Below, piece after piece: positions 1-64,000 of a stretch of DNA of 64,000 nucleotides (positions are counted from its first letter, which is position 1; the number at the start of each line of letters is the position of its first letter). A program made the translations under genes and the position numbers. The notes beneath the pieces are model-generated. The model worked only from the letters and a program-made list of their open reading frames with translations, did not search any database and was not told the origin of the DNA. The stretch is from Aedoeadaptatus coxii. Its GTDB lineage: Bacteria; Bacillota; Clostridia; Tissierellales; Peptoniphilaceae. The stretch lies in NCBI RefSeq assembly GCF_001553115.1, contig NZ_KQ960160.1:1-64000 (forward strand), in the 5' to 3' direction.

Positions 1-3
1 ACG

Positions 4-93
4 AACCTACCCGCACACGCGGGGGTGATCCTGATACACGATAATCTTATGACCCGCGTTATCCAACCTACCCGCACACGCGGGAGTGATCCT
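4..93 (+). CRISPR. Leader-distal end of a type I-E-like CRISPR array
   Basis: Two copies of a 29-nt repeat (4-32 and 65-93) are separated by a 32-nt spacer (33-64), giving the 61-nt period typical of type I-E arrays. The repeat core CCCGCACACGCGGG is a hairpin with a five-pair stem and an ACAC loop, followed by GTGATCC, as in many actinobacterial and Firmicute I-E repeats. The second copy differs by one base (GGGAG for GGGGG), as expected for a decaying distal end. By the usual I-E repeat orientation the leader and cas genes should lie to the left, outside the window; none are seen here. Confidence 0.85.
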
Positions 94-148
94 ATGTTAG
101 CAAATAACAATGATGAGTTCGTAACGATACTGAAAGGAGGGATTGAAA

Positions 149-442
149 ATGCAAGGGTTAAGAACGCAAGAAAGCGTTAAGTTTTTAGAATTTTTTGAGC
201 ACGTTCAGAAAGAAGCGGAAAATCTGGGTAAAGTATTCTTCTTAGATTTTGGCCAATGCGACGGCACGACTTTTCAAGGGATGGAAACCGATCGATTGTT
301 TGGGTGGCTTGTGCCCAAAGAAAAAGCGGAGGAATTTAATCGGCTGTTTTTAAATGACAACATAGCCGAAGAATGGGATGCGTTTGGAGCGTGGGCCATG
401 CCCGAAATAACGGGCGGAAAAATAACGATTAAGTTTCTGTGA
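149..442 (+). CDS. Small acidic hypothetical protein (97 aa), first cassette after the CRISPR array
   Basis: I do not recognise the family. The protein is small, soluble and acidic, with an amphipathic N-terminal helix and the segment FFLDFGQCDGTTF. I chose ATG at 149 because AAGGAGG at 134-140 lies eight bases upstream; an in-frame TTG at 143 is too close to that site. The gene starts 55 bases after the last regular CRISPR repeat, and its stop codon is 10 bases before the next degenerate repeat (453-481). Its size and position suggest an immunity-type protein, but that is only inference. Confidence 0.6.
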   Translation: MQGLRTQESVKFLEFFEHVQKEAENLGKVFFLDFGQCDGTTFQGMETDRLFGWLVPKEKAEEFNRLFLNDNIAEEWDAFGAWAMPEITGGKITIKFL

Positions 443-452
443 AAGCACACTA

Positions 453-481
453 AACCTACTCGCATACGCGGGGGCGATCTC
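453..481 (+). repeat. Degenerate CRISPR-like repeat R3
   Basis: This copy matches the array repeat at 4-32 with a few substitutions (ACTCGCATACGCGGGGGCGATC). It keeps the inverted-repeat core but is followed by a gene cassette rather than a 32-nt spacer. It lies 10 bases after the stop codon of the preceding gene. Confidence 0.75.
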
Positions 482-485
482 GCTC

Positions 486-554
486 ATGAAAATTTTAGAT
501 GTTTTCAAAAAAGACGGTAAGTTAAAAATAGTGATGGAGGCGATTGTAAAATGA
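486..554 (+). CDS. Conserved 22-codon leader ORF, copy A
   Basis: A short ORF (MKILDVFKKDGKLKIVMEAI..., 22 aa) starts four bases after the CRISPR-like repeat. Its TGA overlaps the ATG of the following 85 aa gene (ATGA). Near-identical versions precede both other copies of that gene, and most differences are third-position or conservative changes. There is no good Shine-Dalgarno sequence of its own; the G-run of the repeat is the only candidate. It may be a coupling leader or the stump of a longer gene cut by the repeat. Confidence 0.5.
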   Translation: MKILDVFKKDGKLKIVMEAIVK

Positions 555-808
555 CAAAACAATTTAAACATGAACCAGACGACTACATTCCTCTGTTAGA
601 TACAGATAACGGAGAGTTAATAAGACCTGATTGGGTGAAAGATGACGAAGTATTGTTATATTTTCCGAATCCGTTGGGCAAGAAGAAAAAATCTAAATTA
701 AAACAGTGTATTAAAATCAATACACTTTCTAAAGAAGAATTCATTAAGTACCAAAAAGAAGGCAGAATTCCTGCCGATTATAAAATCGAGGAGTGGATCA
801 AATGTTAA
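551..808 (+). CDS. Cassette protein copy A (85 aa), unknown function
   Basis: This is one of three paralogous small proteins (also at 1148 and 1570) beginning MTKQFKHE.DDYIPLLD and ending KEGRIPADYKIE.WIKC. The middle segment is the most divergent part. I do not recognise a known domain. The ribosome site GGAGG (536-540) lies inside the upstream leader ORF, so translation is probably coupled. The stop overlaps the ATG of an ADP-ribosylglycohydrolase fragment. The fixed linkage suggests that an intact ancestor was a small gene upstream of a full ADP-ribosylglycohydrolase, perhaps an antitoxin or partner; this is inference. Confidence 0.65.
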   Translation: MTKQFKHEPDDYIPLLDTDNGELIRPDWVKDDEVLLYFPNPLGKKKKSKLKQCIKINTLSKEEFIKYQKEGRIPADYKIEEWIKC

Positions 809-855
809 AATCGGCTATTAACGGTTTCGCAATAGGTGACGAATGGATAATTTAA
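802..855 (+). pseudogene. N-terminal fragment of ADP-ribosylglycohydrolase, copy A
   Basis: The reading frame MLKSAINGFAIGD matches the start of ADP-ribosylglycohydrolase (DraG/ARH family) proteins, which typically begin with a helix ending in the G-D-A-L-G motif. After GD the frame runs into EWII and stops at 855. Only about 13 codons are homologous. The joint at about 841 fuses the fragment to a different small gene, whose ribosome site (AGGTGA, 833-838) is made of glycohydrolase coding sequence. Confidence 0.6.
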
Positions 856-1040
856 AAAAATATTGGGGCAAAAATATTAGACTATTAGATATTGATAATG
901 GAGAGTGGAGAGGGTTTGTTGAGGGTTATACCGATTCCAATAACAATCCGGAGGAAGAGGAGAGCATTGATGTTAGAATAGGCCATAGCCTTTACATCTT
1001 TTTTCCGTGTGACATCAAAGACATCGAAATATTAGAATAG
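843..1040 (+). CDS. Small Sm-like (LSM-type) beta-barrel protein (65 aa)
   Basis: The pattern NIRLLDIDNGEWRGFVEGYT...SIDVR...YIFFPCDIKDIEILE resembles the small LSM-like proteins common in Firmicute toxin-immunity clusters: a short open barrel with a final acidic-aromatic strand. It is paralogous to the 67 aa protein at 2227 (shared ...YIFF...IKxIEIL(E/D) ending). The start at 843 is preceded by AGGTGA. The next degenerate CRISPR repeat follows 10 bases after its stop. Function is unknown; an immunity role is plausible but not shown. Confidence 0.6.
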   Translation: MDNLKKYWGKNIRLLDIDNGEWRGFVEGYTDSNNNPEEEESIDVRIGHSLYIFFPCDIKDIEILE

Positions 1041-1050
1041 TAGGCGAGGA

Positions 1051-1078
1051 AATCTACCCGCACACGCGGGGCGATCTC
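1051..1078 (+). repeat. Degenerate CRISPR-like repeat R4
   Basis: A 28-nt copy of the array repeat (AATCTACCCGCACACGCGGG then GCGATC), one G shorter than the others in the G-run. It keeps the full CCCGC-ACAC-GCGGG inverted repeat and is followed by the second duplicated cassette. Confidence 0.8.
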
Positions 1079-1082
1079 GCTC

Positions 1083-1148
1083 ATGAAAGTTTTAGATATT
1101 TTCAAAAATGATAGTAAGTTAAGAATAGTTATGGAGGCGGTTATATAA
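1083..1148 (+). CDS. Conserved 21-codon leader ORF, copy B
   Basis: Second copy of the leader ORF (MKVLDIFKNDSKLRIVMEAVI). It begins four bases after the CRISPR-like repeat, as in copy A, and its TAA overlaps the ATG of the next gene (TAATG). Protein-level conservation with base changes between copies suggests past selection for the peptide or for the coupled initiation arrangement. Confidence 0.5.
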   Translation: MKVLDIFKNDSKLRIVMEAVI

Positions 1149-1396
1149 TGACAAAGCAATTTAAACATGAATCAGACGACTATATTCCCTTGTTAGATAA
1201 TGGGAAAATTTACATTAGGCCAGAGTGGATGCCTTACGACGAGCTGTTTGTTGATTTTGTAAATCCGCTTAATAAAAATGATATAATGCAAAAATATGTA
1301 AAAATCAACACGCTTTCAAAAGAAGAATTTATTAAGTACCGGAAAGAAGGTAGAATTCCTGCTGATTATAAAATTGAGGATTGGATAAAATGTTAA
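1148..1396 (+). CDS. Cassette protein copy B (82 aa), unknown function
   Basis: Paralogue of the proteins at 551 and 1570; nearly identical to copy C apart from a short variable stretch near residues 18-26 and scattered changes. It has no signal peptide or membrane segment and ends in the same ...EDWIKC. GGAGG (1133-1137) lies within the upstream leader ORF. Its stop overlaps the start of an ADP-ribosylglycohydrolase fragment. Confidence 0.65.
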   Translation: MTKQFKHESDDYIPLLDNGKIYIRPEWMPYDELFVDFVNPLNKNDIMQKYVKINTLSKEEFIKYRKEGRIPADYKIEDWIKC

Positions 1397-1539
1397 AATC
1401 AGCTATTTATGGATTTGCAGTAGGGGATGCGTTAGGCGTACCTTTTCAATTCAAAAAACGTGGAACGTTCAAACCTACCCGCACACGCGGGGGCGATCTC
1501 GCTCATGAAAATTTTAGATGTTTTCAAGAAAGACGGTAA
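1390..1539 (+). pseudogene. N-terminal fragment of ADP-ribosylglycohydrolase, copy B
   Basis: The longest of the three fragments. MLKSAIYGFAVGDALGVPF plus QFKKRGTF is a clear ADP-ribosylglycohydrolase start including the G-D-A-L-G-x-P-F motif. At codon 28 (1471) the frame enters the next CRISPR-like repeat, translates it out of family, and stops at 1539 inside the next leader ORF. The catalytic domain is entirely missing. Confidence 0.7.
1472..1500 (+). repeat. Degenerate CRISPR-like repeat R5
   Basis: A 29-nt repeat identical to the array repeat over its first 22 bases (AACCTACCCGCACACGCGGG then GG), differing at the end (CGATCTC instead of TGATCCT). It directly interrupts the glycohydrolase reading frame upstream and starts the third duplicated cassette. 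Confidence 0.85.
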
Positions 1540-1570
1540 GTTAAAAATAGTTATGGAGCTAGTTATATAA
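1505..1570 (+). CDS. Conserved 21-codon leader ORF, copy C
   Basis: Third copy of the leader ORF (MKILDVFKKDGKLKIVMELVI), at the same four-base distance from the CRISPR-like repeat. It ends in TAATG overlap with the next gene. The three copies together show that repeat, leader ORF and 82-85 aa gene were duplicated as one unit. Confidence 0.5.
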   Translation: MKILDVFKKDGKLKIVMELVI

Positions 1571-1818
1571 TGACAAAGCAATTTAAACATGAATCAGACG
1601 ACTATATTCCTTTGTTAGATAGTGGGGAAATTGAAATTAGGCCAGATTATATGCCCTACGATGAACTGTTTGTTGATTTTGTAAATCCGCTTAATAAAAA
1701 TGATATAATGCAGAAGTTTGTAAAAATCAATACACTCTCAAAAGAAGAATTCATTAAATATCAAAAAGAGGGTAGAATTCCTGCCGATTATAAAATTGAG
1801 GATTGGATAAAATGTTAA
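1570..1818 (+). CDS. Cassette protein copy C (82 aa), unknown function
   Basis: Third paralogue. It differs from copy B mainly in the segment around residues 18-26 (SGEIEIRPDYMPYDE versus NGKIYIRPEWMPYDE). It has the same coupled start and the same stop-start overlap with an ADP-ribosylglycohydrolase fragment. Unknown function. Confidence 0.65.
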   Translation: MTKQFKHESDDYIPLLDSGEIEIRPDYMPYDELFVDFVNPLNKNDIMQKFVKINTLSKEEFIKYQKEGRIPADYKIEDWIKC

Positions 1819-1907
1819 AATCAGCTATTTATAGTTTTGCAATAGGTGATGCATTAGGCGTGCCTTCTGATAACCTACCTGTATACGTGGGGAGTTTTCG
1901 TACATAA
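1812..1907 (+). pseudogene. N-terminal fragment of ADP-ribosylglycohydrolase, copy C
   Basis: MLKSAIYSFAIGDALGVP is again an ADP-ribosylglycohydrolase N-terminus; homology ends after about 18 codons, just before a strongly degenerate CRISPR-like repeat at 1872. The frame then stops at 1907. The three fragments stop at three different lengths, so they represent separate breakage events or staged decay. Confidence 0.65.
1872..1900 (+). repeat. Strongly degenerate CRISPR-like repeat R6
   Basis: AACCTACCTGTATACGTGGG keeps the alignment and most of the stem symmetry of the array repeat (transition changes only over the first 20 bases) but diverges afterwards. It is the last repeat-like copy I can find in the window. 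Confidence 0.6.
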
Positions 1908-1949
1908 GAACCTTATTACAATCAGATCGGGTAAAAAGGGGTTAAAGAC

Positions 1950-2333
1950 GTGAGAAAAGTCGAGGTTTATCAATCGGAAACGAATTCGATGCTTTCTATG
2001 GACTACATCGGAACTGTGGAGTATGTGGGAAAAGACGATCCCCTCAGTTTTACCAATGGAAAAACTTATATTATTGTTCGAGACAAAGATCGAAATCTTA
2101 AGGTAGTAGATGATACGGAAGAAGACTACATTTATGATCTGCAAGAGCCGAATGATATTGGGGGAATTTTCCTTTATCGAGACGATCCTTACGACATTTT
2201 AAGAGACTACATGGAGCGGTCACATCATGAGGTCAACGATAGAGATACAAGACGAGTGTTTAGGTGCGAAAGTCGGAATAGACGACCGGATATTTTACGG
2301 TGTTATTTCCGACATTACGGGCAAAGCGGATAA
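1950..2333 (+). CDS. Small beta-rich immunity-type protein, probably with a displaced C-terminus
   Basis: The first 70 residues (YIGTVEYVGKDDPLSFTNGKTY...VVDDTEEDYIYDLQEP) resemble a widespread small Firmicute family with the pattern x-Y-x-G-x-x-D-P-L-x-x-T-x-G-K-x-Y ... D-x-x-x-x-E-D-Y-x-Y, often found beside toxin-immunity genes. The start is GTG at 1950 with a weak AAGGGG upstream. The frame continues for 107 bases over the next gene in another frame (residues about 93-127 look non-homologous), suggesting that the natural end was lost by frameshift or fusion. Confidence 0.5.
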   Translation: MRKVEVYQSETNSMLSMDYIGTVEYVGKDDPLSFTNGKTYIIVRDKDRNLKVVDDTEEDYIYDLQEPNDIGGIFLYRDDPYDILRDYMERSHHEVNDRDTRRVFRCESRNRRPDILRCYFRHYGQSG

Positions 2334-2430
2334 TGATGAAACGGGTCGCGACTCGCTGACGCTTTATGACGGAAAGAATTATATTTTCTTCAGCGACAAC
2401 GAAATTAAGTCTATTGAGATACTCGATTGA
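2227..2430 (+). CDS. Small Sm-like (LSM-type) protein (67 aa)
   Basis: It has the same pattern as the protein at 843: KVGIDDRIFYGVISDIT...DSLTLYDGKNYIFFSDNEIKSIEILD. The start ATG at 2227 has GGAG (2215-2218) eight bases upstream. It is the last gene of the small-gene row and is followed by a terminator at 2449. It overlaps the out-of-frame tail of the preceding ORF, which supports the view that the preceding ORF is the damaged one. Confidence 0.6.
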   Translation: MRSTIEIQDECLGAKVGIDDRIFYGVISDITGKADNDETGRDSLTLYDGKNYIFFSDNEIKSIEILD

Positions 2431-2448
2431 GCCTCTGGTTTTCTCAAA

Positions 2449-2481
2449 AAAATCGAGCAAGCAAATTGCCTACTCGATTTT
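2449..2481 (+). terminator. Rho-independent terminator closing the small-gene row
   Basis: AAAATCGAG and CTCGATTTT form a perfect nine-pair stem, followed by ATCTTTG. It is symmetrical and may also serve the convergent pirin gene. Confidence 0.7.
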
Positions 2482-2508
2482 ATCTTTGTTCCGAAATGGA
2501 TCAAAATT

Positions 2509-3360
2509 TTACTTATTCATATGAATGGCATCTTTTATAAAGGCGCCTTTTTTTATTTCGTCGAATGCTTCGTCCAGTTCTTCTTCCGTGTTCATGACGA
2601 TGGGGCCGGGGCGCCAGGCGATTGGTTCTTTAATGGGATCGGATATAAAGACGAGAACGGCGTTTTCTTCTTCGGTTTTGTTGTCGATGACAAGGGTGTC
2701 GCCGTTATTTAAGATGGAGGCGCGAAAGTTTTCTACTTTTTGCCCTTCTATTTCCGCCTCGCCGATGAGGGTAAAGAGGGTAATGGCGCGGTTTTCGTCC
2801 ACTTTCATTTCAAAGCGTTTCCCCGGGGCGATGTGCACATCGTAGTAATCGACGGGTTGGTATTTGGAAAGGTAGCCTTCGTGGCCTTTGTAACGGCCGG
2901 CGAGAAGGCGCAGCATGCCGCCGTCGAAGGGAATTTCTTTAATTTCTTCGGAGCGGATGGGCGTGTAGGCGGGGTCTGCCATTTTGTCTTTCGCCTTCAT
3001 GTTGAGCCAAAGCTGCACGCCGAAAAGGCGCTTTACGGGGGGAAGTTTTTCTTCGTGGAGTATGCCGCTTCCCGATGTCATCCATTGCACGCCGCCGTCT
3101 GTAATGGCGTCTTCGTTGCCGAGGGAATCCCGATGCACCATGGCGCCGCTGTAAACATAGGAGATGGTTTCGATGCCTCTATGTGGGTGCATTGGAAAGC
3201 CCGCCGTGTAGTGTTGGGGATCGGTAGAATCGAAAGCATCGAGGAGTAGAAGGGGATCGCTGTCGTGCATGGTGTGGCGACTTAATACGTGGGTCAGGTG
3301 AACGCCGGCGCCGTCGATACCGGGTTTGCCTTCCACGATTCGTTTCACAGTTCTATTCAT
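2509..3360 (-). CDS. Pirin family protein
   Basis: A bicupin of 283 aa in the normal pirin size range. The N-terminal cupin carries the metal-binding set MHPHRG (His58, His60) and a later HEE (His102, Glu104), followed by a less conserved C-terminal cupin. Pirins are iron-binding proteins; several bacterial members are quercetinases and others modulate enzymes, so the substrate is not certain. I start at ATG 3360 because AAGGAAAG lies just upstream; a longer frame from 3393 lacks a good ribosome site. The gene is monocistronic and faces the small-gene row. Confidence 0.85.
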   Translation of the reverse strand: MNRTVKRIVEGKPGIDGAGVHLTHVLSRHTMHDSDPLLLLDAFDSTDPQHYTAGFPMHPHRGIETISYVYSGAMVHRDSLGNEDAITDGGVQWMTSGSGILHEEKLPPVKRLFGVQLWLNMKAKDKMADPAYTPIRSEEIKEIPFDGGMLRLLAGRYKGHEGYLSKYQPVDYYDVHIAPGKRFEMKVDENRAITLFTLIGEAEIEGQKVENFRASILNNGDTLVIDNKTEEENAVLVFISDPIKEPIAWRPGPIVMNTEEELDEAFDEIKKGAFIKDAIHMNK

Positions 3361-3506
3361 TTTTACTTTCCTTTCTTCTATTTTTTTCTTCATTATGATA
3401 TATACTCTCTCGTTTTAGATTTAAACAAGGGGAAAACTTCGTTCTTCTTTAGATTATCGTTTTATCTTGCTAAATTCGTGGTATACTATATATAAGGAGG
3501 GATAGT

Positions 3507-3947
3507 ATGTATGATAAAATTTTAGTACCTATTGACGGATCGAGAGATTCTTATTGTGCTTTAAAAGAAGCTGAACTTTTAGCTAAAACGTTTCATTCGA
3601 AGCTTATCATCCTGACTGTCTTAACGGACACGAATATTATTGAGCATTACCCCGGCGATTTTCTCACGACGGACTTCAAGAAGGCGCAAGCGGATCGCGC
3701 GGAAAGTATTTTAGAAAAAGCGAAAGAGCAAATGAAATACGACGGCGCCATTGAAACGTGTTACCGTATCGGGCGCGCTTCGGAAGAAATTATCGCCTGT
3801 GCAGAAGAAAACAAGGTAAATTTAATTGTAATGGGCAGTCGCGGTCTGGGCGGTTTTTCCAGAACGCTCTTGGGCTCTGTCTCCGACAGGGTGCTAAACG
3901 GTGCCAAGGTACCGGTACTCATCAACAAAGAAACCTGCCGCATTTAA
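3507..3947 (+). CDS. Universal stress protein, UspA family
   Basis: A single Usp domain of 146 aa. The N-terminus ILVPIDGS and the C-terminal nucleotide-binding signature MGSRGLGGF(x)8GSVSDRVL...PVLI are intact, so it probably binds ATP (UspFG/MJ0577 type). The ribosome site AAGGAGGGA lies immediately upstream. It is a soluble cytoplasmic protein, single gene, followed by a strong terminator. Physiological role: stress or starvation response by family; no specific partner is indicated. Confidence 0.9.
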   Translation: MYDKILVPIDGSRDSYCALKEAELLAKTFHSKLIILTVLTDTNIIEHYPGDFLTTDFKKAQADRAESILEKAKEQMKYDGAIETCYRIGRASEEIIACAEENKVNLIVMGSRGLGGFSRTLLGSVSDRVLNGAKVPVLINKETCRI

Positions 3948-3952
3948 CATGG

Positions 3953-3980
3953 GCCCCGCTTGTAAGTGGGGCTTTTGTTT
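3953..3980 (+). terminator. Terminator after the usp gene
   Basis: GCCCCGC and GTGGGGC form a stem around a short loop (TTGTAA), followed by TTTTGTTTTG. Confidence 0.75.
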
Positions 3981-4029
3981 TGCGGATTTTTTTGATTATA
4001 ATAGATTAGATTATGTTTGGAGGTGGCCT

Positions 4030-5025
4030 ATGAAGGTTTTAATGTTAACGGCGGAAGAAGTTAGCCGTTCCATGTCGGTAAGGGACGTTATTGAAGCGGA
4101 CAAATCCGCCATGGGGTACTACTCGTCGAAAAAGACGGATATTCCCCTGCGTACGAATTTAGATGTGAAGAAGTCGGAAGGTCAGGCTCTTTTTATGCCG
4201 GGTTTAATCGAAGGGGAAGACGCTCTGGGCGTTAAAATTATCGCCGTGTATCCAAAGAATGCGGACAAGGGTATGCCCTCTGTTCCCGCGACCATGGTGA
4301 TGATGGATGCAAAAACGGGCTTTGTGAAGGCGATTATGGACGGCACGGAGCTTACCCGCATGCGCACCGGCGGTTTAAGCGGAGCCGCTACTGATCTTCT
4401 CGCCAAAAAAGATGCGGAGGTTTTCGTCTTAATCGGTACCGGCGGCCAAGCCAAGAGCCAACTGGAATCGGTTCTCGCCGTGCGCCCCATTCAAAAGGCC
4501 TATATTTTTAATCGCAAACAGGAAAAGGCGGATGCTTTTGTGGAATCGGTAAAAGAAGATATGAAGGCATACGGTGCGGAACTTATCGGCATTTCCGATC
4601 TCGCGCCGGTGATCCCTGAAGCCGATATTATTACGGCGGTGACGACGGCGACATCGCCTGTTTTCGACGGCAACCTCGTAAAGCCCGGCTGCCATATTAA
4701 CGGCGTCGGCGCCTACACGCCTGATATGATCGAGCTGCCGCCTGAAATTGTCGCGCGCGCCGATAAGGTATATTTAGATACCATCGACGGCGTCATGCAC
4801 GAGGCCGGGGATTTAATGAAGCCTGTTCAAGACGGTCTCGTGTCCCGTGAAAAAGTGGAACACGAAATCGGAGAAGTGGTGCTCGGCACATTGGTAGGCC
4901 GGGAAAATGACGATGAGATCACCCTCTTTAAATCCACGGGATCCGCCGTTTTCGATATTGTCGTCGGTGAAAAAGTTTACCAAATGGCGAAGGAAAAAGG
5001 AATCGGACGGGAAATTCAATTGTAA
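4030..5025 (+). CDS. Ornithine cyclodeaminase / mu-crystallin family NAD(P)-dependent enzyme
   Basis: 331 aa, the usual length for the family. The dinucleotide-binding loop VFVLIGTGGQAKSQ and the substrate-side motif RTGGLSGAATDLLA are clear. Family members include ornithine cyclodeaminase, alanine dehydrogenase and imine reductases, and the sequence alone does not say which. The frame is open upstream to 3901, but GGAGG at 4019-4023 places the start at ATG 4030. It sits between two terminators and is therefore its own unit. Confidence 0.8.
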   Translation: MKVLMLTAEEVSRSMSVRDVIEADKSAMGYYSSKKTDIPLRTNLDVKKSEGQALFMPGLIEGEDALGVKIIAVYPKNADKGMPSVPATMVMMDAKTGFVKAIMDGTELTRMRTGGLSGAATDLLAKKDAEVFVLIGTGGQAKSQLESVLAVRPIQKAYIFNRKQEKADAFVESVKEDMKAYGAELIGISDLAPVIPEADIITAVTTATSPVFDGNLVKPGCHINGVGAYTPDMIELPPEIVARADKVYLDTIDGVMHEAGDLMKPVQDGLVSREKVEHEIGEVVLGTLVGRENDDEITLFKSTGSAVFDIVVGEKVYQMAKEKGIGREIQL

Positions 5026-5027
5026 GA

Positions 5028-5051
5028 AAAGCGCTTCGGCGCTTTTTTTAT
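5028..5051 (+). terminator. Terminator with UUCG loop
   Basis: AAAAGCGC-TTCG-GCGCTTTT is a perfect eight-pair hairpin with a stable tetraloop followed by a T-run, ending the cyclodeaminase transcript just upstream of cysK. Confidence 0.9.
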
Positions 5052-5125
5052 GTTTAGAATCAAAAAAGAGATGCGTTTTTTCAAACGACACAATATGTGC
5101 AGGATGTATAAAGGCGGCCATGCGG

Positions 5126-5154
5126 TTTACAGTGCGTCGGATTCACGTTATGAT
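5126..5154 (+). promoter_or_regulatory. Sigma-A-type promoter of cysK-cysE
   Basis: TTTACA (5126-5131) and TATGAT (5149-5154) are separated by exactly 17 bases. Transcription would start near 5161, which rules out the upstream in-frame ATGs for cysK and supports the start at 5192. I saw no riboswitch or T-box in the short leader. Confidence 0.65.
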
Positions 5155-5191
5155 GAAAAGACCATTCGAAGTAGAAAGGTTGGATATTATC

Positions 5192-6070
5192 ATGAAGATT
5201 ATAGACACTATCGGCCATACGCCCGTCGTACAACTTTCAATGGGCGGCGGCCGCATATATGCAAAACTTGAAAAAAATAATCCGGCGGCGAGTATTAAGG
5301 ATCGCATCGCCTACGCCATGGTGAACGACGCCATCGAAAGGGGCGCGCTGAAGCCCGGCATGAAAATCGTCGAGCCCACGAGCGGCAACACGGGCATCGC
5401 CCTTTCCCTTATCGGAAAGCAATTAGGCTATGATGTAACCATCGTCATGCCCGCCTCCATGAGCGACGAACGCAAGGCGCTGATTCGCTCCTTCGGCGCG
5501 GAGCTTCTTTTAGTGGAGGAAGGAGGCATGCAGGCGGCGGTGGATAAGGCGAAGGAACTGGCCGCTACGGGAGATTATTTTTTGCCCGATCAATTTTCCA
5601 ATCCTTCCAATCCGAAGATGCACGAAAAAACAACGGGACCCGAAATTTTAGAAGCCCTTGATTCCGTCGCCGTCTTTGTGGCAGGCATCGGCACCGGCGG
5701 CACGGTGACCGGCGTAGGCAGAGCGCTGAAGGCGAAGAATCAAAATACCGTCGTCGTGGGGATCGAGCCGGCGGAAAGCCCCCTTATAACGCAGGGAAAA
5801 GCAGGGAGCCACGGAATTCAAGGGATCGGCGCCAATTTTATCCCCGAAAACTACGATCCCGGCGTCGTGGATGAGGTGATCACCGTTACAAGCGAAGAGG
5901 CTATGGACATGGCGCGCCGTTTAAGTGCGGAAGAAGGTTTAAGCGTGGGGATTTCCGCAGGAGGCAATGTGGCAGGTGCGCTAAAACTCGCCGAACGCTA
6001 CGAAGGCAACATCGTCACGGTATTGCCCGACGCGGCGGAACGCTACATGTCGACGGATCTTTTTCAATAG
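5192..6070 (+). CDS. cysK: Cysteine synthase (O-acetylserine sulfhydrylase)
   Basis: PLP-dependent enzyme that makes cysteine from O-acetylserine and sulfide. The 292 aa protein has the PLP lysine in ASIKDR (Lys36), the substrate loop TSGNTG (63-68) and the phosphate-binding GTGGTVTG (167-174), all intact. The start at 5192 fits the promoter and a GAAAGG site upstream. The next gene, cysE, begins two bases after the stop, so the pair forms the complete serine-to-cysteine route. The short C-terminus ends DLFQ, as in typical Firmicute CysK. Confidence 0.95.
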   Translation: MKIIDTIGHTPVVQLSMGGGRIYAKLEKNNPAASIKDRIAYAMVNDAIERGALKPGMKIVEPTSGNTGIALSLIGKQLGYDVTIVMPASMSDERKALIRSFGAELLLVEEGGMQAAVDKAKELAATGDYFLPDQFSNPSNPKMHEKTTGPEILEALDSVAVFVAGIGTGGTVTGVGRALKAKNQNTVVVGIEPAESPLITQGKAGSHGIQGIGANFIPENYDPGVVDEVITVTSEEAMDMARRLSAEEGLSVGISAGGNVAGALKLAERYEGNIVTVLPDAAERYMSTDLFQ

Positions 6071-6072
6071 AC

Positions 6073-6591
6073 ATGCTGTTTAAAAGGCGAAGAAAAATCG
6101 CGGAGGTCATCTTACAGAAAGACCCCGCTTGTCGAAACCTTTTCGAGGCTATGTTTCTTTACCCGGCCGTCACCGCCCTTTTAAGTCACGAGCGAGCTCA
6201 TCGCCTCTATTTAAAAGGCCACACGACATGGGCGCGATGGATTTCCCACAGAAGCCGCAATAAAACCGGCATCGAAATTCATCCCGGAGCGCGTATCGGC
6301 GAGAGGTTATTTATCGATCACGGAACGGGCGTGGTCATCGGGGAGACGGCGGTCATTGGCGACGACGTCACCATTTATCACGGCGTCACCTTGGGCGGCC
6401 GAGGGAAGAGCAAAACCAAACGCCATCCCACCATTGGACATCGAGTACTCCTGGGGGCGGGATCTACTGTCTTAGGGCCTATTGTCGTCGGCGACGATGC
6501 AAAAGTCGGTGCAGGCGCCGTGGTACTGGATCCCGTGCCTGCCCACGCCACCGTCGTAGGGATTCCCGCTGAAGTAGTTCATCAACGTTAA
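6073..6591 (+). CDS. cysE: Serine O-acetyltransferase
   Basis: Makes O-acetylserine from serine and acetyl-CoA for CysK. The 172 aa protein is the short form, with a compact helical N-terminus and a left-handed beta-helix of hexapeptide repeats (about residues 75-165), including the active-site stretch FIDHGTGVVIGETAVIG and HPTIGHRVLLGAG. It follows cysK by two bases and is surely co-transcribed. The C-terminal tail that gives feedback inhibition in longer enzymes is very short here. Confidence 0.93.
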   Translation: MLFKRRRKIAEVILQKDPACRNLFEAMFLYPAVTALLSHERAHRLYLKGHTTWARWISHRSRNKTGIEIHPGARIGERLFIDHGTGVVIGETAVIGDDVTIYHGVTLGGRGKSKTKRHPTIGHRVLLGAGSTVLGPIVVGDDAKVGAGAVVLDPVPAHATVVGIPAEVVHQR

Positions 6592-6604
6592 GTTATAAAA
6601 GAAG

Positions 6605-6637
6605 AATCGAGCAATATTCTGCTCGATTTTTTCTTTT
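6605..6637 (+). terminator. Terminator of the cysK-cysE operon
   Basis: AATCGAGCA and TGCTCGATT form a nine-pair stem with a six-base loop followed by TTTTCTTTTT. Confidence 0.9.
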
Positions 6638-6682
6638 TATGGAGAAGGATATGCGCTTTTTCGTATTGAAGTTTTTTGTAAA

Positions 6683-6707
6683 ACACTATACTATAATCTT
6701 ATAGTGT
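6683..6707 (+). promoter_or_regulatory. Inverted repeat enclosing a -10 element
   Basis: ACACTATA (6683-6690) and TATAGTGT (6700-6707) are perfect inverted arms around CTATAATCT, which contains TATAAT (6692-6697). No good -35 lies at 17 bases. This looks like an operator covering the promoter of the downstream zinc-ribbon/SH3 gene. The regulator is unknown. Confidence 0.5.
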
Positions 6708-6759
6708 AAACGTTTTTATCAGCACTCATTTTTTATATTAAGAACAGAAGGAGGCATAT

Positions 6760-7773
6760 ATGAACTGCTCCCATTGCGGCGTGGAAAACGCAGCCGATGC
6801 GAAATTTTGTAAATCCTGCGGCAAGCCCTTAGTGCCGTCGGAAGAGGACGTAACACAACCTATGGAACCGGTGAATGCCGTAGAGGCTGCCGAGTCCATT
6901 GCACGGGAAAAAATCGAATACGACGATGAATTCGACGATGCGAATTCCAAAGAGAAAAAGAAAAAAGTCATGATCGGCGTGGCGGCCGCTCTCGTCGCCA
7001 TTGCGCTCATCGCTTTATGTGTAGTGGCCTTTAAAGCGACCCAACGTACGCGGCTGAGAAAAGCGGCGGAAAGCGCCATGGAGGATGAAAATTACGACAA
7101 GGCCTACGACGATTTCCGCAAGCTTTACGAGATTACTCAAAAGGAAAGCGACAAAGAAGATGCCGAAGAAGCCAAGGAATTGGCAAAAGATAAATCCTCT
7201 TTGGAAGCGGCTGACGACGCTTTAAATGATCTCGCCTTTGCCGATGCTTTAGAACGTTATGTGGCGGTAAAAGAACACGATAACGATCTCGAAGATAAGG
7301 CGGAAGAGGGCATTAACCGCGTGGTGACGGCGGCGGAAAATAAAATTCGCGCGTTAAACGGAGCGGAAGAATTCGACAAGGCATCGGAGCTTTTGTCCGG
7401 ATTGCTCGCCGTGGCGCCGGATAACGGGCGTCTCATGGCGTTAAAAGAAGAGACGGGCCTTGGAAAAGATAAAAAAGATGCGGAAGAGACGGCGAAAAAA
7501 ATGGAAGCTGCCAACGCCTCCAAGGCGAAGGCCAACGCCGCCAAATCGGCGAAGCGCGCCACTGAAGCGAGCCGCATTCTCTTTACGACCCAGCGCGTCA
7601 CGGCGGCACAAGCCAATGTGCGCTCGGGTCCGGGGAAAAGCTACCCCACCCTTTATACTTTAGAAAGAGGAGATACAGTTTACGTCATTGACACCCATTC
7701 GGATTCCGTAAGAACCTGGTGCAATATTGGCGACGGCTGGATTTCCTATCGAACACTGAACGGCGAATTCTAA
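6760..7773 (+). CDS. Zinc-ribbon, single-pass membrane protein with C-terminal SH3 domain
   Basis: 337 aa. An N-terminal zinc ribbon (CSHC at 3-6 and CKSC at 16-19) and a flexible acidic linker face the cytoplasm. One membrane helix follows (about 70-90), preceded by KEKKKK. Outside lies a long charged helical region resembling degenerate TPR repeats (about 95-265), then a bacterial SH3b domain (about 285-337, with ANVRSGPGKSYP and GDGWISYRTL). SH3b domains often bind peptidoglycan, so a wall-sensing or wall-anchoring role is likely. The ribosome site GAAGGAGG is strong. Confidence 0.75.
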   Translation: MNCSHCGVENAADAKFCKSCGKPLVPSEEDVTQPMEPVNAVEAAESIAREKIEYDDEFDDANSKEKKKKVMIGVAAALVAIALIALCVVAFKATQRTRLRKAAESAMEDENYDKAYDDFRKLYEITQKESDKEDAEEAKELAKDKSSLEAADDALNDLAFADALERYVAVKEHDNDLEDKAEEGINRVVTAAENKIRALNGAEEFDKASELLSGLLAVAPDNGRLMALKEETGLGKDKKDAEETAKKMEAANASKAKANAAKSAKRATEASRILFTTQRVTAAQANVRSGPGKSYPTLYTLERGDTVYVIDTHSDSVRTWCNIGDGWISYRTLNGEF

Positions 7774-7789
7774 CAAAAAAAGTGTCCGC

Positions 7790-7975
7790 GTGTGAACTGA
7801 CCCCCAAAAGTTGGACTTAAAAACCAACGAATGGAGGTCAGTTTTTTATTGGAGCGATTCAACACTAAACGACAAGAGACCTATGGGCACATACGAAAGG
7901 AACGAATAGTTACATATGAAAACGAAGATAAAAATAAAGAATTTGCGAAAGTTATAGGTTCTGCTAGAATATGAA
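7790..7975 (+). mobile_element. Terminal remnant of an IS3-family element
   Basis: TGTGAACTGACCCCCAAAAG followed by TTGGACTT (about 7790-7818) matches the terminal inverted repeat style of IS3/IS150-group elements (TGAACTGACCCCC...). A second GGAGGTCAGTTTTTTATTG follows, as in the start of such elements before orfA. The TTG-initiated frame from 7850 codes for about 42 residues (LERFNTKRQETYGHIRKER...) and then stops. No opposite end is visible, so only a stub remains, immediately upstream of the giant surface-protein gene. I infer the family from the terminal sequence only. Confidence 0.45.
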
Positions 7976-8020
7976 GTATATAAGTAACATATGATTTGGT
8001 AGCGAAAGAGAATGATAAGC

Positions 8021-11000
8021 ATGAAAAACAATGTAACGAAGTACTTTATAGTATCGGGAGCCTTAGGTCTGGTTCTTGTGTGCCCGGCACAGGGGACATT
8101 TGCACAAGAAAGTGGAACCTCGATGGATTCCAAACCTGTAAACAAAACAGTGGCAGAAGAAAAAGCCAACACGAACAATATGATGGCGAGCCTGAACTCC
8201 CCTGAAAAACGGGAAGCGAAGCCTTTACATGCTCAAAAAACGACGGTAGAGGGCGAAGCTTGCGCAGGGGATGACAGTGAACCGAGCTTTGAGGATCTTT
8301 CGGGAAAGGCAAAGGAGAAAAAGGATGCCGATCCTGAAAAGAAGAGAGACATTCAGAAAAATGAGAAAAAGGATGATCGATACCCTCATTCTATCGACCA
8401 TCAGTACGAGGATAAAAATCACAACAAGAATTTTCAAGATCACTCTATCGAAGCGGAAAATGACGGAAGCTACCAGTTTAAAAAAGGCAATGAATTAACA
8501 GAAAAAGAAATTAAAGAGGAATTTGATAAGTACAAAAAGAATGTATCGTCTTTTGTAAAAGTGCAGGAATGGATTCCCAAGCTGAAAGATATGAATCTTT
8601 TAGATTTAAAGGGAAATGAAAAATCACAATTTTATAAAGTGGTTCTAAAAGACGGCAATACTATTTATTCAGCCGACGGATTTAAAAGCTATGTCGATAA
8701 ATATGGAAATGCTTACGTCCACGACTTGACCGATGATAAAGTTTATAAATTAGATGGAGGGTATTCCTATTCTTCCGGTGGCTTTACGGCTCCGGAAGTT
8801 AAGAATGTCTATGGTTCTTCATCAACTGATATTAAGAACACGGCCGACGACTTAACCAATCCTTTGCACAAACGCGTAGGAACGAACTCTAAAGTATATA
8901 AAACCGTCGAAAGGGACGGCGCTTATGTAAAAAAGATCGTCGATAAAAACGGCAATATTTCCTATGAATTTTACGACGGCTCCGAAAATGAAACCAAGAA
9001 AAAGGTTGATGTAGAAAAAATTAAAAAGGTTGTGGAAGAGACCCCGAGCGCTCTCATGGAGGTATGGGGAAAAGAACACTACGACGAGTTAATTGATCGC
9101 GCCTATAAGGCGGCCCTCGTTAACAGTTATCTTGTAAAGCATGAGCCGAATATGTCGCAAGAAGATCGGAAAAGCATTGTAGACTATGTTTACCGCTTCG
9201 GATTGAATTTTAATGCCGATGAATCTATGGTTTCAAAGTCTGAGGACAATGGTTATGTGAATGTATCGCCTCTCGGCTATGCTACTCAAAATCCGGACGG
9301 CTCTTACAAGTATCGCTATCAAGTTTCTTTTAATTCCGTAACCTCTAATGACAAGTATTCCTCGACAAAACTCGACGTTTACGCTCCGACCATGGCAAAA
9401 AATATCAAGTTTATTTTGAACGGGGTACAAGAATATAAGAAAAACAGCGACGGATCCTATTCTTATAAGAATAGAGATGTCAATGTCGAACTGGGCATCG
9501 TCAATACAAAAGATCAAGCGACGAGGGTTTTACTGGAAGCGGATCGCCTAAAGACGGATGATACGGCCTATTGGACAGCGGATGGAAAGAAATATTACCG
9601 GGATGAATATGTTCCGGAAAGTGTATGGAATAATGAAGAATATAAACATAAGGAAAATACCTTCTCTATTCCCTACTACAATGACATTCATCATCGAACG
9701 CGCCTGGAAAACAAAGTCGTCGAGTTCGATCGACTTGTAGATTTTTACGGTGATCAAGCCCAGATTGAAAAGAGCAAATATACTAATGAACCGAACTACT
9801 ATTCAGGCTATCGAGTATTAAGGCCAGAAAAGCACTATCGACATTTTCGATTGGTGAACCCTCAACAAGGGGGCCCTGTAACTTTTGTCGTTGAATTTGA
9901 CATTGCAGGGGATCAAGTAAAAAAATCACCGAATATGGGCTTAGGCGCCAGAATGTTAGGCGTCTTGAATAAGAGCGACCCTACGGCCTTTAACTTTAAC
10001 GATGGCTATGGAACGCCGGATAAATCCTCAGGTAGACCGGGGGCGAATGCAGGTGAATTGATTGAAGCCAATCCGAACGATGAAAAGGTGGATCAAGTCA
10101 TTAATAAAACGGTATTGGAATCCAGATCCGATCTTTATGCCACGATTTATAATCATCCGGAACTCATCAAACCGGGGACGTTTGACATCAATGGTTTTTA
10201 CGGCAATGTAGGCGGGGCCCCCAGCGAATATACGGGGGATAAATATCGCATCGGGTTAAAGACGGGAAAGAATCTCTATAATTACGGAGAATTTATAGAA
10301 TCTCGGTTAGTAAAGTCGATTAATCCCTTTAAATCAAAAGGCGCTGAAAACTTTAAGGATTCCGTAAAGATTAAAATGAAAACCTATGGTGCCTCTTCAT
10401 TTGACGTAGGCGTTCAAATTGCCAATGGCTATGGACGTTATGGAGATTACAGGGTCAACACACGTATTAAAGAAGATCGACTCATAGAGAATCTAATGAA
10501 GATCACCGATGTCGGGCTTATAAAATCCCAAAAGCCTACGTCCAAAGATCTTGCCTCTGTTTACAAGAGATTAGGCTACGAAGATCAAACGTCTCGTTTC
10601 ATGAAAGCTGATCCGGAGCATCAAGATCCGAATCCCGGCGATCCAAAACCGCAAGAAGATCCGAGAAAAGAAAAGGATAGCGACAGTCAGGTCGATATGG
10701 GTTACGACAACTTGACTCGCCCGGAAAAAGACTTTTGGGATCCGAAATCCGAACCGGGTAATGGAGCGAAAGATCTATTATCGGATAATATTAACTTTGG
10801 CCCCGCGGGAATTGGTCTGTTAATCATGGGGGTGTCAAACGCTCAAGGACCGCGTGGAGGCGTCGATGTAACGCCGATTCGCTGCGCCAAACAAAAAGAC
10901 GGAACGTGGAAATATGAATATCAAATCAGCCTTCGCGGCGTTCATTCATCGGATCACGGACAAACGGCCAGCGATTATAATATTGTCATGCCTCATTTTG

Positions 11001-13339
11001 TAAAGAATGTCGAATTTACGTTAATCGGAAATAACAACAGCTACGAATCTGAAGCTTATGACAAAATTTCTAATTTTTTCGAAGATGACAGCCTGAACTC
11101 CAAGAAAAAAGTCTATCGTTTTGAAGACTATAAAGAATTTTTGAGCAGCCATGAAACGAAAGTTTTTGAGCACATCTTAGAAAACTTGGAAGCGGCCGGT
11201 TTACCGAAAGAATTAAACAAGGTTCAGATCCTAAGCATACTCGCGAGCACGGAAGCGAATGGGATTTACAACAAAAATGAAAAGCTGGGCATCGACGAAT
11301 GGAACCCCCATTCCGGAAAGTTTATAAGCGGCTTTGAGGAACTGAAGGCAAAATACGAAAGAGACAAGAAAATCTTAGAGCATTTTGATCGGGATAAGCT
11401 AAGTCAATTTCAAAGCCATCCCGACACAGTTCAAAAGCAATTAGATGAAGGCTATGAAAAAGCACGTGAAGATATTCAAAATCAATTGAATCAAGGCAAA
11501 GTATTTTTAACGGAGGAAAATAAACCGAAGTACATTTCTCCGAACGATGTAAAGAGCTTTAAAGAAAAGTATGTCTACAGCGATTATCGAGGATATGATT
11601 TTGGAAAGCTGTTTGGAAAATATAGTGAAGTATATGATTTCAAGCGCTCTCTTGACCTTTTAGATAGCTGGTTTAAGGATAAAACGGATCCGCAGTATTT
11701 GCGGATGAAGAGCCAATGGCAACGGGAAGCGTACGACAAAATAAAAAAGATGGGGTTGTCACTTGAGAGTTGGACTGGAAATGGTAATTTACGCCAAGAA
11801 TATCAAATGGGAGATTATAAAGATCTTACCGGTAACCCCCTCAATCTTATTACGAAACTCGGTTATGCCTATGGAGAGCCGGGGATCCAAGATAAGGTCG
11901 ATTTGTCGAAAGTGAATGTTTACGCCTTTAACTCCAGAGGAAGCAGAGGGGTCGTCGGCCTTCGCGTTACCTTTAACGTGGACGAGAAGCAAGTTGAAAA
12001 GACGCCCTATATCCCCGTAGACGTGCGAAATGTGTGGAAGACCTCGACAGAAGAGGGTGGCCCGGCTGTGTTTTGGGGTGAATACACTGAGAACTTTTTG
12101 CATTACAACAACATGGCGGATCGTGTAGTCAATAAAGAAACAGGCAAAATAATGTCTCAGACGGACTACATGAAATTATCCGATCAAGAGAAAAAGAATT
12201 ATTACCTCACCAATTATTATTATGTAGAACACCCCGAGTATATTACGCGGGATATGTTTGATATCCACGGTCTGCATACGGAGCCGAGCGTGGATGTAAC
12301 CACCTACACGGGGAAATGGCAAATGATCGGCGAGGATATTTCCCCCTGGGACGATAATCTGCGGAACAAGACCTTTGATTATAGCGAAACATATAATCTC
12401 AACGAGAACAGGGCTGTAACGTATTCTGTGGCTATGAATGAAGACTTCCGCGATATTGCCGTCGTAGGTCCTTGCAGCACGAAAGAGAAAAAGGAAATTA
12501 TCATCAAAAAGGCATGGCTGAACTTTAATAAAGGTAATAAGGTGCCGGATGAAATCACCGTGGTGTTGTCCAATGGAAAAGATGAGCAAAGGGTCAAACT
12601 GAATAGGGAAAACGGATATAAAATCGTCCTGGACGTAGATGATCCTTTGTATGATTACACCGTAAAAGAACTTGAAGTGCCGGGTTATAAAAATAAAAAA
12701 ACAGACGTAAACTATCGATTTGTTTTTAGGGATCGAAAGACAGGGAAAATAGCGGATGTCATCTATAGATTTCAGGGCGAGAAACCCGGCAAAAAGACAC
12801 CGACTTTGGAAGAGTTGCTTCAAGAATCTAAGGGTTCTAAAACCGGCGAAACTTATGTAAAAGAAAATGCCGTCCTCGGCAATACTATAGGGAATCTCAT
12901 TAAAAACGGGTATAAAATCGGGCTTTCTTTAAAGGCTGATGATCGAAATGTAATAGTTGTTGAAAACGGCTACATTCGCGTACCTCGAAATTTAGAATTG
13001 ACGACCATTATGGATGTGGAACTTGTCAATGAAAGTATTCCGGAGATACCGCCTGAAACACCGCCTGAAACACCGCCGGAAACACCACCGGAGACGCCAC
13101 CGGAAACACCACCGGAGACGCCTCCTGAAATACCACCGGAGACGCCTCCTGAAATACCACCGGAGATACCACCGGAAACACCGCCGGAGATTCCGCCGGA
13201 GACACCGCCGGAAACGCCTCCCGAGGCACCGGGTGCCCCGCCGAAAACCGGAGTCGACGGCATAGCCGGCATGTTTGGTCTGTTCTTCAGCTCAATAGGC
13301 GGACTATTTATTACGAAGAGAAAAAGAAACGATAAATAA
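8021..13339 (+). CDS. Giant wall-anchored surface protein with two repeated modules and a proline-rich stalk
   Basis: 1772 aa. A signal peptide (MKNNVTKYFIVSGALGLVLV...GTFA) is followed by a charged, low-complexity region. Two copies of a large module follow, at about 410-746 and 946-1441; they share the motifs (S/T)P..YA.Q..DG(S/T)(Y/W)KY.YQ(V/I)S, the segment before VTF.V(E/D)..QV(E/K)K(T/S)P, and HPE(L/Y)I....FDI(N/H)G. A Cna-B-like beta domain (about 1488-1576) and a tandem PPE(T/I) stalk (about 1672-1735) come next. The end is APPKTG, a hydrophobic segment and KRKRNDK, a sortase sorting signal with Pro in place of Leu. I prefer ATG 8021 over 8012 because of spacing from AAAGAG. Probably an adhesin. 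Confidence 0.8.
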   Translation: MKNNVTKYFIVSGALGLVLVCPAQGTFAQESGTSMDSKPVNKTVAEEKANTNNMMASLNSPEKREAKPLHAQKTTVEGEACAGDDSEPSFEDLSGKAKEKKDADPEKKRDIQKNEKKDDRYPHSIDHQYEDKNHNKNFQDHSIEAENDGSYQFKKGNELTEKEIKEEFDKYKKNVSSFVKVQEWIPKLKDMNLLDLKGNEKSQFYKVVLKDGNTIYSADGFKSYVDKYGNAYVHDLTDDKVYKLDGGYSYSSGGFTAPEVKNVYGSSSTDIKNTADDLTNPLHKRVGTNSKVYKTVERDGAYVKKIVDKNGNISYEFYDGSENETKKKVDVEKIKKVVEETPSALMEVWGKEHYDELIDRAYKAALVNSYLVKHEPNMSQEDRKSIVDYVYRFGLNFNADESMVSKSEDNGYVNVSPLGYATQNPDGSYKYRYQVSFNSVTSNDKYSSTKLDVYAPTMAKNIKFILNGVQEYKKNSDGSYSYKNRDVNVELGIVNTKDQATRVLLEADRLKTDDTAYWTADGKKYYRDEYVPESVWNNEEYKHKENTFSIPYYNDIHHRTRLENKVVEFDRLVDFYGDQAQIEKSKYTNEPNYYSGYRVLRPEKHYRHFRLVNPQQGGPVTFVVEFDIAGDQVKKSPNMGLGARMLGVLNKSDPTAFNFNDGYGTPDKSSGRPGANAGELIEANPNDEKVDQVINKTVLESRSDLYATIYNHPELIKPGTFDINGFYGNVGGAPSEYTGDKYRIGLKTGKNLYNYGEFIESRLVKSINPFKSKGAENFKDSVKIKMKTYGASSFDVGVQIANGYGRYGDYRVNTRIKEDRLIENLMKITDVGLIKSQKPTSKDLASVYKRLGYEDQTSRFMKADPEHQDPNPGDPKPQEDPRKEKDSDSQVDMGYDNLTRPEKDFWDPKSEPGNGAKDLLSDNINFGPAGIGLLIMGVSNAQGPRGGVDVTPIRCAKQKDGTWKYEYQISLRGVHSSDHGQTASDYNIVMPHFVKNVEFTLIGNNNSYESEAYDKISNFFEDDSLNSKKKVYRFEDYKEFLSSHETKVFEHILENLEAAGLPKELNKVQILSILASTEANGIYNKNEKLGIDEWNPHSGKFISGFEELKAKYERDKKILEHFDRDKLSQFQSHPDTVQKQLDEGYEKAREDIQNQLNQGKVFLTEENKPKYISPNDVKSFKEKYVYSDYRGYDFGKLFGKYSEVYDFKRSLDLLDSWFKDKTDPQYLRMKSQWQREAYDKIKKMGLSLESWTGNGNLRQEYQMGDYKDLTGNPLNLITKLGYAYGEPGIQDKVDLSKVNVYAFNSRGSRGVVGLRVTFNVDEKQVEKTPYIPVDVRNVWKTSTEEGGPAVFWGEYTENFLHYNNMADRVVNKETGKIMSQTDYMKLSDQEKKNYYLTNYYYVEHPEYITRDMFDIHGLHTEPSVDVTTYTGKWQMIGEDISPWDDNLRNKTFDYSETYNLNENRAVTYSVAMNEDFRDIAVVGPCSTKEKKEIIIKKAWLNFNKGNKVPDEITVVLSNGKDEQRVKLNRENGYKIVLDVDDPLYDYTVKELEVPGYKNKKTDVNYRFVFRDRKTGKIADVIYRFQGEKPGKKTPTLEELLQESKGSKTGETYVKENAVLGNTIGNLIKNGYKIGLSLKADDRNVIVVENGYIRVPRNLELTTIMDVELVNESIPEIPPETPPETPPETPPETPPETPPETPPEIPPETPPEIPPEIPPETPPEIPPETPPETPPEAPGAPPKTGVDGIAGMFGLFFSSIGGLFITKRKRNDK
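13038..13226 (+). repeat. 12-nt tandem repeat coding for PPE(T/I) stalk
   Basis: About 15 tandem copies of a CCGCCGGAAACA-like 12-mer, some with GAGATT or GAGATA variants. Unit changes stay in frame, so copy number can vary stalk length without breaking the anchor. Confidence 0.8.
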
Positions 13340-13356
13340 ACTATCGTGCAGAAATA

Positions 13357-13404
13357 AAAAAAGCATCAAACCGATTCCATAGGGAAAAGTTTGATGCTTT
13401 TTTT
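13357..13404 (+). terminator. Terminator after the first surface protein
   Basis: AAAAAGCATCAAAC pairs with GTTTGATGCTTTTT around a 17-base loop, followed by TTATG. The T-runs on both strands allow bidirectional action. Confidence 0.85.
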
Positions 13405-13525
13405 ATGAAAATAGCAACAGATAGCTAAAAATCTTTTAAAGTGTTGAATTGAGTACCTCCTTTGTTATTTCCTAAGGGACTCAATAACTTCAAAAGCAAA
13501 GCTCAGGGATCAACTGAAGGGCTGT
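13405..13525. other. Intergenic stretch with an orphan ribosome site
   Basis: Downstream of the gldA-like gene on the minus strand there is a perfect AAAGGAGGT (13455-13463 complement) with no start codon at a suitable distance. ATTGAGT/ACTCAAT arms flank it. It may be the remnant of a lost gene; nothing else is evident. Confidence 0.3.
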
Positions 13526-14599
13526 TTATTGGAGCGATTGGCCGAAGCGATCGGCTTTTAATGCCGCTTCTTTTAATCGTTTAATGGAAATAACTTGGGG
13601 CGAGCGTTTGTATTCGATGGTTTCGGGGACGATCTCCATCATGGCGTCTAAATCTTTTTCTTCAAGCCCTACATCGGCGAGGGTCGTGGGTAGGCCTAAG
13701 GATTTATTAAATTTGGCGATTTTTTCAAGCTCTTCGTCGTTGCCCGTATAGGCGTGGAGCACGAGGACGCCAAAGGAGACGACTTCGCCGTGAAGGTAGT
13801 TGCCTTCCCGTTGAATGGCGCAGGACGTATCGAAGAAGATGTGGGCGAGCGAGGAGTTGTAATAAAAGTCGTCGCAGTTTGTAAGGTTTGAAACGTAGCC
13901 TGTGGAAACTAAAATGGTAAGGGCCACTTCTTCCACGGCGCGGCTTACGCGATTGTTTTTAACATCCTCGAAGCCTTCTTTTCCGTAGAGCAGCAGAGGT
14001 TCTTGGCAGGTTTTGGCGATGCCCACACCGAGGCGCGCCATGTGGTTTAAGTCTTCGCCGCTGGAGGCATAGAGTACTTCAGGTTGTTTGCTCAAGCCGT
14101 CGCCGATGCCCGCCCAGAAATAAATATCCGGCGCTTCGGCAATAATGGAAAGGTCGATAAAAATATCCGAGGGGGAATGGGGGAAGGCGTAGTGCGAGAC
14201 GCTGCCGTCCTCGTTATAGACGACGGCGATGGCGGTCATGGCCGCGCAATTGGAGCAAATGGTGGGAATGGAAAAAGCGGGTTTTCCGATTTCAAGGGAG
14301 ACGACCTTCGTCGTATCGATGGCTTTGCCGCCGCCGATGCCAAGGAGCACATCGGCCGCCAAGACGTCTTCGTCTTCAGCCAGTCGGCGGATATTGGCTT
14401 CCGTACATTCCACGCCGTAGATTTTTTCGCCGGTAATGGTGATGCCTTCTCCGCGAAGGGCGCGTTCCACTTTCGGCGCCGCGGCGTGCAATGCGCGCTT
14501 GCCGCCGATTAAGACTACTTTTTCATAGCCTTTTTCTTTCAGCGCCCGAGCGAGATCGGGGTAGCCGTCGTTTGATACGTAATAATTTGGCATTAACAT
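13526..14599 (-). CDS. Iron-containing alcohol dehydrogenase, glycerol dehydrogenase-like
   Basis: 357 aa, normal for the GldA group. The NAD-binding GIGGGKAIDTTK (about 89-100) and the TICSNCAAMTAIAVVY segment are typical of glycerol dehydrogenases. Metal ligands are visible as the Asp in GIGDGLSK, the His in SSLAHIFFD, and the His in YLHGEVVSFG. It would oxidise glycerol or a related polyol with NAD. GGAGGAGG stands five to six bases upstream of ATG 14599. It is a single gene with its own upstream region shared with no other start. Confidence 0.82.
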   Translation of the reverse strand: MLMPNYYVSNDGYPDLARALKEKGYEKVVLIGGKRALHAAAPKVERALRGEGITITGEKIYGVECTEANIRRLAEDEDVLAADVLLGIGGGKAIDTTKVVSLEIGKPAFSIPTICSNCAAMTAIAVVYNEDGSVSHYAFPHSPSDIFIDLSIIAEAPDIYFWAGIGDGLSKQPEVLYASSGEDLNHMARLGVGIAKTCQEPLLLYGKEGFEDVKNNRVSRAVEEVALTILVSTGYVSNLTNCDDFYYNSSLAHIFFDTSCAIQREGNYLHGEVVSFGVLVLHAYTGNDEELEKIAKFNKSLGLPTTLADVGLEEKDLDAMMEIVPETIEYKRSPQVISIKRLKEAALKADRFGQSLQ

Positions 14600-14706
14600 A
14601 AAATTCCTCCTCCAGTGTACAACATTATATTCGTTACTATACTAAAACGGGTTTCCTCGAACAAGGTGAAGGGCGTATTTTTTTCGATTTTTAAAAATGA
14701 GCAAAC

Positions 14707-14732
14707 AAAAAGCAGAGTTTAACTCTGCTCAT
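14707..14732 (-). terminator. Terminator overlapping the end of the acetyltransferase gene
   Basis: On the minus strand AGCAGAG-TTAA-ACTCTGCT is followed by TTTTTG. The hairpin begins within the last codons of the gene. Confidence 0.7.
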
Positions 14733-16554
14733 TGTCGGGTGTGGACTCGTCGCTTTTTCTTTGGAACAAAGCTTTAAAGCCATGTGGTTTTTTCGATTTC
14801 GGCGCCTGTTTTTTCCCTTCTTTTTTCTGCGACAACATATGTTTTGCTATCGTTTGGGCAAATAAATCCATGCCGAGCCCTTTCGGGTGGGTGTGGTCTT
14901 TTACGAAAAGATCTTCGTGTTCTTTAGCGATTTTATACCAGTCGATAATGTGAACATTGTCCCGGGTTTTCGCCTCTTCTTTAAATTTATCGTTGACGCT
15001 GGCTTCCCAGGGGTCGGGAATGACGGTGGTCATTAAATAAACCGGGTGATCGCCGCAAGCGTCTAAAAGTTGATTCAATACTTTTTGTTTAAAATCGGAG
15101 TTGGTGCCCAGTTGAATGACGATGGGGGCATCGGCGCCGAGGCTCGAAAGGTCGTAAGAGGTGAGAATGTCTTTTGCCTGTACCATTTGGCGGTTCTTTT
15201 TGCCGTCGATTTTAAAATTCGGCAGCAGGTTTTCGATGGTGACCGCCGTCATTTCCGTAATGCTGTCGCCGATCATCAGGCCCTTTTTCGTTTCAAGCGT
15301 CTTTAGATCTCTCGCGGAGAGGGCGAGTTCGGGCCATTTTTCGTTGATTTCTCGAATGGGTTCGCTGAGTTCTGCATTTTCAGCCTCTATTTTTTTCCGT
15401 TCCGCTTCTCTTTTTTGAGCGGCGATGGCTTCGAGGCGCGCCCGTTCCATTTCGTTTTCTTTAGGCGTGGGAATGATGATGCCGCCGAGAATACCTACGA
15501 GGAGAAAGACGGCGAGGGATAGTCGCACCGTTTTTTTCTTCGATTGCGAGCGGAACAGGCGATAGGTTCCTTCACCCAAGGCGAAGAGCACGGGCATTTG
15601 CAAAAGTACCACCGTGTGGTAGGAAAATTCGGAGTGGGAAAAAAGTTGACGGAACACGAGCATGACGGGGTATTGCCACAGGTAGAGTTCGTAACTTCTC
15701 GTGCCGAAATAGCGGAGCAGGGGATTGTCCAACATTTTCGCCGCGCGGTTGTCGTCTCGCGCCGTAATTAAGAGAAGAAGGGACATGGCCAGGGTAAAGA
15801 AGAGCATGCCGCCATAATAGAGGAAGCTTCCCTCTTTAAAGAGGAGGAAGCAAAGGAGCATAAGGGCGATTAAAAGGGAGACAAGATTGGATTTGCGCTT
15901 TTGGGATTTGTTAAAGCTCCCTTGGCAGCCGATCATGCCGGCGAGGGCGCCGATGGTAAAGGAAAAGAAACGGGTGTCCGTGCCGTAATAAATGCGGGTG
16001 GCATCGTCCATAAAGGGCTTCATTCCCGTCATAAGGAAGAGAGAGAGGATGCCCGTAACGGCTAAGGAAAGGGCAAATTTTTCTCTATGGTTGCCGAAGC
16101 ATTTTCTTAGAATGGCCCATATGAAGTAAAACTGAATCTGTGCGGAAAGAGCCCAAAAGTGGGTAAAGGGCAAAAATTTTCCGTGGAGATCGAAGTAAGA
16201 AAGGCCTCTAAAAATTTGTTGCCAGTTATTGACGCCTAAAATGGCCGCCGCGCCGGAGTAGAGGACGTCGTGGAAATCATCTCTAAAAAAGAGAGCGGCA
16301 AAGACCAGGGTGACGGTCACCACGAGTAAAAGAGGGGGCGTTAATTTTATGTATTGTTTTTTAAACTTTTGCAAGGGATCGTCTTTTGTGCTCGTCAAAT
16401 GCTGCGCCATTAAAAGATAGCCAGACAAGACAAAGAAAATGACGACGCCTAAATAGCCGCCTCGAATAATATGGGGATAAAGGTGGTATAAGATGACGCC
16501 CCAAAGAGCCAGGGCGCGAATACCTGTAAACGAACGGATCTCCCGCGATTGCAT
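14719..16554 (-). CDS. OatA-like membrane O-acetyltransferase with SGNH domain
   Basis: 611 aa with two parts. The N-terminal acyltransferase-3 domain (about 1-330, roughly ten membrane helices, starting REIRSFTGIRALALWGVILYH with the catalytic-type RxxA...H pattern) moves acetyl groups across the membrane. A linker and a C-terminal extracellular SGNH hydrolase-like domain follow: GDSITEM, GTNSDF and the catalytic pair in DHTHP. This architecture fits peptidoglycan O-acetyltransferase OatA or related teichoic/polysaccharide acetyltransferases. The start at 16554 has GGAG eight bases upstream; a longer frame starts inside the preceding terminator and is unlikely. Confidence 0.83.
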   Translation of the reverse strand: MQSREIRSFTGIRALALWGVILYHLYPHIIRGGYLGVVIFFVLSGYLLMAQHLTSTKDDPLQKFKKQYIKLTPPLLLVVTVTLVFAALFFRDDFHDVLYSGAAAILGVNNWQQIFRGLSYFDLHGKFLPFTHFWALSAQIQFYFIWAILRKCFGNHREKFALSLAVTGILSLFLMTGMKPFMDDATRIYYGTDTRFFSFTIGALAGMIGCQGSFNKSQKRKSNLVSLLIALMLLCFLLFKEGSFLYYGGMLFFTLAMSLLLLITARDDNRAAKMLDNPLLRYFGTRSYELYLWQYPVMLVFRQLFSHSEFSYHTVVLLQMPVLFALGEGTYRLFRSQSKKKTVRLSLAVFLLVGILGGIIIPTPKENEMERARLEAIAAQKREAERKKIEAENAELSEPIREINEKWPELALSARDLKTLETKKGLMIGDSITEMTAVTIENLLPNFKIDGKKNRQMVQAKDILTSYDLSSLGADAPIVIQLGTNSDFKQKVLNQLLDACGDHPVYLMTTVIPDPWEASVNDKFKEEAKTRDNVHIIDWYKIAKEHEDLFVKDHTHPKGLGMDLFAQTIAKHMLSQKKEGKKQAPKSKKPHGFKALFQRKSDESTPDNEQS

Positions 16555-16569
16555 ATCATCAACTCCAAA

Positions 16570-16599
16570 TAAAAAGAATGGCCGCAAGGCCATTCTAAG
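16570..16599 (-). terminator. Terminator of the YkvI-type gene
   Basis: On the minus strand AGAATGGCC-TTGC-GGCCATTCT is followed by TTTTATTT. It separates the transporter gene from the acetyltransferase gene whose ribosome site follows at once. Confidence 0.85.
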
Positions 16600-16651
16600 T
16601 ATAACATAGCGTCATGAAAAGTACGTTCCTGATTATTGTTTCGGAAAAGTT

Positions 16652-17830
16652 TTATCGGGCAAGTTTATCTCGCTTATGAATGTTTTTATATCCTAAGATC
16701 CAAAGGGGCAGAATAATAAGTGCCCAGTTGAAAATTCCAAGGTATTTGTATGCATTTTGAACGATCCACATCAGGCCGAGAGTGGAAACCAAATAGCAGA
16801 CGATCAGGGAGATCACGGCGATAATGGCTTTTTTCTTTACGGGATTGGTTTCGTTTTTCATAACGTGAGGTTCTACGCGGGTAACGATGCCGAAGATAAA
16901 ACCGACGGCGGTAGTAATTAACGCGAGGAACAGGAGAATGGGATATAAAACTTGCAAGATGGGGATATTTAACTGTTCGACTACGGCGATAGTAGGAAGT
17001 GCGCGGGTAGCTTCGCTTAAATAAATATCCGGCATTTGAGAGAAGATCAAAAGGCAAATGCCAACGAGCATGATGATGTTCATAATGCAGCCGATCATCA
17101 TGGCGCCTTTCGATTCTTCTTTGTATTGACCACCCTTAAAAGATGCGGTAATACCGCCGATGGCACTGATTTGGAAACCGGCATAGGTTAAAGCCCATAA
17201 AAGGGAGTTGAGCACATTGCCGTGTACCGTTTCATCGGAAGCGGAAATGCCCCATTTAGTGGCTTTCGGGTTGACGTAGCCTTCTCTGAAAAGACGAGCG
17301 ATATCGGGCCCGAATTTAATTAAGCCGGCGACGATTACGATGGAAATAATAGCTAAGATTAAAATCGTCATAATAGTGGCATTTTTTCTGACCAGCTCTT
17401 CGCCGAAAATAACGAGTAAGGTGACGATAATGAGCATAATCACCGATCCCAAGAGGACGGGGAGTCCAAGGTATTGATTGGCTAAAAGCCCACCCGATGC
17501 AATGGTGGCGGCAGATGCGGCGATGGTGGTAATGATAACACTTACATCCATTGCCGGGGTAAGCACTTTGGAATATTTTCCGTAGGCTTCTTTCGACCAG
17601 GCATCGTAGCCCCATTTATCTGTTTGACGTGCAGTTTCCAAACCGACGTAATAGGTGACGGCGATAAGGATAAAGGTAAGAATCGGCATCAAAACGCCAA
17701 ACCAACCGTGGTTGGCGAAGAATTGGAGTTCCTGCGTACCGGAAGCAAAACCTGCTCCGCAGTGAGTGGAAAACCAAACGGTGGCGACGCCGAAACTGAT
17801 GGAAGTAATGTACTTATTGTCTTTTTTCAC
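16652..17830 (-). CDS. YkvI family membrane transporter of unknown substrate
   Basis: 392 aa with about ten to eleven hydrophobic helices. The N-terminus SFGVATVWFSTHCGAGFASGTQE resembles COG3949 (YkvI) proteins, which are distant members of the APC/LeuT-fold transporters; the glycine-rich first helix is the likely ion and substrate site. The substrate is not known. I choose GTG 17830 because GGAGG is seven bases upstream; the longer ATG frame at 17854 would place the ribosome site inside the gene. Confidence 0.72.
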   Translation of the reverse strand: MKKDNKYITSISFGVATVWFSTHCGAGFASGTQELQFFANHGWFGVLMPILTFILIAVTYYVGLETARQTDKWGYDAWSKEAYGKYSKVLTPAMDVSVIITTIAASAATIASGGLLANQYLGLPVLLGSVIMLIIVTLLVIFGEELVRKNATIMTILILAIISIVIVAGLIKFGPDIARLFREGYVNPKATKWGISASDETVHGNVLNSLLWALTYAGFQISAIGGITASFKGGQYKEESKGAMMIGCIMNIIMLVGICLLIFSQMPDIYLSEATRALPTIAVVEQLNIPILQVLYPILLFLALITTAVGFIFGIVTRVEPHVMKNETNPVKKKAIIAVISLIVCYLVSTLGLMWIVQNAYKYLGIFNWALIILPLWILGYKNIHKRDKLAR

Positions 17831-17936
17831 GACAAGCCTCCAATCTCGGAACATACTTTATGACAAAATTATATCACTAACCAAAAATCTTTTAAAGGAC
17901 AAGCCTATTCAATGATGACAAAAGGTATATTTTAGT

Positions 17937-18887
17937 CTACAGATAATCTTTTTTCTTCAAATAAAAGTACATTAACACGATGACCGCAATGGTAAGAGCC
18001 AGTAAATTCCAGAAGGCGTAAGGGCCTTCGGACATGGGGAGAGAAGTGTTCATGCCCCAAAAACCGCCGATAATGGTAGGTACGGTCAAGAGAATGGTAA
18101 TGGAAGTGAGGGTCTTCATAACGTCGTTTAAATTATTTCCCACGAGGCTCGAGTAGAGATCGGAAAGTTTTTCCACCGTGACTGACGCTTCTTTTACCAT
18201 GACCCGGGCTTGGGTGCTTTCGATTTTTAAATCATTAAGCAGTTGATTGCGGGTAGGGGAGCTGTTTAAGGTGTCGAGATTAAATAGGGCGTGGAGGACG
18301 GGCTCGTTATCTTCCGTGGCCATGGAAAAGCGGATTAAACTTCTCGACAGGCTGATAAGCTCGCGAATGGTGTCGCTTTTTGTGGAGCGGGCAATGTCTT
18401 TTTCCAAACGTTCGATGTGGGCGTTGATGTTTTTTGTAAAATCAATATAGGATTTGCAAATATGGTATGCCAAGTCCACGAGAATCTTTTCCTTGGGGAA
18501 ATTGTCGTCTTCAATGAGCCGATGTCCCTTTCCCTTTAAAAAGTCGGCAAAGGATTGGTCGTCGTCGTATTTTACGGTGATGACCCGTTCGGCGGTATTG
18601 ATCATGGCCAAGGGGCGCGTTTCGTAAACCCCTTCTTCCACTTCCACGGGATAGCGCAAAATAAATAAATCATATGCGGAATTGTAACGGCCTTCGCTTC
18701 GCGCCACCTCGCTCGGGTCGGCGACGGAGGAGAGAATGGATTCGGGCACCTGATAATCTCTCGAAAGGGATGCAATCTCTTCCTCGGTTGGGTTGATAAG
18801 ATGAATCCAATGGCTTTCTTCATTTTGGGGGCTCGGCTCAGTATCTAAATGATACATTTGATCGCGGCGGTGAACGTAATATTTCAT
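17937..18887 (-). CDS. corA: CorA family divalent metal transporter
   Basis: 316 aa. A large cytoplasmic N-terminal funnel domain is followed by a long helix and two C-terminal membrane helices; the signature GMN is present in FWGMNTSLPMSEG and the protein ends in a basic tail (YLKKKDYL). CorA channels import Mg2+ (or Co2+/Ni2+). The start at 18887 has CGGAGGG upstream; the open frame extends to 18971 without a better site. It is divergent from the symporter gene at 19004. Confidence 0.88.
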   Translation of the reverse strand: MKYYVHRRDQMYHLDTEPSPQNEESHWIHLINPTEEEIASLSRDYQVPESILSSVADPSEVARSEGRYNSAYDLFILRYPVEVEEGVYETRPLAMINTAERVITVKYDDDQSFADFLKGKGHRLIEDDNFPKEKILVDLAYHICKSYIDFTKNINAHIERLEKDIARSTKSDTIRELISLSRSLIRFSMATEDNEPVLHALFNLDTLNSSPTRNQLLNDLKIESTQARVMVKEASVTVEKLSDLYSSLVGNNLNDVMKTLTSITILLTVPTIIGGFWGMNTSLPMSEGPYAFWNLLALTIAVIVLMYFYLKKKDYL

Positions 18888-18954
18888 AAAAATCCCTCCG
18901 GACTTAAAATTAAATGTGTACTTTCGTAATTTGACTCTCTTTTTTGGATCTATT

Positions 18955-18963
18955 TGGTATAAT
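18955..18963 (+). promoter_or_regulatory. Extended -10 promoter of the symporter gene
   Basis: TGGTATAAT is an extended -10 (TGnTATAAT). The nearest TTGACT (18931) is 21 bases away, too far for a normal -35, so the extended element probably carries recognition. Confidence 0.5.
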
Positions 18964-19003
18964 AGAGCCACGATATTTTACTTTACTCTATTAGGAGGTT
19001 AAT

Positions 19004-20245
19004 ATGACAAACAAAAAGGCCTTTACCCTGGGCTTAATCCCTAAACTTATTTTAGCGATTATTCTGGGTACTGTCGTCGGTTTATATTGCCCTGAAGTGG
19101 TGACTAAAATTGCCGTTACTTTCTCCGGTATTTTTGGAAAGTTTTTAAACTTTATCATTCCCCTTATGATCATCGCCTTTGTGGCAAAAGGGATTGCCGA
19201 TTTATCGGAAGGAGCGGGAAAACTTCTCCTCGTGACCGTAGGCATCGCCTATACATCCACTCTTATTGCGGGAAGTCTTTCCTACGGCATGGCCCACTCC
19301 CTGTTCCCCCGTTTTATTTCTGCGGACATGGTGGAAAAGATTCAACAGGCTTCTGAAAAAACATTAGAGCCATTTTTTGAACTCCCCTTAAACCCCGCCA
19401 TTGAAGTAACGGGCGCCCTCGTCCTCGCCTTTATCGTCGGCCTTTGCGTATCCATTATGCGCACCAAAGGAAGAGGCGAAACATTCTACGGCATCATCAA
19501 CGAATTTAACGAAATGATCAATATGGTGCTTGCAAAGGCTATTATACCTTTACTTCCATTTTTTATTTTCGGAAATTTTGCCAACATGGCATATTCCGGC
19601 AGCGTTTTTGCCATTTTATCTATTTTTATTCGCATCTTCGGCTGCATTCTCGTGCTCCACATTATTTACATCTTCGCGATGTTTATGGTGGCGGGAACAG
19701 TTACCGGTCGCAATCCGGCGAAGACCTTCGTCAAAATGCTCCCCGCTTATTTTACGGCAGTGGGTACCCAATCGTCTGCGGCGACGATTCCCGTTAACGT
19801 CGATTGTAACCGCCAAATGGGCGTCATCCGTCAAATTCGCGAATTCGTCATCCCCTTGGCGGCGACCGTTCACTTGCCGGGCTCGATGATTACCCTTACA
19901 TCCTGCGTTTACACCTTGCTCTTTATGTACGATATGCCCCATAGCTACGGCTTGATTATTAAATTTATCGCCATCTTAGGCATCGCCATGGTAGCGGCTC
20001 CCGGCGCACCGGGCGGCGCGGTCATGAGTGCATTGCCCTTCCTGCCCGTAGTCGGCGTGGCATCGGATTCTCCCATGGCGACGATTTTAATTTCTCTCTA
20101 CCTGACCCAAGACTCCTTCGGTACGGCGGCCAACGTAGCGGGAGACAATGCGGTTTCCATGCTCGTGGAACGTTTCTACTTTAAGCACATTTTGAAACGG
20201 GCTAAGACGAAAGAAGATGAAATCGAAGCCATGCAGGAAGCTTAA
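19004..20245 (+). CDS. Dicarboxylate/amino acid:cation symporter (DAACS family)
   Basis: 413 aa polytopic membrane protein with the glutamate-transporter fold: eight helices plus two re-entrant loops. The serine-rich loop appears as FTAVGTQSSAATIPV and the helix 7/8 region as PLAATVHLPGSMITL and TQDSFGTAANVAGDNAV. Family members import glutamate, aspartate, serine or C4-dicarboxylates with Na+ or H+; substrate is not decided by sequence alone. The ribosome site AGGAGG is ten bases upstream. Single gene ended by a bidirectional terminator. Confidence 0.85.
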   Translation: MTNKKAFTLGLIPKLILAIILGTVVGLYCPEVVTKIAVTFSGIFGKFLNFIIPLMIIAFVAKGIADLSEGAGKLLLVTVGIAYTSTLIAGSLSYGMAHSLFPRFISADMVEKIQQASEKTLEPFFELPLNPAIEVTGALVLAFIVGLCVSIMRTKGRGETFYGIINEFNEMINMVLAKAIIPLLPFFIFGNFANMAYSGSVFAILSIFIRIFGCILVLHIIYIFAMFMVAGTVTGRNPAKTFVKMLPAYFTAVGTQSSAATIPVNVDCNRQMGVIRQIREFVIPLAATVHLPGSMITLTSCVYTLLFMYDMPHSYGLIIKFIAILGIAMVAAPGAPGGAVMSALPFLPVVGVASDSPMATILISLYLTQDSFGTAANVAGDNAVSMLVERFYFKHILKRAKTKEDEIEAMQEA

Positions 20246-20271
20246 AACCATTGAGTAAAATATCATCCCAA

Positions 20272-20302
20272 TAAAAAAGCGAGCCGAAGCTCGCTTTTTT
20301 TG
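20272..20302. terminator. Bidirectional terminator between symporter and rubrerythrin
   Basis: AAAAAAGCGAGC-CGAA-GCTCGCTTTTTT is a perfect hairpin with T-runs on both strands and serves the two convergent genes. Confidence 0.9.
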
Positions 20303-20317
20303 TGCAGCAAATTCTTT

Positions 20318-20899
20318 TTAATAGTTTTCGACAAAAAGTTCGAACCATTTTTGGGGATGGTGGCAAGCCGGGCATTCTTTCGGAGCGGTTTTGCCTTCGT
20401 GAATGTAACCGCAGTTGTTACATTTCCAAAGAACGACTTCGTCACGTTCGAAGAGTTTGCCTTTTTCGACATTTTCGAGAAGTTTAAGGTAGCGATCTCT
20501 GTGAGCTTCTTCTACTTCGCCGATTTCGATCCAGTCGCTTGCAATATCGTCGAATCCTTCTTCTTTTGCGATTTTTGCAAATTCGGGATACATGCTGCTG
20601 GCTTCTTCATTTTCCCCTTCGGCAGCCGCTTTAAGATTGCTTGCGGTATCGCCTGTGTGAACGGGGTAATTCCAATCGACATTGATTTCAGAATCATTCA
20701 CATGTTTTTGAAGATGTTTGTAGAAGCGAGCGGCGTGTTCACGTTCGTTGCGTGCGGTTTCTTCAAAAATATTTTTAATTTGAACCGATGCGTCTTTGTT
20801 TGCTTGTTTAGCAAACAAAGTGTAACGCATACTTGCTTGACATTCTCCTGCGAAAGAGATGAGCAAGTTTTTTTCTGTTTGTGTACCTTTTAATGACAT
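20318..20899 (-). CDS. rbr: Rubrerythrin
   Basis: 193 aa peroxide reductase. The N-terminal four-helix ferritin-like domain carries the diiron ligands in NLLISFAGECQAS, ARNEREHAARF and IGEVEEAHRDRY; the C-terminal rubredoxin domain binds iron through CNNC and CPAC. Both domains are complete. It reduces hydrogen peroxide in anaerobes with electrons from rubredoxin or NADH donors. The start MSLKGTQ at 20899 has GGAGG upstream. A palindrome in the promoter region (20926-20940) may be an operator. Confidence 0.95.
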   Translation of the reverse strand: MSLKGTQTEKNLLISFAGECQASMRYTLFAKQANKDASVQIKNIFEETARNEREHAARFYKHLQKHVNDSEINVDWNYPVHTGDTASNLKAAAEGENEEASSMYPEFAKIAKEEGFDDIASDWIEIGEVEEAHRDRYLKLLENVEKGKLFERDEVVLWKCNNCGYIHEGKTAPKECPACHHPQKWFELFVENY

Positions 20900-20925
20900 A
20901 GTATGCCTCCTATAAACTATCATTC

Positions 20926-20940
20926 TGTTGACATTATCAA
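20926..20940 (-). promoter_or_regulatory. Palindrome upstream of rubrerythrin
   Basis: GTTGA-CATTA-TCAAC is a perfect inverted repeat between a likely -10 (TATAGT on the minus strand) and the gene start. It does not match the usual PerR box, so the regulator is unknown. Confidence 0.35.
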
Positions 20941-21054
20941 CTATACCATTGTAGTTGCTTGTTTAAACATTTTTAATTAAATAACGGCGTGATATACTGA
21001 TAGTTGAAAAAATGTACCGTATTATTAAAAGAAAAGCCGCCATCTGTCTGAAAA

Positions 21055-21085
21055 TTGAAAGACAATGGCGCGGCTATGGTATACT
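21055..21085 (+). promoter_or_regulatory. Promoter of the tmk operon
   Basis: An extended -10 TGGTATACT (21077-21085) lies 19 bases after TTGAAA (21055-21060). An imperfect hairpin (GCCGC/GCGGC, CAT/ATG, TGTCT/AGACA; 21036-21074) overlaps the promoter region. Confidence 0.5.
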
Positions 21086-21104
21086 AAGGAAAAGGGGGGA
21101 TCTT

Positions 21105-21725
21105 TTGAAAGGAATTTTTATCGTCATTGAAGGCGCCGACGGAACGGGAAAATCCACGGTGGCCGAAGGGCTTTATCATTACTACAAAGAAAAAGGTCTC
21201 GATATCGTTCACACCCGGGAGCCGGGCGGGCCAAAAATCAGCGAGGCCATTCGCGAGATTTTACTATCCAACGACAATCACGAGATGCATCCTCGCACGG
21301 AAGCATTGCTTTATGCGGCAAGTCGCGCCCAACATGTGGAGGAAGTGATTCTTCCGGCACTGCGCGCGGGGAAAATGGTGATCTCGGAGCGTTACGTGTT
21401 TTCAAGCCTTGTCTATCAGGGCCTTTCGAGAAAATTGGGCGTAGGACCTGTGGAAGCCATTAACGATTTTGCCACCGGCGGACTCGCCCCGGACATTACC
21501 CTTTATTTACATCATCCCGAGGGATCCTCATTCGATCGCATTACCGATCGGGCGGCGGATCGTTTGGAATCGGATGAAGACATACGCCTTTCCGTTCAGG
21601 AAAATTACAGAATATTAGCTAATAATCGTGGCGATGCATTGACATGGATCGACAGCACTCAAGACAAAGGGTCGGTTTTGAAAGATTGCATCCACGCTAT
21701 TGAAAAGGAGCGCCATTTACGATGA
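21105..21725 (+). CDS. tmk: Thymidylate kinase
   Basis: Phosphorylates dTMP to dTDP. The 206 aa protein has the P-loop GADGTGKST (about 10-18), the DR(E/Y)-type motif as TREPGGPKISEAIR, and SERYVFSSLVYQG. The start is TTG at 21105 with AAGGGGGGA upstream; earlier in-frame starts lie before the promoter. The C-terminal lid region contains ITDRAADRLES. The stop overlaps the next ATG (ATGA), starting a tight operon with darA, holB and ricT. Confidence 0.93.
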   Translation: MKGIFIVIEGADGTGKSTVAEGLYHYYKEKGLDIVHTREPGGPKISEAIREILLSNDNHEMHPRTEALLYAASRAQHVEEVILPALRAGKMVISERYVFSSLVYQGLSRKLGVGPVEAINDFATGGLAPDITLYLHHPEGSSFDRITDRAADRLESDEDIRLSVQENYRILANNRGDALTWIDSTQDKGSVLKDCIHAIEKERHLR

Positions 21726-22024
21726 AACTTATATTTGCCATTGTTCAAGATCAGGATGCAGGAAATGTCGTAGACGCCTTGACGGAAAAGCGTTTCCGCG
21801 TGACGAAACTTTCCACCTCCGGCGGATTTTTAAAAGCCGGCAACACTACTTTAATGATGGGCGTGGAAGAAAAAGATATGGACGAACTCTTCGATATTTT
21901 AGAAGAAAATTGTTCCGTGCGGGAAGAGGCCACTTCCATGATCGCCATGCCCTATCCTTTAAATGTACGGGTCGGCGGAGCGACGATTTTTATTCTCGAC
22001 GTGTCGGAATACAGTCGTTATTAA
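21722..22024 (+). CDS. darA: Cyclic di-AMP receptor DarA (PstA)
   Basis: 100 aa PII-like protein. FAIVQDQDAGNVVDALTEK, FRVTKLSTSGGFLKAGNTTLMMGV and the C-terminal VGGATIFIL match DarA, which forms a trimer and binds c-di-AMP between subunits. It lies between tmk and holB, the usual genomic place for this gene in Firmicutes. Translational coupling with tmk is shown by the ATGA overlap. What it controls is not known for most species. Confidence 0.92.
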   Translation: MKLIFAIVQDQDAGNVVDALTEKRFRVTKLSTSGGFLKAGNTTLMMGVEEKDMDELFDILEENCSVREEATSMIAMPYPLNVRVGGATIFILDVSEYSRY

Positions 22025-22034
22025 GGAGTGCATC

Positions 22035-22322
22035 ATGGACAAGCTCATGGATAAAATGGTCTTTGCCATTATTGCCGATCGCTTTATCGGTGATTTTATA
22101 GATGAACTTTTGGAGGCGGAAATTTCCGTAACGGAAATGGCTTCCAGTGGTGGCTTTTTAAAAGAAGGCAATACCACCGTCGTCATCGGCGTCAGCGACG
22201 ATCAATACGGCGAATTGAAAGACATTTTTCAGCGCGTCATCGGCGATCACGATGATCCCGAAAGCGTACATTCCGGCGCCCACGTCTTTGCAGTGGATTT
22301 AGTGAAAGGGCTCAGCATTTGA
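22035..22322 (+). CDS. Second DarA-like PII-family protein
   Basis: 95 aa paralogue of the preceding gene: VFAIIADRFIGDFIDELLEAEISVTEMASSGGFLKEGNTTVVIGV matches the DarA core, but the nucleotide-side residues differ (AIIADRF in place of AIVQDQD, VTEMAS in place of VTKLST). It may bind a different ligand or form mixed trimers with DarA. AAGGAG lies ten bases upstream of ATG 22035; the frame open from 21963 is an overlap artefact. The stop overlaps the start of holB. Confidence 0.8.
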   Translation: MDKLMDKMVFAIIADRFIGDFIDELLEAEISVTEMASSGGFLKEGNTTVVIGVSDDQYGELKDIFQRVIGDHDDPESVHSGAHVFAVDLVKGLSI

Positions 22323-23176
22323 GTTCAAAACTGAACGAGGCGCTCCAATCCTCTCTTCACGGCTTCGTCGTCAAAGGGGGAAGGGAATCGACCCTCGCCT
22401 TTGCCAGGGAATACGGCAAGGGCTTTTTGTGCACGGGCGATTCCAAGCCTTGCGGCAGCTGCCCTTCCTGTCGTCTCTTTGAAAGCGGCGCGGGAAATGG
22501 AAGCAATCACCCCGATTACATCGAAGTCGTCCCCACGAAAAAAACGTCGAAAGCGTCCATCAAAAAAGAAAGCATCGAAGAGGTCATCGACGAAGCCGCC
22601 ATGACCTCTTATTTGGAAAACGGCAAGCTTTTCGTATTTCAGGATTTCGACACGGCGACGCCGGAAGGGCAAAATGCCCTTTTAAAATTACTGGAAGAAC
22701 CGCCGCAAAAGACGGGCTTTTTGCTCCTTACGGAAAAACCGGAGGCCATCTTGCCCACCATTCGTTCCCGATCGGGCTTCATCGATTTAGGGGAAGAGGA
22801 AAAGCGGGATGAGGAACTTCGCCATCGCAGTTTGACGCTGATTCAAAAAGTGGCGGAGCGGAAGGAAGAGGCTTTTTTGGCTCGCCACATGGTGGAGGAA
22901 GAAAAAGACCGCTTACAGGATGTGCTCCGCTACATGACGAGTTATCTTCGCGATGTGGCTGTAGTGTATGCCACAGGGGATTTGGAGCGCATCGACAATA
23001 AAGATTACGGCCCCATGATTTCAAAACAGGCGGAGTTTATGGGGGAAAGTGTATTTGAACTTTACGAGGCCGTCTTAAAGGCGACCCGTTATATAGAAAG
23101 CAATGTCAACAAGGAGCTGGCCATGGAATGGCTGCTTCTGAAGTTTGGAGGTTTAAAAGAGAGTGACCGACACTAA
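22319..23176 (+). CDS. holB: DNA polymerase III delta-prime subunit
   Basis: 285 aa clamp-loader subunit with the four-cysteine zinc site (Cys38, Cys45, Cys48, Cys51 in CGSCPSC), the SIKKESIEEVI segment and the sensor region LLKLLEEPP, followed by the C-terminal collar. The N-terminal Walker A motif is degenerate, as is normal for delta-prime. The start is TTG at 22319, overlapping the TGA of the previous gene; AAAGGG precedes it. The tmk-darA-holB-ricT order is standard in Firmicutes. Confidence 0.85.
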   Translation: MSSKLNEALQSSLHGFVVKGGRESTLAFAREYGKGFLCTGDSKPCGSCPSCRLFESGAGNGSNHPDYIEVVPTKKTSKASIKKESIEEVIDEAAMTSYLENGKLFVFQDFDTATPEGQNALLKLLEEPPQKTGFLLLTEKPEAILPTIRSRSGFIDLGEEEKRDEELRHRSLTLIQKVAERKEEAFLARHMVEEEKDRLQDVLRYMTSYLRDVAVVYATGDLERIDNKDYGPMISKQAEFMGESVFELYEAVLKATRYIESNVNKELAMEWLLLKFGGLKESDRH

Positions 23177-24035
23177 ACGAGAAGTCATCGGCGTGCGCTT
23201 TAAACGCCGCGGAAAAGTCTATTATTTCGATCCCGGCGAATGGCGGCCGGAGATAGATCAGGCGGTGATTATCGAAACCTCACGAGGCACGGAATACGGC
23301 TTTACGGCGACAAAATGCCAAGAGGTGGTGGAAGAGGAGATCGTCGGCGAGCTGAAGCCCGTCGTGCGCATCGCCACACAAGAAGACGAGGATCGCTTTA
23401 TTACCAATCGCAACCTCGCCCGTCAGGCACTTTTGGTGTGCGAGGAAAAAGTAAAAGAACACGGGTTGGATATGCGGCTGACTTCCGCGGAATACACCTT
23501 CGATAATTCCAAGCTCCTCTTTTATTTCACCGCGGACGATCGCGTGGATTTCCGCCGCCTGGTGCGAGATTTGGCGTCGGTTTTTAAAACCAGAATTGAA
23601 CTGCGCCAAATCGGCGTACGAGACGAGGCGAAAATCGTCGGCGGCCTCGGGCCCTGTGGCCGTGAATGTTGCTGCGCTTCTTTTTTGACAGATTTTCACC
23701 CCGTCAGCATTAACATGGCGAAAGATCAGGGGCTTTCCCTGAATCCGGAATCCATTAGCGGCATTTGCGGCCGTTTGCTCTGTTGTTTGCGCTACGAACA
23801 GGAAGGCTACGCCGAAAACTTAAAGAAACTTCCCCGCATCGGCAATCGAGTGTATACGCCGGCGGGAAAAGGCGTCGTCGTCAGCCGTTCCACATTAAAG
23901 GCCATGGTGAAAGTAAAAATCGAAGGGGAAGACGGCATCGAATTCCACGTCTTTTCCACCGACGAATTAGGTCGCGGACATTGCGAAAAAGGAGGCTGTG
24001 GCCATGAATGCCACTCCGAAAGTACCAGAACTTGA
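23163..24035 (+). CDS. ricT: RicT (YaaT), PSP1-domain protein of the Y-complex
   Basis: 290 aa. A PSP1 C-terminal domain is followed by a cysteine-rich region GPCGRECCCASFL and CGRLLCCLRYE, which in Bacillus binds an Fe-S cluster as part of the RicA-RicF-RicT complex that assists RNase Y in mRNA maturation. The extra C-terminal cluster CEKGGCGHECH is a short metal-binding-like tail. The start is GTG 23163, overlapping holB by 14 bases. RicA and RicF are not in this window. Confidence 0.85.
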   Translation: MTDTKREVIGVRFKRRGKVYYFDPGEWRPEIDQAVIIETSRGTEYGFTATKCQEVVEEEIVGELKPVVRIATQEDEDRFITNRNLARQALLVCEEKVKEHGLDMRLTSAEYTFDNSKLLFYFTADDRVDFRRLVRDLASVFKTRIELRQIGVRDEAKIVGGLGPCGRECCCASFLTDFHPVSINMAKDQGLSLNPESISGICGRLLCCLRYEQEGYAENLKKLPRIGNRVYTPAGKGVVVSRSTLKAMVKVKIEGEDGIEFHVFSTDELGRGHCEKGGCGHECHSESTRT

Positions 24036-25959
24036 TCCGAAAAAAGCCTACAGGCGAAGTGAATGGCTTTTAATTTTTATCGCCATTTTTCTCATGGATC
24101 ACTTTCCGGGCTTTTTCTTTCAAGATAAAATCCCCCATATCGTCGCCATCGGGCTGCTTTGGGGGATTTATTTTTTATTATTGAAACTCGCCCTCTACTT
24201 GGGGGATCGTTTTTTAGGGAAATGGATCTCTCCCTTGGGCATCGAAGTGGGGCTCGTCATCGCCATCGCCTATTGTATCGACGATGTGCAATCGCAAAGC
24301 AGTTCTCTCGGGCCTTCTGCAGGCCATTGGATCGACACCATTACGGTGGTGGCGACGGCTCTCCTTTGGCTCTTTGCCTTTTGCATGGAAGGGCGGAAAA
24401 GGCGGCCTCTTCTCGCCCTTCCCGGCGTCCTCGCCTTAGGCGTCGTGGTGTTGTCGGCGGTTTTTCCGGGGATCCCCACTCGCGGGGCCATCGCGCAGGC
24501 GAAAAAAGACATTCCCCCGCGCTACGAAGTGGAGACCATTCATTACGGGCCGGGGAAAACGTACGATTTCGGCACCGAAAGTTACAGTCGCTACGTCAAT
24601 GTGCCCAAGCACCAATCGACGCTTCGCGAAAAATATTTCGGCTACACACCCGGTCGCATACCCTACATAGGGGAAATTTACATGCCCAAGGGCAAAATGC
24701 ACGCGCCCCTTCTCGTCTTTGTTCACGGCAATCACAATATGCTGGCGGACAATTACAAAGGCTACGATTACCTCGGCCGCTATTTGGCGGCGCGGGGCAT
24801 AGGCTTTGTCTCCGTGGAGCAATCCCACTATAATGCCTTTTTGCAAAAAGGCTTTAGCGGCGAAAATGACGCCCGCGCTCTGGGGCTTATGGATCATGCA
24901 TCGGTTATATTAAACGATCCCCGACTCGCCAAGCGATTCGACAAAAACCGATTATACTTCGGCGGCCACAGCCGAGGCGGCGAAGCGGCGGCGGTGGCGG
25001 GTGCCCTCGTCGGTCTTACGAAAAACCCGGATACGGGGGAGGCGACGAAAAATCTCCACGCTGCCGGCGTCATTGCCGTGGCGCCTACAGACGGTCAGTA
25101 CAGTCCGGGGGATCGACCCGTGGATTTAAACGTACCCTATCTGTTGATTCAGGGAACCCACGATCAGGACGTGTCCTCTCTCGAAGGAATGGATCAATAC
25201 GTGCGCACCGACGGGGAAAAGATGCAAGTCCTCGTGGGTTACGCCAATCACAGCAAATTCAATACTCAATGGGGGAACCTCGATCGGGAGGGTCTCCTCG
25301 CCGCCACGCTCCACCGAGCGGACATTATGGACGGCAAAGAGCAGGAGCGTTTTTTGGAAGTATTGGCATATGGCTTTATAGAAGACGAGGGACTATTGGA
25401 CAATCCGAAAGAGTATCTTCCCTCCGCTCCCTATTTCATGGCGCGGCAAAAGCCGGGTCTCGTCATTGCCGATTTTGAAGAAGACGCGGAACTCACTACC
25501 GCCACATTAAAAGGCGCCGCCCTTTCCATGGACGGCACCCATACGGAAAAACATTTCCAACCTGCGGGCAGAGGTGGAAACAATCACGTCGCCTATATAC
25601 GGGGTACGCTGACGGCCACCATTCCCCAATCCCTTTCAGGGGACTTTGCCATGGATATAGCGCCGACGGGATCGGTACCGAACATGACCCTTACGCTGGA
25701 AGATAAAAACGGCCAATCGGTAGAAATTCAAGTCGACAAAGAAAATTTCCGCTCGCCTCTGGAGACCATGCTCCTAAAATGGCAACAGCTCGCCGACAAG
25801 ACGGAAAGGAAATCCGCCCTCGTAAGTTATCGCATAGGAGAAAAAACAATAGCCGAAAAAAATCCTCACTTTCATATGAACGATCTTCGTCGCATCGTGC
25901 TGACCACCGACGGGGAAGTGGCGTTGGATAATATGCGAATCGAATCAAAAAATGATTAA
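24004..25959 (+). CDS. Membrane-anchored alpha/beta hydrolase with C-terminal beta domain
   Basis: 651 aa. About five membrane helices (1-165) precede an extracellular alpha/beta hydrolase domain with HGNHN (about 240, oxyanion side), the nucleophile GHSRGGE (Ser about 323), an acid in GTHDQD (about 386) and a His in ANHSKF (about 415). This resembles PET-hydrolase/PAF-acetylhydrolase-like lipases. The last 170 residues (from about 490) look like a carbohydrate-binding-type beta sandwich. ATG 24004 is preceded by AAAAAGGAGG; the gene overlaps ricT by 32 bases. The substrate, possibly a surface lipid or polymer ester, is unknown. Confidence 0.72.
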   Translation: MNATPKVPELDPKKAYRRSEWLLIFIAIFLMDHFPGFFFQDKIPHIVAIGLLWGIYFLLLKLALYLGDRFLGKWISPLGIEVGLVIAIAYCIDDVQSQSSSLGPSAGHWIDTITVVATALLWLFAFCMEGRKRRPLLALPGVLALGVVVLSAVFPGIPTRGAIAQAKKDIPPRYEVETIHYGPGKTYDFGTESYSRYVNVPKHQSTLREKYFGYTPGRIPYIGEIYMPKGKMHAPLLVFVHGNHNMLADNYKGYDYLGRYLAARGIGFVSVEQSHYNAFLQKGFSGENDARALGLMDHASVILNDPRLAKRFDKNRLYFGGHSRGGEAAAVAGALVGLTKNPDTGEATKNLHAAGVIAVAPTDGQYSPGDRPVDLNVPYLLIQGTHDQDVSSLEGMDQYVRTDGEKMQVLVGYANHSKFNTQWGNLDREGLLAATLHRADIMDGKEQERFLEVLAYGFIEDEGLLDNPKEYLPSAPYFMARQKPGLVIADFEEDAELTTATLKGAALSMDGTHTEKHFQPAGRGGNNHVAYIRGTLTATIPQSLSGDFAMDIAPTGSVPNMTLTLEDKNGQSVEIQVDKENFRSPLETMLLKWQQLADKTERKSALVSYRIGEKTIAEKNPHFHMNDLRRIVLTTDGEVALDNMRIESKND

Positions 25960-26012
25960 AAAATTTTTTACGGGGTATGAATGGATTGAAAAGAGTTGTG
26001 GGGGTAAAGTTT

Positions 26013-26276
26013 ATGCACGATACACTTTTAATCAAATCCATAGAGCCCGAAAGTAAAGGCTTCCGAAATGTGTTTTTTCAAATCGGCGATATGCGGACCC
26101 AAGGCGATCGATTATTGGATCTTTTAAACGGATCCGACAGTCCCTATGCGGGGCGTTGTATGTTTCGATTTAACGGCATACGCCTTCAACTGGAAGCGAA
26201 GGAAATTCCCACCGTACTCGCATTTTTATTGGACGCGGGCATGGAAGTGTACAGCGTATACGAACCTTACATTTAA
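26013..26276 (+). CDS. Small conserved-looking protein of unknown function (87 aa)
   Basis: MHDTLLIKSIEPESKGFRNVFFQIGDMRTQGDRLLDLLN...LEAKEIPTVLAFLLDAGMEVYSVYEPYI. The alternating hydrophobic pattern suggests a small alpha/beta ferredoxin-like fold, but I cannot name a family. ATG 26013 has GGGGGT eight bases upstream; a longer frame begins at 25977 (99 aa) and cannot be excluded. It sits between the hydrolase and ferritin genes and may be co-transcribed with either. Confidence 0.6.
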   Translation: MHDTLLIKSIEPESKGFRNVFFQIGDMRTQGDRLLDLLNGSDSPYAGRCMFRFNGIRLQLEAKEIPTVLAFLLDAGMEVYSVYEPYI

Positions 26277-26299
26277 GATAGTCATCAAGGAGGAACATG

Positions 26300-26776
26300 A
26301 TGGACTTAAAAGCAAAATTAAATGAACAACTAAACTTTGAAATCGAATCCGCTTATATTTACATGGCCATGGCCAACTACGTTGAACTCCAAGGCATGCA
26401 CGGTTTCAGCCATTTCTTTACGGCACAAGCTAAAGAAGAAATGGACCACGCCCTTGAATTCTACAAATTTATGCTCGAAATGGAATTCAATCCGGTATAT
26501 GAAGCCATTGCAAAACCGGAAGCTGAATACGGTAACTTCACCGACACCTTTAAAGCCGCATTGGAACACGAAAAAGAAGTATCGAGACGCATTAAAGCTA
26601 TTTACAAAGATGCTTTAGAAGTAGGTTGCCTCGATACCCAACAATTCCTCAATCAATTTATTGCAGAACAACGAGAAGAAGAAGACTCCTTCCGCGACAT
26701 TATCGAACAATTGGAACGCGTTCGCGAAAGCTGGGACGGCCTCTATATTTTGGATGCCAAACTCGGCCAACGGTAA
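26300..26776 (+). CDS. ftnA: Ferritin
   Basis: 158 aa non-heme bacterial ferritin. Ferroxidase ligands are visible: Glu16 (NFEIESAYIYM), Glu47 and His50 (KEEMDHA), Glu in LEHEKEVSRR, and the C-helix EQREEEDSFRDII. It oxidises and stores iron in a 24-subunit shell and protects against iron-driven oxygen damage. Two adjacent ATGs exist; 26300 has better spacing from AAGGAGGA (26287-26294) than 26297. Followed by a strong terminator. Confidence 0.93.
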   Translation: MDLKAKLNEQLNFEIESAYIYMAMANYVELQGMHGFSHFFTAQAKEEMDHALEFYKFMLEMEFNPVYEAIAKPEAEYGNFTDTFKAALEHEKEVSRRIKAIYKDALEVGCLDTQQFLNQFIAEQREEEDSFRDIIEQLERVRESWDGLYILDAKLGQR

Positions 26777-26787
26777 CCGTCAGAATG

Positions 26788-26818
26788 AAAGCCCTGCCTC
26801 GCGGCGGGGCTTTTTTGC
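26788..26818 (+). terminator. Terminator after ferritin
   Basis: AAAGCCCTGCC-TCGC-GGCGGGGCTTTTTT forms a GC-rich hairpin with one wobble and a T-run. Confidence 0.9.
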
Positions 26819-26908
26819 GTGTATTTAAAGATTGAAGTACCCTTAGAACTTTGACAAGATAACCACGACTGAACATTGCATTAAATTTGTTAAAGACTAG
26901 GAGTCCAT

Positions 26909-28090
26909 ATGAAAACTTGTAATCGCTGGCTGATTTTAGCGGCGTGTATTATGATCAACTTGTGCCTCGGCGCGGGCTATGCGTGGAGCGTATTTCAAGG
27001 CCCCTTAGTGGAGCTTTTCGGATTTTCAGCCGCCAAGGCGACGCTGGCCTTTAGCATTTCCTTCGGCATGGGGCCCGTAGGCATGATCCTCTTCGGACCC
27101 ATACTGGATAAGCGGGGGCCCAGACTCATTACTTTTTTAGGCGGCCTTTTATTCGGCCTCGGCTTTATTATGACATCCTTTATGAAAAGCTTGAGCTGGC
27201 TTTACTTAAGCTACGGTTTAATTTCAGGCCTCGGCATCGGCATGGCCTACGGCGCCACCATCGCCACCACCGTCACCCTCTTTCCCGATAAACGCGGCCT
27301 CGCCAGCGGCCTTAACGCGGCGGGCTTCGGCTCCGGTGCCATTGTGTTTGCCCCGGTAGCGGCGAATCTTATTCAACACTACGGTGTTTTGAGCGCCTTC
27401 CGAATCTTGGGCATCGCCATTTTAATTATTATTTGCACATGTTCCCTTATTCTTTCTGTCCCGAAAAAAGAAGGAGGAGAACGCAGGGTATCGGAAAGAG
27501 ACAAGCGCCCGTCGGAAATGCTTCGCACGGCGAGCTTTTGGGTGCTTTGGTTTATTTACATTATGGGAAGCATTAGCGGCATGATGATCATCGGCCACGC
27601 ATCGCCCATTTCACAAGATCACTTAGGCTTTACACTGGCCCTCGTAACGGCCATCGTGAGCATCGTCTCCCTATCCAATACCCTGGGAAGAATTTTATGG
27701 GGCTCCATTTCCGACCGATTCGATCGCTATGCCGTCGTCAGCATGATGTTCGGCGTCTCCACTATCGGGCTGCTCATTATGTTTGCCCACATCCATCCCT
27801 ATGTTTCCGTCGTAGGCGTTATTTTAATCGCCCTTTGCTACGGCGGCTTTCTGGGTATTTTTCCCGGCATTACGGTGGAAAATTTCGGCGAAGCTTTTAA
27901 CGGCACGAATTACGGCTTCATGTTTACCGCCTGCGGCATCGCCGCCGCCGTGGGGCCCGTCCTCGCAGCCTCCGTTAAAGAGGCGAACAACGGGGATTAC
28001 AGCATGGCCTTTTTAGTGGCGGCAGGCCTCAATATAATCGGACTCGCCCTCATGATGATCTTTAGAAAAAAAGCACGGAAAAATGCATAA
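26909..28090 (+). CDS. OFA-family MFS transporter (oxalate/formate antiporter-like)
   Basis: 393 aa with 12 predicted membrane helices. The N-terminus RWLILAACIMINLCLGAGYAWSVF and the loop GPILDKRGPR(LI) match the OFA group of the major facilitator superfamily, whose members carry oxalate, formate, lactate or pyruvate. The second-half repeat motif appears as GSISDRFDRY. Substrate is uncertain. An acid carrier would suit a fermentative anaerobe. AGGAG lies eight bases upstream of the start; a TTGACA (26851) lies upstream without a convincing -10. Confidence 0.8.
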   Translation: MKTCNRWLILAACIMINLCLGAGYAWSVFQGPLVELFGFSAAKATLAFSISFGMGPVGMILFGPILDKRGPRLITFLGGLLFGLGFIMTSFMKSLSWLYLSYGLISGLGIGMAYGATIATTVTLFPDKRGLASGLNAAGFGSGAIVFAPVAANLIQHYGVLSAFRILGIAILIIICTCSLILSVPKKEGGERRVSERDKRPSEMLRTASFWVLWFIYIMGSISGMMIIGHASPISQDHLGFTLALVTAIVSIVSLSNTLGRILWGSISDRFDRYAVVSMMFGVSTIGLLIMFAHIHPYVSVVGVILIALCYGGFLGIFPGITVENFGEAFNGTNYGFMFTACGIAAAVGPVLAASVKEANNGDYSMAFLVAAGLNIIGLALMMIFRKKARKNA

Positions 28091-28123
28091 GAAAAGCCTC
28101 CTTCGTGGGAGGCTTTTTTTATG
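28091..28123. terminator. Bidirectional terminator between OFA transporter and fbp
   Basis: AAAAGCCTCC-TTCG-TGGGAGGCTTTTTTT; the As on the left give a T-run for the minus-strand fbp gene. Confidence 0.88.
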
Positions 28124-28124
28124 A

Positions 28125-30044
28125 TCAGTCGCCGTAGGAATCGGCGAGTGTTTTTAAATCGGCAATTTGATCCATGGCGCGGGCGCCTTCGTCCGTATCT
28201 CTTACTAATCGACGGGTATCGTATTCCGTAATAAATTCCAGAGAGGACGTCATGTCGATATTTTCTCGAATGTAGGTGTCCTCGTGTCGAATGGGCTCGT
28301 GGGTGGCGAGGAGTATGCCGTAGGAATTGGAAATCAGCGTGTAGCCCGCCGTGCCCGTGGTTTTGCGGTAGGCGTGGGCGAAGCCGCCGTCGATGACCAC
28401 GACTTTCCCTCTGGCTTTAATAGGATTTTCCCCCTTTCGCTTTTTTACAGGCGTGTGGCCGTTAATGATTTTTCCGCGCACATCGTCGATGCCGAAGGCC
28501 TTTAAAATGCGATCCGCCACCTCTTCTTTTTCCCTTAAAGGGTAATAGGGGTTCTTGCGCTCTACATGGGTTTCATCCTCGGCGATAAAATAACGTTCGA
28601 AGGTGGTAATCCGCTCTTTGCCGAAAAGAGGCGAATGCTTGCCGCACCAAAGATAGAAGAGGAAGTCCACGTCATCTTCTGTTCGTTCATAAAAAGCGCG
28701 GCGCACTTTTTCGTCCATGGCATCTAAAAGTGCACGTCCTTCCAGAGGTGCACCTAACAGTTTCACCGATTCAAAATGGCCGTCCTCTTTCATGGGGATG
28801 CAGCCGTGGAAGAGGAGATTTCCGTTTTGAATTTTATACATTCTGCCCTTTTCGATCATGGTGCGAATATGGGATTGCAGTTTTTCGCTCGTAAGGAAAC
28901 TTTGGCGAATGCGCTCCGCCACCTCCGACTCTTCTTTCGTAAAGGCGTAGGGATCGCGGGGATCGACTGTGGGAAAATCGCCGTCTAATAGGGAATATTC
29001 CTTTCCTTCTACGGTGACGGTATTGTTTTGAAGATCCAGATTTTCCAGATGGAGCATATTGTTCATGTCGTAAGCGGGATGGCGACGAATAAGTTGTCCT
29101 TCCGCCTTAAATTGTAAAATGGCCATGGCCTTGTGGAGTTTGGCGATGGATTCGTTGACGTGATCGTCGGGGCCGGGGCTTTTGGTAAAAAAAGGCTCCT
29201 TCGCCGTATAATGCTCGGCGTAGCGGAAGAGGGGCAGGAGATTAATACCGTAGCCGTCTTCGATGGTGGAAAGCACATTGTACCGTAAGGCGATACGAAT
29301 GACATTGGCCGCCAAGGCAAAATTTCCGGCGGCGGCGCCGATCCAGGCGATGTCGTGATTGCCCCATTGAATGTCCACTCGATCGTCTCCTGCGAGTTGA
29401 TCCATGATTTTTTCCGCATCTTCCCCGCGGTCGTAAATATCGCCAATAATGTGCACGGTTTCCACCACGTAGCGCACGGAAAGATCGGCCAAATCTTTAA
29501 TGTAACATTCCGCCTCGCCTAGGGCGATCATATTGTCGTAAAGAGAGGCGACGTAGGATTTTTTGTGCCGCGACGCGGAATCTTCCAGGAGCAGGAGATT
29601 TAAAATCTTCTTCCTCGAAGGGGGAAGGGTGCTTTCAATTTGCTCGTGATCGTATTTCGTCGCCACACGCTTCGCCACGACGATTAAATCGGCGAGAGTT
29701 TCTTTTAAAAGTCGGCAGTACCTATCCTCGTCCATTTTTTCCTTGAGATCGGCGAGCTTTTTGTCGGGATAATATAAAATCGTCGCCAGCAGATTTTTAT
29801 CCTCTTCACTTTTTTCGGGGAAGAGCTCGTCGATGTAGCGGCGAAGAACCCCCGATGCGTTGCGAAGCACATGGGTAAAGGCGATGTATTCGCCGTGAAG
29901 ATCGCTTAGAAAATGTTCCGTGGGCTTCGGCAGCTCCAAGGTACTTTCCAGAAGGAGGACTTGGGCAAGGGCTTCGTGGCGGCCGGGGTAGCGATTTTTT
30001 AAGAGAGAAAAATATTTTTTTTCAAAAGAGTTAAAATTGGTCAT
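28125..30044 (-). CDS. fbp: Fructose-1,6-bisphosphatase, class III
   Basis: 639 aa, the size of Firmicute class III enzymes. Metallophosphatase motifs are present in order: SDLHGE, GDIYDRGEDAEKI, WGNHDIAWIGA, and the C-terminal INGHTPVKKRKGE with DGGFAHAYRKTTG. It removes the C1 phosphate of fructose-1,6-bisphosphate for gluconeogenesis. The start ATG 30044 is preceded by GGAGAATG. Promoter elements for it and for the divergent apt gene overlap in 30055-30090. Confidence 0.94.
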   Translation of the reverse strand: MTNFNSFEKKYFSLLKNRYPGRHEALAQVLLLESTLELPKPTEHFLSDLHGEYIAFTHVLRNASGVLRRYIDELFPEKSEEDKNLLATILYYPDKKLADLKEKMDEDRYCRLLKETLADLIVVAKRVATKYDHEQIESTLPPSRKKILNLLLLEDSASRHKKSYVASLYDNMIALGEAECYIKDLADLSVRYVVETVHIIGDIYDRGEDAEKIMDQLAGDDRVDIQWGNHDIAWIGAAAGNFALAANVIRIALRYNVLSTIEDGYGINLLPLFRYAEHYTAKEPFFTKSPGPDDHVNESIAKLHKAMAILQFKAEGQLIRRHPAYDMNNMLHLENLDLQNNTVTVEGKEYSLLDGDFPTVDPRDPYAFTKEESEVAERIRQSFLTSEKLQSHIRTMIEKGRMYKIQNGNLLFHGCIPMKEDGHFESVKLLGAPLEGRALLDAMDEKVRRAFYERTEDDVDFLFYLWCGKHSPLFGKERITTFERYFIAEDETHVERKNPYYPLREKEEVADRILKAFGIDDVRGKIINGHTPVKKRKGENPIKARGKVVVIDGGFAHAYRKTTGTAGYTLISNSYGILLATHEPIRHEDTYIRENIDMTSSLEFITEYDTRRLVRDTDEGARAMDQIADLKTLADSYGD

Positions 30045-30112
30045 GACATTCTCCTATGTGGTTGTATATCATAATAGGGTATACATAAGATGATCAGAAA
30101 GTGAGGTAACCT

Positions 30113-30628
30113 ATGGATCTAAATAAAATGATCAGAAGCATTGAAGATTATCCCGAGAAGGGCGTAACCTTTCGCGATATTACTACCCTTTTAAAAGACG
30201 GCGACGCTTTTAAACAATGTATCGAGGAATTAATTGCCCTGGCTGAGAAAAAAGAAATCGATAAAATCGTGGGCATCGAAGCCCGTGGATTTTTAATCGG
30301 CGCGCCGATGGCCTACGCCATGGGGAAAGGATTTGTTCCCGTCAGAAAGCCCGGCAAGCTCCCCGCCGAAACTGTGGCCACCCACTACGATTTGGAATAC
30401 GGAAGTGATTCCGTTGAAATGCATATCGACGGCATCGAAAAAGGCGAACGCGTCCTGATTGTCGACGATCTTTTGGCCACGGGGGGCACGGGAAAAGCCG
30501 CCGTGCAATTATGTAAAGAAGTGGGCGCAGACGTCGTAGGCTGTCTGTTTTTAATCGAGCTCGACGGACTCGACGGCCGAGACGATATTGGCGTGGAAGT
30601 AGATTCCCTTTTACATTTTCCCGCATAA
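30113..30628 (+). CDS. apt: Adenine phosphoribosyltransferase
   Basis: 171 aa purine-salvage enzyme forming AMP from adenine and PRPP. The PRPP-binding loop VLIVDDLLATGGTGKA and the N-terminal YPEKGVTFRDITTLL are diagnostic, and EARGFLIGAP is intact. GAGGT stands just upstream of ATG 30113. It is divergent from fbp; on the other side lies a tRNA gene on the opposite strand. Confidence 0.96.
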   Translation: MDLNKMIRSIEDYPEKGVTFRDITTLLKDGDAFKQCIEELIALAEKKEIDKIVGIEARGFLIGAPMAYAMGKGFVPVRKPGKLPAETVATHYDLEYGSDSVEMHIDGIEKGERVLIVDDLLATGGTGKAAVQLCKEVGADVVGCLFLIELDGLDGRDDIGVEVDSLLHFPA

Positions 30629-30630
30629 AG

Positions 30631-30651
30631 TAAAAAAGACCCGAAGGTCTT
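30631..30651 (-). terminator. Terminator of the tRNA-Gly transcript
   Basis: On the minus strand AAGACC-TTCG-GGTCTT is followed by TTTTAC, directly after the encoded CCA end. Confidence 0.8.
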
Positions 30652-30724
30652 GGAGCGGGTGAAGGGAATCGAACCCTCGCGATCGGCTTGGGAAGCCGAG
30701 GCTCTGCCACTGAGCTACACCCGC
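30651..30724 (-). tRNA. tRNA-Gly (anticodon CCC)
   Basis: Read on the minus strand: acceptor GCGGGTG pairs with CACCCGC; D stem GCTC/GAGC; anticodon stem TCGGC/GCCGA with loop TTCCCAA (anticodon CCC); T arm GAGGG-TTCGATT-CCCTT; then discriminator T and an encoded CCA. The cloverleaf is complete. Its own terminator follows. Confidence 0.95.
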
Positions 30725-30814
30725 ACAGGTGGCTTTATTTTACGCCTGAGCGGGGACGCTGTCAAGAGGACGGAAATTTTTCCAATAATTTGATAATTAT
30801 TTTTCGATCTTCTA

Positions 30815-30843
30815 TTGTCAAATGGCCTTGATGTGAGTACACT
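30815..30843 (+). promoter_or_regulatory. Promoter of the thl-crt-hbd operon
   Basis: TTGTCA (30815-30820) and TACACT (30838-30843) are 17 bases apart. The resulting leader of about 105 nt contains the perfect hairpin CCGACA-GTT-TGTCGG (30867-30881), a possible operator or mRNA structure. I found no convincing Rex operator here. Confidence 0.5.
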
Positions 30844-30955
30844 ATGACTATAGGAAATCATTTCCACCGACAGTTTGTCGGAATGTTTTCGACACGCGGC
30901 GGTGTGAATTGTCGTGGTGCCATTGACTAATTAACCTTTTAAGGAGGATGAATTC

Positions 30956-32137
30956 ATGAGAAAAGTTGTTATTGCCAGTGCGGTTAGAACACCGGTCGGT
31001 TCTTTCGGCGGCGCTTTTAAAGATGTAAGTGCTGTAGAACTCGGCATTACCGCTACCAAAGAAGCGATTAAACGCGCAGGCATCAAACCTGAAGATATCG
31101 ACGAAGCCGTTATCGGCAATGTTATTCAAGCAGGCCTCGGACAAAATGTGGCACGTCAAATCGTCATCGGCGCCGGCTGCCCCGTTACCCTTCCCGCTAT
31201 GACCATTAATAAAGTTTGCGGATCCGGTTTACGTACAGTTTCTCTCGCCGCACAAATGATTAAAGCGGGGGATGCAGATGTCGTCTTAGCCGGCGGTACG
31301 GAATCCATGTCTCGCGCACCTTTCCTCGTAAACGAAGCACGTTGGGGCGCGCGCATGAACAATAAAGTGTTCGTCGATGCCATGATCAACGACGCCCTTT
31401 GGGATGCATTCAACAATTACCACATGGGTATGACCGCTGAAAATGTAGCGGAAGAATATCACGTAACCCGCGAAGATCAAGATAAAATTGCGGCACGCAG
31501 CCAACAACTTGCATCGAAAGCGCGCAGCGAAGGTCGCTTTAAAGATGAAATCGTGCCTGTAGAAGTTCACGGACGTAAAGGCAAAGTCACCGTCGTGGAA
31601 GAAGACGAATACATTCGCGACGGCGTAACCGAAGAAAGCATTAGCGGCATGAAGCCGGCCTTCAAACGTGACGGCGGTACGGTTACCGCTGCCAACGCAT
31701 CGGGCATTAACGACGGCGCCGCCATGCTCATCGTCATGAGCGAAGAAAAAGCGAAAGAACTCGGCGTCAAACCCTTAGCGACTATCGTAAGCTATGCTTC
31801 CGCCGGCGTGGATCCGAAAATCATGGGTACAGGCCCGATCCCCTCTTCTCAAAAGGCTATGGAAAAAGCCGGATGGGATTTCAGCGAATTGGATCTCGTA
31901 GAAGCCAACGAAGCTTTTGCGGCACAAGCAGGTGCTGTCGTGAAAACCCTGGGTCTCGACATGGATAAAGTGAACGTCAACGGCGGCGCCATCGCCATCG
32001 GCCACCCGGTCGGCGCATCGGGCGCGCGGATTCTCGTCACATTGCTTTATGAAATGGCAAAGCGGGACGCACAAAAAGGTCTCGCCACCCTTTGCATCGG
32101 CGGCGGCCAAGGTACGGCCCTCGTCGTGGAACGGTAA
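30956..32137 (+). CDS. thlA: Acetyl-CoA acetyltransferase (thiolase)
   Basis: 393 aa biosynthetic-type thiolase that condenses two acetyl-CoA to acetoacetyl-CoA. The nucleophilic cysteine is in [11 protein letters not shown] (about Cys88), with the catalytic His in [11 protein letters not shown] (about 349) and second Cys in [10 protein letters not shown] (about 379). AAGGAGG gives a strong start. First gene of thl-crt-hbd, the C4 acyl chain-building steps of butyrate-type fermentation. Confidence 0.96.
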
Positions 32138-32157
32138 TTTGAAAACGAGGTATTCTT

Positions 32158-32937
32158 ATGGAATTTAAATATCTTATCGTCGAACGGGAAGACAAAATCG
32201 TCAAAGTTATTATTAACAAGCCCAAAAGTTTAAATGCATTAAATTCCGAGCTTTTAACGGAATTAAATAAATGTATGTATCATTTAAGTATCGATGAATC
32301 CGTCGATGTGGTCGTCATTACCGGCGAAGGCAAGGCATTTGTCGCCGGCGCCGATATTTCCGAAATGAAAGATCTTTCGGCTCCGGAAGCCCACGCTTTT
32401 GCCAAACTGGGTATGGATACCTTTATGTTAATCGAACGCATGCCGAAACCGGTCATTGCGGCGGTTAACGGATTCGCCTTGGGCGGCGGCTGCGAACTCG
32501 CCCTCGCCTGCGATATTCGCATCGCTTCTGAAAAAGCCGTCTTCGGCCAACCGGAAGTGGGCCTCGGCATTACGCCGGGATTCGGCGGAACCCAACGGCT
32601 TACCCGCACCATCGGCCTCGGCATCGCCAAGGAAATGATCTATACGGCGAAAAACATTAAAGCCGATCGCGCCTATGAAGTGGGCCTTGTCAATCGCGTC
32701 GTCGCTCCCGAAGAATTAATGGACGCCGCCATGGACATGGCACGCACCATTGCATCGAACGGCAAACTCGCCGTATCCTATGCAAAAGGCGCCATGGTCG
32801 ACGGATTCCAAGCGGACATTCATACGGGTATGGACATCGAAAAATCGGCCTTCTCCCTCTGCTTTGCAAGCGAAGACCAAACAGAAGGCATGAGTGCCTT
32901 TTTAGAAAAACGCAAACCGGAATTTAAAGGTAGATAA
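32158..32937 (+). CDS. crt: Enoyl-CoA hydratase / 3-hydroxybutyryl-CoA dehydratase (crotonase)
   Basis: 259 aa. The oxyanion-hole segments AFVAGADISEM and NGFALGGGCELALACDIRIAS and the catalytic glutamates in GGGCELA and GQPEVGLGITPGFGGTQRL match clostridial crotonase. It interconverts 3-hydroxybutyryl-CoA and crotonyl-CoA. It begins 20 bases after the thiolase stop with GAGGT upstream, so it is co-transcribed. Confidence 0.93.
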   Translation: MEFKYLIVEREDKIVKVIINKPKSLNALNSELLTELNKCMYHLSIDESVDVVVITGEGKAFVAGADISEMKDLSAPEAHAFAKLGMDTFMLIERMPKPVIAAVNGFALGGGCELALACDIRIASEKAVFGQPEVGLGITPGFGGTQRLTRTIGLGIAKEMIYTAKNIKADRAYEVGLVNRVVAPEELMDAAMDMARTIASNGKLAVSYAKGAMVDGFQADIHTGMDIEKSAFSLCFASEDQTEGMSAFLEKRKPEFKGR

Positions 32938-32962
32938 ATTAGTTCAATAAGGAGGATTGACT

Positions 32963-33805
32963 ATGAAAATTGGTGTTATCGGATCGGGTACTATGGGAAG
33001 CGGCATTGCGCAAGTTATGGCACTTCACCACGACGTTATTATTCGCGACATTGCGCCGGAAGCTTTGGAAAAAGCCCACAAAAAAATCGAAAAAGGATAC
33101 AATCGCAATGTTGAAAAAGGCCGTATGTCGGAAGAAGACGCAAAGGCCGCCATTGCGCGTTTAAAAATTACAGAAGACTTAAAGGAATTAAAAGATTGCG
33201 ACATCATCATCGAAGCCGCTACGGAAAATCCCACCATCAAAAAAGGTATCTTCACCGAACTTGCCGAATTATGTGACGAAAAGACGATTCTCGCCTCCAA
33301 TACATCGTCCCTATCCATTACCGACATTGCAGCGGCAACCAATCGCCCGGCAAAAGTTATCGGCATGCACTTCTTTAACCCGGTTCCCGTTATGAAACTT
33401 GTAGAAGTTATTTGCGGACTGAACACTTCGGATGAAACGAAACAATTCGTCATCGACCTTTCGAAAGAAATCGGCAAAACCCCCGTTGAAGTTGAAGAAG
33501 CTCCGGGATTTGTCGTCAACCGCATTTTGATCCCCATGATCAACGAAGCGGTGGGCATTTACGCCGACGGCGTCGCCAGCGTAGAAGACATCGACAACGC
33601 CATGAAACTCGGCGCCAACCACCCCATGGGCCCCTTGGCTCTCGGCGACTTGGTCGGCCTCGATGTAGTTCTCGCCATTATGGACGTAATGTATAACGAC
33701 TACCACGACAGCAAATACCGCGCACACGTCTTACTTCGTAAAATGGTTCGCGGCGGAAAACTCGGCCAAAAAACAGGCGAAGGTTTCTACAAATACGACA
33801 AATAA
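32963..33805 (+). CDS. hbd: 3-hydroxybutyryl-CoA dehydrogenase
   Basis: 280 aa. The N-terminal NAD-binding GVIGSGTMGSGIAQV, catalytic His in MHFFNPVPVMKLVEV and the C-terminal domain with NHPMGPLALGDLVGLD are complete. Reduces acetoacetyl-CoA to 3-hydroxybutyryl-CoA. AAGGAGG at 32949-32955 fixes the start at ATG 32963 rather than the TTG at 32957. Last gene of the operon; butyryl-CoA dehydrogenase and Etf genes are not adjacent. Confidence 0.95.
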   Translation: MKIGVIGSGTMGSGIAQVMALHHDVIIRDIAPEALEKAHKKIEKGYNRNVEKGRMSEEDAKAAIARLKITEDLKELKDCDIIIEAATENPTIKKGIFTELAELCDEKTILASNTSSLSITDIAAATNRPAKVIGMHFFNPVPVMKLVEVICGLNTSDETKQFVIDLSKEIGKTPVEVEEAPGFVVNRILIPMINEAVGIYADGVASVEDIDNAMKLGANHPMGPLALGDLVGLDVVLAIMDVMYNDYHDSKYRAHVLLRKMVRGGKLGQKTGEGFYKYDK

Positions 33806-33811
33806 ATTAAA

Positions 33812-33846
33812 AGCAAAAGCCGGCTCGCAAGAGTCGGTTTTTTCGT
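33812..33846 (+). terminator. Terminator of the thl-crt-hbd operon
   Basis: AAGCCGGCTC-GCAA-GAGTCGGTTT with G-T wobbles and a T-run. Confidence 0.8.
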
Positions 33847-33908
33847 GGACTTTTAAACTCCCGAATTTTCGTGATAAAATAAGAAGATCAAGGAATAAAG
33901 GAGAAGAA

Positions 33909-34496
33909 ATGTCTTATTTAAAAGAACGTATTTTAGAAGAGGGCGTGATTTACCCGGGGAATGTGCTGAAAATCGATTCCTTTTTAAATCATCAAATCGA
34001 TCCCGGAGTGATGAAGGAAATTGAAAAGGAATTTTACGATCACTTTTCAGATCGCAGGATTACTAAAATCATGACGGTAGAAGCGTCGGGCATTGCGCCT
34101 GCCATTATGGTGGCGGCACATTTCGACGTGCCCATGCTCTTTGCCAAAAAGAAAAAACCTTCCACCCTGAAAGCGGAAGAGGCCTATACGGCGGAAGTTT
34201 ATTCTTACACGAAGCAAACGACATCCACGGTGATGGTGCCGAAGGATTATTTAAACAAAGAGGATGCCGTGCTGATCATCGACGATTTCCTCGCCAATGG
34301 TGAAGCGTCCATGGGCCTTGTGCAGATTGTTCGTGATGCGGGGGCGAAAGTGGCGGGCATCGGCATTTGCGTGGAAAAAAGCTTTCAGCCGGGGAGAGAA
34401 CGTCTCGAAAAAGAGGGGCTGGATGTGTATTCCATCGTGCGCATCGAATCCATCGATTCAAAAAATCAGGAAATAAAATTTAAAGAAGGACATTAA
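33909..34496 (+). CDS. xpt: Xanthine phosphoribosyltransferase
   Basis: 195 aa, matching Firmicute Xpt (start LKERILEEGVIYPGNVLKIDSFLNHQIDP). The PRPP loop is VLIIDDFLANGEA, and EASGIAPAI and FAKKKKPSTL are family landmarks. It salvages xanthine to XMP. In many Firmicutes xpt follows a purine riboswitch, but here only about 60 bases separate it from the previous terminator, so no riboswitch fits. AAAGGAG lies upstream of ATG 33909. Confidence 0.95.
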   Translation: MSYLKERILEEGVIYPGNVLKIDSFLNHQIDPGVMKEIEKEFYDHFSDRRITKIMTVEASGIAPAIMVAAHFDVPMLFAKKKKPSTLKAEEAYTAEVYSYTKQTTSTVMVPKDYLNKEDAVLIIDDFLANGEASMGLVQIVRDAGAKVAGIGICVEKSFQPGRERLEKEGLDVYSIVRIESIDSKNQEIKFKEGH

Positions 34497-34526
34497 AAAA
34501 GCCGGCGCTAAGCGTCGGCTTTTGCT
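34495..34526. terminator. Bidirectional terminator between xpt and nitroreductase
   Basis: AAAAGCCGGCGC-TAA-GCGTCGGCTTTT with flanking As and Ts. Confidence 0.85.
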
Positions 34527-34527
34527 A

Positions 34528-35052
34528 TTAAAATTCGCCCATGTGTACTTTTGAGGAAATATCGAAATATTTTCGGCTGGGAATCCGTTCGTCGGCGACG
34601 CCGAAGGGAATCAGACAAAGGACGGCGTAATCGTCGGGAATATTGAAAAGTTCCTTTACGACTTCTTCCGCAGCTCTGCCGTCGTCGGCTTTTTCGCCGC
34701 GAATATTAATCCAGCTGGATGAGTAGCCGGCGTCGAAGAGGAGCAGACCCAAGTAGCTTGCCGTAATCGTCGCTTCTTCAATCCAGGTTACCTCGCTCGG
34801 ATTGTTGCCGAGGACGGCGATAATTTGCGGCGCATCCCCTAAGTATTTCGTACCGAAACGTTTAATAGCCGCCAAGCCCTTTTTCTTTTCGGCATCGTCA
34901 ATGACGAGAAATTCCACCGGATGGGTATTGCCCTTACTGGGCCCCATGGAAGCGTAGGTTAGAATGTCGAGCAATTCTTCTTCGCCCATTTTTTCATCTT
35001 GTTTGTATTTGCGGATGGACCGTCTTTTTTTAATCATTTCTTTAAAATCCAT
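34528..35052 (-). CDS. Nitroreductase family protein
   Basis: 174 aa FMN-dependent oxidoreductase. The FMN phosphate-binding RRSIRKYK (about 10-17), the central ASMGPSKGNTHPVEFLV, and the C-terminal LCLIPFGVADERIPSRKYFDI are typical. Members reduce nitro compounds, quinones or iodotyrosine-like substrates; the exact role is unknown. GGAGG stands upstream of ATG 35052. Single gene, divergent from the HtrA-like protease. Confidence 0.88.
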   Translation of the reverse strand: MDFKEMIKKRRSIRKYKQDEKMGEEELLDILTYASMGPSKGNTHPVEFLVIDDAEKKKGLAAIKRFGTKYLGDAPQIIAVLGNNPSEVTWIEEATITASYLGLLLFDAGYSSSWINIRGEKADDGRAAEEVVKELFNIPDDYAVLCLIPFGVADERIPSRKYFDISSKVHMGEF

Positions 35053-35215
35053 AGAAACCTCCTTAAACTATAAACTTATGAAAATTCGTCACGAATTTTT
35101 CACTCTTTTCTTTCTTTTCACATTATACCCATCTTAAATCTTTGTAAAGGTTTCACAAGAAGTTCAATTTTAAAATTTATACTAGATTTAAAGAAGGACG
35201 AAAGGAGTTTTAATA

Positions 35216-36430
35216 ATGAATGAAGATGAAAAGGAATACCGCTACATCTACTCACCTGCCAAAAAGAAAAAGCCGGGCCTGTTGATTTTATGGGCGCTGA
35301 TTTTTTCCCTTATCGGCGGTGCAGTTGGTAGCGCCGTAACCTATCATATAATGCCCGCTAAATCGAGCATCAACGTAGCAAGCAATCAAAACAACGACGC
35401 GCCGAAAGTGCGGAAACACGAAACCGGCGTCGTGGAAAGTGTGGCGAAAAAAGCTATGCCCTCTGTCGTGGGGATTACAACATCCACCACGAAAAATACC
35501 CTTATGGGCCCCATGGCCGTACAGGGAAGCGGCAGCGGCTTTATTATTTCAGAAGACGGCTACATTCTTTCCAATGCCCACGTGGTAGGGAAGACGGGAA
35601 ATAAAGTAAAGACACTTTTAAACGACGGTACCGAAGCCGAAGGAAAAGTGGTCTGGTCCGATGAAACATTGGATTTGGGTCTTGTGAAGATTAACAAAAA
35701 AGGCCTGCAACCCCTTCCCATGGGCGACAGTGACGCCCTTAATATCGGCGAAACCGCCGTCGCCATCGGCAATCCTTTAGGTTTGGATTTCCAACGCTCC
35801 GTAACGGCAGGGGTCATTTCGGGGCTTAATCGAAACATCGGCGAAGTACAGGGCAATTATATGGACGGCCTCATTCAAACCGACGCTTCCATTAATGCGG
35901 GCAATTCCGGCGGCCCCCTTTTAAATAGCGAAGGGGAAGTTGTAGGGATCAACTCCGTTAAAATTGCCACGGCGGAAGGGCTGGGCTTTTCCATTCCCAT
36001 TAATACGGTAAAACCCATTGTGGAACAAGTGATTCGAACGGGAGATTACAATTCCGTCGCCCTCGGCATGAGCGGCTACACCGTAAGCGCCATTGAACGA
36101 AGCGGATACGATCTCGGCACCGGCGGCAAAGGTGTTATCGTCGGCGGCGTGGAAGCCAACTCACCGGCGGCTGCGGCGGGACTCAAAGCCAACGATATTA
36201 TTTTAAAACTCGGTGATAAAGCCATCGATTCCATGAGCCAATTGCGCCGTGAACTTTACAAATACAAATCCGGAGATTCCGTCGATGTGGTCATCGTAAG
36301 AGGCGGGAAAAAACAAACCCTTAAACTTACCTTCACCGATTACCAAGTGCCGAAATTCCTGCCACAAGCACGGCAACAAGCACAGGAAGAACCGCAAGAA
36401 GATCCGGAATCCATTTTCCCCATGCCTTAG
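35216..36430 (+). CDS. HtrA/DegP-type serine protease (S1C family)
   Basis: 404 aa. A short cytoplasmic tail and one membrane helix (about 20-45) anchor the protein; the protease domain with the triad His (SNAHVVG, about 121), Asp (DETLDLGLVKI, about 153) and Ser (NAGNSGGPLL, about 229) lies outside, followed by one PDZ domain (about 275-370) and a Pro/Glu-rich tail. It degrades misfolded surface proteins. AAAGGAG precedes ATG 35216. The long intergenic region upstream carries AT-rich promoter-like sequence. Confidence 0.92.
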   Translation: MNEDEKEYRYIYSPAKKKKPGLLILWALIFSLIGGAVGSAVTYHIMPAKSSINVASNQNNDAPKVRKHETGVVESVAKKAMPSVVGITTSTTKNTLMGPMAVQGSGSGFIISEDGYILSNAHVVGKTGNKVKTLLNDGTEAEGKVVWSDETLDLGLVKINKKGLQPLPMGDSDALNIGETAVAIGNPLGLDFQRSVTAGVISGLNRNIGEVQGNYMDGLIQTDASINAGNSGGPLLNSEGEVVGINSVKIATAEGLGFSIPINTVKPIVEQVIRTGDYNSVALGMSGYTVSAIERSGYDLGTGGKGVIVGGVEANSPAAAAGLKANDIILKLGDKAIDSMSQLRRELYKYKSGDSVDVVIVRGGKKQTLKLTFTDYQVPKFLPQARQQAQEEPQEDPESIFPMP

Positions 36431-36454
36431 CATAAGTCATTTAAAAAAGATATA

Positions 36455-36497
36455 AAAAAACGGCGCAGTCGGCAACAAAGCCCTACGCCGTTTTTTA
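36455..36497. terminator. Terminator between htrA-like gene and abiF
   Basis: AAAAAACGGCG pairs with CGCCGTTTTTT around a 21-base loop. It is symmetrical and can serve both convergent genes. Confidence 0.8.
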
Positions 36498-36521
36498 GTG
36501 CTCTTAATTTGTCAGGAGCAA

Positions 36522-37403
36522 TTAAAGGATGTCTTTCCAATTATTAGGAAAACCCATAAAACGATAATTAAAGTAGCCCTGGTATTTGTTGAAGGTATTT
36601 TCTAAATCTTTTAAAAGAGATTTCCATTGGTCATTTGCATTTAGAATTCTCTTTATGATTAAAAGGATGGGGAATATTTTATTTTGTTTACCTTTATATT
36701 GTTCGTTCTCAGAATAAAGACGGGGGGTTTCCTTCAAAGGCATATTATAAAGTCTGGTGTAGTGGGCACAAATATTTCTAACCTCAACAAGGCATAAAAT
36801 CCAATTTTTTAAGTACTTAGGATCTGTATTGTAGTGATTAGAAATTTCTTTTTGATCTTCATCCTTAAGAATACTGAACAAAGAGGATAAATTTCCGAAA
36901 GACATGAGTTCAACAGATACCCAGATTGGAAAATTTCCGCCGTATTTTTCTAAATGATGTTTAACAAAAGGCTTATTCCTTTGCCTATCAACTTCATTAT
37001 TCAAATTTTCAATTATGATGGAATAGATGGTTCGCCCCTTTCTATTCGCTTTGTAAATAAAATTATTTTCGTGCATAAGAACGTCAGCACCATATTTAAG
37101 TGATAAGTGGTAAGCAATTTGAGTCCTAAGTTCAATTTCTATTTGTTCAATGGTTCTGATTAGATTATTTTTAAATTGACTGTCGAAGCAGTAAAGGTTA
37201 AAAAGATGTTCTATACTTATGGAGTCTTTGTAATGTTCTTTATTATCGAACTTTCTAAGACCAATGCCGTAGCCAGAGAGTCTGTAATAGTTTACCTTTT
37301 TCAAAATTTCTTTTGCGAAAGTATCATCGGTAATTGACAGATTGTGATCGACCCTCAGTTTTTTTATTTGATCCTTGTAATTTAAAGCGGGTTTTAATTC
37401 CAT
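36522..37403 (-). CDS. abiF: AbiF/AbiD family abortive-infection protein (Abi_2, HEPN fold)
   Basis: 293 aa, AT-rich compared with its neighbours. The N-terminus YKDQIKKLRVDHNLSITDD...VNYYRLSGY and the downstream IEIELRTQIAYHLS are diagnostic of the Abi_2 family. RNICAHYTRLYN carries the HEPN ribonuclease motif R-x4-H, so it is probably an RNase toxin. AAGGAG precedes ATG 37403. Immediately upstream on the same strand is a compact structured RNA with its own promoter and terminator, the arrangement seen for abiF RNA-linked systems. Likely phage defence by RNA cleavage; the RNA is the probable antitoxin or regulator. Confidence 0.85.
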   Translation of the reverse strand: MELKPALNYKDQIKKLRVDHNLSITDDTFAKEILKKVNYYRLSGYGIGLRKFDNKEHYKDSISIEHLFNLYCFDSQFKNNLIRTIEQIEIELRTQIAYHLSLKYGADVLMHENNFIYKANRKGRTIYSIIIENLNNEVDRQRNKPFVKHHLEKYGGNFPIWVSVELMSFGNLSSLFSILKDEDQKEISNHYNTDPKYLKNWILCLVEVRNICAHYTRLYNMPLKETPRLYSENEQYKGKQNKIFPILLIIKRILNANDQWKSLLKDLENTFNKYQGYFNYRFMGFPNNWKDIL

Positions 37404-37420
37404 AGAATACTCCTTAGTAT

Positions 37421-37482
37421 AAAAAAGCCCTCTCCGTGGTCCGCATGTAGAAAATCTACAGTAAGCGTGGAGAGGTTCTGTT
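37421..37482 (-). ncRNA. Structured RNA upstream of abiF (abiF RNA motif-like)
   Basis: Read on the minus strand, CCTCTCC and GGAGAGG form an outer stem, with an inner hairpin TGTAG-ATTTT-CTACA and a short linker (GCGGACCAC). A T-run follows at once, so the outer stem doubles as the terminator. A promoter lies directly upstream. Comparative work described an abiF RNA motif beside such genes; this fits in position and shape, but I could not compare it with the covariance model. Confidence 0.7.
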
Positions 37483-37488
37483 AGATTA

Positions 37489-37516
37489 ATTATAGCATAG
37501 AAAAACTAGAAATCAA
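37489..37516 (-). promoter_or_regulatory. Promoter of the abiF-linked RNA
   Basis: On the minus strand TTGATT (37516-37511), 16 bases, then a perfect TATAAT (37494-37489). Transcription would start about 37482, at the first base of the structured RNA. Confidence 0.65.
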
Positions 37517-37569
37517 TTAGCGAAGCCAATAATCTGTTAATAGCATCGATAAAGACGAAGTTTATAGAA

Positions 37570-37944
37570 CTAACATCGTACGGTTGCTGTGAGCGCCCAT
37601 TTAAATCCGAAGGGATCCAGGAAGAGGGCGGTTTTAAGTGTGCCGTCGCCGGAAAAACAGGGTTCCAGCAGGGGAAGGGCGTCCCGTTCCAGAGCGTCGT
37701 CGTAAAGTGTTTCCAGATGATCTTCTTCCACTTCCACTGTAAAGGTTATGCCGCCATTATCGGCGAGAGGTCCGCGGGGATCGCGCACAAGTTCAAAGGG
37801 AATATGGAATAGGGTAAGACGGGCGGAGAGTATTTCGCCCTCTTTTTCTTGTCGTTCGTTGATTTCCACGGGAAAGAGATCGCCGTAAAAATAAAGTGCC
37901 GATTGTACGTCTTCGACGCCGAGGGTCATCGTAAGCGGTGTCAT
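37570..37944 (-). CDS. VOC-superfamily (glyoxalase-like) protein
   Basis: 124 aa single VOC module. The two beta-alpha-beta-beta-beta halves are visible: MTPLTMTLGVEDVQSALYFYGDLF and GITFTVEVEEDHLETLYDDALE ... LFLDPFGFKWALT. Metal ligands are not obvious; the His and Glu typical of glyoxalase I are not clearly conserved, so function is open. AGGAGG is just upstream. Single gene, divergent from tsaE. Confidence 0.75.
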   Translation of the reverse strand: MTPLTMTLGVEDVQSALYFYGDLFPVEINERQEKEGEILSARLTLFHIPFELVRDPRGPLADNGGITFTVEVEEDHLETLYDDALERDALPLLEPCFSGDGTLKTALFLDPFGFKWALTATVRC

Positions 37945-38011
37945 AAAAGCCTCCTTTTTTCGTTGACTCTATTGTACGACGAGGCGAAAAACTTTTCCAA
38001 CGATCTTTTTT

Positions 38012-38020
38012 TGCTATAAT
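38012..38020 (+). promoter_or_regulatory. Extended -10 promoter of the tsaE operon
   Basis: TGCTATAAT matches the extended -10 consensus, about 20 bases before the tsaE ATG. The -35 region (CTTTTC) is weak. Confidence 0.45.
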
Positions 38021-38040
38021 AAAGGTTTAGGAGGGATAGG

Positions 38041-38505
38041 ATGATACTCAAGGGAGTAAACGCAACGCAAGAGCTGGGTCGTTTTTTAGGCGCCACGCTC
38101 GAACCCTACGATGTCCTCGCCTTAAACGGCGATTTGGGCACGGGGAAAACTACATTTGTAAAGGCTCTGGCCGAGGGCATGGGGCTGGATTCGGAGGTCA
38201 CCAGCGCCACTTTTACCATTGTGAATATTTACGAAGGGGATCCGTCCCTTTACCATTTCGACGTTTACCGTCTAAAAGACGAAGAGGAATTTTTTGAAAT
38301 GGGCGGGGAAGAGCTCTTAGACGACGGCTCCGTGTGCGCTATCGAATGGGCAGATCGCATCGGAGAAAGTTTGCCCGAGGAGTATTTGATCCTGAATTTT
38401 GAGCGGATCGACGAAACCACGCGGCGCATAACGGCAAAAGGCGTAGGCTCGCGGGGGGAAGTTTTAGAAAAAGAGGTAATGGCTTATGAAAATTCTCGCA
38501 TTTGA
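38041..38505 (+). CDS. tsaE: tRNA threonylcarbamoyladenosine biosynthesis ATPase TsaE
   Basis: 154 aa ATPase of the t6A37 tRNA-modification complex. Walker A GDLGTGKTTFVKAL (about 31-44), ATFTIVNIY and the Walker B-like HFDVYRL, then CAIEWADRI are intact. First gene of a four-gene unit with tsaB, rimI and tsaD. The end overlaps tsaB by 20 bases. GGAGGG precedes ATG 38041. Confidence 0.95.
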   Translation: MILKGVNATQELGRFLGATLEPYDVLALNGDLGTGKTTFVKALAEGMGLDSEVTSATFTIVNIYEGDPSLYHFDVYRLKDEEEFFEMGGEELLDDGSVCAIEWADRIGESLPEEYLILNFERIDETTRRITAKGVGSRGEVLEKEVMAYENSRI

Positions 38506-39187
38506 TACGGCGACCATAGAGACGACCTGCGCCGTGGTGGAAGACAAGAAGGTACTCGCCGCTTCTTCCATTAACAGCCGCCTCTCCCATTCGGAAACCC
38601 TGGTCTCCATGATCGAGGAGATGCTTTCCGCCCTCGCCTTGGAAATGAAGGATTTGGACATGATCGCCGTAGGCGTAGGGCCCGGCTCCTTTACGGGGCT
38701 TCGCATTTCCGTCGTCCTCGCCAAGATTTTTGCGAAAACCTTGGATATTCCCGTGGTAGGCGTGTCCACTTTGGCGGCGCTGGCTCGCCAGGTAGCGGAA
38801 AGCGGCATCGTCGTGCCCGTCTTCGACGCCAGAAGAAAGCGGGTCTACACAGCCCAATTTAAAAAAGAAGGGGACGTGCTTACCCGCCTGACAAAAGACG
38901 ACGCCGTCGCCGTGGACGAGCTGATAGATTCTCTTCCCGAAGGGGCGACGATTATCGGTGAAGGGCTCTCCCCTTACGGCGAAAGCTTTAGCGCATCGGA
39001 GAAAGGCTTTTTCTGCTATCCCCAAAGCCTTTCCCAAGTGCGGGCATCCTTTATCGCCGAGGAGGCGTTGGTGCAATACGAACGGGACGGGGCGAGCAAT
39101 CCTTACGAATTGGAACCTAATTATTTGCGGTCTTCTCAGGCAATGCGAGAATACAGGAGGAAACATGGACAATCTCTCGACGCGTGA
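38486..39187 (+). CDS. tsaB: tRNA threonylcarbamoyladenosine biosynthesis protein TsaB
   Basis: 233 aa ASKHA-fold partner of TsaD. It starts MKILAFDTATIETTCAVV and has the dimer/TsaD contact motif GVGPGSFTGLRIS (about 68-80) and PVFDARRKRVYTAQF. No metal-binding residues, as expected. It lies inside the t6A operon and overlaps tsaE at its start and rimI at its end. Confidence 0.94.
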   Translation: MKILAFDTATIETTCAVVEDKKVLAASSINSRLSHSETLVSMIEEMLSALALEMKDLDMIAVGVGPGSFTGLRISVVLAKIFAKTLDIPVVGVSTLAALARQVAESGIVVPVFDARRKRVYTAQFKKEGDVLTRLTKDDAVAVDELIDSLPEGATIIGEGLSPYGESFSASEKGFFCYPQSLSQVRASFIAEEALVQYERDGASNPYELEPNYLRSSQAMREYRRKHGQSLDA

Positions 39188-39608
39188 AGCTTGTACCGAC
39201 GACCTAGAGGATATTATGCGCATCGAGGAAGAGAGCTTTACCGCCCCCTGGTCTTACGACAGTTGGAAGCGGGAGCTTGAAAATCCCCTCACGTATTACG
39301 AAGTGCTCCTCTATCACGATGTGATCATCGGTTATGTAGGTGCCTGGCTTTTAGGGGATCAGGCCCATATCGGTAATGTGGCAATCGATGGGGATTTTCG
39401 CGGCAACGGCTACGGCCGCTACATGATGAACCATTATTTATTTGCCGTCTACGAAAAAAACATTCGCGCCGCCACCCTGGAAGTGCGGGAAGACAATGTG
39501 GCCGCCATCGCCCTTTACGAATCCCTCGGTTTCGAACTGGAAGGCGTGCGGAAAAATTATTACGCTCACATCAAGCGCGACGGCTTAATTTATTGGAAGA
39601 GGTGGTAA
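39165..39608 (+). CDS. rimI: Ribosomal protein S18 alanine N-acetyltransferase-like GNAT
   Basis: 147 aa GNAT acetyltransferase. Features: DLEDIMRIEEESFTAPWS at the N-terminus, the acetyl-CoA-binding DFRGNGYGRYMMNH and LEVREDNVAAIALYESLGFELEGVRKNYY. It matches RimI, usually encoded between tsaB and tsaD. AGGAGG fixes ATG 39165, overlapping tsaB by 23 bases. Confidence 0.92.
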   Translation: MDNLSTREACTDDLEDIMRIEEESFTAPWSYDSWKRELENPLTYYEVLLYHDVIIGYVGAWLLGDQAHIGNVAIDGDFRGNGYGRYMMNHYLFAVYEKNIRAATLEVREDNVAAIALYESLGFELEGVRKNYYAHIKRDGLIYWKRW

Positions 39609-39609
39609 T

Positions 39610-40605
39610 GTGCTAACACTGGGAATCGAATCGTCCTGCGACGAAACGTCGGTGGCCGTGGTCAAAGACGGCAGGGAGATTCTTTCAAATATAATTTCAT
39701 CTCAAATCGAAATTCACCGCTTATTCGGCGGCGTGGTACCGGAGATCGCCTCGCGAAAACACGTTTCCGCCATTCTCCCGGTAATCGACCTGGCCCTTGA
39801 AGAGGCGAAGATCACCATGGACGACGTGGACATTATCGCCGCCACCCGGGGGCCCGGGCTTATCGGCGCTCTTCTCGTAGGGCTTACGGCGGGACGCGGT
39901 CTCGCCCTCGCTACAGGGAAACCTTTCGTCGGCGTAAACCACATTCGCGGCCACGTCTGCGCCAATTACCTGACCCATCCGGATCTGGAGCCGCCTTTTG
40001 TCGGCCTCATCGTCTCCGGAGGCCACAGCTATTTAATTCACGTGGAAGATTACATCGACTTCACCCTTTACGGCAAGACGCGAGACGATGCCGCAGGCGA
40101 AGCTTTCGATAAAGTGGCTCGCGCCATGGACATCGGCTATCCCGGCGGGCCCGTCATCGACAAACTTGCCAAAGAGGGGAAGGAAACTTACGAACTTCCC
40201 CGAGTGATGTTGGAGCGGGGCAGTTACGATTTCAGTTTTTCCGGGCTTAAAACCGCCGTCTTAAACGAACTTAACAACGCCAAACAAAAAGGCGAGGAGA
40301 TTCGCGTGGCGGATATGGCCGCGAGTTTTCAAAACGCCGTCGTGGACGTGCTCACGGAAAAAACCTATCGTCTTGCCCATGAGCTCGGCGAAAAGAAAAT
40401 CGTCTTAGCCGGCGGGGTCAGCGCCAATTCCGGTTTGCGCGCCGCCATGGAAAAGCGAGGAGCTGAAGAGGGCATCGAAGTGTATTACCCGGATCCTATT
40501 CTCTGTACCGATAACGGCGCCATGATCGCCTCGGTAGGCTATTACAGTTACATGAAAGGCGAAGAGGAAAGTGTCTTTGCCGATCCCAATTTAGGTCTCG
40601 ATTAA
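39610..40605 (+). CDS. tsaD: tRNA N6-adenosine threonylcarbamoyltransferase TsaD
   Basis: 331 aa catalytic subunit that transfers threonylcarbamoyl to A37 of ANN-decoding tRNAs. The metal-binding HxxxH is present in VNHIRGHVCAN, with ESSCDETSVAVV at the N-terminus, VSGGHSYLI, and the C-terminal DNGAMIASVGYY. Start is GTG 39610, one base after the rimI stop; AGGTGG precedes it. A terminator follows. Confidence 0.96.
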   Translation: MLTLGIESSCDETSVAVVKDGREILSNIISSQIEIHRLFGGVVPEIASRKHVSAILPVIDLALEEAKITMDDVDIIAATRGPGLIGALLVGLTAGRGLALATGKPFVGVNHIRGHVCANYLTHPDLEPPFVGLIVSGGHSYLIHVEDYIDFTLYGKTRDDAAGEAFDKVARAMDIGYPGGPVIDKLAKEGKETYELPRVMLERGSYDFSFSGLKTAVLNELNNAKQKGEEIRVADMAASFQNAVVDVLTEKTYRLAHELGEKKIVLAGGVSANSGLRAAMEKRGAEEGIEVYYPDPILCTDNGAMIASVGYYSYMKGEEESVFADPNLGLD

Positions 40606-40633
40606 ACCGCAGTCAGCTGCGGTTTTTTTATTT
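40604..40633 (+). terminator. Terminator of the t6A operon
   Basis: AACCGCA-GTCAGC-TGCGGTT followed by TTTTTATTT. Confidence 0.85.
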
Positions 40634-40767
40634 AGGCGAAGAAAATGATAGTGAGAATGGGGCAAACTTGTGAAATTAGTGCAAAGATGAAATAAAATTG
40701 AAACAAATTTGTAGAATTAGGGGATCTCACGATGGCGTTAGAGAGTGTCGACAATTTCAGAGGAAAA

Positions 40768-40871
40768 CGTGCATAAGTCTGTGGATAACGTGGATAAGTT
40801 TGTGGAAACCTGATGTCATCGTCTCTTGAGTGTGTATAAGTCTGTGTGTAGTGTGGAGAACATGTGGGAAA
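40768..40871 (+). other. Cluster of DnaA-box-like 9-mers in a 460-base gap
   Basis: One perfect TGTGGATAA (40780-40788, complement TTATCCACA) is accompanied in the same orientation by CGTGGATAA (40789), TGTGTATAA (40831) and TGTGGAGAA (40852) with one mismatch, and CGTGCATAA (40768), TGTGGAAAC (40801) and TGTGGGAAA (40863) with two. Spacing is mostly 9-12 bases or multiples. The rest of 40634-41041 is AT-rich, with a direct repeat (GAGAATGGGG...TAGTGCAAA at about 40655 and 40906) and no ORF I trust. It could bind DnaA; a true origin is unlikely because no dnaA/dnaN genes are near. Confidence 0.5.
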
Positions 40872-41041
40872 ATCGCGGAAAGAGAAAATAGATTTTCAGA
40901 GACGGAATGAGAATGGGGAAAAATAGTGCAAAAAGGGAAGGTAAAAAAGAATGGCGGCCGTCCCGTTTTTTGCCGCTAAAATGTAAGGGATTGGCCCCGC
41001 TTTCTTCATTTTTTAATCTTGTGTAAGGTATGATGCAAAGA

Positions 41042-41067
41042 AAAAAAGCAATCATCACGTGATTGCT
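41042..41067 (-). terminator. Terminator of the ABC-F gene
   Basis: On the minus strand AAGCAATCA-CGTGA-TGATTGCTT is followed by TTTTTC, immediately after the stop codon. Confidence 0.85.
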
Positions 41068-42969
41068 TTAGTCGTCGGAAAGTTCGAACCATTTGTCGTA
41101 CAGAGCATCTAATGTTTTCTGAAGGGCGTCGCGCTTTTCCGAAAGTTCCAGCGCCACCGTGTGGTCCTCGTAGGTTTTCGGATCGGCGAGGGCTTCGTCT
41201 ATAGAATGAATTTCCTCTTCCAAGGCGTGAAGTTCGCCTTCCAGCGCCTTTAATTCTTTTTTCTGTGCGCGGGCTCGCTTTTGTTCTTCCCTCGTCTTCT
41301 TTTTTTCCTTTACGATTTGCGTCTTCGTAATATCTTCTTCGTCTATCTCTTCCTCGGCGTGGGCGGCTTCCCATTTTTCAAGGAAGTAATTGTAATCCCC
41401 TTCCACCATAAAGACACCTTCTTCCGTGAGGCAGACGATTTTCGTCGCCACGCTGTTTAAAAAGTAGCGGTCGTGGCTAATGGTTAAAATCGTGCCGGCG
41501 TAATCTCTGAGCGCCGACTCGAGCGATTCCTTGCTTTCGATGTCCAAGTGATTGGTGGGCTCGTCGAGAAGGAGGAAGTTGGCGCCGCTCAACATAATAA
41601 TCAAAAGAGAGAGCCGCCCTTTTTCGCCGCCGGAAAGATCGCCGATGCGCTTTTTCAAATCGTCTCCCGTAAAGAGGAAGCGGGCGAGGTAGGCGTAAAT
41701 ATGGTAGCGGTCGAGCTTCGGGTAGCGATCCCAAAGTTCATCCTCCACGGTTTTCATATCGTCCAGGGTCGCCATTTCCTGATCGAAATAGGCGACGGTG
41801 ACGCCGGTGCCCTCGGTAATAGTGCCTTCGGTTAGGGATTCTTCCCCTAAAATCATTTTAAAGAGGGTACTCTTCCCGATGCCGTTGGGGCCGATAAGGC
41901 CCACCCGTTCCCCTTTGTAAATGGGGAAGGTGATGTTTTCGAAAAGGGGCTTTCCGGGAAATTCTTTTTTCACATTTTCCACGCGGAGCACGTCTCGGCC
42001 GCTTTCTTTTTCCGGCTCGAAACGGAGCACCATTTGCTTGTCGTTTTGCACATCCTCGATGCGCTCCATTTTATCCAGTTGCTTTTGTTTACTCCGCGCC
42101 GTTTTTAAACTTTTTTCACGATTCCAGCTGCTGAGCCGATCGATCATGGCTTCCTGCCGCTTAATTTCACGCTGCTGCATTAAATAGGCGTGGCGTTGCT
42201 GTTCGAGATTTTCCCGTCTACGGCGCACGAAATTGGTGTAATTACCATTGTAGCTGGAAAGGCTTCCCCTGTGGAGGAAGAAAATGCGATCCACGATATT
42301 ATCCAAAAAATAGCGGTCGTGACTGATGACCACGACGGCGCCTTTAAAAGCCTTCAGAAATTTTTCGAGCCAGGCGATGGATTCCATATCCAAGTGGTTG
42401 GTGGGCTCGTCTAAAAGCAAAAGATCGGGTTCGTGGAGGAGCAGTTTGGCGAGGGCGAGGCGAGATTTCTGTCCGCCGGAAAGATTATCCGCCGGCATGG
42501 CCATTTCCGCTTCAGAAAAGCCTAAGCCGCGAAGGGCGCCCGTTACGGCGCTTTCTCTGCTATAGCCGCCGCTTTTTTCATAATGATCCACCAGGTTTTG
42601 GTAGCGATTAATTAAAAGCTCCAGTTCTTCCCCCTGTACGCGGGCCATGTCCTCTTCCATGCGACGAATATCTTTTTCCATGTCGATGACCGATTGGAAA
42701 GAGGCCATACATTCTTCGTAAATACTGGCTCCGGGAGTAATGGAAACGTGTTGTTCCAAATAACCGATATGAAGATCCTTCGTCGTAGAAATGTCGCCGG
42801 TATCGGGGGAAAGATCCCCTGCGAGCATTTCCATTAAGGTGGTTTTACCGCTGCCGTTGGAGCCGATCAGGCCGATTTTTTCCCCGGGTTCGATTAAAAA
42901 ACCCACATCCGAAAAAATGGGTTCGATGTAAAATGTCTTGGATAAATTTTGTGCCGATAAGATTGCCAA
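41068..42969 (-). CDS. ABC-F family ATP-binding protein
   Basis: 633 aa with two ABC cassettes and no membrane segment. First Walker A GSNGSGKTT, signature LSGGQKSR, Walker B LLLLDEPTNHLD; second GPNGIGKST, LSGGEKGR, FLLLDEPTNHLD. The interdomain linker (about 240-310) is rich in Arg/Lys/Gln, and a C-terminal coiled coil (about 555-633) is present, as in YdiF/Uup-type proteins. These act on ribosomes or nucleic acid structures rather than in transport. No antibiotic-resistance leader peptide was seen upstream, so a housekeeping role is more likely. Confidence 0.88.
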   Translation of the reverse strand: MAILSAQNLSKTFYIEPIFSDVGFLIEPGEKIGLIGSNGSGKTTLMEMLAGDLSPDTGDISTTKDLHIGYLEQHVSITPGASIYEECMASFQSVIDMEKDIRRMEEDMARVQGEELELLINRYQNLVDHYEKSGGYSRESAVTGALRGLGFSEAEMAMPADNLSGGQKSRLALAKLLLHEPDLLLLDEPTNHLDMESIAWLEKFLKAFKGAVVVISHDRYFLDNIVDRIFFLHRGSLSSYNGNYTNFVRRRRENLEQQRHAYLMQQREIKRQEAMIDRLSSWNREKSLKTARSKQKQLDKMERIEDVQNDKQMVLRFEPEKESGRDVLRVENVKKEFPGKPLFENITFPIYKGERVGLIGPNGIGKSTLFKMILGEESLTEGTITEGTGVTVAYFDQEMATLDDMKTVEDELWDRYPKLDRYHIYAYLARFLFTGDDLKKRIGDLSGGEKGRLSLLIIMLSGANFLLLDEPTNHLDIESKESLESALRDYAGTILTISHDRYFLNSVATKIVCLTEEGVFMVEGDYNYFLEKWEAAHAEEEIDEEDITKTQIVKEKKKTREEQKRARAQKKELKALEGELHALEEEIHSIDEALADPKTYEDHTVALELSEKRDALQKTLDALYDKWFELSDD

Positions 42970-43140
42970 CTCTTTTTCCTCCTCATTCCACCATAATAAC
43001 AGATATAGAGAGGTAGAAAAAGTCGTTAAACTTTCAAATAGCTCTTCCCAAGGTTTGAAATTTTCTGTATACTATGAAAGTAATAGATAGATTCCTATCA
43101 AATAATAATAAATCTATTGTGCGTTTGAAAGGTGATATAA

Positions 43141-43782
43141 ATGGCAAATAACAAAAATAAAGTATCGGAGACCGTCATCAGACGTCTTCCGAAATATCAT
43201 CGCTATTTAAGTGAATTACACGAGAAGGGCGAAGATCGCATTTCGTCTCAAGAGTTAAGCGACCTTACAGGTTTTACGGCGTCGCAAATTCGCCAAGACT
43301 TAAATAACTTCGGCGGATTCGGCCAACAAGGTTACGGCTATAAAGTCGCCGTGTTAAAAGCTGAGCTCGAAAACATTTTAGGTATTTCCACCATTTACAA
43401 AACGGTGATTATCGGTTCCGGTCGCCTGGGAAGCGTCATCAGCAATTACAAAGGCTTCTTAGACAGCGGCTTTGAAATTGTGGCCATGTTTGACCGCGAC
43501 GAACACGTCGTCGGCACATCCGTAGGTAAACACGTGGTAAAATCCGTAGACGAGCTGGAAGACTTCTTAAAGGAACACGGCGAAGTCAGCGTGGCGATTT
43601 TAACCGTTCCCAAAGAAGGAGCCCAAGCCATCGCCGATCGTTTGGCGGCATGCGGTATTCGCGGCATTTGGAACTTTGCGCCGGAAGATCTCGAAGAAAT
43701 GGATGACGTGATCGTAGAAAATATTCGTTTAACGGACAGCCTCTTAACATTAAGTTATTACTTAACCGAAGACGATCGCTAG
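43141..43782 (+). CDS. rex: Redox-sensing transcriptional repressor Rex
   Basis: 213 aa. The N-terminal winged helix (about 1-80, with VIRRLPKYHRYLSEL and SQIRQDLNNFGGFGQQGYGY) is followed by a Rossmann fold with IIGSGRLGSVISNY that senses NADH/NAD+. Rex represses fermentation and reoxidation genes when NADH is low; the thl-crt-hbd operon in this window is a family-based candidate target, but I saw no clear Rex operator there. It ends in a terminator. Confidence 0.96.
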   Translation: MANNKNKVSETVIRRLPKYHRYLSELHEKGEDRISSQELSDLTGFTASQIRQDLNNFGGFGQQGYGYKVAVLKAELENILGISTIYKTVIIGSGRLGSVISNYKGFLDSGFEIVAMFDRDEHVVGTSVGKHVVKSVDELEDFLKEHGEVSVAILTVPKEGAQAIADRLAACGIRGIWNFAPEDLEEMDDVIVENIRLTDSLLTLSYYLTEDDR

Positions 43783-43788
43783 TAAATG

Positions 43789-43817
43789 TAAGAGCGGGCG
43801 ATGCCTGCTCTTATTTT
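43789..43817 (+). terminator. Terminator after rex
   Basis: AAGAGCGGGC-GAT-GCCTGCTCTT followed by ATTTTTG. It covers the first possible ATG of the next ORF (43801), which is a reason to move that start downstream. Confidence 0.8.
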
Positions 43818-43836
43818 TGTACAGAAAAGAGTTGCC

Positions 43837-44625
43837 ATGTTGTCTCATTTAGCCATGACCATCGAAAGCGGACAGTATCACCATTGGGAGAAAAAAGAAA
43901 ACCTCTACGCGTTGGTAAATGGCGAAGAGGCTTTTTTTCTAAAAGAGGGCGCCCTTATAAAAGGGGATGAGGATGCCTTTTTTCGCTTTATCGACGGATA
44001 CAGAGATTACGAAAAGGTGGCGAAGATGGTGGAAGAAAGCGAGGATTTAAAAGACCTCGCCCCCTATTTGCCTCTTCGTATATTGCGCCAATCGCCATGG
44101 GAAGCCATGGTCTCCTATATTTTATCGGCGAATAATAATCTACTGCGCATACGCCGCAGCGTGTTGGATCTTTCAAAAACCTACGGCACCCTTCTCGGAA
44201 AAGCGGAGGGTCTTGCGGCCTACGCCCTTCCCGCGCCGAATGTTCTCGCCGCTTGCTCCCCGGAAGATCTTCGTGCCCTCGGCGCCGGGTACCGGGACCG
44301 CTACCTTATAGGGGCAGCGACCATGATAGAGGAGGGAGGTTTCGATTTAAATGCACCTTTTGCCATGGCATACGACGAGGCGAAGAAATATGTTATGACC
44401 CTTCCCGGCGTAGGGCCTAAAGTGGCAGATTGTATTTTGCTCTTCGGTTACGGAAAGGGCGATGCCTTTCCCGTGGATACGTGGGTGGAAAAGTCCATGG
44501 CCCGCTTTGGCCGTTTTTCGTCGAGAAAAGCTATGAGCCAATACGGCATGGAGCGCTTCGGCGACGACGCAGGCTATATTCAGCAATTATTATTTTTAAG
44601 TGAACGAGAAAAGAGGAATTTATGA
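43837..44625 (+). CDS. OGG1-type DNA glycosylase/AP lyase
   Basis: 262 aa. N-terminal beta domain, then a helix-hairpin-helix glycosylase domain with PWEAMVSYILSANNN and TLPGVGPKVADCILLFGYGKGDAFPVDTWV: the lysine in GVGPKVAD corresponds to the catalytic lysine of OGG1 and the Asp in PVDTW to its partner. It should excise 8-oxoguanine or related lesions. I place the start at 43837, because 43801 lies inside the rex terminator. The end overlaps the next gene by ATGA. Confidence 0.85.
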   Translation: MLSHLAMTIESGQYHHWEKKENLYALVNGEEAFFLKEGALIKGDEDAFFRFIDGYRDYEKVAKMVEESEDLKDLAPYLPLRILRQSPWEAMVSYILSANNNLLRIRRSVLDLSKTYGTLLGKAEGLAAYALPAPNVLAACSPEDLRALGAGYRDRYLIGAATMIEEGGFDLNAPFAMAYDEAKKYVMTLPGVGPKVADCILLFGYGKGDAFPVDTWVEKSMARFGRFSSRKAMSQYGMERFGDDAGYIQQLLFLSEREKRNL

Positions 44626-45323
44626 TCGGTGTTATTACCAACGCCCTCGCTATTGCTATTTTGGCGGTGATGGGGAAATTGATTGGGAAGCATATTCCGG
44701 ATCGAGTTCAGGATCAGGTGCTCCTCGTCCTACCTTTAAGCGTTATGGCCATGGGTGTTCAAATGGCCCTTAAGGCCGACGAGTTTTTCGTCGTCATGAT
44801 GTCTATAGCCATCGGCTCGGGCATTGGCGCCGCCTTGGATATCGATGGCGCGTTAAGACGCTTCGGCGACAGAGTCGATGCAAAAATTCGCACCCGAGGA
44901 ATGGATGACGGAGGTGTAGGCCCCATGACCGCCGCTATTCAATCGTCGATTTTATTTTGCGTCGGACCCATGGCCATCGTCGGCGCGCTGGAGGCGGGAA
45001 TAGGCCATAATCCGGAAACCTTTTTTATTAAAAGCGCCCTGGACGGCATGACCGCCCTGATGTTCGCCTCTTCTATGGGTATCGGCGTCGCTCTTTCGGC
45101 GATCCCCACCTTTATCTATCAAGGGGCACTGGTTTTGGCGTCGAGTTCTCTCGCCCCCTTTATAAACGACGTGATTCTCGCCGACCTGACGTCTATCGGG
45201 GGAATTACTATTCTCGCTATCGGATTCGGCATTTTAAAGATCAAGGAGTTTCGTGTATCCAATATGCTCCCCTCTTTTATTGTGGTCTTCGCTATTCGCG
45301 CTCTCATGACCCTTTGGATGTAA
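44622..45323 (+). CDS. DUF554 family membrane protein
   Basis: 233 aa with about seven hydrophobic helices. GVITNALAIAILAVMGKLIGKHIP and SSILFCVGPMAIVGALEAGI.....FFIKSALDGMTALMFASSMGIGVALSAIP match DUF554 (YdfK/YqgA). Function is not established; a transport role is suspected from the fold. It overlaps the glycosylase stop (ATGA), so the two are translated together, although a functional link is not obvious. Confidence 0.85.
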   Translation: MIGVITNALAIAILAVMGKLIGKHIPDRVQDQVLLVLPLSVMAMGVQMALKADEFFVVMMSIAIGSGIGAALDIDGALRRFGDRVDAKIRTRGMDDGGVGPMTAAIQSSILFCVGPMAIVGALEAGIGHNPETFFIKSALDGMTALMFASSMGIGVALSAIPTFIYQGALVLASSSLAPFINDVILADLTSIGGITILAIGFGILKIKEFRVSNMLPSFIVVFAIRALMTLWM

Positions 45324-45324
45324 T

Positions 45325-45354
45325 AAAAAAGCACGGTTTGCGCCGTGCTTTCTT
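45325..45354. terminator. Bidirectional terminator between DUF554 gene and nrdG
   Basis: AAAGCACGG-TTTGCG-CCGTGCTTT with T-runs on both strands. Confidence 0.85.
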
Positions 45355-45858
45355 TTATTTATACTCTTCCAACCATTGGGGGCGACCTTCTCTCAAACTT
45401 CTTTGTACGTGGAGAATGCGTTGGTTTTCGCTGCCCCTAAAGGCGATTTTCAAATTTTTCTGCTCTTCGATAAAGGGTCCGTCCACGAGGACGTGGCATT
45501 TGGCGAGGAGCTTTTTTTTATCCGGATCTTTTAGGATTTCTTCGAAGGTGTAGCCCGAATAGATCCATACGGGTTTGTCTACTTTTTTTTGAACCTCGTC
45601 CAACACGTCGGCGAGCCATGTATTTTCCATAGGTTCGCCGCCTAAGAGGGTAAGCCCCGCCACTTCCGGCCGATCTAAATAAGAAATCAGCTCTTCGGTG
45701 GTTTCCTCGGTCCATTGATCCCCGTAGGTCGGATCCTGGTAGATTTCGTTAAAGCAATTTTTGCAGCCTCTGGAGCATCCGGTGACGAAGACGGACACGC
45801 GGATGCCCTTTCCATTGGCTACATCTAAAGGTCGTATTTGTGCGTAATGGCCGTACAT
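45355..45858 (-). CDS. nrdG: Anaerobic ribonucleotide reductase activating protein
   Basis: 167 aa radical-SAM activase with the cluster motif CSRGCKNCFN (CxxxCxxC) and the GGEP motif as LLGGEPM. It uses S-adenosylmethionine and a 4Fe-4S cluster to create the glycyl radical on NrdD. It lies one base downstream of nrdD on the same strand and is clearly co-transcribed. Confidence 0.96.
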   Translation of the reverse strand: MYGHYAQIRPLDVANGKGIRVSVFVTGCSRGCKNCFNEIYQDPTYGDQWTEETTEELISYLDRPEVAGLTLLGGEPMENTWLADVLDEVQKKVDKPVWIYSGYTFEEILKDPDKKKLLAKCHVLVDGPFIEEQKNLKIAFRGSENQRILHVQRSLREGRPQWLEEYK

Positions 45859-45859
45859 A

Positions 45860-48019
45860 CTAAATGTGGAGGACGCGAGCGGAAATTTCCTTTGTTCTGC
45901 CTTCGTTCCAGAAATTTTCGCCTAAATACCCGCAGGTTCTGCGAATAACCGTCAGGCGGTTGCGATCGTGATTGCCGCATTGGGGACATTCCCAATCGCC
46001 GTGTTCGTTTACTTTAATTTCGCCGTCGTAACCGCATTCCGCGCAGTAATCGGATTTCGTATTAAATTCCGCGTAGGAAATGTGATCGTAAATATACTTC
46101 ATCATGGTGAGAACGGCGTCGACGTTTTGATTCATATTGGGAATTTCCACGTAGCTGATGCAGCCGCCGGTGGAAATTTTTTGGAATTCACTTTCGAAAG
46201 AGAATTTGTCGAAGACATTAATATCTTCTCGAACATCTACGTGGTAGCTGTTGGTGTAGTAGCCTTTATCCGTAATGTCTTTGATTTCGCCGAAAGTAGC
46301 TTTGTCGATGGAAGCGAAACGATTGGTCAAAGATTCCGCCGGCGTGCCGTAAAGGGCGAAGCCCAGACCCGTTTCTTCCTTCCAGCGATCCACAGCGTCG
46401 CGCAGTGTGTGCATAAGCTTTAGAGCAAAAGCGTGGCCTTCTTCAGAGGTGTGAGATTTGCCGATGACGCATTTTGTCGCTTCGTAGACGCCGATGTAGC
46501 CCAAGGAAAGGGTGGAGTAGCCGTCTTGTAAATACTCGGTGATTTTTTCGCCGGCATCTAAACGGGCGATGGCGCCGTCTTGCCAGTGAATGGGGCTGAC
46601 ATCGCTCGTAACATCTTTTAATCGCTCGTAGCGAATTAAAAGGGCTTGTTTTACGAGCTCGAGACGTTTATTTAAAAGATCGAAATAAGCTTCTTCGTCT
46701 TGGCCGGATAAAATGCCGATTTGTGCCAAGTTAATGCTGACCACGCCCATATTGAAGCGGCCGTCGAATTTGAAATTTCCGTCTTTATCTTTCCAGGGAG
46801 AGAGGAAAGAGCGGCAGCCCATGGGTGCGAAGACATTGCCTTCGTAAATTTCCTTCATTTTTTTCGCGGAAATATAGTCGGGATACATACGCTTGGCCGT
46901 ACAGGTGGCGGCGAGACGCGTCAAATAATAATAGGGAGAATCTTCGTGAATATTATGTTCGTCTAAAACGTAGACTAATTTCGGGAAAGCCGGAGTAACG
47001 TTAATGCCTTGTTTGTTTTTAATGCCGTCGATACGTTGTCTTAAAATTTCTTCCGTAATCAGAGACGCTTCATAGGCGTATTCGTCCTTGGGATCGAAAT
47101 ACATAAAGAGGGTAACGAAAGGCGCTTGACCGTTAGTGGTCATAAGGGTGTTGATTTGGTATTGAATGGTTTGTACGCCGGATTTAATTTCCCGTTTCGT
47201 ACGTTTCCACGCCACTTTTTTCGCCGTGTCGATGTCTGCTTCTTCCATGCCGTAAATATCCAGCTGATCGGCAATGGCCGCTTCTAAATGTTTTTCGAAA
47301 CTTCTGCGAACGTAGGGCGCCAAAATGCGGTCGATGCCGTTGATGGATTGGCCGCCGAATTGACCCGATGCCACTTGGGCAATGATTTGCGTAGTAATGG
47401 TGCACGCCGTTTGGAAACTTCTCGGCGATTCGATCATTTTGCCGTTGACGACGGTGCCGTTTGCGAGCATGTCCTCTAAATTAATGAGGCAGCAGTTGAA
47501 CATGGGTTGAATATAGTAGTCCATGTCGTGGACGTGAATGGCGCCGGAATCGTGGGCGGTGACGATGTCGGTGGGGAGAATGCGGCGGCGTGCGATGTCT
47601 TTCGACACTTCCCCGGCAATAAGATCCCGTTGGGTGGAGACGACCACGGCATTTTTGTTGGAGTTTTCATCCATAATGTCGGCGTCGGAATAATCTAAAA
47701 GCCCTTCGATGGAGCGGTCGGTAGAATTGCTTTCTCTTTTAAAGGACTGTACCGAGCGGTAGGATTCGTAGGATTTCGCCGTAGCCACATTGCCTTTTTC
47801 GACGAGTTTTTCGAAAACCCGTTTTTCCACTTGCAAAACCGTGGACGAAAGAGCGCCTGTAGAAATTTCATTTTCGATTTCCCTTGCAATGTCTCGGGCC
47901 TGTCCTTCAATCATGTAACCTGTAGGCGAATGCATGGCCTTTTCAATGGCAATGACGATTTTCTCGCCGTCGAATGTTGCCGCGCGGCCGTCGCGCTTAA
48001 TAATCATTTGTGCTGTCAT
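45860..48019 (-). CDS. nrdD: Anaerobic (class III) ribonucleoside-triphosphate reductase
   Basis: 719 aa. An N-terminal ATP-cone (about 1-95, IIKRDGRAATFDGEKI) gives allosteric control; the catalytic barrel follows; a C-terminal zinc site is made of CAEC and CPQC; and the glycyl-radical loop RRTCGY places the radical at about Gly697. It supplies dNTPs without oxygen. AAAAGGAGG precedes ATG 48019. The leader (48020-48200) contains a hairpin at 48077-48099. Confidence 0.96.
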   Translation of the reverse strand: MTAQMIIKRDGRAATFDGEKIVIAIEKAMHSPTGYMIEGQARDIAREIENEISTGALSSTVLQVEKRVFEKLVEKGNVATAKSYESYRSVQSFKRESNSTDRSIEGLLDYSDADIMDENSNKNAVVVSTQRDLIAGEVSKDIARRRILPTDIVTAHDSGAIHVHDMDYYIQPMFNCCLINLEDMLANGTVVNGKMIESPRSFQTACTITTQIIAQVASGQFGGQSINGIDRILAPYVRRSFEKHLEAAIADQLDIYGMEEADIDTAKKVAWKRTKREIKSGVQTIQYQINTLMTTNGQAPFVTLFMYFDPKDEYAYEASLITEEILRQRIDGIKNKQGINVTPAFPKLVYVLDEHNIHEDSPYYYLTRLAATCTAKRMYPDYISAKKMKEIYEGNVFAPMGCRSFLSPWKDKDGNFKFDGRFNMGVVSINLAQIGILSGQDEEAYFDLLNKRLELVKQALLIRYERLKDVTSDVSPIHWQDGAIARLDAGEKITEYLQDGYSTLSLGYIGVYEATKCVIGKSHTSEEGHAFALKLMHTLRDAVDRWKEETGLGFALYGTPAESLTNRFASIDKATFGEIKDITDKGYYTNSYHVDVREDINVFDKFSFESEFQKISTGGCISYVEIPNMNQNVDAVLTMMKYIYDHISYAEFNTKSDYCAECGYDGEIKVNEHGDWECPQCGNHDRNRLTVIRRTCGYLGENFWNEGRTKEISARVLHI

Positions 48020-48076
48020 ATGTCCTCCTTTTAGTAGAATCTATCCGAACCCTCAACGGGGCATGTATCTAAATGA

Positions 48077-48099
48077 AAAGACGGCAGTGCGCCATCTTT
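48077..48099 (-). promoter_or_regulatory. Hairpin in the nrdD leader
   Basis: AAAGA(C)GGC-AGTGC-GCC(A)TCTTT, one mismatch, with short T-runs on both sides (TTTTC on the minus strand, TTTTTTT on the plus). It could be an attenuator for nrdD or a terminator of antisense transcription. Confidence 0.35.
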
Positions 48100-48243
48100 T
48101 TTTATCCTCGATCAGTATACTACATATAGGGATCAAATGGAATATTTTTTCGAAATTTTCCTATATGTTGTGCTTGCGAAATGACACAGAAAGTCTAAGA
48201 AAAGGCTAAGTTCTGGGGACGGGGCTTTAAAATTCTTTTCTTG

Positions 48244-48271
48244 TTTACAAAATTTAAATCTGTGGTATTAT
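48244..48271 (+). promoter_or_regulatory. Promoter of groES-groEL
   Basis: TTTACA (48244-48249), 16 bases, TATTAT (48266-48271). The CIRCE operator lies directly downstream, at the expected transcription start. Confidence 0.6.
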
Positions 48272-48282
48272 ATTAATGTGAG

Positions 48283-48309
48283 TTGGCACTCAAACAGATC
48301 AAGTGCTAA
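48283..48309 (+). promoter_or_regulatory. CIRCE operator (HrcA binding site)
   Basis: TTGGCACTC-N9-AAGTGCTAA matches the consensus TTAGCACTC-N9-GAGTGCTAA with one change in each arm. It shows HrcA-controlled heat-shock regulation of groESL. Confidence 0.93.
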
Positions 48310-48330
48310 TAAGTTTTGAGGAGGTCTCTT

Positions 48331-48612
48331 ATGACGATTAAACCATTAGGTGAAAGAGTTGTTATTCAAAAAATAGAAAAAGAAAATGTTACGGCCAGCG
48401 GCATCGTATTGCCCGATACGGCGAAAGAAGAATCCAATATTGCGGAAGTTATTGCCGTAAGTGAAGATTTAAAAAATTCCGACGAAATCCAATGTGATGT
48501 TAAAGCGGGCGATCGCGTTATTTACAGTAAATACGCCGGCAACGAAGTGGAAATCGAAGGCGAAAGCGTCATCGTCATTAAATACCAAGATTTACTGGCT
48601 AAATTAGGTTAA
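48331..48612 (+). CDS. groES: Co-chaperonin GroES
   Basis: 93 aa. It begins MTIKPLGERVVIQ, has the mobile loop (about 17-32, KENVTASGIVLPDTAKE) and ends VIVIKYQDLLAKLG. It caps the GroEL ring. GGAGG lies before ATG 48331; the longer frame from 48316 overlaps the ribosome site and is rejected. groEL follows after 36 bases. Confidence 0.96.
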   Translation: MTIKPLGERVVIQKIEKENVTASGIVLPDTAKEESNIAEVIAVSEDLKNSDEIQCDVKAGDRVIYSKYAGNEVEIEGESVIVIKYQDLLAKLG

Positions 48613-48633
48613 ATAAAATTAGGATAAGTGTAG

Positions 48634-50277
<1,644 letters not shown>

Positions 50278-50293
50278 TCAACTGAATTATTCC

Positions 50294-50330
50294 AAATCCC
50301 CTTACCATATAAAGGCGAGGGGATTTTTTT
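50294..50330 (+). terminator. Terminator of groESL
   Basis: AAATCCCCT and AGGGGATTT form the stem around a 15-base loop, followed by a T-run. Confidence 0.85.
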
Positions 50331-50400
50331 ATCGTATAGAGTTCCTTTGCCGGACGTGTTAAAATAAAAGTTAGTAATTAAAATAGAAATGGAGAATAAA

Positions 50401-51396
50401 ATGAATAAAGACTATATGGTAAACGACATTAAAAATGAGATGAAGGCGTGTATCGACAATATGACGGAATTTAACATGTTTGAACGTCGGCCGCGCCTTG
50501 AAAAATGGCTGGATCTTTTGGAGCTTCTCTACGATGTGGAAGCGGAAGTTGAAGATCGCGCCATGGAACCGGAATCGGACTTTGAAGGCGACGAGCATTA
50601 TGTCGGCCGCGTCCATTTAAAACTGGGCGGTGGCACCCTCGGCGAAGAGCGGGTCTTTATCCCGGAAAAAGTGCTTCGCATGCAAAACATTTCCGAAGGC
50701 GACGAAGTACGCGCCACGGTGGTCAAGCGCGTGTACAATAATAATCACTTGAAAAACATTTACAGCTACGAACTTTTGGAAAAGGCCACGGAAACTGTGG
50801 AAAGTGAACGCCGCGTCATTTCCTACGCCAGAGTATTATCCGACGGCGATTATCGCAACCTTTACATCGAAGGGGAAGGAGACGACGGCACGATCCGCAT
50901 CGATTTAGAAGACGGTAGCCTGGGCAATTTAAGTGTCGATGAAGGAGACATTGTGGATTACGCCTACTGGCAACGGGATCCTTCCGCCGGCCGCATCATT
51001 TGGATCCACAATATCGACGGCGAAAATGTGCTCACAGCCTACGACAATGCAGACGGGGAGTTTGAAGACCATCCCGATCAATTTCTGGACAATGTGCAAC
51101 TGACCGTTTTCGGTAAAGGCGACGTCATTTCCGAACATGTCGAGGCCATGAGAGAAGCGGGCGGCGATGTGGTGCATATCGACGATCCCTCCAACGACAA
51201 TATCGAAAGCCACTTAGACGGCGCCGATCTCGTCCTCGTCTATTTAAATTCCGTACGTCCTCCGGAAGTGAAACGTATTCGCGACGGCGTGCGCAGACGG
51301 GATTTAGAGGTCCTCTTTATTCAAGATGATGACATTAACAATATTTTTTCCGCCATTCGAGATAAATTAGAAAACAGTTATTACTACGACCTTTAA
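50401..51396 (+). CDS. DUF2325-domain protein
   Basis: 331 aa, acidic and soluble. The N-terminal half (about 60-220) looks like two beta-barrel (S1/cold-shock-like) segments, GRVHLKLGGGTLGEERVFIPEKVLRM and a second copy RNLYIEGEGDDGTIRIDLEDGSLGNL. The C-terminal 90 residues (LTVFGKGDVISEHVEAM...ADLVLVYLNSVRPPEVKRIRDGVRRRDLEVLFIQ) match DUF2325, a Rossmann-like domain of unknown function. ATG 50401 has GGAG six bases upstream. It precedes cysS by 17 bases, so it probably belongs to the cysS operon. Confidence 0.75.
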   Translation: MNKDYMVNDIKNEMKACIDNMTEFNMFERRPRLEKWLDLLELLYDVEAEVEDRAMEPESDFEGDEHYVGRVHLKLGGGTLGEERVFIPEKVLRMQNISEGDEVRATVVKRVYNNNHLKNIYSYELLEKATETVESERRVISYARVLSDGDYRNLYIEGEGDDGTIRIDLEDGSLGNLSVDEGDIVDYAYWQRDPSAGRIIWIHNIDGENVLTAYDNADGEFEDHPDQFLDNVQLTVFGKGDVISEHVEAMREAGGDVVHIDDPSNDNIESHLDGADLVLVYLNSVRPPEVKRIRDGVRRRDLEVLFIQDDDINNIFSAIRDKLENSYYYDL

Positions 51397-51413
51397 ACAG
51401 AAGGGAGCCCATT

Positions 51414-52802
51414 GTGAAACTATTTAACTCCATGACCCGAACGAAAGAAGAATTCGTCCCCATCGACGAAAACAAGGTGCGGATGTACAATTGCGGCCCG
51501 ACGGTTTATAACTTTATTCACGTAGGGAACGCCCGCCCCCTGGTAGTGTTCGATACCCTTCGCCGCTTTTTCATTTACAAAGGCTACGATGTGGATTTTG
51601 TCGTCAACTTTACAGATATCGACGACAAGCTCATTAACCGTGCCATTGAAGAAAATTCCACGGTAAAAGACATTGCCGAAAAATACATCGCCGAGTTTAA
51701 ACAAGATGCCAATGGGCTTAATCTCTATACCTACGACACGAAAAATCCCCGCGCCACGGAATTTATCGACGAAATCGAAGACTTTATTGCAGGGCTTGTG
51801 GCAAAAGATGTGGCATACCCTCTCAACGGCGACGTTTATTTCGACATTACGAAGGCAAAAGATTACGGCAAGCTTTCCGGCAAAAACATCGACGAACTCC
51901 AAAGCGGAGCGCGGATCGAAGTAAACAGCGAAAAGAAAAATCCCGGTGACTTCGTGCTTTGGAAAGGTAAAAAAGAAGGAGAACCTGCGTGGCCCTCACC
52001 TTGGGGCGATGGCCGACCGGGTTGGCATATCGAATGTTCGGTTATGGCGAAAACCCTTCTCGGCGATACCATCGACATTCACTCCGGCGGGGAAGATTTG
52101 CAATTTCCTCACCACGAAAACGAAATCGCCCAATCGGAAACCTTAACGGGCAAGACCTTTGCCAATTACTGGCTTCACAACGGCATGATCACCGTCGACG
52201 GCACGAAGATGAGTAAATCTCTTGGCAATTTTTTCACTGTACGGGAAGTGGCGAAGGTATTCGATTTAGAAGTACTCCGTTTCTTCCTATTAAGCGCCCA
52301 CTACAGAAGCCCGATCAATTATTCTTACGACGCCATGGAACAAACCAAGGCGGGTTTGGATCGCCTCTACGGCGTAAGAGATCATATGGAACAGCTTTTA
52401 GGTAACGACATTCCCGGCGGAAGAGACGAGGATTTGGACAAAAAAGTTGTGGAAGAAAAGCGCGAATTTGTAGACGCCATGGAAGACGACTTAAACACGG
52501 CCAAAGCCACGGGCAGTCTCTTCAGTTTGGCGCGAGACATTAACACCCACATCGCCTCCGGGGCAAAAAAAGACAGTCTTCAAGATGCCTACGACGTGTT
52601 TATGGAGTTGGCAGGCGTTCTGGGTATTTTAGGTCGCCGCGACGAAATAGATGCATCGGAAATCGAAGCGCTCCTCGAAGAGCGTAAGGAAGCGCGGAAA
52701 AATAAAGATTTCGCAAGAGCCGACGCCATTCGCGACGAATTGGCCGATCGGGGCATCGCCATCGAAGATACGAGAGAGGGCACTTTGTGGAAAAAGATGT
52801 AA
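51414..52802 (+). CDS. cysS: Cysteinyl-tRNA synthetase
   Basis: 462 aa class I synthetase. The HIGH-type motif is FIHVGNARP, the KMSKS loop is TKMSKSLGN, and the zinc ligands include the Cys in YNCGPTVY, the Cys in HIECSVMA and the HHENE segment. Start is GTG 51414 with AAGGGAG upstream. It heads a chain of overlapping genes (mrnC, thyX, rlmB, yacP), the common Firmicute order. Confidence 0.97.
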   Translation: MKLFNSMTRTKEEFVPIDENKVRMYNCGPTVYNFIHVGNARPLVVFDTLRRFFIYKGYDVDFVVNFTDIDDKLINRAIEENSTVKDIAEKYIAEFKQDANGLNLYTYDTKNPRATEFIDEIEDFIAGLVAKDVAYPLNGDVYFDITKAKDYGKLSGKNIDELQSGARIEVNSEKKNPGDFVLWKGKKEGEPAWPSPWGDGRPGWHIECSVMAKTLLGDTIDIHSGGEDLQFPHHENEIAQSETLTGKTFANYWLHNGMITVDGTKMSKSLGNFFTVREVAKVFDLEVLRFFLLSAHYRSPINYSYDAMEQTKAGLDRLYGVRDHMEQLLGNDIPGGRDEDLDKKVVEEKREFVDAMEDDLNTAKATGSLFSLARDINTHIASGAKKDSLQDAYDVFMELAGVLGILGRRDEIDASEIEALLEERKEARKNKDFARADAIRDELADRGIAIEDTREGTLWKKM

Positions 52803-53215
52803 GAGAATATTTCTCCGCTCCTCAGTGGACGGAAGACGAGGCGAGGGGGCAAAATCCCCTCGTTCTTGCGTATATCGGCGACGGGGTCTACGAGGTTTTT
52901 ATAAGGAGCAAAATCCTTCACAGAAAGGAAAAAGTATCCCGGCTCCACAGAGCATCGGCGCAGCATGCCAAAGCGTCCGCTCAGGCGGAAATCGCCTTAA
53001 AGCTGGAGCCTCTTTTTACGGAAGAAGAAGCCGCCATTTTTAAAAGAGGACGGAATACCCATCAAAAGACCATGGCGAAACACGCCACCGTAGCGGACTA
53101 CCGAAACGCCACGGGCTTTGAATGTTTGATCGGCTATCTCTACACCTCCGGGCAATCGGAGCGTCTGCGCACGTATTTTACGGAAATAGAAAGGATTTGG
53201 GACGATGAATGTTAA
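52787..53215 (+). CDS. mrnC: Mini-ribonuclease III
   Basis: 142 aa: a ribonuclease III domain without a dsRNA-binding domain. [14 protein letters not shown] (Asp32, Glu36) carries catalytic residues, and [21 protein letters not shown] is the second conserved block. It matures 23S rRNA ends. Start is GTG 52787, inside the end of cysS (16-base overlap); no separate promoter. Confidence 0.93.
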
Positions 53216-53978
53216 ACTCATTGCCTACACCCCGGAAGCTGAGGCGACTATCGCAAAGGCCGCCAAGCTTTGCTACTCGCCGGTGGGTGTGGAGGAAATC
53301 GAAAAGAAATTAAACGACGACGAGGTGGAGCGTTTCGTTGCCATGCTCGCATCCATGGGTCACGATTCCCCCTTGGAACATGTGAGCTTTACCTTTGCCG
53401 TAGAAGGAGTGAGCCGCGTGCTTACCCATCAATTGGTGCGCCATCGATTGGCGAGCTATTCTCAGCAATCCCAACGCTACGTTAAACTCGATCAATTCGA
53501 CTACATCGTCCCCGACGCCATTAAAGGCGACGAAGAAGCCGAGGCCGTCTTTTTAAAGAGCATGGAAGCGGCCAATGAAAGCTACCATAATATTACCGAC
53601 ATCCTTCAAAAAAAACATTATGATAACTACATCGCAGAGGGAATGGAGGAGAAAAAAGCCGCTCGCCAAGCGGAAAAACGCGCCATCGAAGATGCCCGCT
53701 ACGTACTGCCCAACGCCTGCGAGACGAAAATCGTCTTGACCATGAACGCCCGCAGCTTGCTCCACTTTTTCCACATGCGCCTCTGTCTGCGCGCCCAATG
53801 GGAAATTCGCGACATGGCACTGGCCATGTTAAAAGAAGTAATGAACACGGCGCCGGCTTTATTTAAAAAGGCGGGTCCCCCCTGCGTTAAAGGCGGTTGC
53901 CCGGAAGGCGCCATGACCTGCGGCAAAATTCAAGAAGTGCGCCGGTTTTATAAGGAGGAATTATGGACGAAACAATAA
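53205..53978 (+). CDS. thyX: FAD-dependent thymidylate synthase
   Basis: 257 aa. The ThyX signature RHR-x7-SQR is seen as [13 protein letters not shown] (about 84-96); [12 protein letters not shown] and the C-terminal substrate-binding region are present. It makes dTMP with methylene-tetrahydrofolate and FAD. Overlaps mrnC by 11 bases and rlmB by 16. With Tmk in this window it covers dTMP to dTDP. Confidence 0.95.
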
Positions 53979-54706
53979 TTTTCGGCCGCAATCCCGTACT
54001 GGAAGCCTTGGAGGATAAGGTCGACAGACTTTTTATTCAAAAAGGTCTTACCGACGGTACGGTGAAAAAAATTCGCGGAAAAGCCAAGGCCATGGGCGTA
54101 GATGTTCGAGAAAGAGAAAAATCCCGATTAGATGAAATGGTCGATGGGAAAAACCATCAGGGCGTCGTAGCCTACGTTACGAACTTTACCTATTCCACTC
54201 TCGAGGACATGTTCCGCCGCGCCGAGGAGCGAGGAGAAGATCCCCTCATTATTCTCTTGGACAGCATCCAAGATCCCCACAATCTCGGCGCCATTATCCG
54301 CTCGGCGGTGGCCATGGGTGCCCACGGCGTCGTCATCCCTAAAAATCGCTCCGCCGAAATCAACGGCACGGTGTATAAAACATCGGCTGGGGCAGTGGAT
54401 CATATGCTCGTCGCCAAAGTGACCAACATGAATCGAACGGTTGAAGAATTAAAGAGCCGCAATGTATGGGTTTACGGCGCCGATGCCGGCGAGGGAAACC
54501 TTTACGACGCCGATCTCACAGGGCCCATTGCCATCGTCATAGGCAATGAGGGAAAGGGCATAGCCCAAAAAACGAAAGAACACGTGGATGCCCTCCTTTC
54601 CATCCCCATGCCGGGGAAATTTGAATCCTTAAATGCGTCGGTGGCGGCCTCGATTTTTCTCTACGAAATTGTAAGGCAGCGCCATGGCAAGCACACGAAA
54701 ATATAA
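53963..54706 (+). CDS. rlmB: 23S rRNA 2'-O-methyltransferase RlmB (TrmH/SpoU family)
   Basis: 247 aa. An N-terminal substrate-binding domain ([12 protein letters not shown]) is followed by a knotted SPOUT domain with [29 protein letters not shown] and [24 protein letters not shown]. It methylates a guanosine in 23S rRNA by homology to RlmB. AGGAGG precedes ATG 53963. Overlaps both neighbours. Confidence 0.93.
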
Positions 54707-55223
54707 ACGCAGCCAGCCCTATCTTTTCGTCGACGGCTACAATGTGTTAAATGCGTGGGATCTTTTTCAAAACATGATCGACGATAGATTGGAAGAGGCG
54801 CGGGAACTGCTTGCGGATATTTTAGAAGAATACGCCGCCACAGAACACGTCTTCGTCATCCTCGTGTTCGACGCCTACCGCGTCAAAGGTAATAGCGGCA
54901 GCGTCATGGCGGGCAAACACATGGACGTCGTCTTTACACAGGAAACGGTGACCGCCGATCGCTACATCGAAAGCGAAATCGCATCCATGGGTCGCATGGA
55001 CGATGTATCCGTCGCCACCAGCGATTTTGTGGAACAGCAGATCATTTTGGCGCGAGGGGGCAAGCGCATTAGCGCGAGAGAACTGGAGATCCTCGTGAAA
55101 AACGCCAAAGGCCGTACGCGCAAAACCGCCCGCAACATTCGCGCGGACAAAATATTCTCCACCTCCCTTGATGAGGACAATAGGAAAAAACTTGAAAAAT
55201 TAAAAAAAGAATTACGTGAATAA
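54684..55223 (+). CDS. yacP: NYN-domain RNA-binding nuclease YacP
   Basis: 179 aa. YLFVDGYNVLNAWD starts the PIN-like NYN fold, with VFDAYRVKGN and the DRYIESEIA and VATSDFVEQQIILARGGKRIS blocks, as in Rae1/YacP, which cleaves mRNA on the ribosome in Bacillus. Last gene of the cysS operon, overlapping rlmB by 23 bases. Confidence 0.9.
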   Translation: MASTRKYKRSQPYLFVDGYNVLNAWDLFQNMIDDRLEEARELLADILEEYAATEHVFVILVFDAYRVKGNSGSVMAGKHMDVVFTQETVTADRYIESEIASMGRMDDVSVATSDFVEQQIILARGGKRISARELEILVKNAKGRTRKTARNIRADKIFSTSLDEDNRKKLEKLKKELRE

Positions 55224-55303
55224 AGCCCTTCCAAATAAGGCACGATACTTAAAAGCCTTTGGGAGAATCGAAGCTGCATTTTAAAAATAAATAGGACAGA
55301 GAG

Positions 55304-55333
55304 AAAGAAAACCCGTCGGCGTTTTCTTTTTTC
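55304..55333 (+). terminator. Probable terminator of the cysS-yacP operon
   Basis: AAAGAAAAC pairs with GTTTTCTTT around CCGTCGGC, followed by TTTC. The remaining gap to 55490 is AT-rich with no ORF I trust. Confidence 0.6.
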
Positions 55334-55494
55334 TTTACGAAAAATTTTGCGCTTTACGGAAACAAATGGAAAGAAAGAGATAAAATTGTTTGTAAAACGG
55401 CTATTAAAATAAAAATTAAGAAAACAAAGAGCCTTTGTTATTTGTGAAGTTTCCGTGAAAATACAAGATGACGAAAAATTATAAAGGAAAAGGC

Positions 55495-55523
55495 TTGTTT
55501 TATTCGGGCGCAGGGTGTACACT
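55495..55523 (+). promoter_or_regulatory. Promoter upstream of the structured leader
   Basis: TTGTTT (55495-55500), 17 bases, TACACT (55518-55523). Transcription would start near 55530, giving a leader of about 90 nt. Confidence 0.5.
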
Positions 55524-55540
55524 CGACCTGAACGAGAGAG

Positions 55541-55610
55541 GATGAAGGCCTTTAAATTACCCGATTGTACGGGTTGGGGCCTTCGACGCGCAGATCGTCT
55601 GCGCGAGGAA
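55541..55610 (+). promoter_or_regulatory. Structured 5' leader with two hairpins
   Basis: The first element is AAGGCC (55545) pairing with GGCCTT (55578), with an inner stem ACCCG-ATTGTA-CGGGT. The second is a perfect eight-pair hairpin CGCGCAGA-TCG-TCTGCGCG (55587-55605). The ribosome site GAAGGAGG follows at once. I do not recognise it as a known riboswitch class. Confidence 0.5.
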
Positions 55611-55621
55611 GGAGGTACGTC

Positions 55622-56437
55622 ATGAAAAAGATCGCTGTAGTTTTATTGTTTCTTTTGTTGATTCCCCAAGGTATTTTTGCCGAGTCATTGCCCACCGACA
55701 CCGTTCACGCTTATATGGACGGATATAGTTTAAATGAAAAGGGCAATGTGGAAACATTTGTGAAAGACAGCCGAACGTACATCCCCGTCTCTCTCCTTGA
55801 AAAAGCAAAAGCCTTTACGATTTCCGCAGACAAATCCGGCAAAAAAATGAAACTAACTTCCGGCGACCAGACGGTCACCATGGAAGTGGACAAAAAAGAA
55901 TATAAAAAAGGGGACGACACCGTGGCAATGGATGTGGCGCCTTTTAAAAATGGAGACACGGTGTACCTGCCCCTGCGTTACGTTGCCGAAGCCTTCGGCA
56001 AGGAAGTATATTGGGGAAAGGATGCCCGCGTCGTCGTCATCGGCAGCTATTTAAACGGCGCACCCTCCAATGACGAGATCCGCGTCGCCACCAAAGCCGG
56101 CTATTCTTTTGAAATTCCCGAAGCGGATAAAAATCGCTACGTCATCGAAGACGACGGCGGCGAAGTGCGCATTTACGATAAGAACAATTACCGCAAAGCA
56201 GATCACATCGGCCGCATCGGCACTATTTCCAAAGTAACGGATCCCTCTTGCGCCGATTGCTCCATGATTTTACTCACGCAACTTCCCGGCGGCTACCTCG
56301 TGTTCACATATGCTGAAAATTCAGGTATTAGCGACGATGCAGCCTCGGAACTGAAGGCGGATTACGAACAATCGAAAGAACAAATTAAAGACATTTTAAA
56401 AACCGTAAAGACGCTGGAACGCGTTTCATTGAAATAA
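55622..56437 (+). CDS. Secreted copper amine oxidase N-terminal-domain protein
   Basis: 271 aa. A signal peptide (MKKIAVVLLFLLLIPQGIFA) precedes a copper amine oxidase N-terminal-like domain (about 25-145: TYIPVSLLEKAKAF ... DTVYLPLRYVAEAFGKEVYWGKDARVVVIGSY), a small domain common in Firmicute exported proteins and not itself an oxidase. The rest (about 155-271) is unrecognised and ends in a helical segment. No wall anchor, so it is secreted or held non-covalently. GAAGGAGG is strong. Confidence 0.8.
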   Translation: MKKIAVVLLFLLLIPQGIFAESLPTDTVHAYMDGYSLNEKGNVETFVKDSRTYIPVSLLEKAKAFTISADKSGKKMKLTSGDQTVTMEVDKKEYKKGDDTVAMDVAPFKNGDTVYLPLRYVAEAFGKEVYWGKDARVVVIGSYLNGAPSNDEIRVATKAGYSFEIPEADKNRYVIEDDGGEVRIYDKNNYRKADHIGRIGTISKVTDPSCADCSMILLTQLPGGYLVFTYAENSGISDDAASELKADYEQSKEQIKDILKTVKTLERVSLK

Positions 56438-56477
56438 AAAAGAAACCTGCTTCAAAATAGGAGCAGGTTTTTTCGTG
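56438..56477 (+). terminator. Terminator, first copy of a repeated element
   Basis: AAACCTGCT and AGCAGGTTT form the stem around a 9-base loop, then TTTCGTG. A nearly identical element lies at 61018-61058, after the next gene. Confidence 0.88.
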
Positions 56478-56623
56478 ATTAAAAATTGAATAGAAACGTT
56501 CTATAGAATAAAAGGCGGGAATATGTTGGTGATAGGAATGTATAGGTATATAATAGTTGTGAAAAACAATATTTTTTATGATGAATAAAGTTCTCGTCGA
56601 TATAAACCAGAAAGGAAGAGGCA

Positions 56624-59600
56624 GTGAGAAGATTACGTATTTTGTTGCTCTTCGTGTTGCTCTTGTTACCGAGCGGAGGAGCCGTGTATGCTCAGTCTGC
56701 AACGGATGTAGCAGAGCCGGAGACAACTCGGCAAGAAGCTGCAGCGACGATTTCAGAAAAGAAAGAAGCACCTGCGCAGAAAGAAGCCGAGCCGAAGACA
56801 AATGAGAAAGAACCGGATGCAACAGCGGCAGAACTGCCAGCTGTAGAATCGAGTGCAAAGGAAAAATCCGCCAGTGAGGGTTCGGAAAAAGCGGAAGCAA
56901 TTAAAGCCGCCGAAACCGAAAAAGAGGAACCGGCGAAAGAGGATTCTAAAAATGAAGCTGATGTTGCAAAAGAAGAACCGAAAGAAATAAAAAAAGAGGA
57001 CACAGCTTCCAAAACGAATCATGCAAAACGTGGTAAGGAAGAAAAAGGGAAAGCCGAAGCGGCTGGGAATAACGAGACGAAGGTCTTGAAACAAGGTACC
57101 GTTTTGAACCCGCAAATGTTGAGGAATCCCGCTCCCCAAAACGACGGGGAGATAAAATACAATGAGGTGATGGTAGGTTCTTTTGAGGAATTAAAACAAA
57201 AGCTCAAAGAGGCAAAGAACAACCCTACTAAAATTATCATCACCAAAGGATTTGAAATCACCGAAACCTTAACCATTGAGAAAGATCAAAACATTGTGTT
57301 GACGTCAAATGACGGCAAGAAAATGGACGATCCTTGGAAAAAGATCGAACAGCCGAAAGACTACGCCAAGGAAGGCGAAGCGAAACAAAGAGAGGTTATT
57401 GAAGAAGCGAGAAAACGTGGAAAAGAAGCTGTTGAAAAGGCTGAAGAAAATATCGAAAAAACCGGAAGAGCCTACAACGCAACGTGGAACTACGTTTTTA
57501 AAGAGGAGGACATTGTCCTTAAGAGATCTGAACTGAGTGGGGGCACCGGGTTTAAAGGCACTCTGTTCAATGTTTTTGGAAAATTAACACTCGGTGATCA
57601 AAACAATTCCATAAATTTTGACGGAAATAAGGGAAAGGTTACATCCGATCAAGAGGGATCTTTTTTCACTGTTCAGGACGGCGGTAAGCTTACGCTGAAC
57701 AACGGCGTGATTGCCAACGGAAAGAACGAAGCCCGTTACACCGGTTCAGTTTATCTCCATAAAGGCGCTGAATTTACTATGAACGGCGGCCGCATTTCCT
57801 CTAATGAAGTGGAATCGGCGTCGCGCCAGATTCCGTTTACCACAGGCGGTGTTTATGTAGATAGAGGGTCAAAATTCGTTTTCAATAATGGGATGCTCGA
57901 TCACAATATTGGTACTTCGGCAGCTCTTTTTGTGGGAGAACTCTCTACGGGTGAAAAAGAAAATTTATTTGAGCATCCTGAGTCTGCGGCCATTGCAGAA
58001 ATGAATGGCGGCTACATTATAGGTAACCGGACGAATGGTTCTTTGAAATTTTCAGGGGGCGTTACAGTATTTAGTGGCGGTACCTTCACTTTAAAAGACG
58101 GCATCATTGCCGCCAACTCAAATTACGGAGGCCCCAGTGATGGCGGCGCCGGTGGTGTTTATATAGGTGACGGATTCATAGCCAGCAATTCAAATGCAAT
58201 AGGAGATGAATGGTCGAATACCTATTCCGACTACAAAAATTACGTAGCTAAAAACAAGGGAGAAGCCAATTTTAACGGCGGTCTGATTTACGACAACTAT
58301 TCGTCGTGGGCAGCCGGCGGGCTATTTATCGATTCTGAATACGTAGGCTTAAACCGCGTCATGATTTTAGATAATCGTGCGTCCAAGTGGGGTGGAGGAA
58401 TTTATTATTCTTTCCCGCCCAGAGTGAATAAACCGAACCATATGCTGGTGACGGAAAATAATGCATATATAGGCTCTGTTTCTACTCAAGACGAATACTG
58501 GGGCGGGCCTGCTGCCGGTGGCGGTCTTTGGAATTGCCCCACGGGCTATATTCACTTCGGCGACGGACACTCCCTCTATATTTACAATAATAAAGCCGCA
58601 GGAAAAGGCGACGATATTAGCTTTGCTAAAAGGGCAGGTCAATTTCGTCTCAATGGAAAGGACATACACAGAAATTTTTATTCTCACGTCTCGCCCATTA
58701 CAGAAAAGGACAACATCATTAAGTTTTTAAATGATGATAGAAAGAATAATAAACAATTCATTCCCGGTAAGATGTCCTATACAGATGAAACGATGTACCT
58801 TCGTGCGGTTTACTCCGACAAACTTATAAAAGAAGCATGGTCCAATGCCAATGCCTTTATCTTGGGTAATCGCGCTTCCTATGGCGGAGGGGTCGGTTCC
58901 AATGCCAACCTTACGACGGGAGATAAGGGAACGATCGATTTTACCTTTAAAAAGAAATGGCACAAGGATATCGATAAAAAAGAATACGAAAACAAGAAGC
59001 TCCACATCGATATTTTCATCGTTCCGAAAGAAGCGGATGAAGTTTACGTTCGCAGTCAATACGGATTCGACAACAACTTATTCAAGTACGGCGAAGTTAT
59101 TTTAAGTAAAGAAAATGATTGGCAAGCTCGATTCTCCGAATGGAAGAAGAGCCAAAACAAGGATCTTCCCATTGCAGAAGATCATGGGTTACCTTTCAGT
59201 AACGAAGACCTGGCCAAGCGCGGTTTGAAGTATTTGATCGTCGAAAGAGAAACTGGATATGCCACTCATGTCGTTCAAACAGAAAAGGGATCGTCGACGC
59301 AATATGGAAAGTTGACGATAACGAAGGATCAAAGCAAGAATTGGCCGGAAGGAGACAAACGCAATCACGGCGCGGACTTCTATTTCTATGAATTAAATAA
59401 AGACGGCACCGCCACATACCTGGGTAAGAGCAAGCGATTGGGAGACGATACAAGTATTCACTCGGAATTTGTTCACCCCATTTTAAATAATAAATTCGTA
59501 AATGCGGCTTACTACGGCATCGACGAAAAGAATCCAAGGTATGTTATTGAATATGGTCAGGATGCTTTGAAAAATAGCTATTTTGGTTACTTGTCGACGA

Positions 59601-60985
59601 AGAGCCAATATGCGATTTTTGTGGAAAAAGTAGATGGGGGCATTGTCTTCCACGTTCCCTATTTATTTATCCAAGATTACGATAGTGGTGACAATTATAG
59701 CGGGCTGATACTTGACCATAAAGAAAAGGGAGGCCCCCTCGTCGTCGAGCCCTATGGTTATGAATTTACCATCAACAACAGTCCTTTTGCCGAAGCTAAA
59801 ATTAAAAAAACATGGAAGATGTTGACGGAAGACGAGATTAAAAAAGCTCTCGGCAATGAATCAAAAAATGTTGAAGTAAAACACAGAGAAATACCGGAAT
59901 CCGTTACATTTTATGTTTTAAAAGATGGCAAGAGGATCGTTGTAGACTATAAGCGGGATAAGAATGGAAAAGTCTATCCCATTTATAAAATCGTCACATT
60001 AACGAAAAAAGATAATTGGAAGGGCATTATTACCGAACTGGATCCCATATTGTTGGAAAAGGGAGCCTATGGTATTGAAGAAGAAGCTCTGAAAGGTTTT
60101 AAAACGTCCTATACGTTTGAAAGAGTCCTTAAAAACCCCAATGACGTTAAAAATGACGACAACGAAAAGCCGGTGCCCCTTCAGTTCCGCCTGCGTAAAC
60201 TCAATGCTTATATCGATGAAGACGGGCAACACAACGCCCCGGGTCCATTTAAAATATTTATGGGCGATATTACCGTTAAATTATTTGTAGACGGAACATT
60301 AAAAGATAGTAAGACGATGAAGTGGACTTCACGAATGGATGAGTTTGGGCCGATCAACGAGTTACAAGCGGATAATATGTTTTTTGGGTATGATGAGGAT
60401 AAAAAAATCCTCGTAGATAATCATGGGCATCCCGTGAAGGTGAAATACTACAATGTCATCAAAAATGACGTGGGCTGCAAGGATTTAACGCTAAATCTAT
60501 ATTTGAAAAAAGATGAAAACGGCGTGTACTCCTTGTACATCCCCAATGTTTTAGCGGACGGAAATTTCGTCAAGGTCTTTGATGTAGTGGATAAGGATGG
60601 ACAGGCTATTGAGACATTTGGTGAAGATGTAAAAAAAGCAGAGCCGCTCTACGAATACATTTTTAAAGTAACCAATCAGGAACTTCCTCCGGAAAAACCG
60701 CCGGAAGAGCCGCCTCATAATCCTCCTCACGAGCCTCCTCATGAACCGCCTCACGAACCGCCTCACGAACCGCCGACAACACCTCCGGAAACGCCCGAAG
60801 AACCTCCGGTGACGCCGCCGACTCCTCCGGAAGTACCGGAAAAGCCGCCGAAAACACCGCCGGTCGTTCCGCCCAGAAAACCGGGAGAACCTCCCCAAAC
60901 GGGCGTAGGATCTGTCATGCCTTATATGATGCTGGCGTTGTCATCGAGTATGGGCCTCGGTTATATCCGTAGAAAGAAACATTAA
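56624..60985 (+). CDS. Giant wall-anchored surface protein with beta-helix and proline-rich stalk
   Basis: 1453 aa. Signal peptide (MRRLRILLLFVLLLLPSGGAVYA), then a Glu/Ala/Lys-rich low-complexity region (about 30-150). A right-handed beta-helix-like part (about 310-680) carries repeated motifs such as GGKLTLNNGVIA, GAEFTMNGGRISSN, GSKFVFNNGML and GGTFTLKDGIIAANS, as in pectin-lyase-like adhesins. Beta-sandwich Cna-B-like domains follow (about 770-1330), then a PPHEPPHE/PPETP stalk. The end EPPQTG, hydrophobic segment and RRKKH is a sortase signal with Pro instead of Leu. Start is GTG 56624 with GGAAGAGG upstream. Probably an adhesin. Confidence 0.8.
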   Translation: MRRLRILLLFVLLLLPSGGAVYAQSATDVAEPETTRQEAAATISEKKEAPAQKEAEPKTNEKEPDATAAELPAVESSAKEKSASEGSEKAEAIKAAETEKEEPAKEDSKNEADVAKEEPKEIKKEDTASKTNHAKRGKEEKGKAEAAGNNETKVLKQGTVLNPQMLRNPAPQNDGEIKYNEVMVGSFEELKQKLKEAKNNPTKIIITKGFEITETLTIEKDQNIVLTSNDGKKMDDPWKKIEQPKDYAKEGEAKQREVIEEARKRGKEAVEKAEENIEKTGRAYNATWNYVFKEEDIVLKRSELSGGTGFKGTLFNVFGKLTLGDQNNSINFDGNKGKVTSDQEGSFFTVQDGGKLTLNNGVIANGKNEARYTGSVYLHKGAEFTMNGGRISSNEVESASRQIPFTTGGVYVDRGSKFVFNNGMLDHNIGTSAALFVGELSTGEKENLFEHPESAAIAEMNGGYIIGNRTNGSLKFSGGVTVFSGGTFTLKDGIIAANSNYGGPSDGGAGGVYIGDGFIASNSNAIGDEWSNTYSDYKNYVAKNKGEANFNGGLIYDNYSSWAAGGLFIDSEYVGLNRVMILDNRASKWGGGIYYSFPPRVNKPNHMLVTENNAYIGSVSTQDEYWGGPAAGGGLWNCPTGYIHFGDGHSLYIYNNKAAGKGDDISFAKRAGQFRLNGKDIHRNFYSHVSPITEKDNIIKFLNDDRKNNKQFIPGKMSYTDETMYLRAVYSDKLIKEAWSNANAFILGNRASYGGGVGSNANLTTGDKGTIDFTFKKKWHKDIDKKEYENKKLHIDIFIVPKEADEVYVRSQYGFDNNLFKYGEVILSKENDWQARFSEWKKSQNKDLPIAEDHGLPFSNEDLAKRGLKYLIVERETGYATHVVQTEKGSSTQYGKLTITKDQSKNWPEGDKRNHGADFYFYELNKDGTATYLGKSKRLGDDTSIHSEFVHPILNNKFVNAAYYGIDEKNPRYVIEYGQDALKNSYFGYLSTKSQYAIFVEKVDGGIVFHVPYLFIQDYDSGDNYSGLILDHKEKGGPLVVEPYGYEFTINNSPFAEAKIKKTWKMLTEDEIKKALGNESKNVEVKHREIPESVTFYVLKDGKRIVVDYKRDKNGKVYPIYKIVTLTKKDNWKGIITELDPILLEKGAYGIEEEALKGFKTSYTFERVLKNPNDVKNDDNEKPVPLQFRLRKLNAYIDEDGQHNAPGPFKIFMGDITVKLFVDGTLKDSKTMKWTSRMDEFGPINELQADNMFFGYDEDKKILVDNHGHPVKVKYYNVIKNDVGCKDLTLNLYLKKDENGVYSLYIPNVLADGNFVKVFDVVDKDGQAIETFGEDVKKAEPLYEYIFKVTNQELPPEKPPEEPPHNPPHEPPHEPPHEPPHEPPTTPPETPEEPPVTPPTPPEVPEKPPKTPPVVPPRKPGEPPQTGVGSVMPYMMLALSSSMGLGYIRRKKH
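60682..60900 (+). repeat. Proline-rich PPHEPPHE/PPETP repeat region
   Basis: Tandem CCTCATGAACCG-like 12-mers followed by irregular proline-rich units form the wall-spanning stalk. The composition matches the stalk of the surface protein at 8021 but the units differ (His-Glu instead of Thr/Ile-Glu). Confidence 0.7.
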
Positions 60986-61017
60986 TTTAAAATGGAATGG
61001 CGTGTAAAATAACCTCA

Positions 61018-61058
61018 AAAAAAGAAACCTGCTTCGTAATGGAGCAGGTTTTTTCGTG
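61018..61058. terminator. Terminator, second copy of the repeated element
   Basis: AAACCTGCT and AGCAGGTTT, then TTTCGTG; the element matches that at 56438 except inside the loop. It can also end the convergent aminotransferase transcript. Confidence 0.85.
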
Positions 61059-61059
61059 T

Positions 61060-62142
61060 CTACTTTTTAAAGAATTTTCGGATTTCGCTGAGCAGGACGT
61101 CGTTGGATTTCTCATCTAAAATGCAGAATCGGAAGAAGCGGGAATCTAAATTGCGAAAGCTTGTGCAGTCGCGAATGATGAGTTTCTTTTCCATAAGGGC
61201 TTCCCGAAGTTCTTTGGCGGTGTGGGAGCGGTCTTTGATTTTAACGAGGACGAAGTTGCCGTAAGAGGGAAAGACTTTTAAGGAGTCGATGGCCTCCAGG
61301 CCCGCGCAGAGTTTTTCCTTCTCCTCCTGAACCAGATGATAGGTTTTGGCGCGGTAGTTTTCGTCTGAAAACATAATCCGCCCCATGATTTCCGCCGCCA
61401 CATTAATTCCCCACATGGAGAGGGTTTCTGCGAGGGCGTTTTTTATATGGGGATTTCCCGTTAAGCCGTAGCCCAGTCGAATGCCCGGCGTGGCGAAGAA
61501 TTTACTCGTACCTCGCACGACGAAGAGGTCTTTCCTTTGGGTGGCGAGGGCGGCTGCGGAATAGACGCCGCGATCGGTAAACTCGATATAGGTTTCGTCC
61601 ACGAGCATATGAACGTCGGTTTCGTCTAAAATCCGCTCGATGTCCACCCGGGTCAAAATCGATCCCGTAGGATTATTGGGATTGGTAAGGACGTAGAGAT
61701 CGATACCTTCCTCCCGAATTATGCGGATCACCTCGTCTACGTCGATTTTAAAATTGGCGTGGTAATCGAGGGTGTATTCGATGATGTGGGCGCGGTTTTT
61801 TTCAAGCTCACGCTCGTATTCGCTGTAGCAGGGGCTGTTGAGAAGTGCCTTTTTCGGCTTCATGTAGGCGATATAGGCTTGTATTAATTGGGAGGTGCCG
61901 CTTCCCAAAAGGACATCGTCGGCAGATGCGTGGACGTAGCGGCCGATGGCTTCCCGCAGTTTTCTGTATTCGGGATCGGGGTAGCGGGAGAGGGCGGCTA
62001 AATGATCGCGGAAGTACGTAAGGGCTTTCGGTGAAGGACCCAGAGGATTAATATTTGAAGAAAAATCGCGAATGTCGTCGGCTCGCCATTGGTATTTCGT
62101 TTCTAAATCGTAAAGATCGGCTCCGTGGGAATGTTTTTTCAT
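61060..62142 (-). CDS. PLP-dependent class II aminotransferase, CobD/HisC-like
   Basis: 360 aa. The start HGADLYDLETKYQWRADDIRDFSSNINPLGPSP resembles threonine-phosphate decarboxylase CobD; TNPNNPTGSIL and the PLP lysine in RGTSKFFATPGIRLGYG are present. CobD and histidinol-phosphate aminotransferase are hard to separate; no cobalamin or histidine genes lie nearby, so the substrate is open. AGGAGG precedes ATG 62142. Divergent from the threonine aldolase gene. Confidence 0.8.
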   Translation of the reverse strand: MKKHSHGADLYDLETKYQWRADDIRDFSSNINPLGPSPKALTYFRDHLAALSRYPDPEYRKLREAIGRYVHASADDVLLGSGTSQLIQAYIAYMKPKKALLNSPCYSEYERELEKNRAHIIEYTLDYHANFKIDVDEVIRIIREEGIDLYVLTNPNNPTGSILTRVDIERILDETDVHMLVDETYIEFTDRGVYSAAALATQRKDLFVVRGTSKFFATPGIRLGYGLTGNPHIKNALAETLSMWGINVAAEIMGRIMFSDENYRAKTYHLVQEEKEKLCAGLEAIDSLKVFPSYGNFVLVKIKDRSHTAKELREALMEKKLIIRDCTSFRNLDSRFFRFCILDEKSNDVLLSEIRKFFKK

Positions 62143-62204
62143 AGGACCTCCTTTTCTACGCTATGATATAATGACGCCAATAAAAAGACAATATGGAGGT
62201 GCTT

Positions 62205-63215
62205 ATGTTTAATTTCAGAAACGATTACCACGACCTTTGCCACCCGAAGGTTTTGGAAAAACTTATGGCCGTGCAGGGGGAAAATAACGTAGGCTACGGA
62301 TTTGATCCCCACACGGAGCGGGCGGCGAAACTCATCGGCGAAGCCCTTGGGAAACATTACCCCGTGCATTTCGTACCCGGCGGGACGGCGGCCAATACTC
62401 TCGCCATCGGCTTTCGACTCCTGCCACACGAGGCGGTAGTTTCGGCAGATTCCGGCCATATTGTCGGCGACGAAGTGGGGGCGGTGGAAAGCGGCGGCCA
62501 TAAAATTATTACCGTACCTACGGAAAGCGGAAAATTCGATCCTGATGTATTAAACGATCACTTGGAAAGCTTCGGCAGTTTCCACAATGTACTTCCGGGA
62601 ATGATTTATCTTTCCAACGCCACGGAAACCGGCAGGGTCTACACGAAAAAAGAACTTGAAGCCATTCGGGAAGTGGCCGATCGCCACGAGCTTCTCGTCT
62701 ATATCGACGGCGCTCGCATGGCCAGCGCCCTTATGAGCGAGGCGAGCGATTTAACCCTCGCCGATTATCCGAACTATGCCGATATTTTCTCCGTCGGCGG
62801 CACGAAAAACGGCGCCCTCTTTGGTGAAGCCCTCGTATTTTCCAACATACGCCTCGCCGACGAGTTTATCTATTACCAAAAGCAGCAATCCCTCCTTCTC
62901 GCCAAAGGCTTTCTCTTAGGGGCGCAATTTGAAGCCCTTTTTGAGGATAATCTTTACTTCGACATTGCCAAAAAAGCCAACGCTATGGCGAAAAAACTTT
63001 ACAGCGCATTGGATACCATCGGCTACACCCCCATTTATCCCTTGGAAAGCAATCAGCTTTTTGTGGAAGTGGAAAGGGAAAAAATTGAAAGCCTTCGCGA
63101 AGCCGGCCAATTTGAAATCGCAAGAGAAGGGGAAAAGACGCTGGTTCGCTTCGTCACCACTTACGAAACCAAAGACGAAGAAATCGCAGAACTCCTTGCG
63201 GTCTTAAAAAAGTAA
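62205..63215 (+). CDS. Low-specificity L-threonine aldolase family enzyme
   Basis: 336 aa PLP enzyme of the beta-eliminating lyase/threonine aldolase group. MFNFRNDYHDLCHPKVLEKL, the PLP-binding FVPGGTAANTLAIG, DGARMASAL and the lysine in SVGGTKNGALFGEA are in place. It cleaves L-threonine (or allo-threonine) to glycine and acetaldehyde. GGAGGTG places the start at ATG 62205 rather than 62193. An in-house glycine/serine source next to a cysteine transporter is plausible but not shown. Confidence 0.85.
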   Translation: MFNFRNDYHDLCHPKVLEKLMAVQGENNVGYGFDPHTERAAKLIGEALGKHYPVHFVPGGTAANTLAIGFRLLPHEAVVSADSGHIVGDEVGAVESGGHKIITVPTESGKFDPDVLNDHLESFGSFHNVLPGMIYLSNATETGRVYTKKELEAIREVADRHELLVYIDGARMASALMSEASDLTLADYPNYADIFSVGGTKNGALFGEALVFSNIRLADEFIYYQKQQSLLLAKGFLLGAQFEALFEDNLYFDIAKKANAMAKKLYSALDTIGYTPIYPLESNQLFVEVEREKIESLREAGQFEIAREGEKTLVRFVTTYETKDEEIAELLAVLKK

Positions 63216-63245
63216 GGGAAAAAATCCAATTCCGACTAAAAGAGT

Positions 63246-63274
63246 TTGACAACAACGCTTTACCGTGTTATCCT
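63246..63274 (+). promoter_or_regulatory. Promoter of the cysteine-leader operon
   Basis: A perfect TTGACA (63246-63251), 17 bases, then TATCCT (63269-63274). The leader peptide follows about 30 bases later. Confidence 0.7.
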
Positions 63275-63307
63275 TAACGAAAGTTAAAACAAAAAGGAAA
63301 GAGAACC

Positions 63308-63409
63308 ATGATGATTAAAAAGAAACAAAACATGTCCATCTGCGCATGTTGCTGTACTTGTTGTACGGCTTATTTGCCTGCGCAAATGTTTTGTTTTTGG
63401 CGACCGTAA
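63308..63409 (+). CDS. Cysteine-rich leader peptide (33 aa), probable attenuator
   Basis: MMIKKKQNMSICACCCTCCT then AYLPAQMFCFWRP. Seven of 33 residues are cysteine, six of them within eight codons. AAAGGAAAGAG precedes the ATG. A rho-independent terminator follows at 63435, and then the start of an amino acid ABC transporter permease. This is the classic layout of a transcription-attenuation leader: ribosomes stalling at Cys codons when Cys-tRNA is scarce would favour an antiterminator. TGCGCA segments at about 63343 and 63379 could pair with each other as an alternative structure. Confidence 0.75.
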   Translation: MMIKKKQNMSICACCCTCCTAYLPAQMFCFWRP

Positions 63410-63434
63410 AAGGCGTTAATTTCATCATTTGAAG

Positions 63435-63458
63435 AGCGGGCGAAAGCTCGCTTTTTTT
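63435..63458 (+). terminator. Attenuator terminator before the permease gene
   Basis: AGCGGGC-GAAA-GCTCGCT (one G-T pair) followed by TTTTTTG. It lies between the leader peptide and the permease and would block expression when the leader is translated freely. Confidence 0.85.
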
Positions 63459-63478
63459 GTTGTCTGAAAGGAGTTGCC

Positions 63479-64000
63479 ATGAATTGGGCATTCATGCTTG
63501 AAATGCTTCCCCATTACGCGGAAGCCGCCAAGCTTACGGTGCGAATCGGGCTGATGGGCGTAGGAGGTTCCCTCGTCATCGGTCTTATCCTCGCCTTTAT
63601 ACGGGTCGAAAAAATCCCCGTCTTAAACGGAATCACAAAATGCTATATCGAACTTTCGAGAAACACGCCCCTTTTGATTCAATTGTTTTTTCTCTACTTC
63701 GGGCTGCCGAAAATCGGCATCGTTTTATCGTCGGAAACCTGTGCCGTGGCGGGCCTCATCTTTTTAGGGGCGAGTTACATGGCGGAATCCTTCCGCTCGG
63801 GCCTCGAGGCCGTGTCCAAAGGGCAGATCGAAGCGGCGAAAAGCATCGGCCTTACGAAAAGCGCCATGCTCCGCCACGTCATCTTGCCCCAGGCCATGGC
63901 CATTGCCGTGCCCTCCATCGGGGCGAACATGATTTTCCTCTTGAAAGAAACCTCCGTGTTCAGCGCCGTAGCCCTCGCCGATTTAATGTATGTGGCGAAA
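63479..64000 (+). CDS. Amino acid ABC transporter permease, probably cystine/cysteine (partial)
   Basis: 174 codons read in frame to the window edge; the gene continues beyond it. It starts MNWAFMLEMLPHYAEAAKLTVRIGLMGV, has the conserved ELSRNTPLLIQLFFLYFGLP and the EAA loop EAAKSIGLTKSAMLRHVILPQA that contacts the ATPase, as in HisM/TcyB-type polar amino acid permeases. AAAGGAG precedes ATG 63479. The Cys-codon leader upstream suggests that the substrate is cystine or cysteine. Binding-protein and ATPase genes are expected just downstream. Confidence 0.88.
   Translation, partial: MNWAFMLEMLPHYAEAAKLTVRIGLMGVGGSLVIGLILAFIRVEKIPVLNGITKCYIELSRNTPLLIQLFFLYFGLPKIGIVLSSETCAVAGLIFLGASYMAESFRSGLEAVSKGQIEAAKSIGLTKSAMLRHVILPQAMAIAVPSIGANMIFLLKETSVFSAVALADLMYVAK

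Follow-up and report, generated by a model that had tools for sequence, protein, structure and literature searches.

The window, 64,000 nucleotides of Aedoeadaptatus coxii contig NZ_KQ960160.1, closes inside the first permease gene of an amino acid ABC transporter (PF00528; 63479–64000, forward strand), which continues past the window to contig base 64153. A compact set of signals precedes it on the same strand. The promoter, of the sigma-70/A type, spans 63246–63274, with TTGACA (63246–63251) and TATCCT (63269–63274) set 17 nt apart and the latter preceded by TG. Downstream, a purine-rich ribosome binding site (AAGGAAAGAG, 63294–63303) leads into a 33-codon reading frame (63308–63409) whose product reads MMIKKKQNMSICACCCTCCTAYLPAQMFCFWRP; together they constitute a putative translated ORF. 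An intrinsic terminator follows (63431–63456; GAAGAGCGGGCGAAAGCUCGCUUUUU, then a T tract), its end separated by 22 bases from the permease ATG at 63479, with the permease's own ribosome binding site (AAAGGAG) at 63467–63473. The first-pass annotation had described a leader with seven Cys codons, six of them within eight codons, together with a consensus promoter, a ribosome site and an intrinsic terminator ahead of the permease, and each of these lies where it was placed.

Taken overall, the promoter scan barely beats chance (3 found against a shuffle mean of 1.5, s.d. 1.2); in 10 of the 11 orthologous loci, our own counted, the best promoter-like site upstream combines TTGACA with a spacer of 17 nt. 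Judged by eye, a purine-rich stretch precedes all eight leaders of the genus, and a hairpin with a T tract occupies the terminator position in the orthologous loci. A separate stretch of the window between two unrelated genes (43790–43839) is 80% like the leader's terminator and ribosome site; the likeness covers these two elements alone, and no leader was seen there. No phage match was found.

Beyond the window the operon continues in the order permease, permease, ATPase, binding protein. The binding protein (contig 65543–66406) has 1xt8 (E 2.2e-88) and 2yjp (3.4e-84) as its nearest solved chains, followed by a gap of about 45 orders of magnitude to the third (7.5e-39); 2yln is a far weaker match (2.8e-14). 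We take 1xt8 to be the cysteine-binding Cj0982 (CjaA) of Campylobacter, 2yjp the L-cysteine receptor of Neisseria and 2yln the gonococcal cystine receptor. By this homology the transporter is likely to be cysteine-specific. NCBIfam is more general: the permeases pass the cut-off for the general domain TIGR01726 alone, none of the best 25 of 189 families reaches cut-off with the ATPase, and none of those listed does so with the binding protein, which comes nearest to a Lys/Arg/Orn subfamily, followed by the cystine equivalog, and falls far short of the cut-off for each. All eight genomes of the genus also contain cysE and cysK, so strict auxotrophy for cysteine is improbable in Aedoeadaptatus. 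In the window, cysK adjoins cysE (5204–6570), and no Cys run was seen by eye upstream of the pair. Directly past the operon and outside the window (contig 66595–71667; L003:5596–10668) are genes for a response regulator and a sensor kinase together with a pair of ABC exporter genes; by eye they resemble antimicrobial-peptide resistance modules.

The leader carries Cys at codons 12, 14, 15, 16, 18, 19 and 29. The first six fall within eight codons (12–19, C A C C C T C C; 63341–63364), a mid-ORF cluster that we propose as the stall site. In a census of all ORFs of 10–80 codons on both strands of the window (n = 1,152; 555 forward, 597 reverse), the leader is the sole case with 6 Cys in 10 codons; the runners-up comprise one ORF with 4 Cys per ten codons and twelve with 3. 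Next to the leader in Cys content among the window's short ORFs is one on the reverse strand at 36340–36423 (MGKMDSGSSCGSSCACCRACGRNFGTW). Another frame across the leader holds a second ORF (63346–63432, MLLYLLYGLFACANVLFLATVKGVNFII), which we rejected as the leader. Its ATG is found in 6 of 8 genus leaders, but the resulting lengths run from 28 to 151 codons; the frame differs in G003, the ORF is absent in G007, and no purine-rich site lies ahead of it.

Among 130 Peptoniphilaceae genomes, the first permease is found (E ≤ 1e-50) in 11: all eight of Aedoeadaptatus, plus G013, G015 and G142. Every one of the eight genus genomes has a Cys leader, with 6 to 8 Cys codons. Five of these leaders align without gaps and retain Cys at all seven Cys columns, with both TGT and TGC in use at three of the seven and a differing residue at all four columns between Cys, two pairs among the five being identical or nearly so over the Cys run. 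The Cys positions thus survive exchange of TGT for TGC while the intervening codons change, the pattern of conservation despite drift that the first-pass annotation had proposed as a check. Downstream of the run, LPAQM is invariant in the genus, and its codons are near-invariant at wobble positions too, with CAA/CAG alone varying.

The three other genera of the family with the operon are represented by one genome each, and a Cys-run leader is present in two (by eye, MSFENCKSSCSCMCCCSYGFLACHF... in G013 and MKNFNYANNNSMCTCCGMEMSLFC... in G142). The G015 leader holds two Cys only, among many Ser (..ASCSSCSSLSSGSG..), which may reflect either decay or a change in what is sensed. In the same locus (L013, reverse strand, from roughly 225 to 90 bases upstream of the permease) the antiterminator pairing described below is perfect, at 7 of 7. 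An RNA model, R1, was searched over the 130 family genomes with strict filters and 23 candidates scored in each genome listed; its ten strong matches (E 3e-19 or less) are its ten source loci, and the next stands at 4e-5. We fetched the 20 loci next in rank (L170–L189). Three read by eye resemble plain terminators after genes, and none of the 20 has a Cys-rich ORF at the matched place, with 5 having one elsewhere in the fetched 3 kb. L185, from family genome G113, contains a 576-base repeat (around 453 and 1029) that yields very Cys-rich ORFs (LCWCCRCCCCCNCC..) and is a source of false Cys runs. A genome-wide search for the Cys-leader pattern, allowing two mismatches, was uninformative, giving 115 matches against 296 in the backward control.

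For a wider comparison we took the first permease's 80 closest named relatives, a set of best matches and not a random sample. The order permease, permease, ATPase, binding protein holds wherever the locus is long enough, except in L096, L104, L112 and L116, each missing one or more recognised genes. Scoring as a Cys leader any ORF with at least four Cys in ten codons lying no more than 500 bases upstream of the permease, we find one ahead of the operon in 27 of the 80 loci, compared with 0 of 80 on the reverse strand and 1.05 expected from dinucleotide shuffles. Seven of the 27 are Peptoniphilaceae and 20 lie outside the family, including leaders from Anaerocolumna (..KSCCCMCIFCFTE), Lacrimispora (..MKCCCCCRCF..), Herbinix (..NTCCCKCCSCQSE) and Candidatus Avacidaminococcus (MNAGGKEMLCCCCCC..). 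Outside the genus the Cys spacing ranges from CCCCCC (L114) to CCGMC (L079), and by eye the flanks have nothing in common to all. A hairpin with a T tract lies between the leader stop and the permease in 28 of 28 loci (the 27 with a Cys leader and L079), as against 7 of 28 on reverse complements and a mean of 2.1 of 28 after shuffling. Ribosome stalling on Cys codons had been called unusual in Firmicutes by the first-pass annotation, a view to be corrected in that such leaders recur on this operon in Clostridia, at those 20 loci outside the family.

Among the 53 loci without this strict signal, a looser search (a ribosome site plus CC or CxC) adds only two and gives 0 of 53 on the reverse strand; with few exceptions, then, a locus either has a clear Cys leader or lacks one altogether. 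No leader was found in the 22 Streptococcus loci. Relatives lacking the Cys run had been named beforehand as counting against stalling; the run is kept throughout the genus and in two of the three other family genera, and it is reduced to two Cys in G015, with no Cys leader detectable in 51 of the 80 named relatives. The four-in-ten rule may overlook weaker leaders. In a sample of the phylum, 9 of 398 genomes (our own included) hold the permease at E ≤ 1e-45. Among the other eight, a distant relative, L156 (G488, reverse strand), has by eye a ribosome site, a leader whose Cys codons are adjacent (..RHSMMCCRMF..) and then a terminator, all ahead of the permease. L153 and L154 have ORFs with 4 Cys per ten codons at −582 and 5 at −446, respectively; we take these for probable noise in an upstream gene, and both loci were entered as 'none' when the tree was labelled.

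A quick tree was built from 91 permeases, the 80 plus 11 found by the genome search, with 33 labelled as having a leader; on it, leader presence takes 15 changes against 27 in shuffles. Four of the changes are forced by well supported branches, and gain and loss cannot be told apart. Four permeases from Treponema and Spirochaetaceae records (L083, L096, L103 and L124) sit amid Clostridia on this tree, which suggests transfer or binning error, and no Cys leader was found ahead of them.

The leader RNA folds better than 200 of 200 shuffles (z −3.5). Hairpin P2 (63351–63369) pairs GCUGUAC (63351–63357) with GUACGGC (63363–63369), the Cys codons occupying its 5′ arm and loop. On A2, an alignment of 11 loci built without structure, P2 (chosen after viewing A2) is paired in 97.3% of 73 cells and shows double changes at 7 of 8 pairs. 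None of 500 shuffles reaches any of five measures, and sliding the helix by 1–3 columns drops pairing to 26–61%. A long-range helix, P1, links the start-codon region (63321–63333, AGAAACAAAACAU) with RNA beyond the antiterminator left arm (63386–63398, AUGUUUUGUUUUU) and is mostly found in the minimum-energy fold too. Over six dereplicated genus leaders (eight computed), native P1 strands average −18.3 kcal/mol compared with −14.4 for swapped partners, and 2 of 720 permutations are as good, native included. Against 300 shuffles each, the fraction is 0.000 for G003, G004, G005 and G007, 0.057 for G000 and a weak 0.37 for G002.

The candidate antiterminator pairs a left arm at 63373–63381 (UUUGCCUGC, core GCCUGC at 63376–63381) with a right arm at 63436–63444 (GCGGGCGAA) that overlaps the terminator 5′ arm. 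At the left arm, 12 nt (UUUGCCUGCGCA) are invariant in all eight genus members, wobble positions included. Counting seven pairs, GCCUGC/GCGGGC is paired in 90.3% of 72 cells against 30–47% when slid, and the six core pairs are formed in all but one of 11 loci, with variants such as GGCUUGC with GCAGGUC (G013) and GGUCUGC with GCAGACC (G015). By eye, no antiterminator was found in G142, where the right arm falls mostly in an alignment gap. Of 500 shuffles, 28 reach the covariation score, and pair types are fewer than the shuffled mean. In 21 dereplicated loci, native duplexes between spacer and terminator total −253.4 kcal/mol compared with −216.0 when permuted (p = 0.0002), the native duplex being better than the mean foreign partner in 13 of the 21 and no better in 8.

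Placing a ribosome on the Cys run rather than at the stop codon increases upstream pairing of the terminator 5′ arm in 25 of 29 loci, a gain that is partly trivial, arising from the shorter free RNA. Compared with spacer shuffles, this pairing has a fraction ≤0.05 in 11 of 29 loci, of which five are Lacrimispora-type leaders nearly identical to one another; for the eight Aedoeadaptatus leaders it is no better than with shuffled spacers (fractions 0.38–0.52). For the window leader, the equilibrium fold of the unfinished transcript gives 0.74 when ribosome-free and 0.76 when stalled, and folding therefore lends the closed state no support here. From the topology, the antiterminator left arm lies inside P1, so a closed P1 would withhold it from the terminator. 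Overall, P2 covaries strongly, and the backing for P1 and the antiterminator is weaker and mixed.

No Rfam family matches the window leader at gathering score; sub-threshold matches are the L20 leader (25.7 bits against 58.7) and MicC (20.9 against 90). T-boxes (RF00230) are absent from the window at gathering score and from 63200–63500 at E up to 1. In 53 of the 80 named loci (all but 19 Streptococcus, 7 Peptoniphilaceae and L082), no Rfam family was found near the permease, the five matches obtained, from L075 and L080, each lying over 2 kb upstream. T-box matches number 9 to 11 in each of the eight genus genomes and 11 in our own; 6 of these 11 reach gathering score, so that absence at that score is not proof. 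By eye, the longest ORFs following the own-genome T-boxes are what we take to be brnQ, ilvB, a methionine-type ABC ATPase and another ABC ATPase (some 600 bases on), and presumably serS, valS, proS, asnA, ileS, thrS and tyrS, with no Cys-related gene after any of the 11. Since T-boxes precede other amino acid genes, the lineage uses them elsewhere and a leader peptide at the importer.

We consider it highly probable, on these comparisons, that the leader is an attenuator of the ribosome-mediated transcription type, sensing charged tRNA-Cys and controlling the operon of a cysteine ABC importer. The features of such an attenuator that a sequence can reveal are present, the antiterminator in part only: comparison brings out the Cys run, promoter, terminator, operon, conservation and P2 and, less firmly, P1 and the antiterminator. 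What we infer is that the ribosome stalls and does so in dependence on Cys-tRNA, along with the folding order and the transported substrate. With ample cysteine, the ribosome would cross the Cys run and depart; P2 and P1 would then close over the leader, enclosing the GCCUGC segment, and with GCCUGC trapped the terminator would form ahead of the permease. When Cys-tRNA is scarce, the ribosome would stall at codons 12–19 and block P2 and P1, leaving GCCUGC to pair with GCGGGC of the terminator 5′ arm, and RNA polymerase would read on into the importer genes. The stalling model of the first-pass annotation accordingly gains support at the level of sequence from the conserved Cys run, the partly conserved pairings and the cysteine-type importer.

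A different sensor had also been entertained there, the leader peptide itself, which would bind metal or react with thiol stress agents, so altering translation or stability and then the terminator. The spacing C-x-C-x-C-x-C-x-C-C-C, seen in five of the eight genus leaders, does resemble a set of metal ligands, and the invariance of LPAQM in the genus could speak for a functional peptide. However, the LPAQM codons coincide with the antiterminator arm and their wobble positions are near-invariant, so the RNA can explain them; the operon is by homology a cysteine importer and not a set of metal or stress genes; and outside the genus only the Cys run is seen to be common, with variable spacing. 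Because nothing but that run is seen shared across families, the proposal goes unsupported, and we regard it as very unlikely. Equally improbable, in our estimation, is control by the RNA independent of the peptide, through a riboswitch or a protein-binding attenuator with the ORF incidental. The conserved, structured P2 and P1 and a fold better than every shuffle would suit it, but Cys is kept as an amino acid while its codons vary, the RNAs of other families are seen to share just the Cys run and the terminator, and no Rfam family reaches gathering score. That the ORF is Cys-rich by chance, regulates nothing and simply falls between a gene and an ordinary terminator is barely credible despite the abundance of short ORFs in the window (1,152), given that the leader is the outlier among them, recurs in 8 of 8 genus genomes and 27 of 80 loci, and contains the covarying P2.

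The proposed tRNA-Cys attenuator has familiar relations. Attenuators of the trp and his type consist of a short ORF with a run of cognate codons, a hairpin over the run, an antiterminator and an intrinsic terminator before the cognate operon. The Aedoeadaptatus leader shares the codon run, hairpin and terminator, with a candidate antiterminator and a probable cognate operon, and differs in the amino acid that it would sense (Cys), in serving an importer, in its host lineage (Clostridia) and in a P1 helix that pairs the start-codon region with RNA past the antiterminator arm. The T-box, the usual solution in Firmicutes, likewise attenuates in dependence on tRNA charging, as we propose here, but no T-box match occurs at the leader. 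In mycobacteria, Cys leaders are reportedly leaderless, to go by the title of a 2020 study by Canestrari. Passages of PMC1262725 describe Cys-run leader ORFs upstream of cysteine genes in Mycobacterium, Propionibacterium acnes and Bifidobacterium longum, with the run near the stop codon and, in Mycobacterium, no conserved terminator hairpins. The run of Cys codons is common to both; unlike the Actinobacterial leaders as described there, ours has a mid-ORF run, a ribosome site (63294–63303), an intrinsic terminator and an importer as target.

The uORFC-8-2 motif, described in PMC8632094 and found before cysS in Rhodobacterales, likewise places the Cys codons of a leader ORF within a stem and has a U run as in an intrinsic terminator; it differs in having two tandem Cys codons, a cysteinyl-tRNA synthetase gene as target and an Alphaproteobacterial host. 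Within Firmicutes, a precedent lies in the histidine leader peptides of bacilli before hisS*/hisZ, reported in PMC2965389; beyond Proteobacteria and Actinobacteria, its authors write, they knew of no earlier demonstration of such an attenuator other than the atypical leader of ermC. Like those, ours would be a regular leader-peptide attenuator in a phylum where T-boxes are common; it concerns another amino acid, gene and lineage, and the two are likened by description, not by sequence. No Cys leader-peptide attenuator in Firmicutes stands among the literature matches listed, which is not proof, as subscription papers fall mostly outside their scope.

The kind of attenuator is thus known, and what appears new is the recurrence of Cys-run leaders on one importer operon across Clostridia. 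Tentatively, we suggest that Clostridial cysteine import may be governed by an undescribed class of leader attenuators sensing Cys-tRNA, gained or lost many times on the same operon, with their sequences replaced and the promoter, Cys run, hairpin and terminator kept; such switches would have been built anew from random sequence in lineages that use T-boxes. Should the attenuator itself prove true, cysteine would be added to what leader peptides sense in Firmicutes, and a Cys run before the operon would serve as a marker supporting the assignment of an anonymous amino acid importer to cysteine. The 20 loci outside the family, which reduce to some fifteen distinct leaders of differing sequence when near-copies are pooled by eye, all on one operon, would then offer material on how such switches originate and decay.
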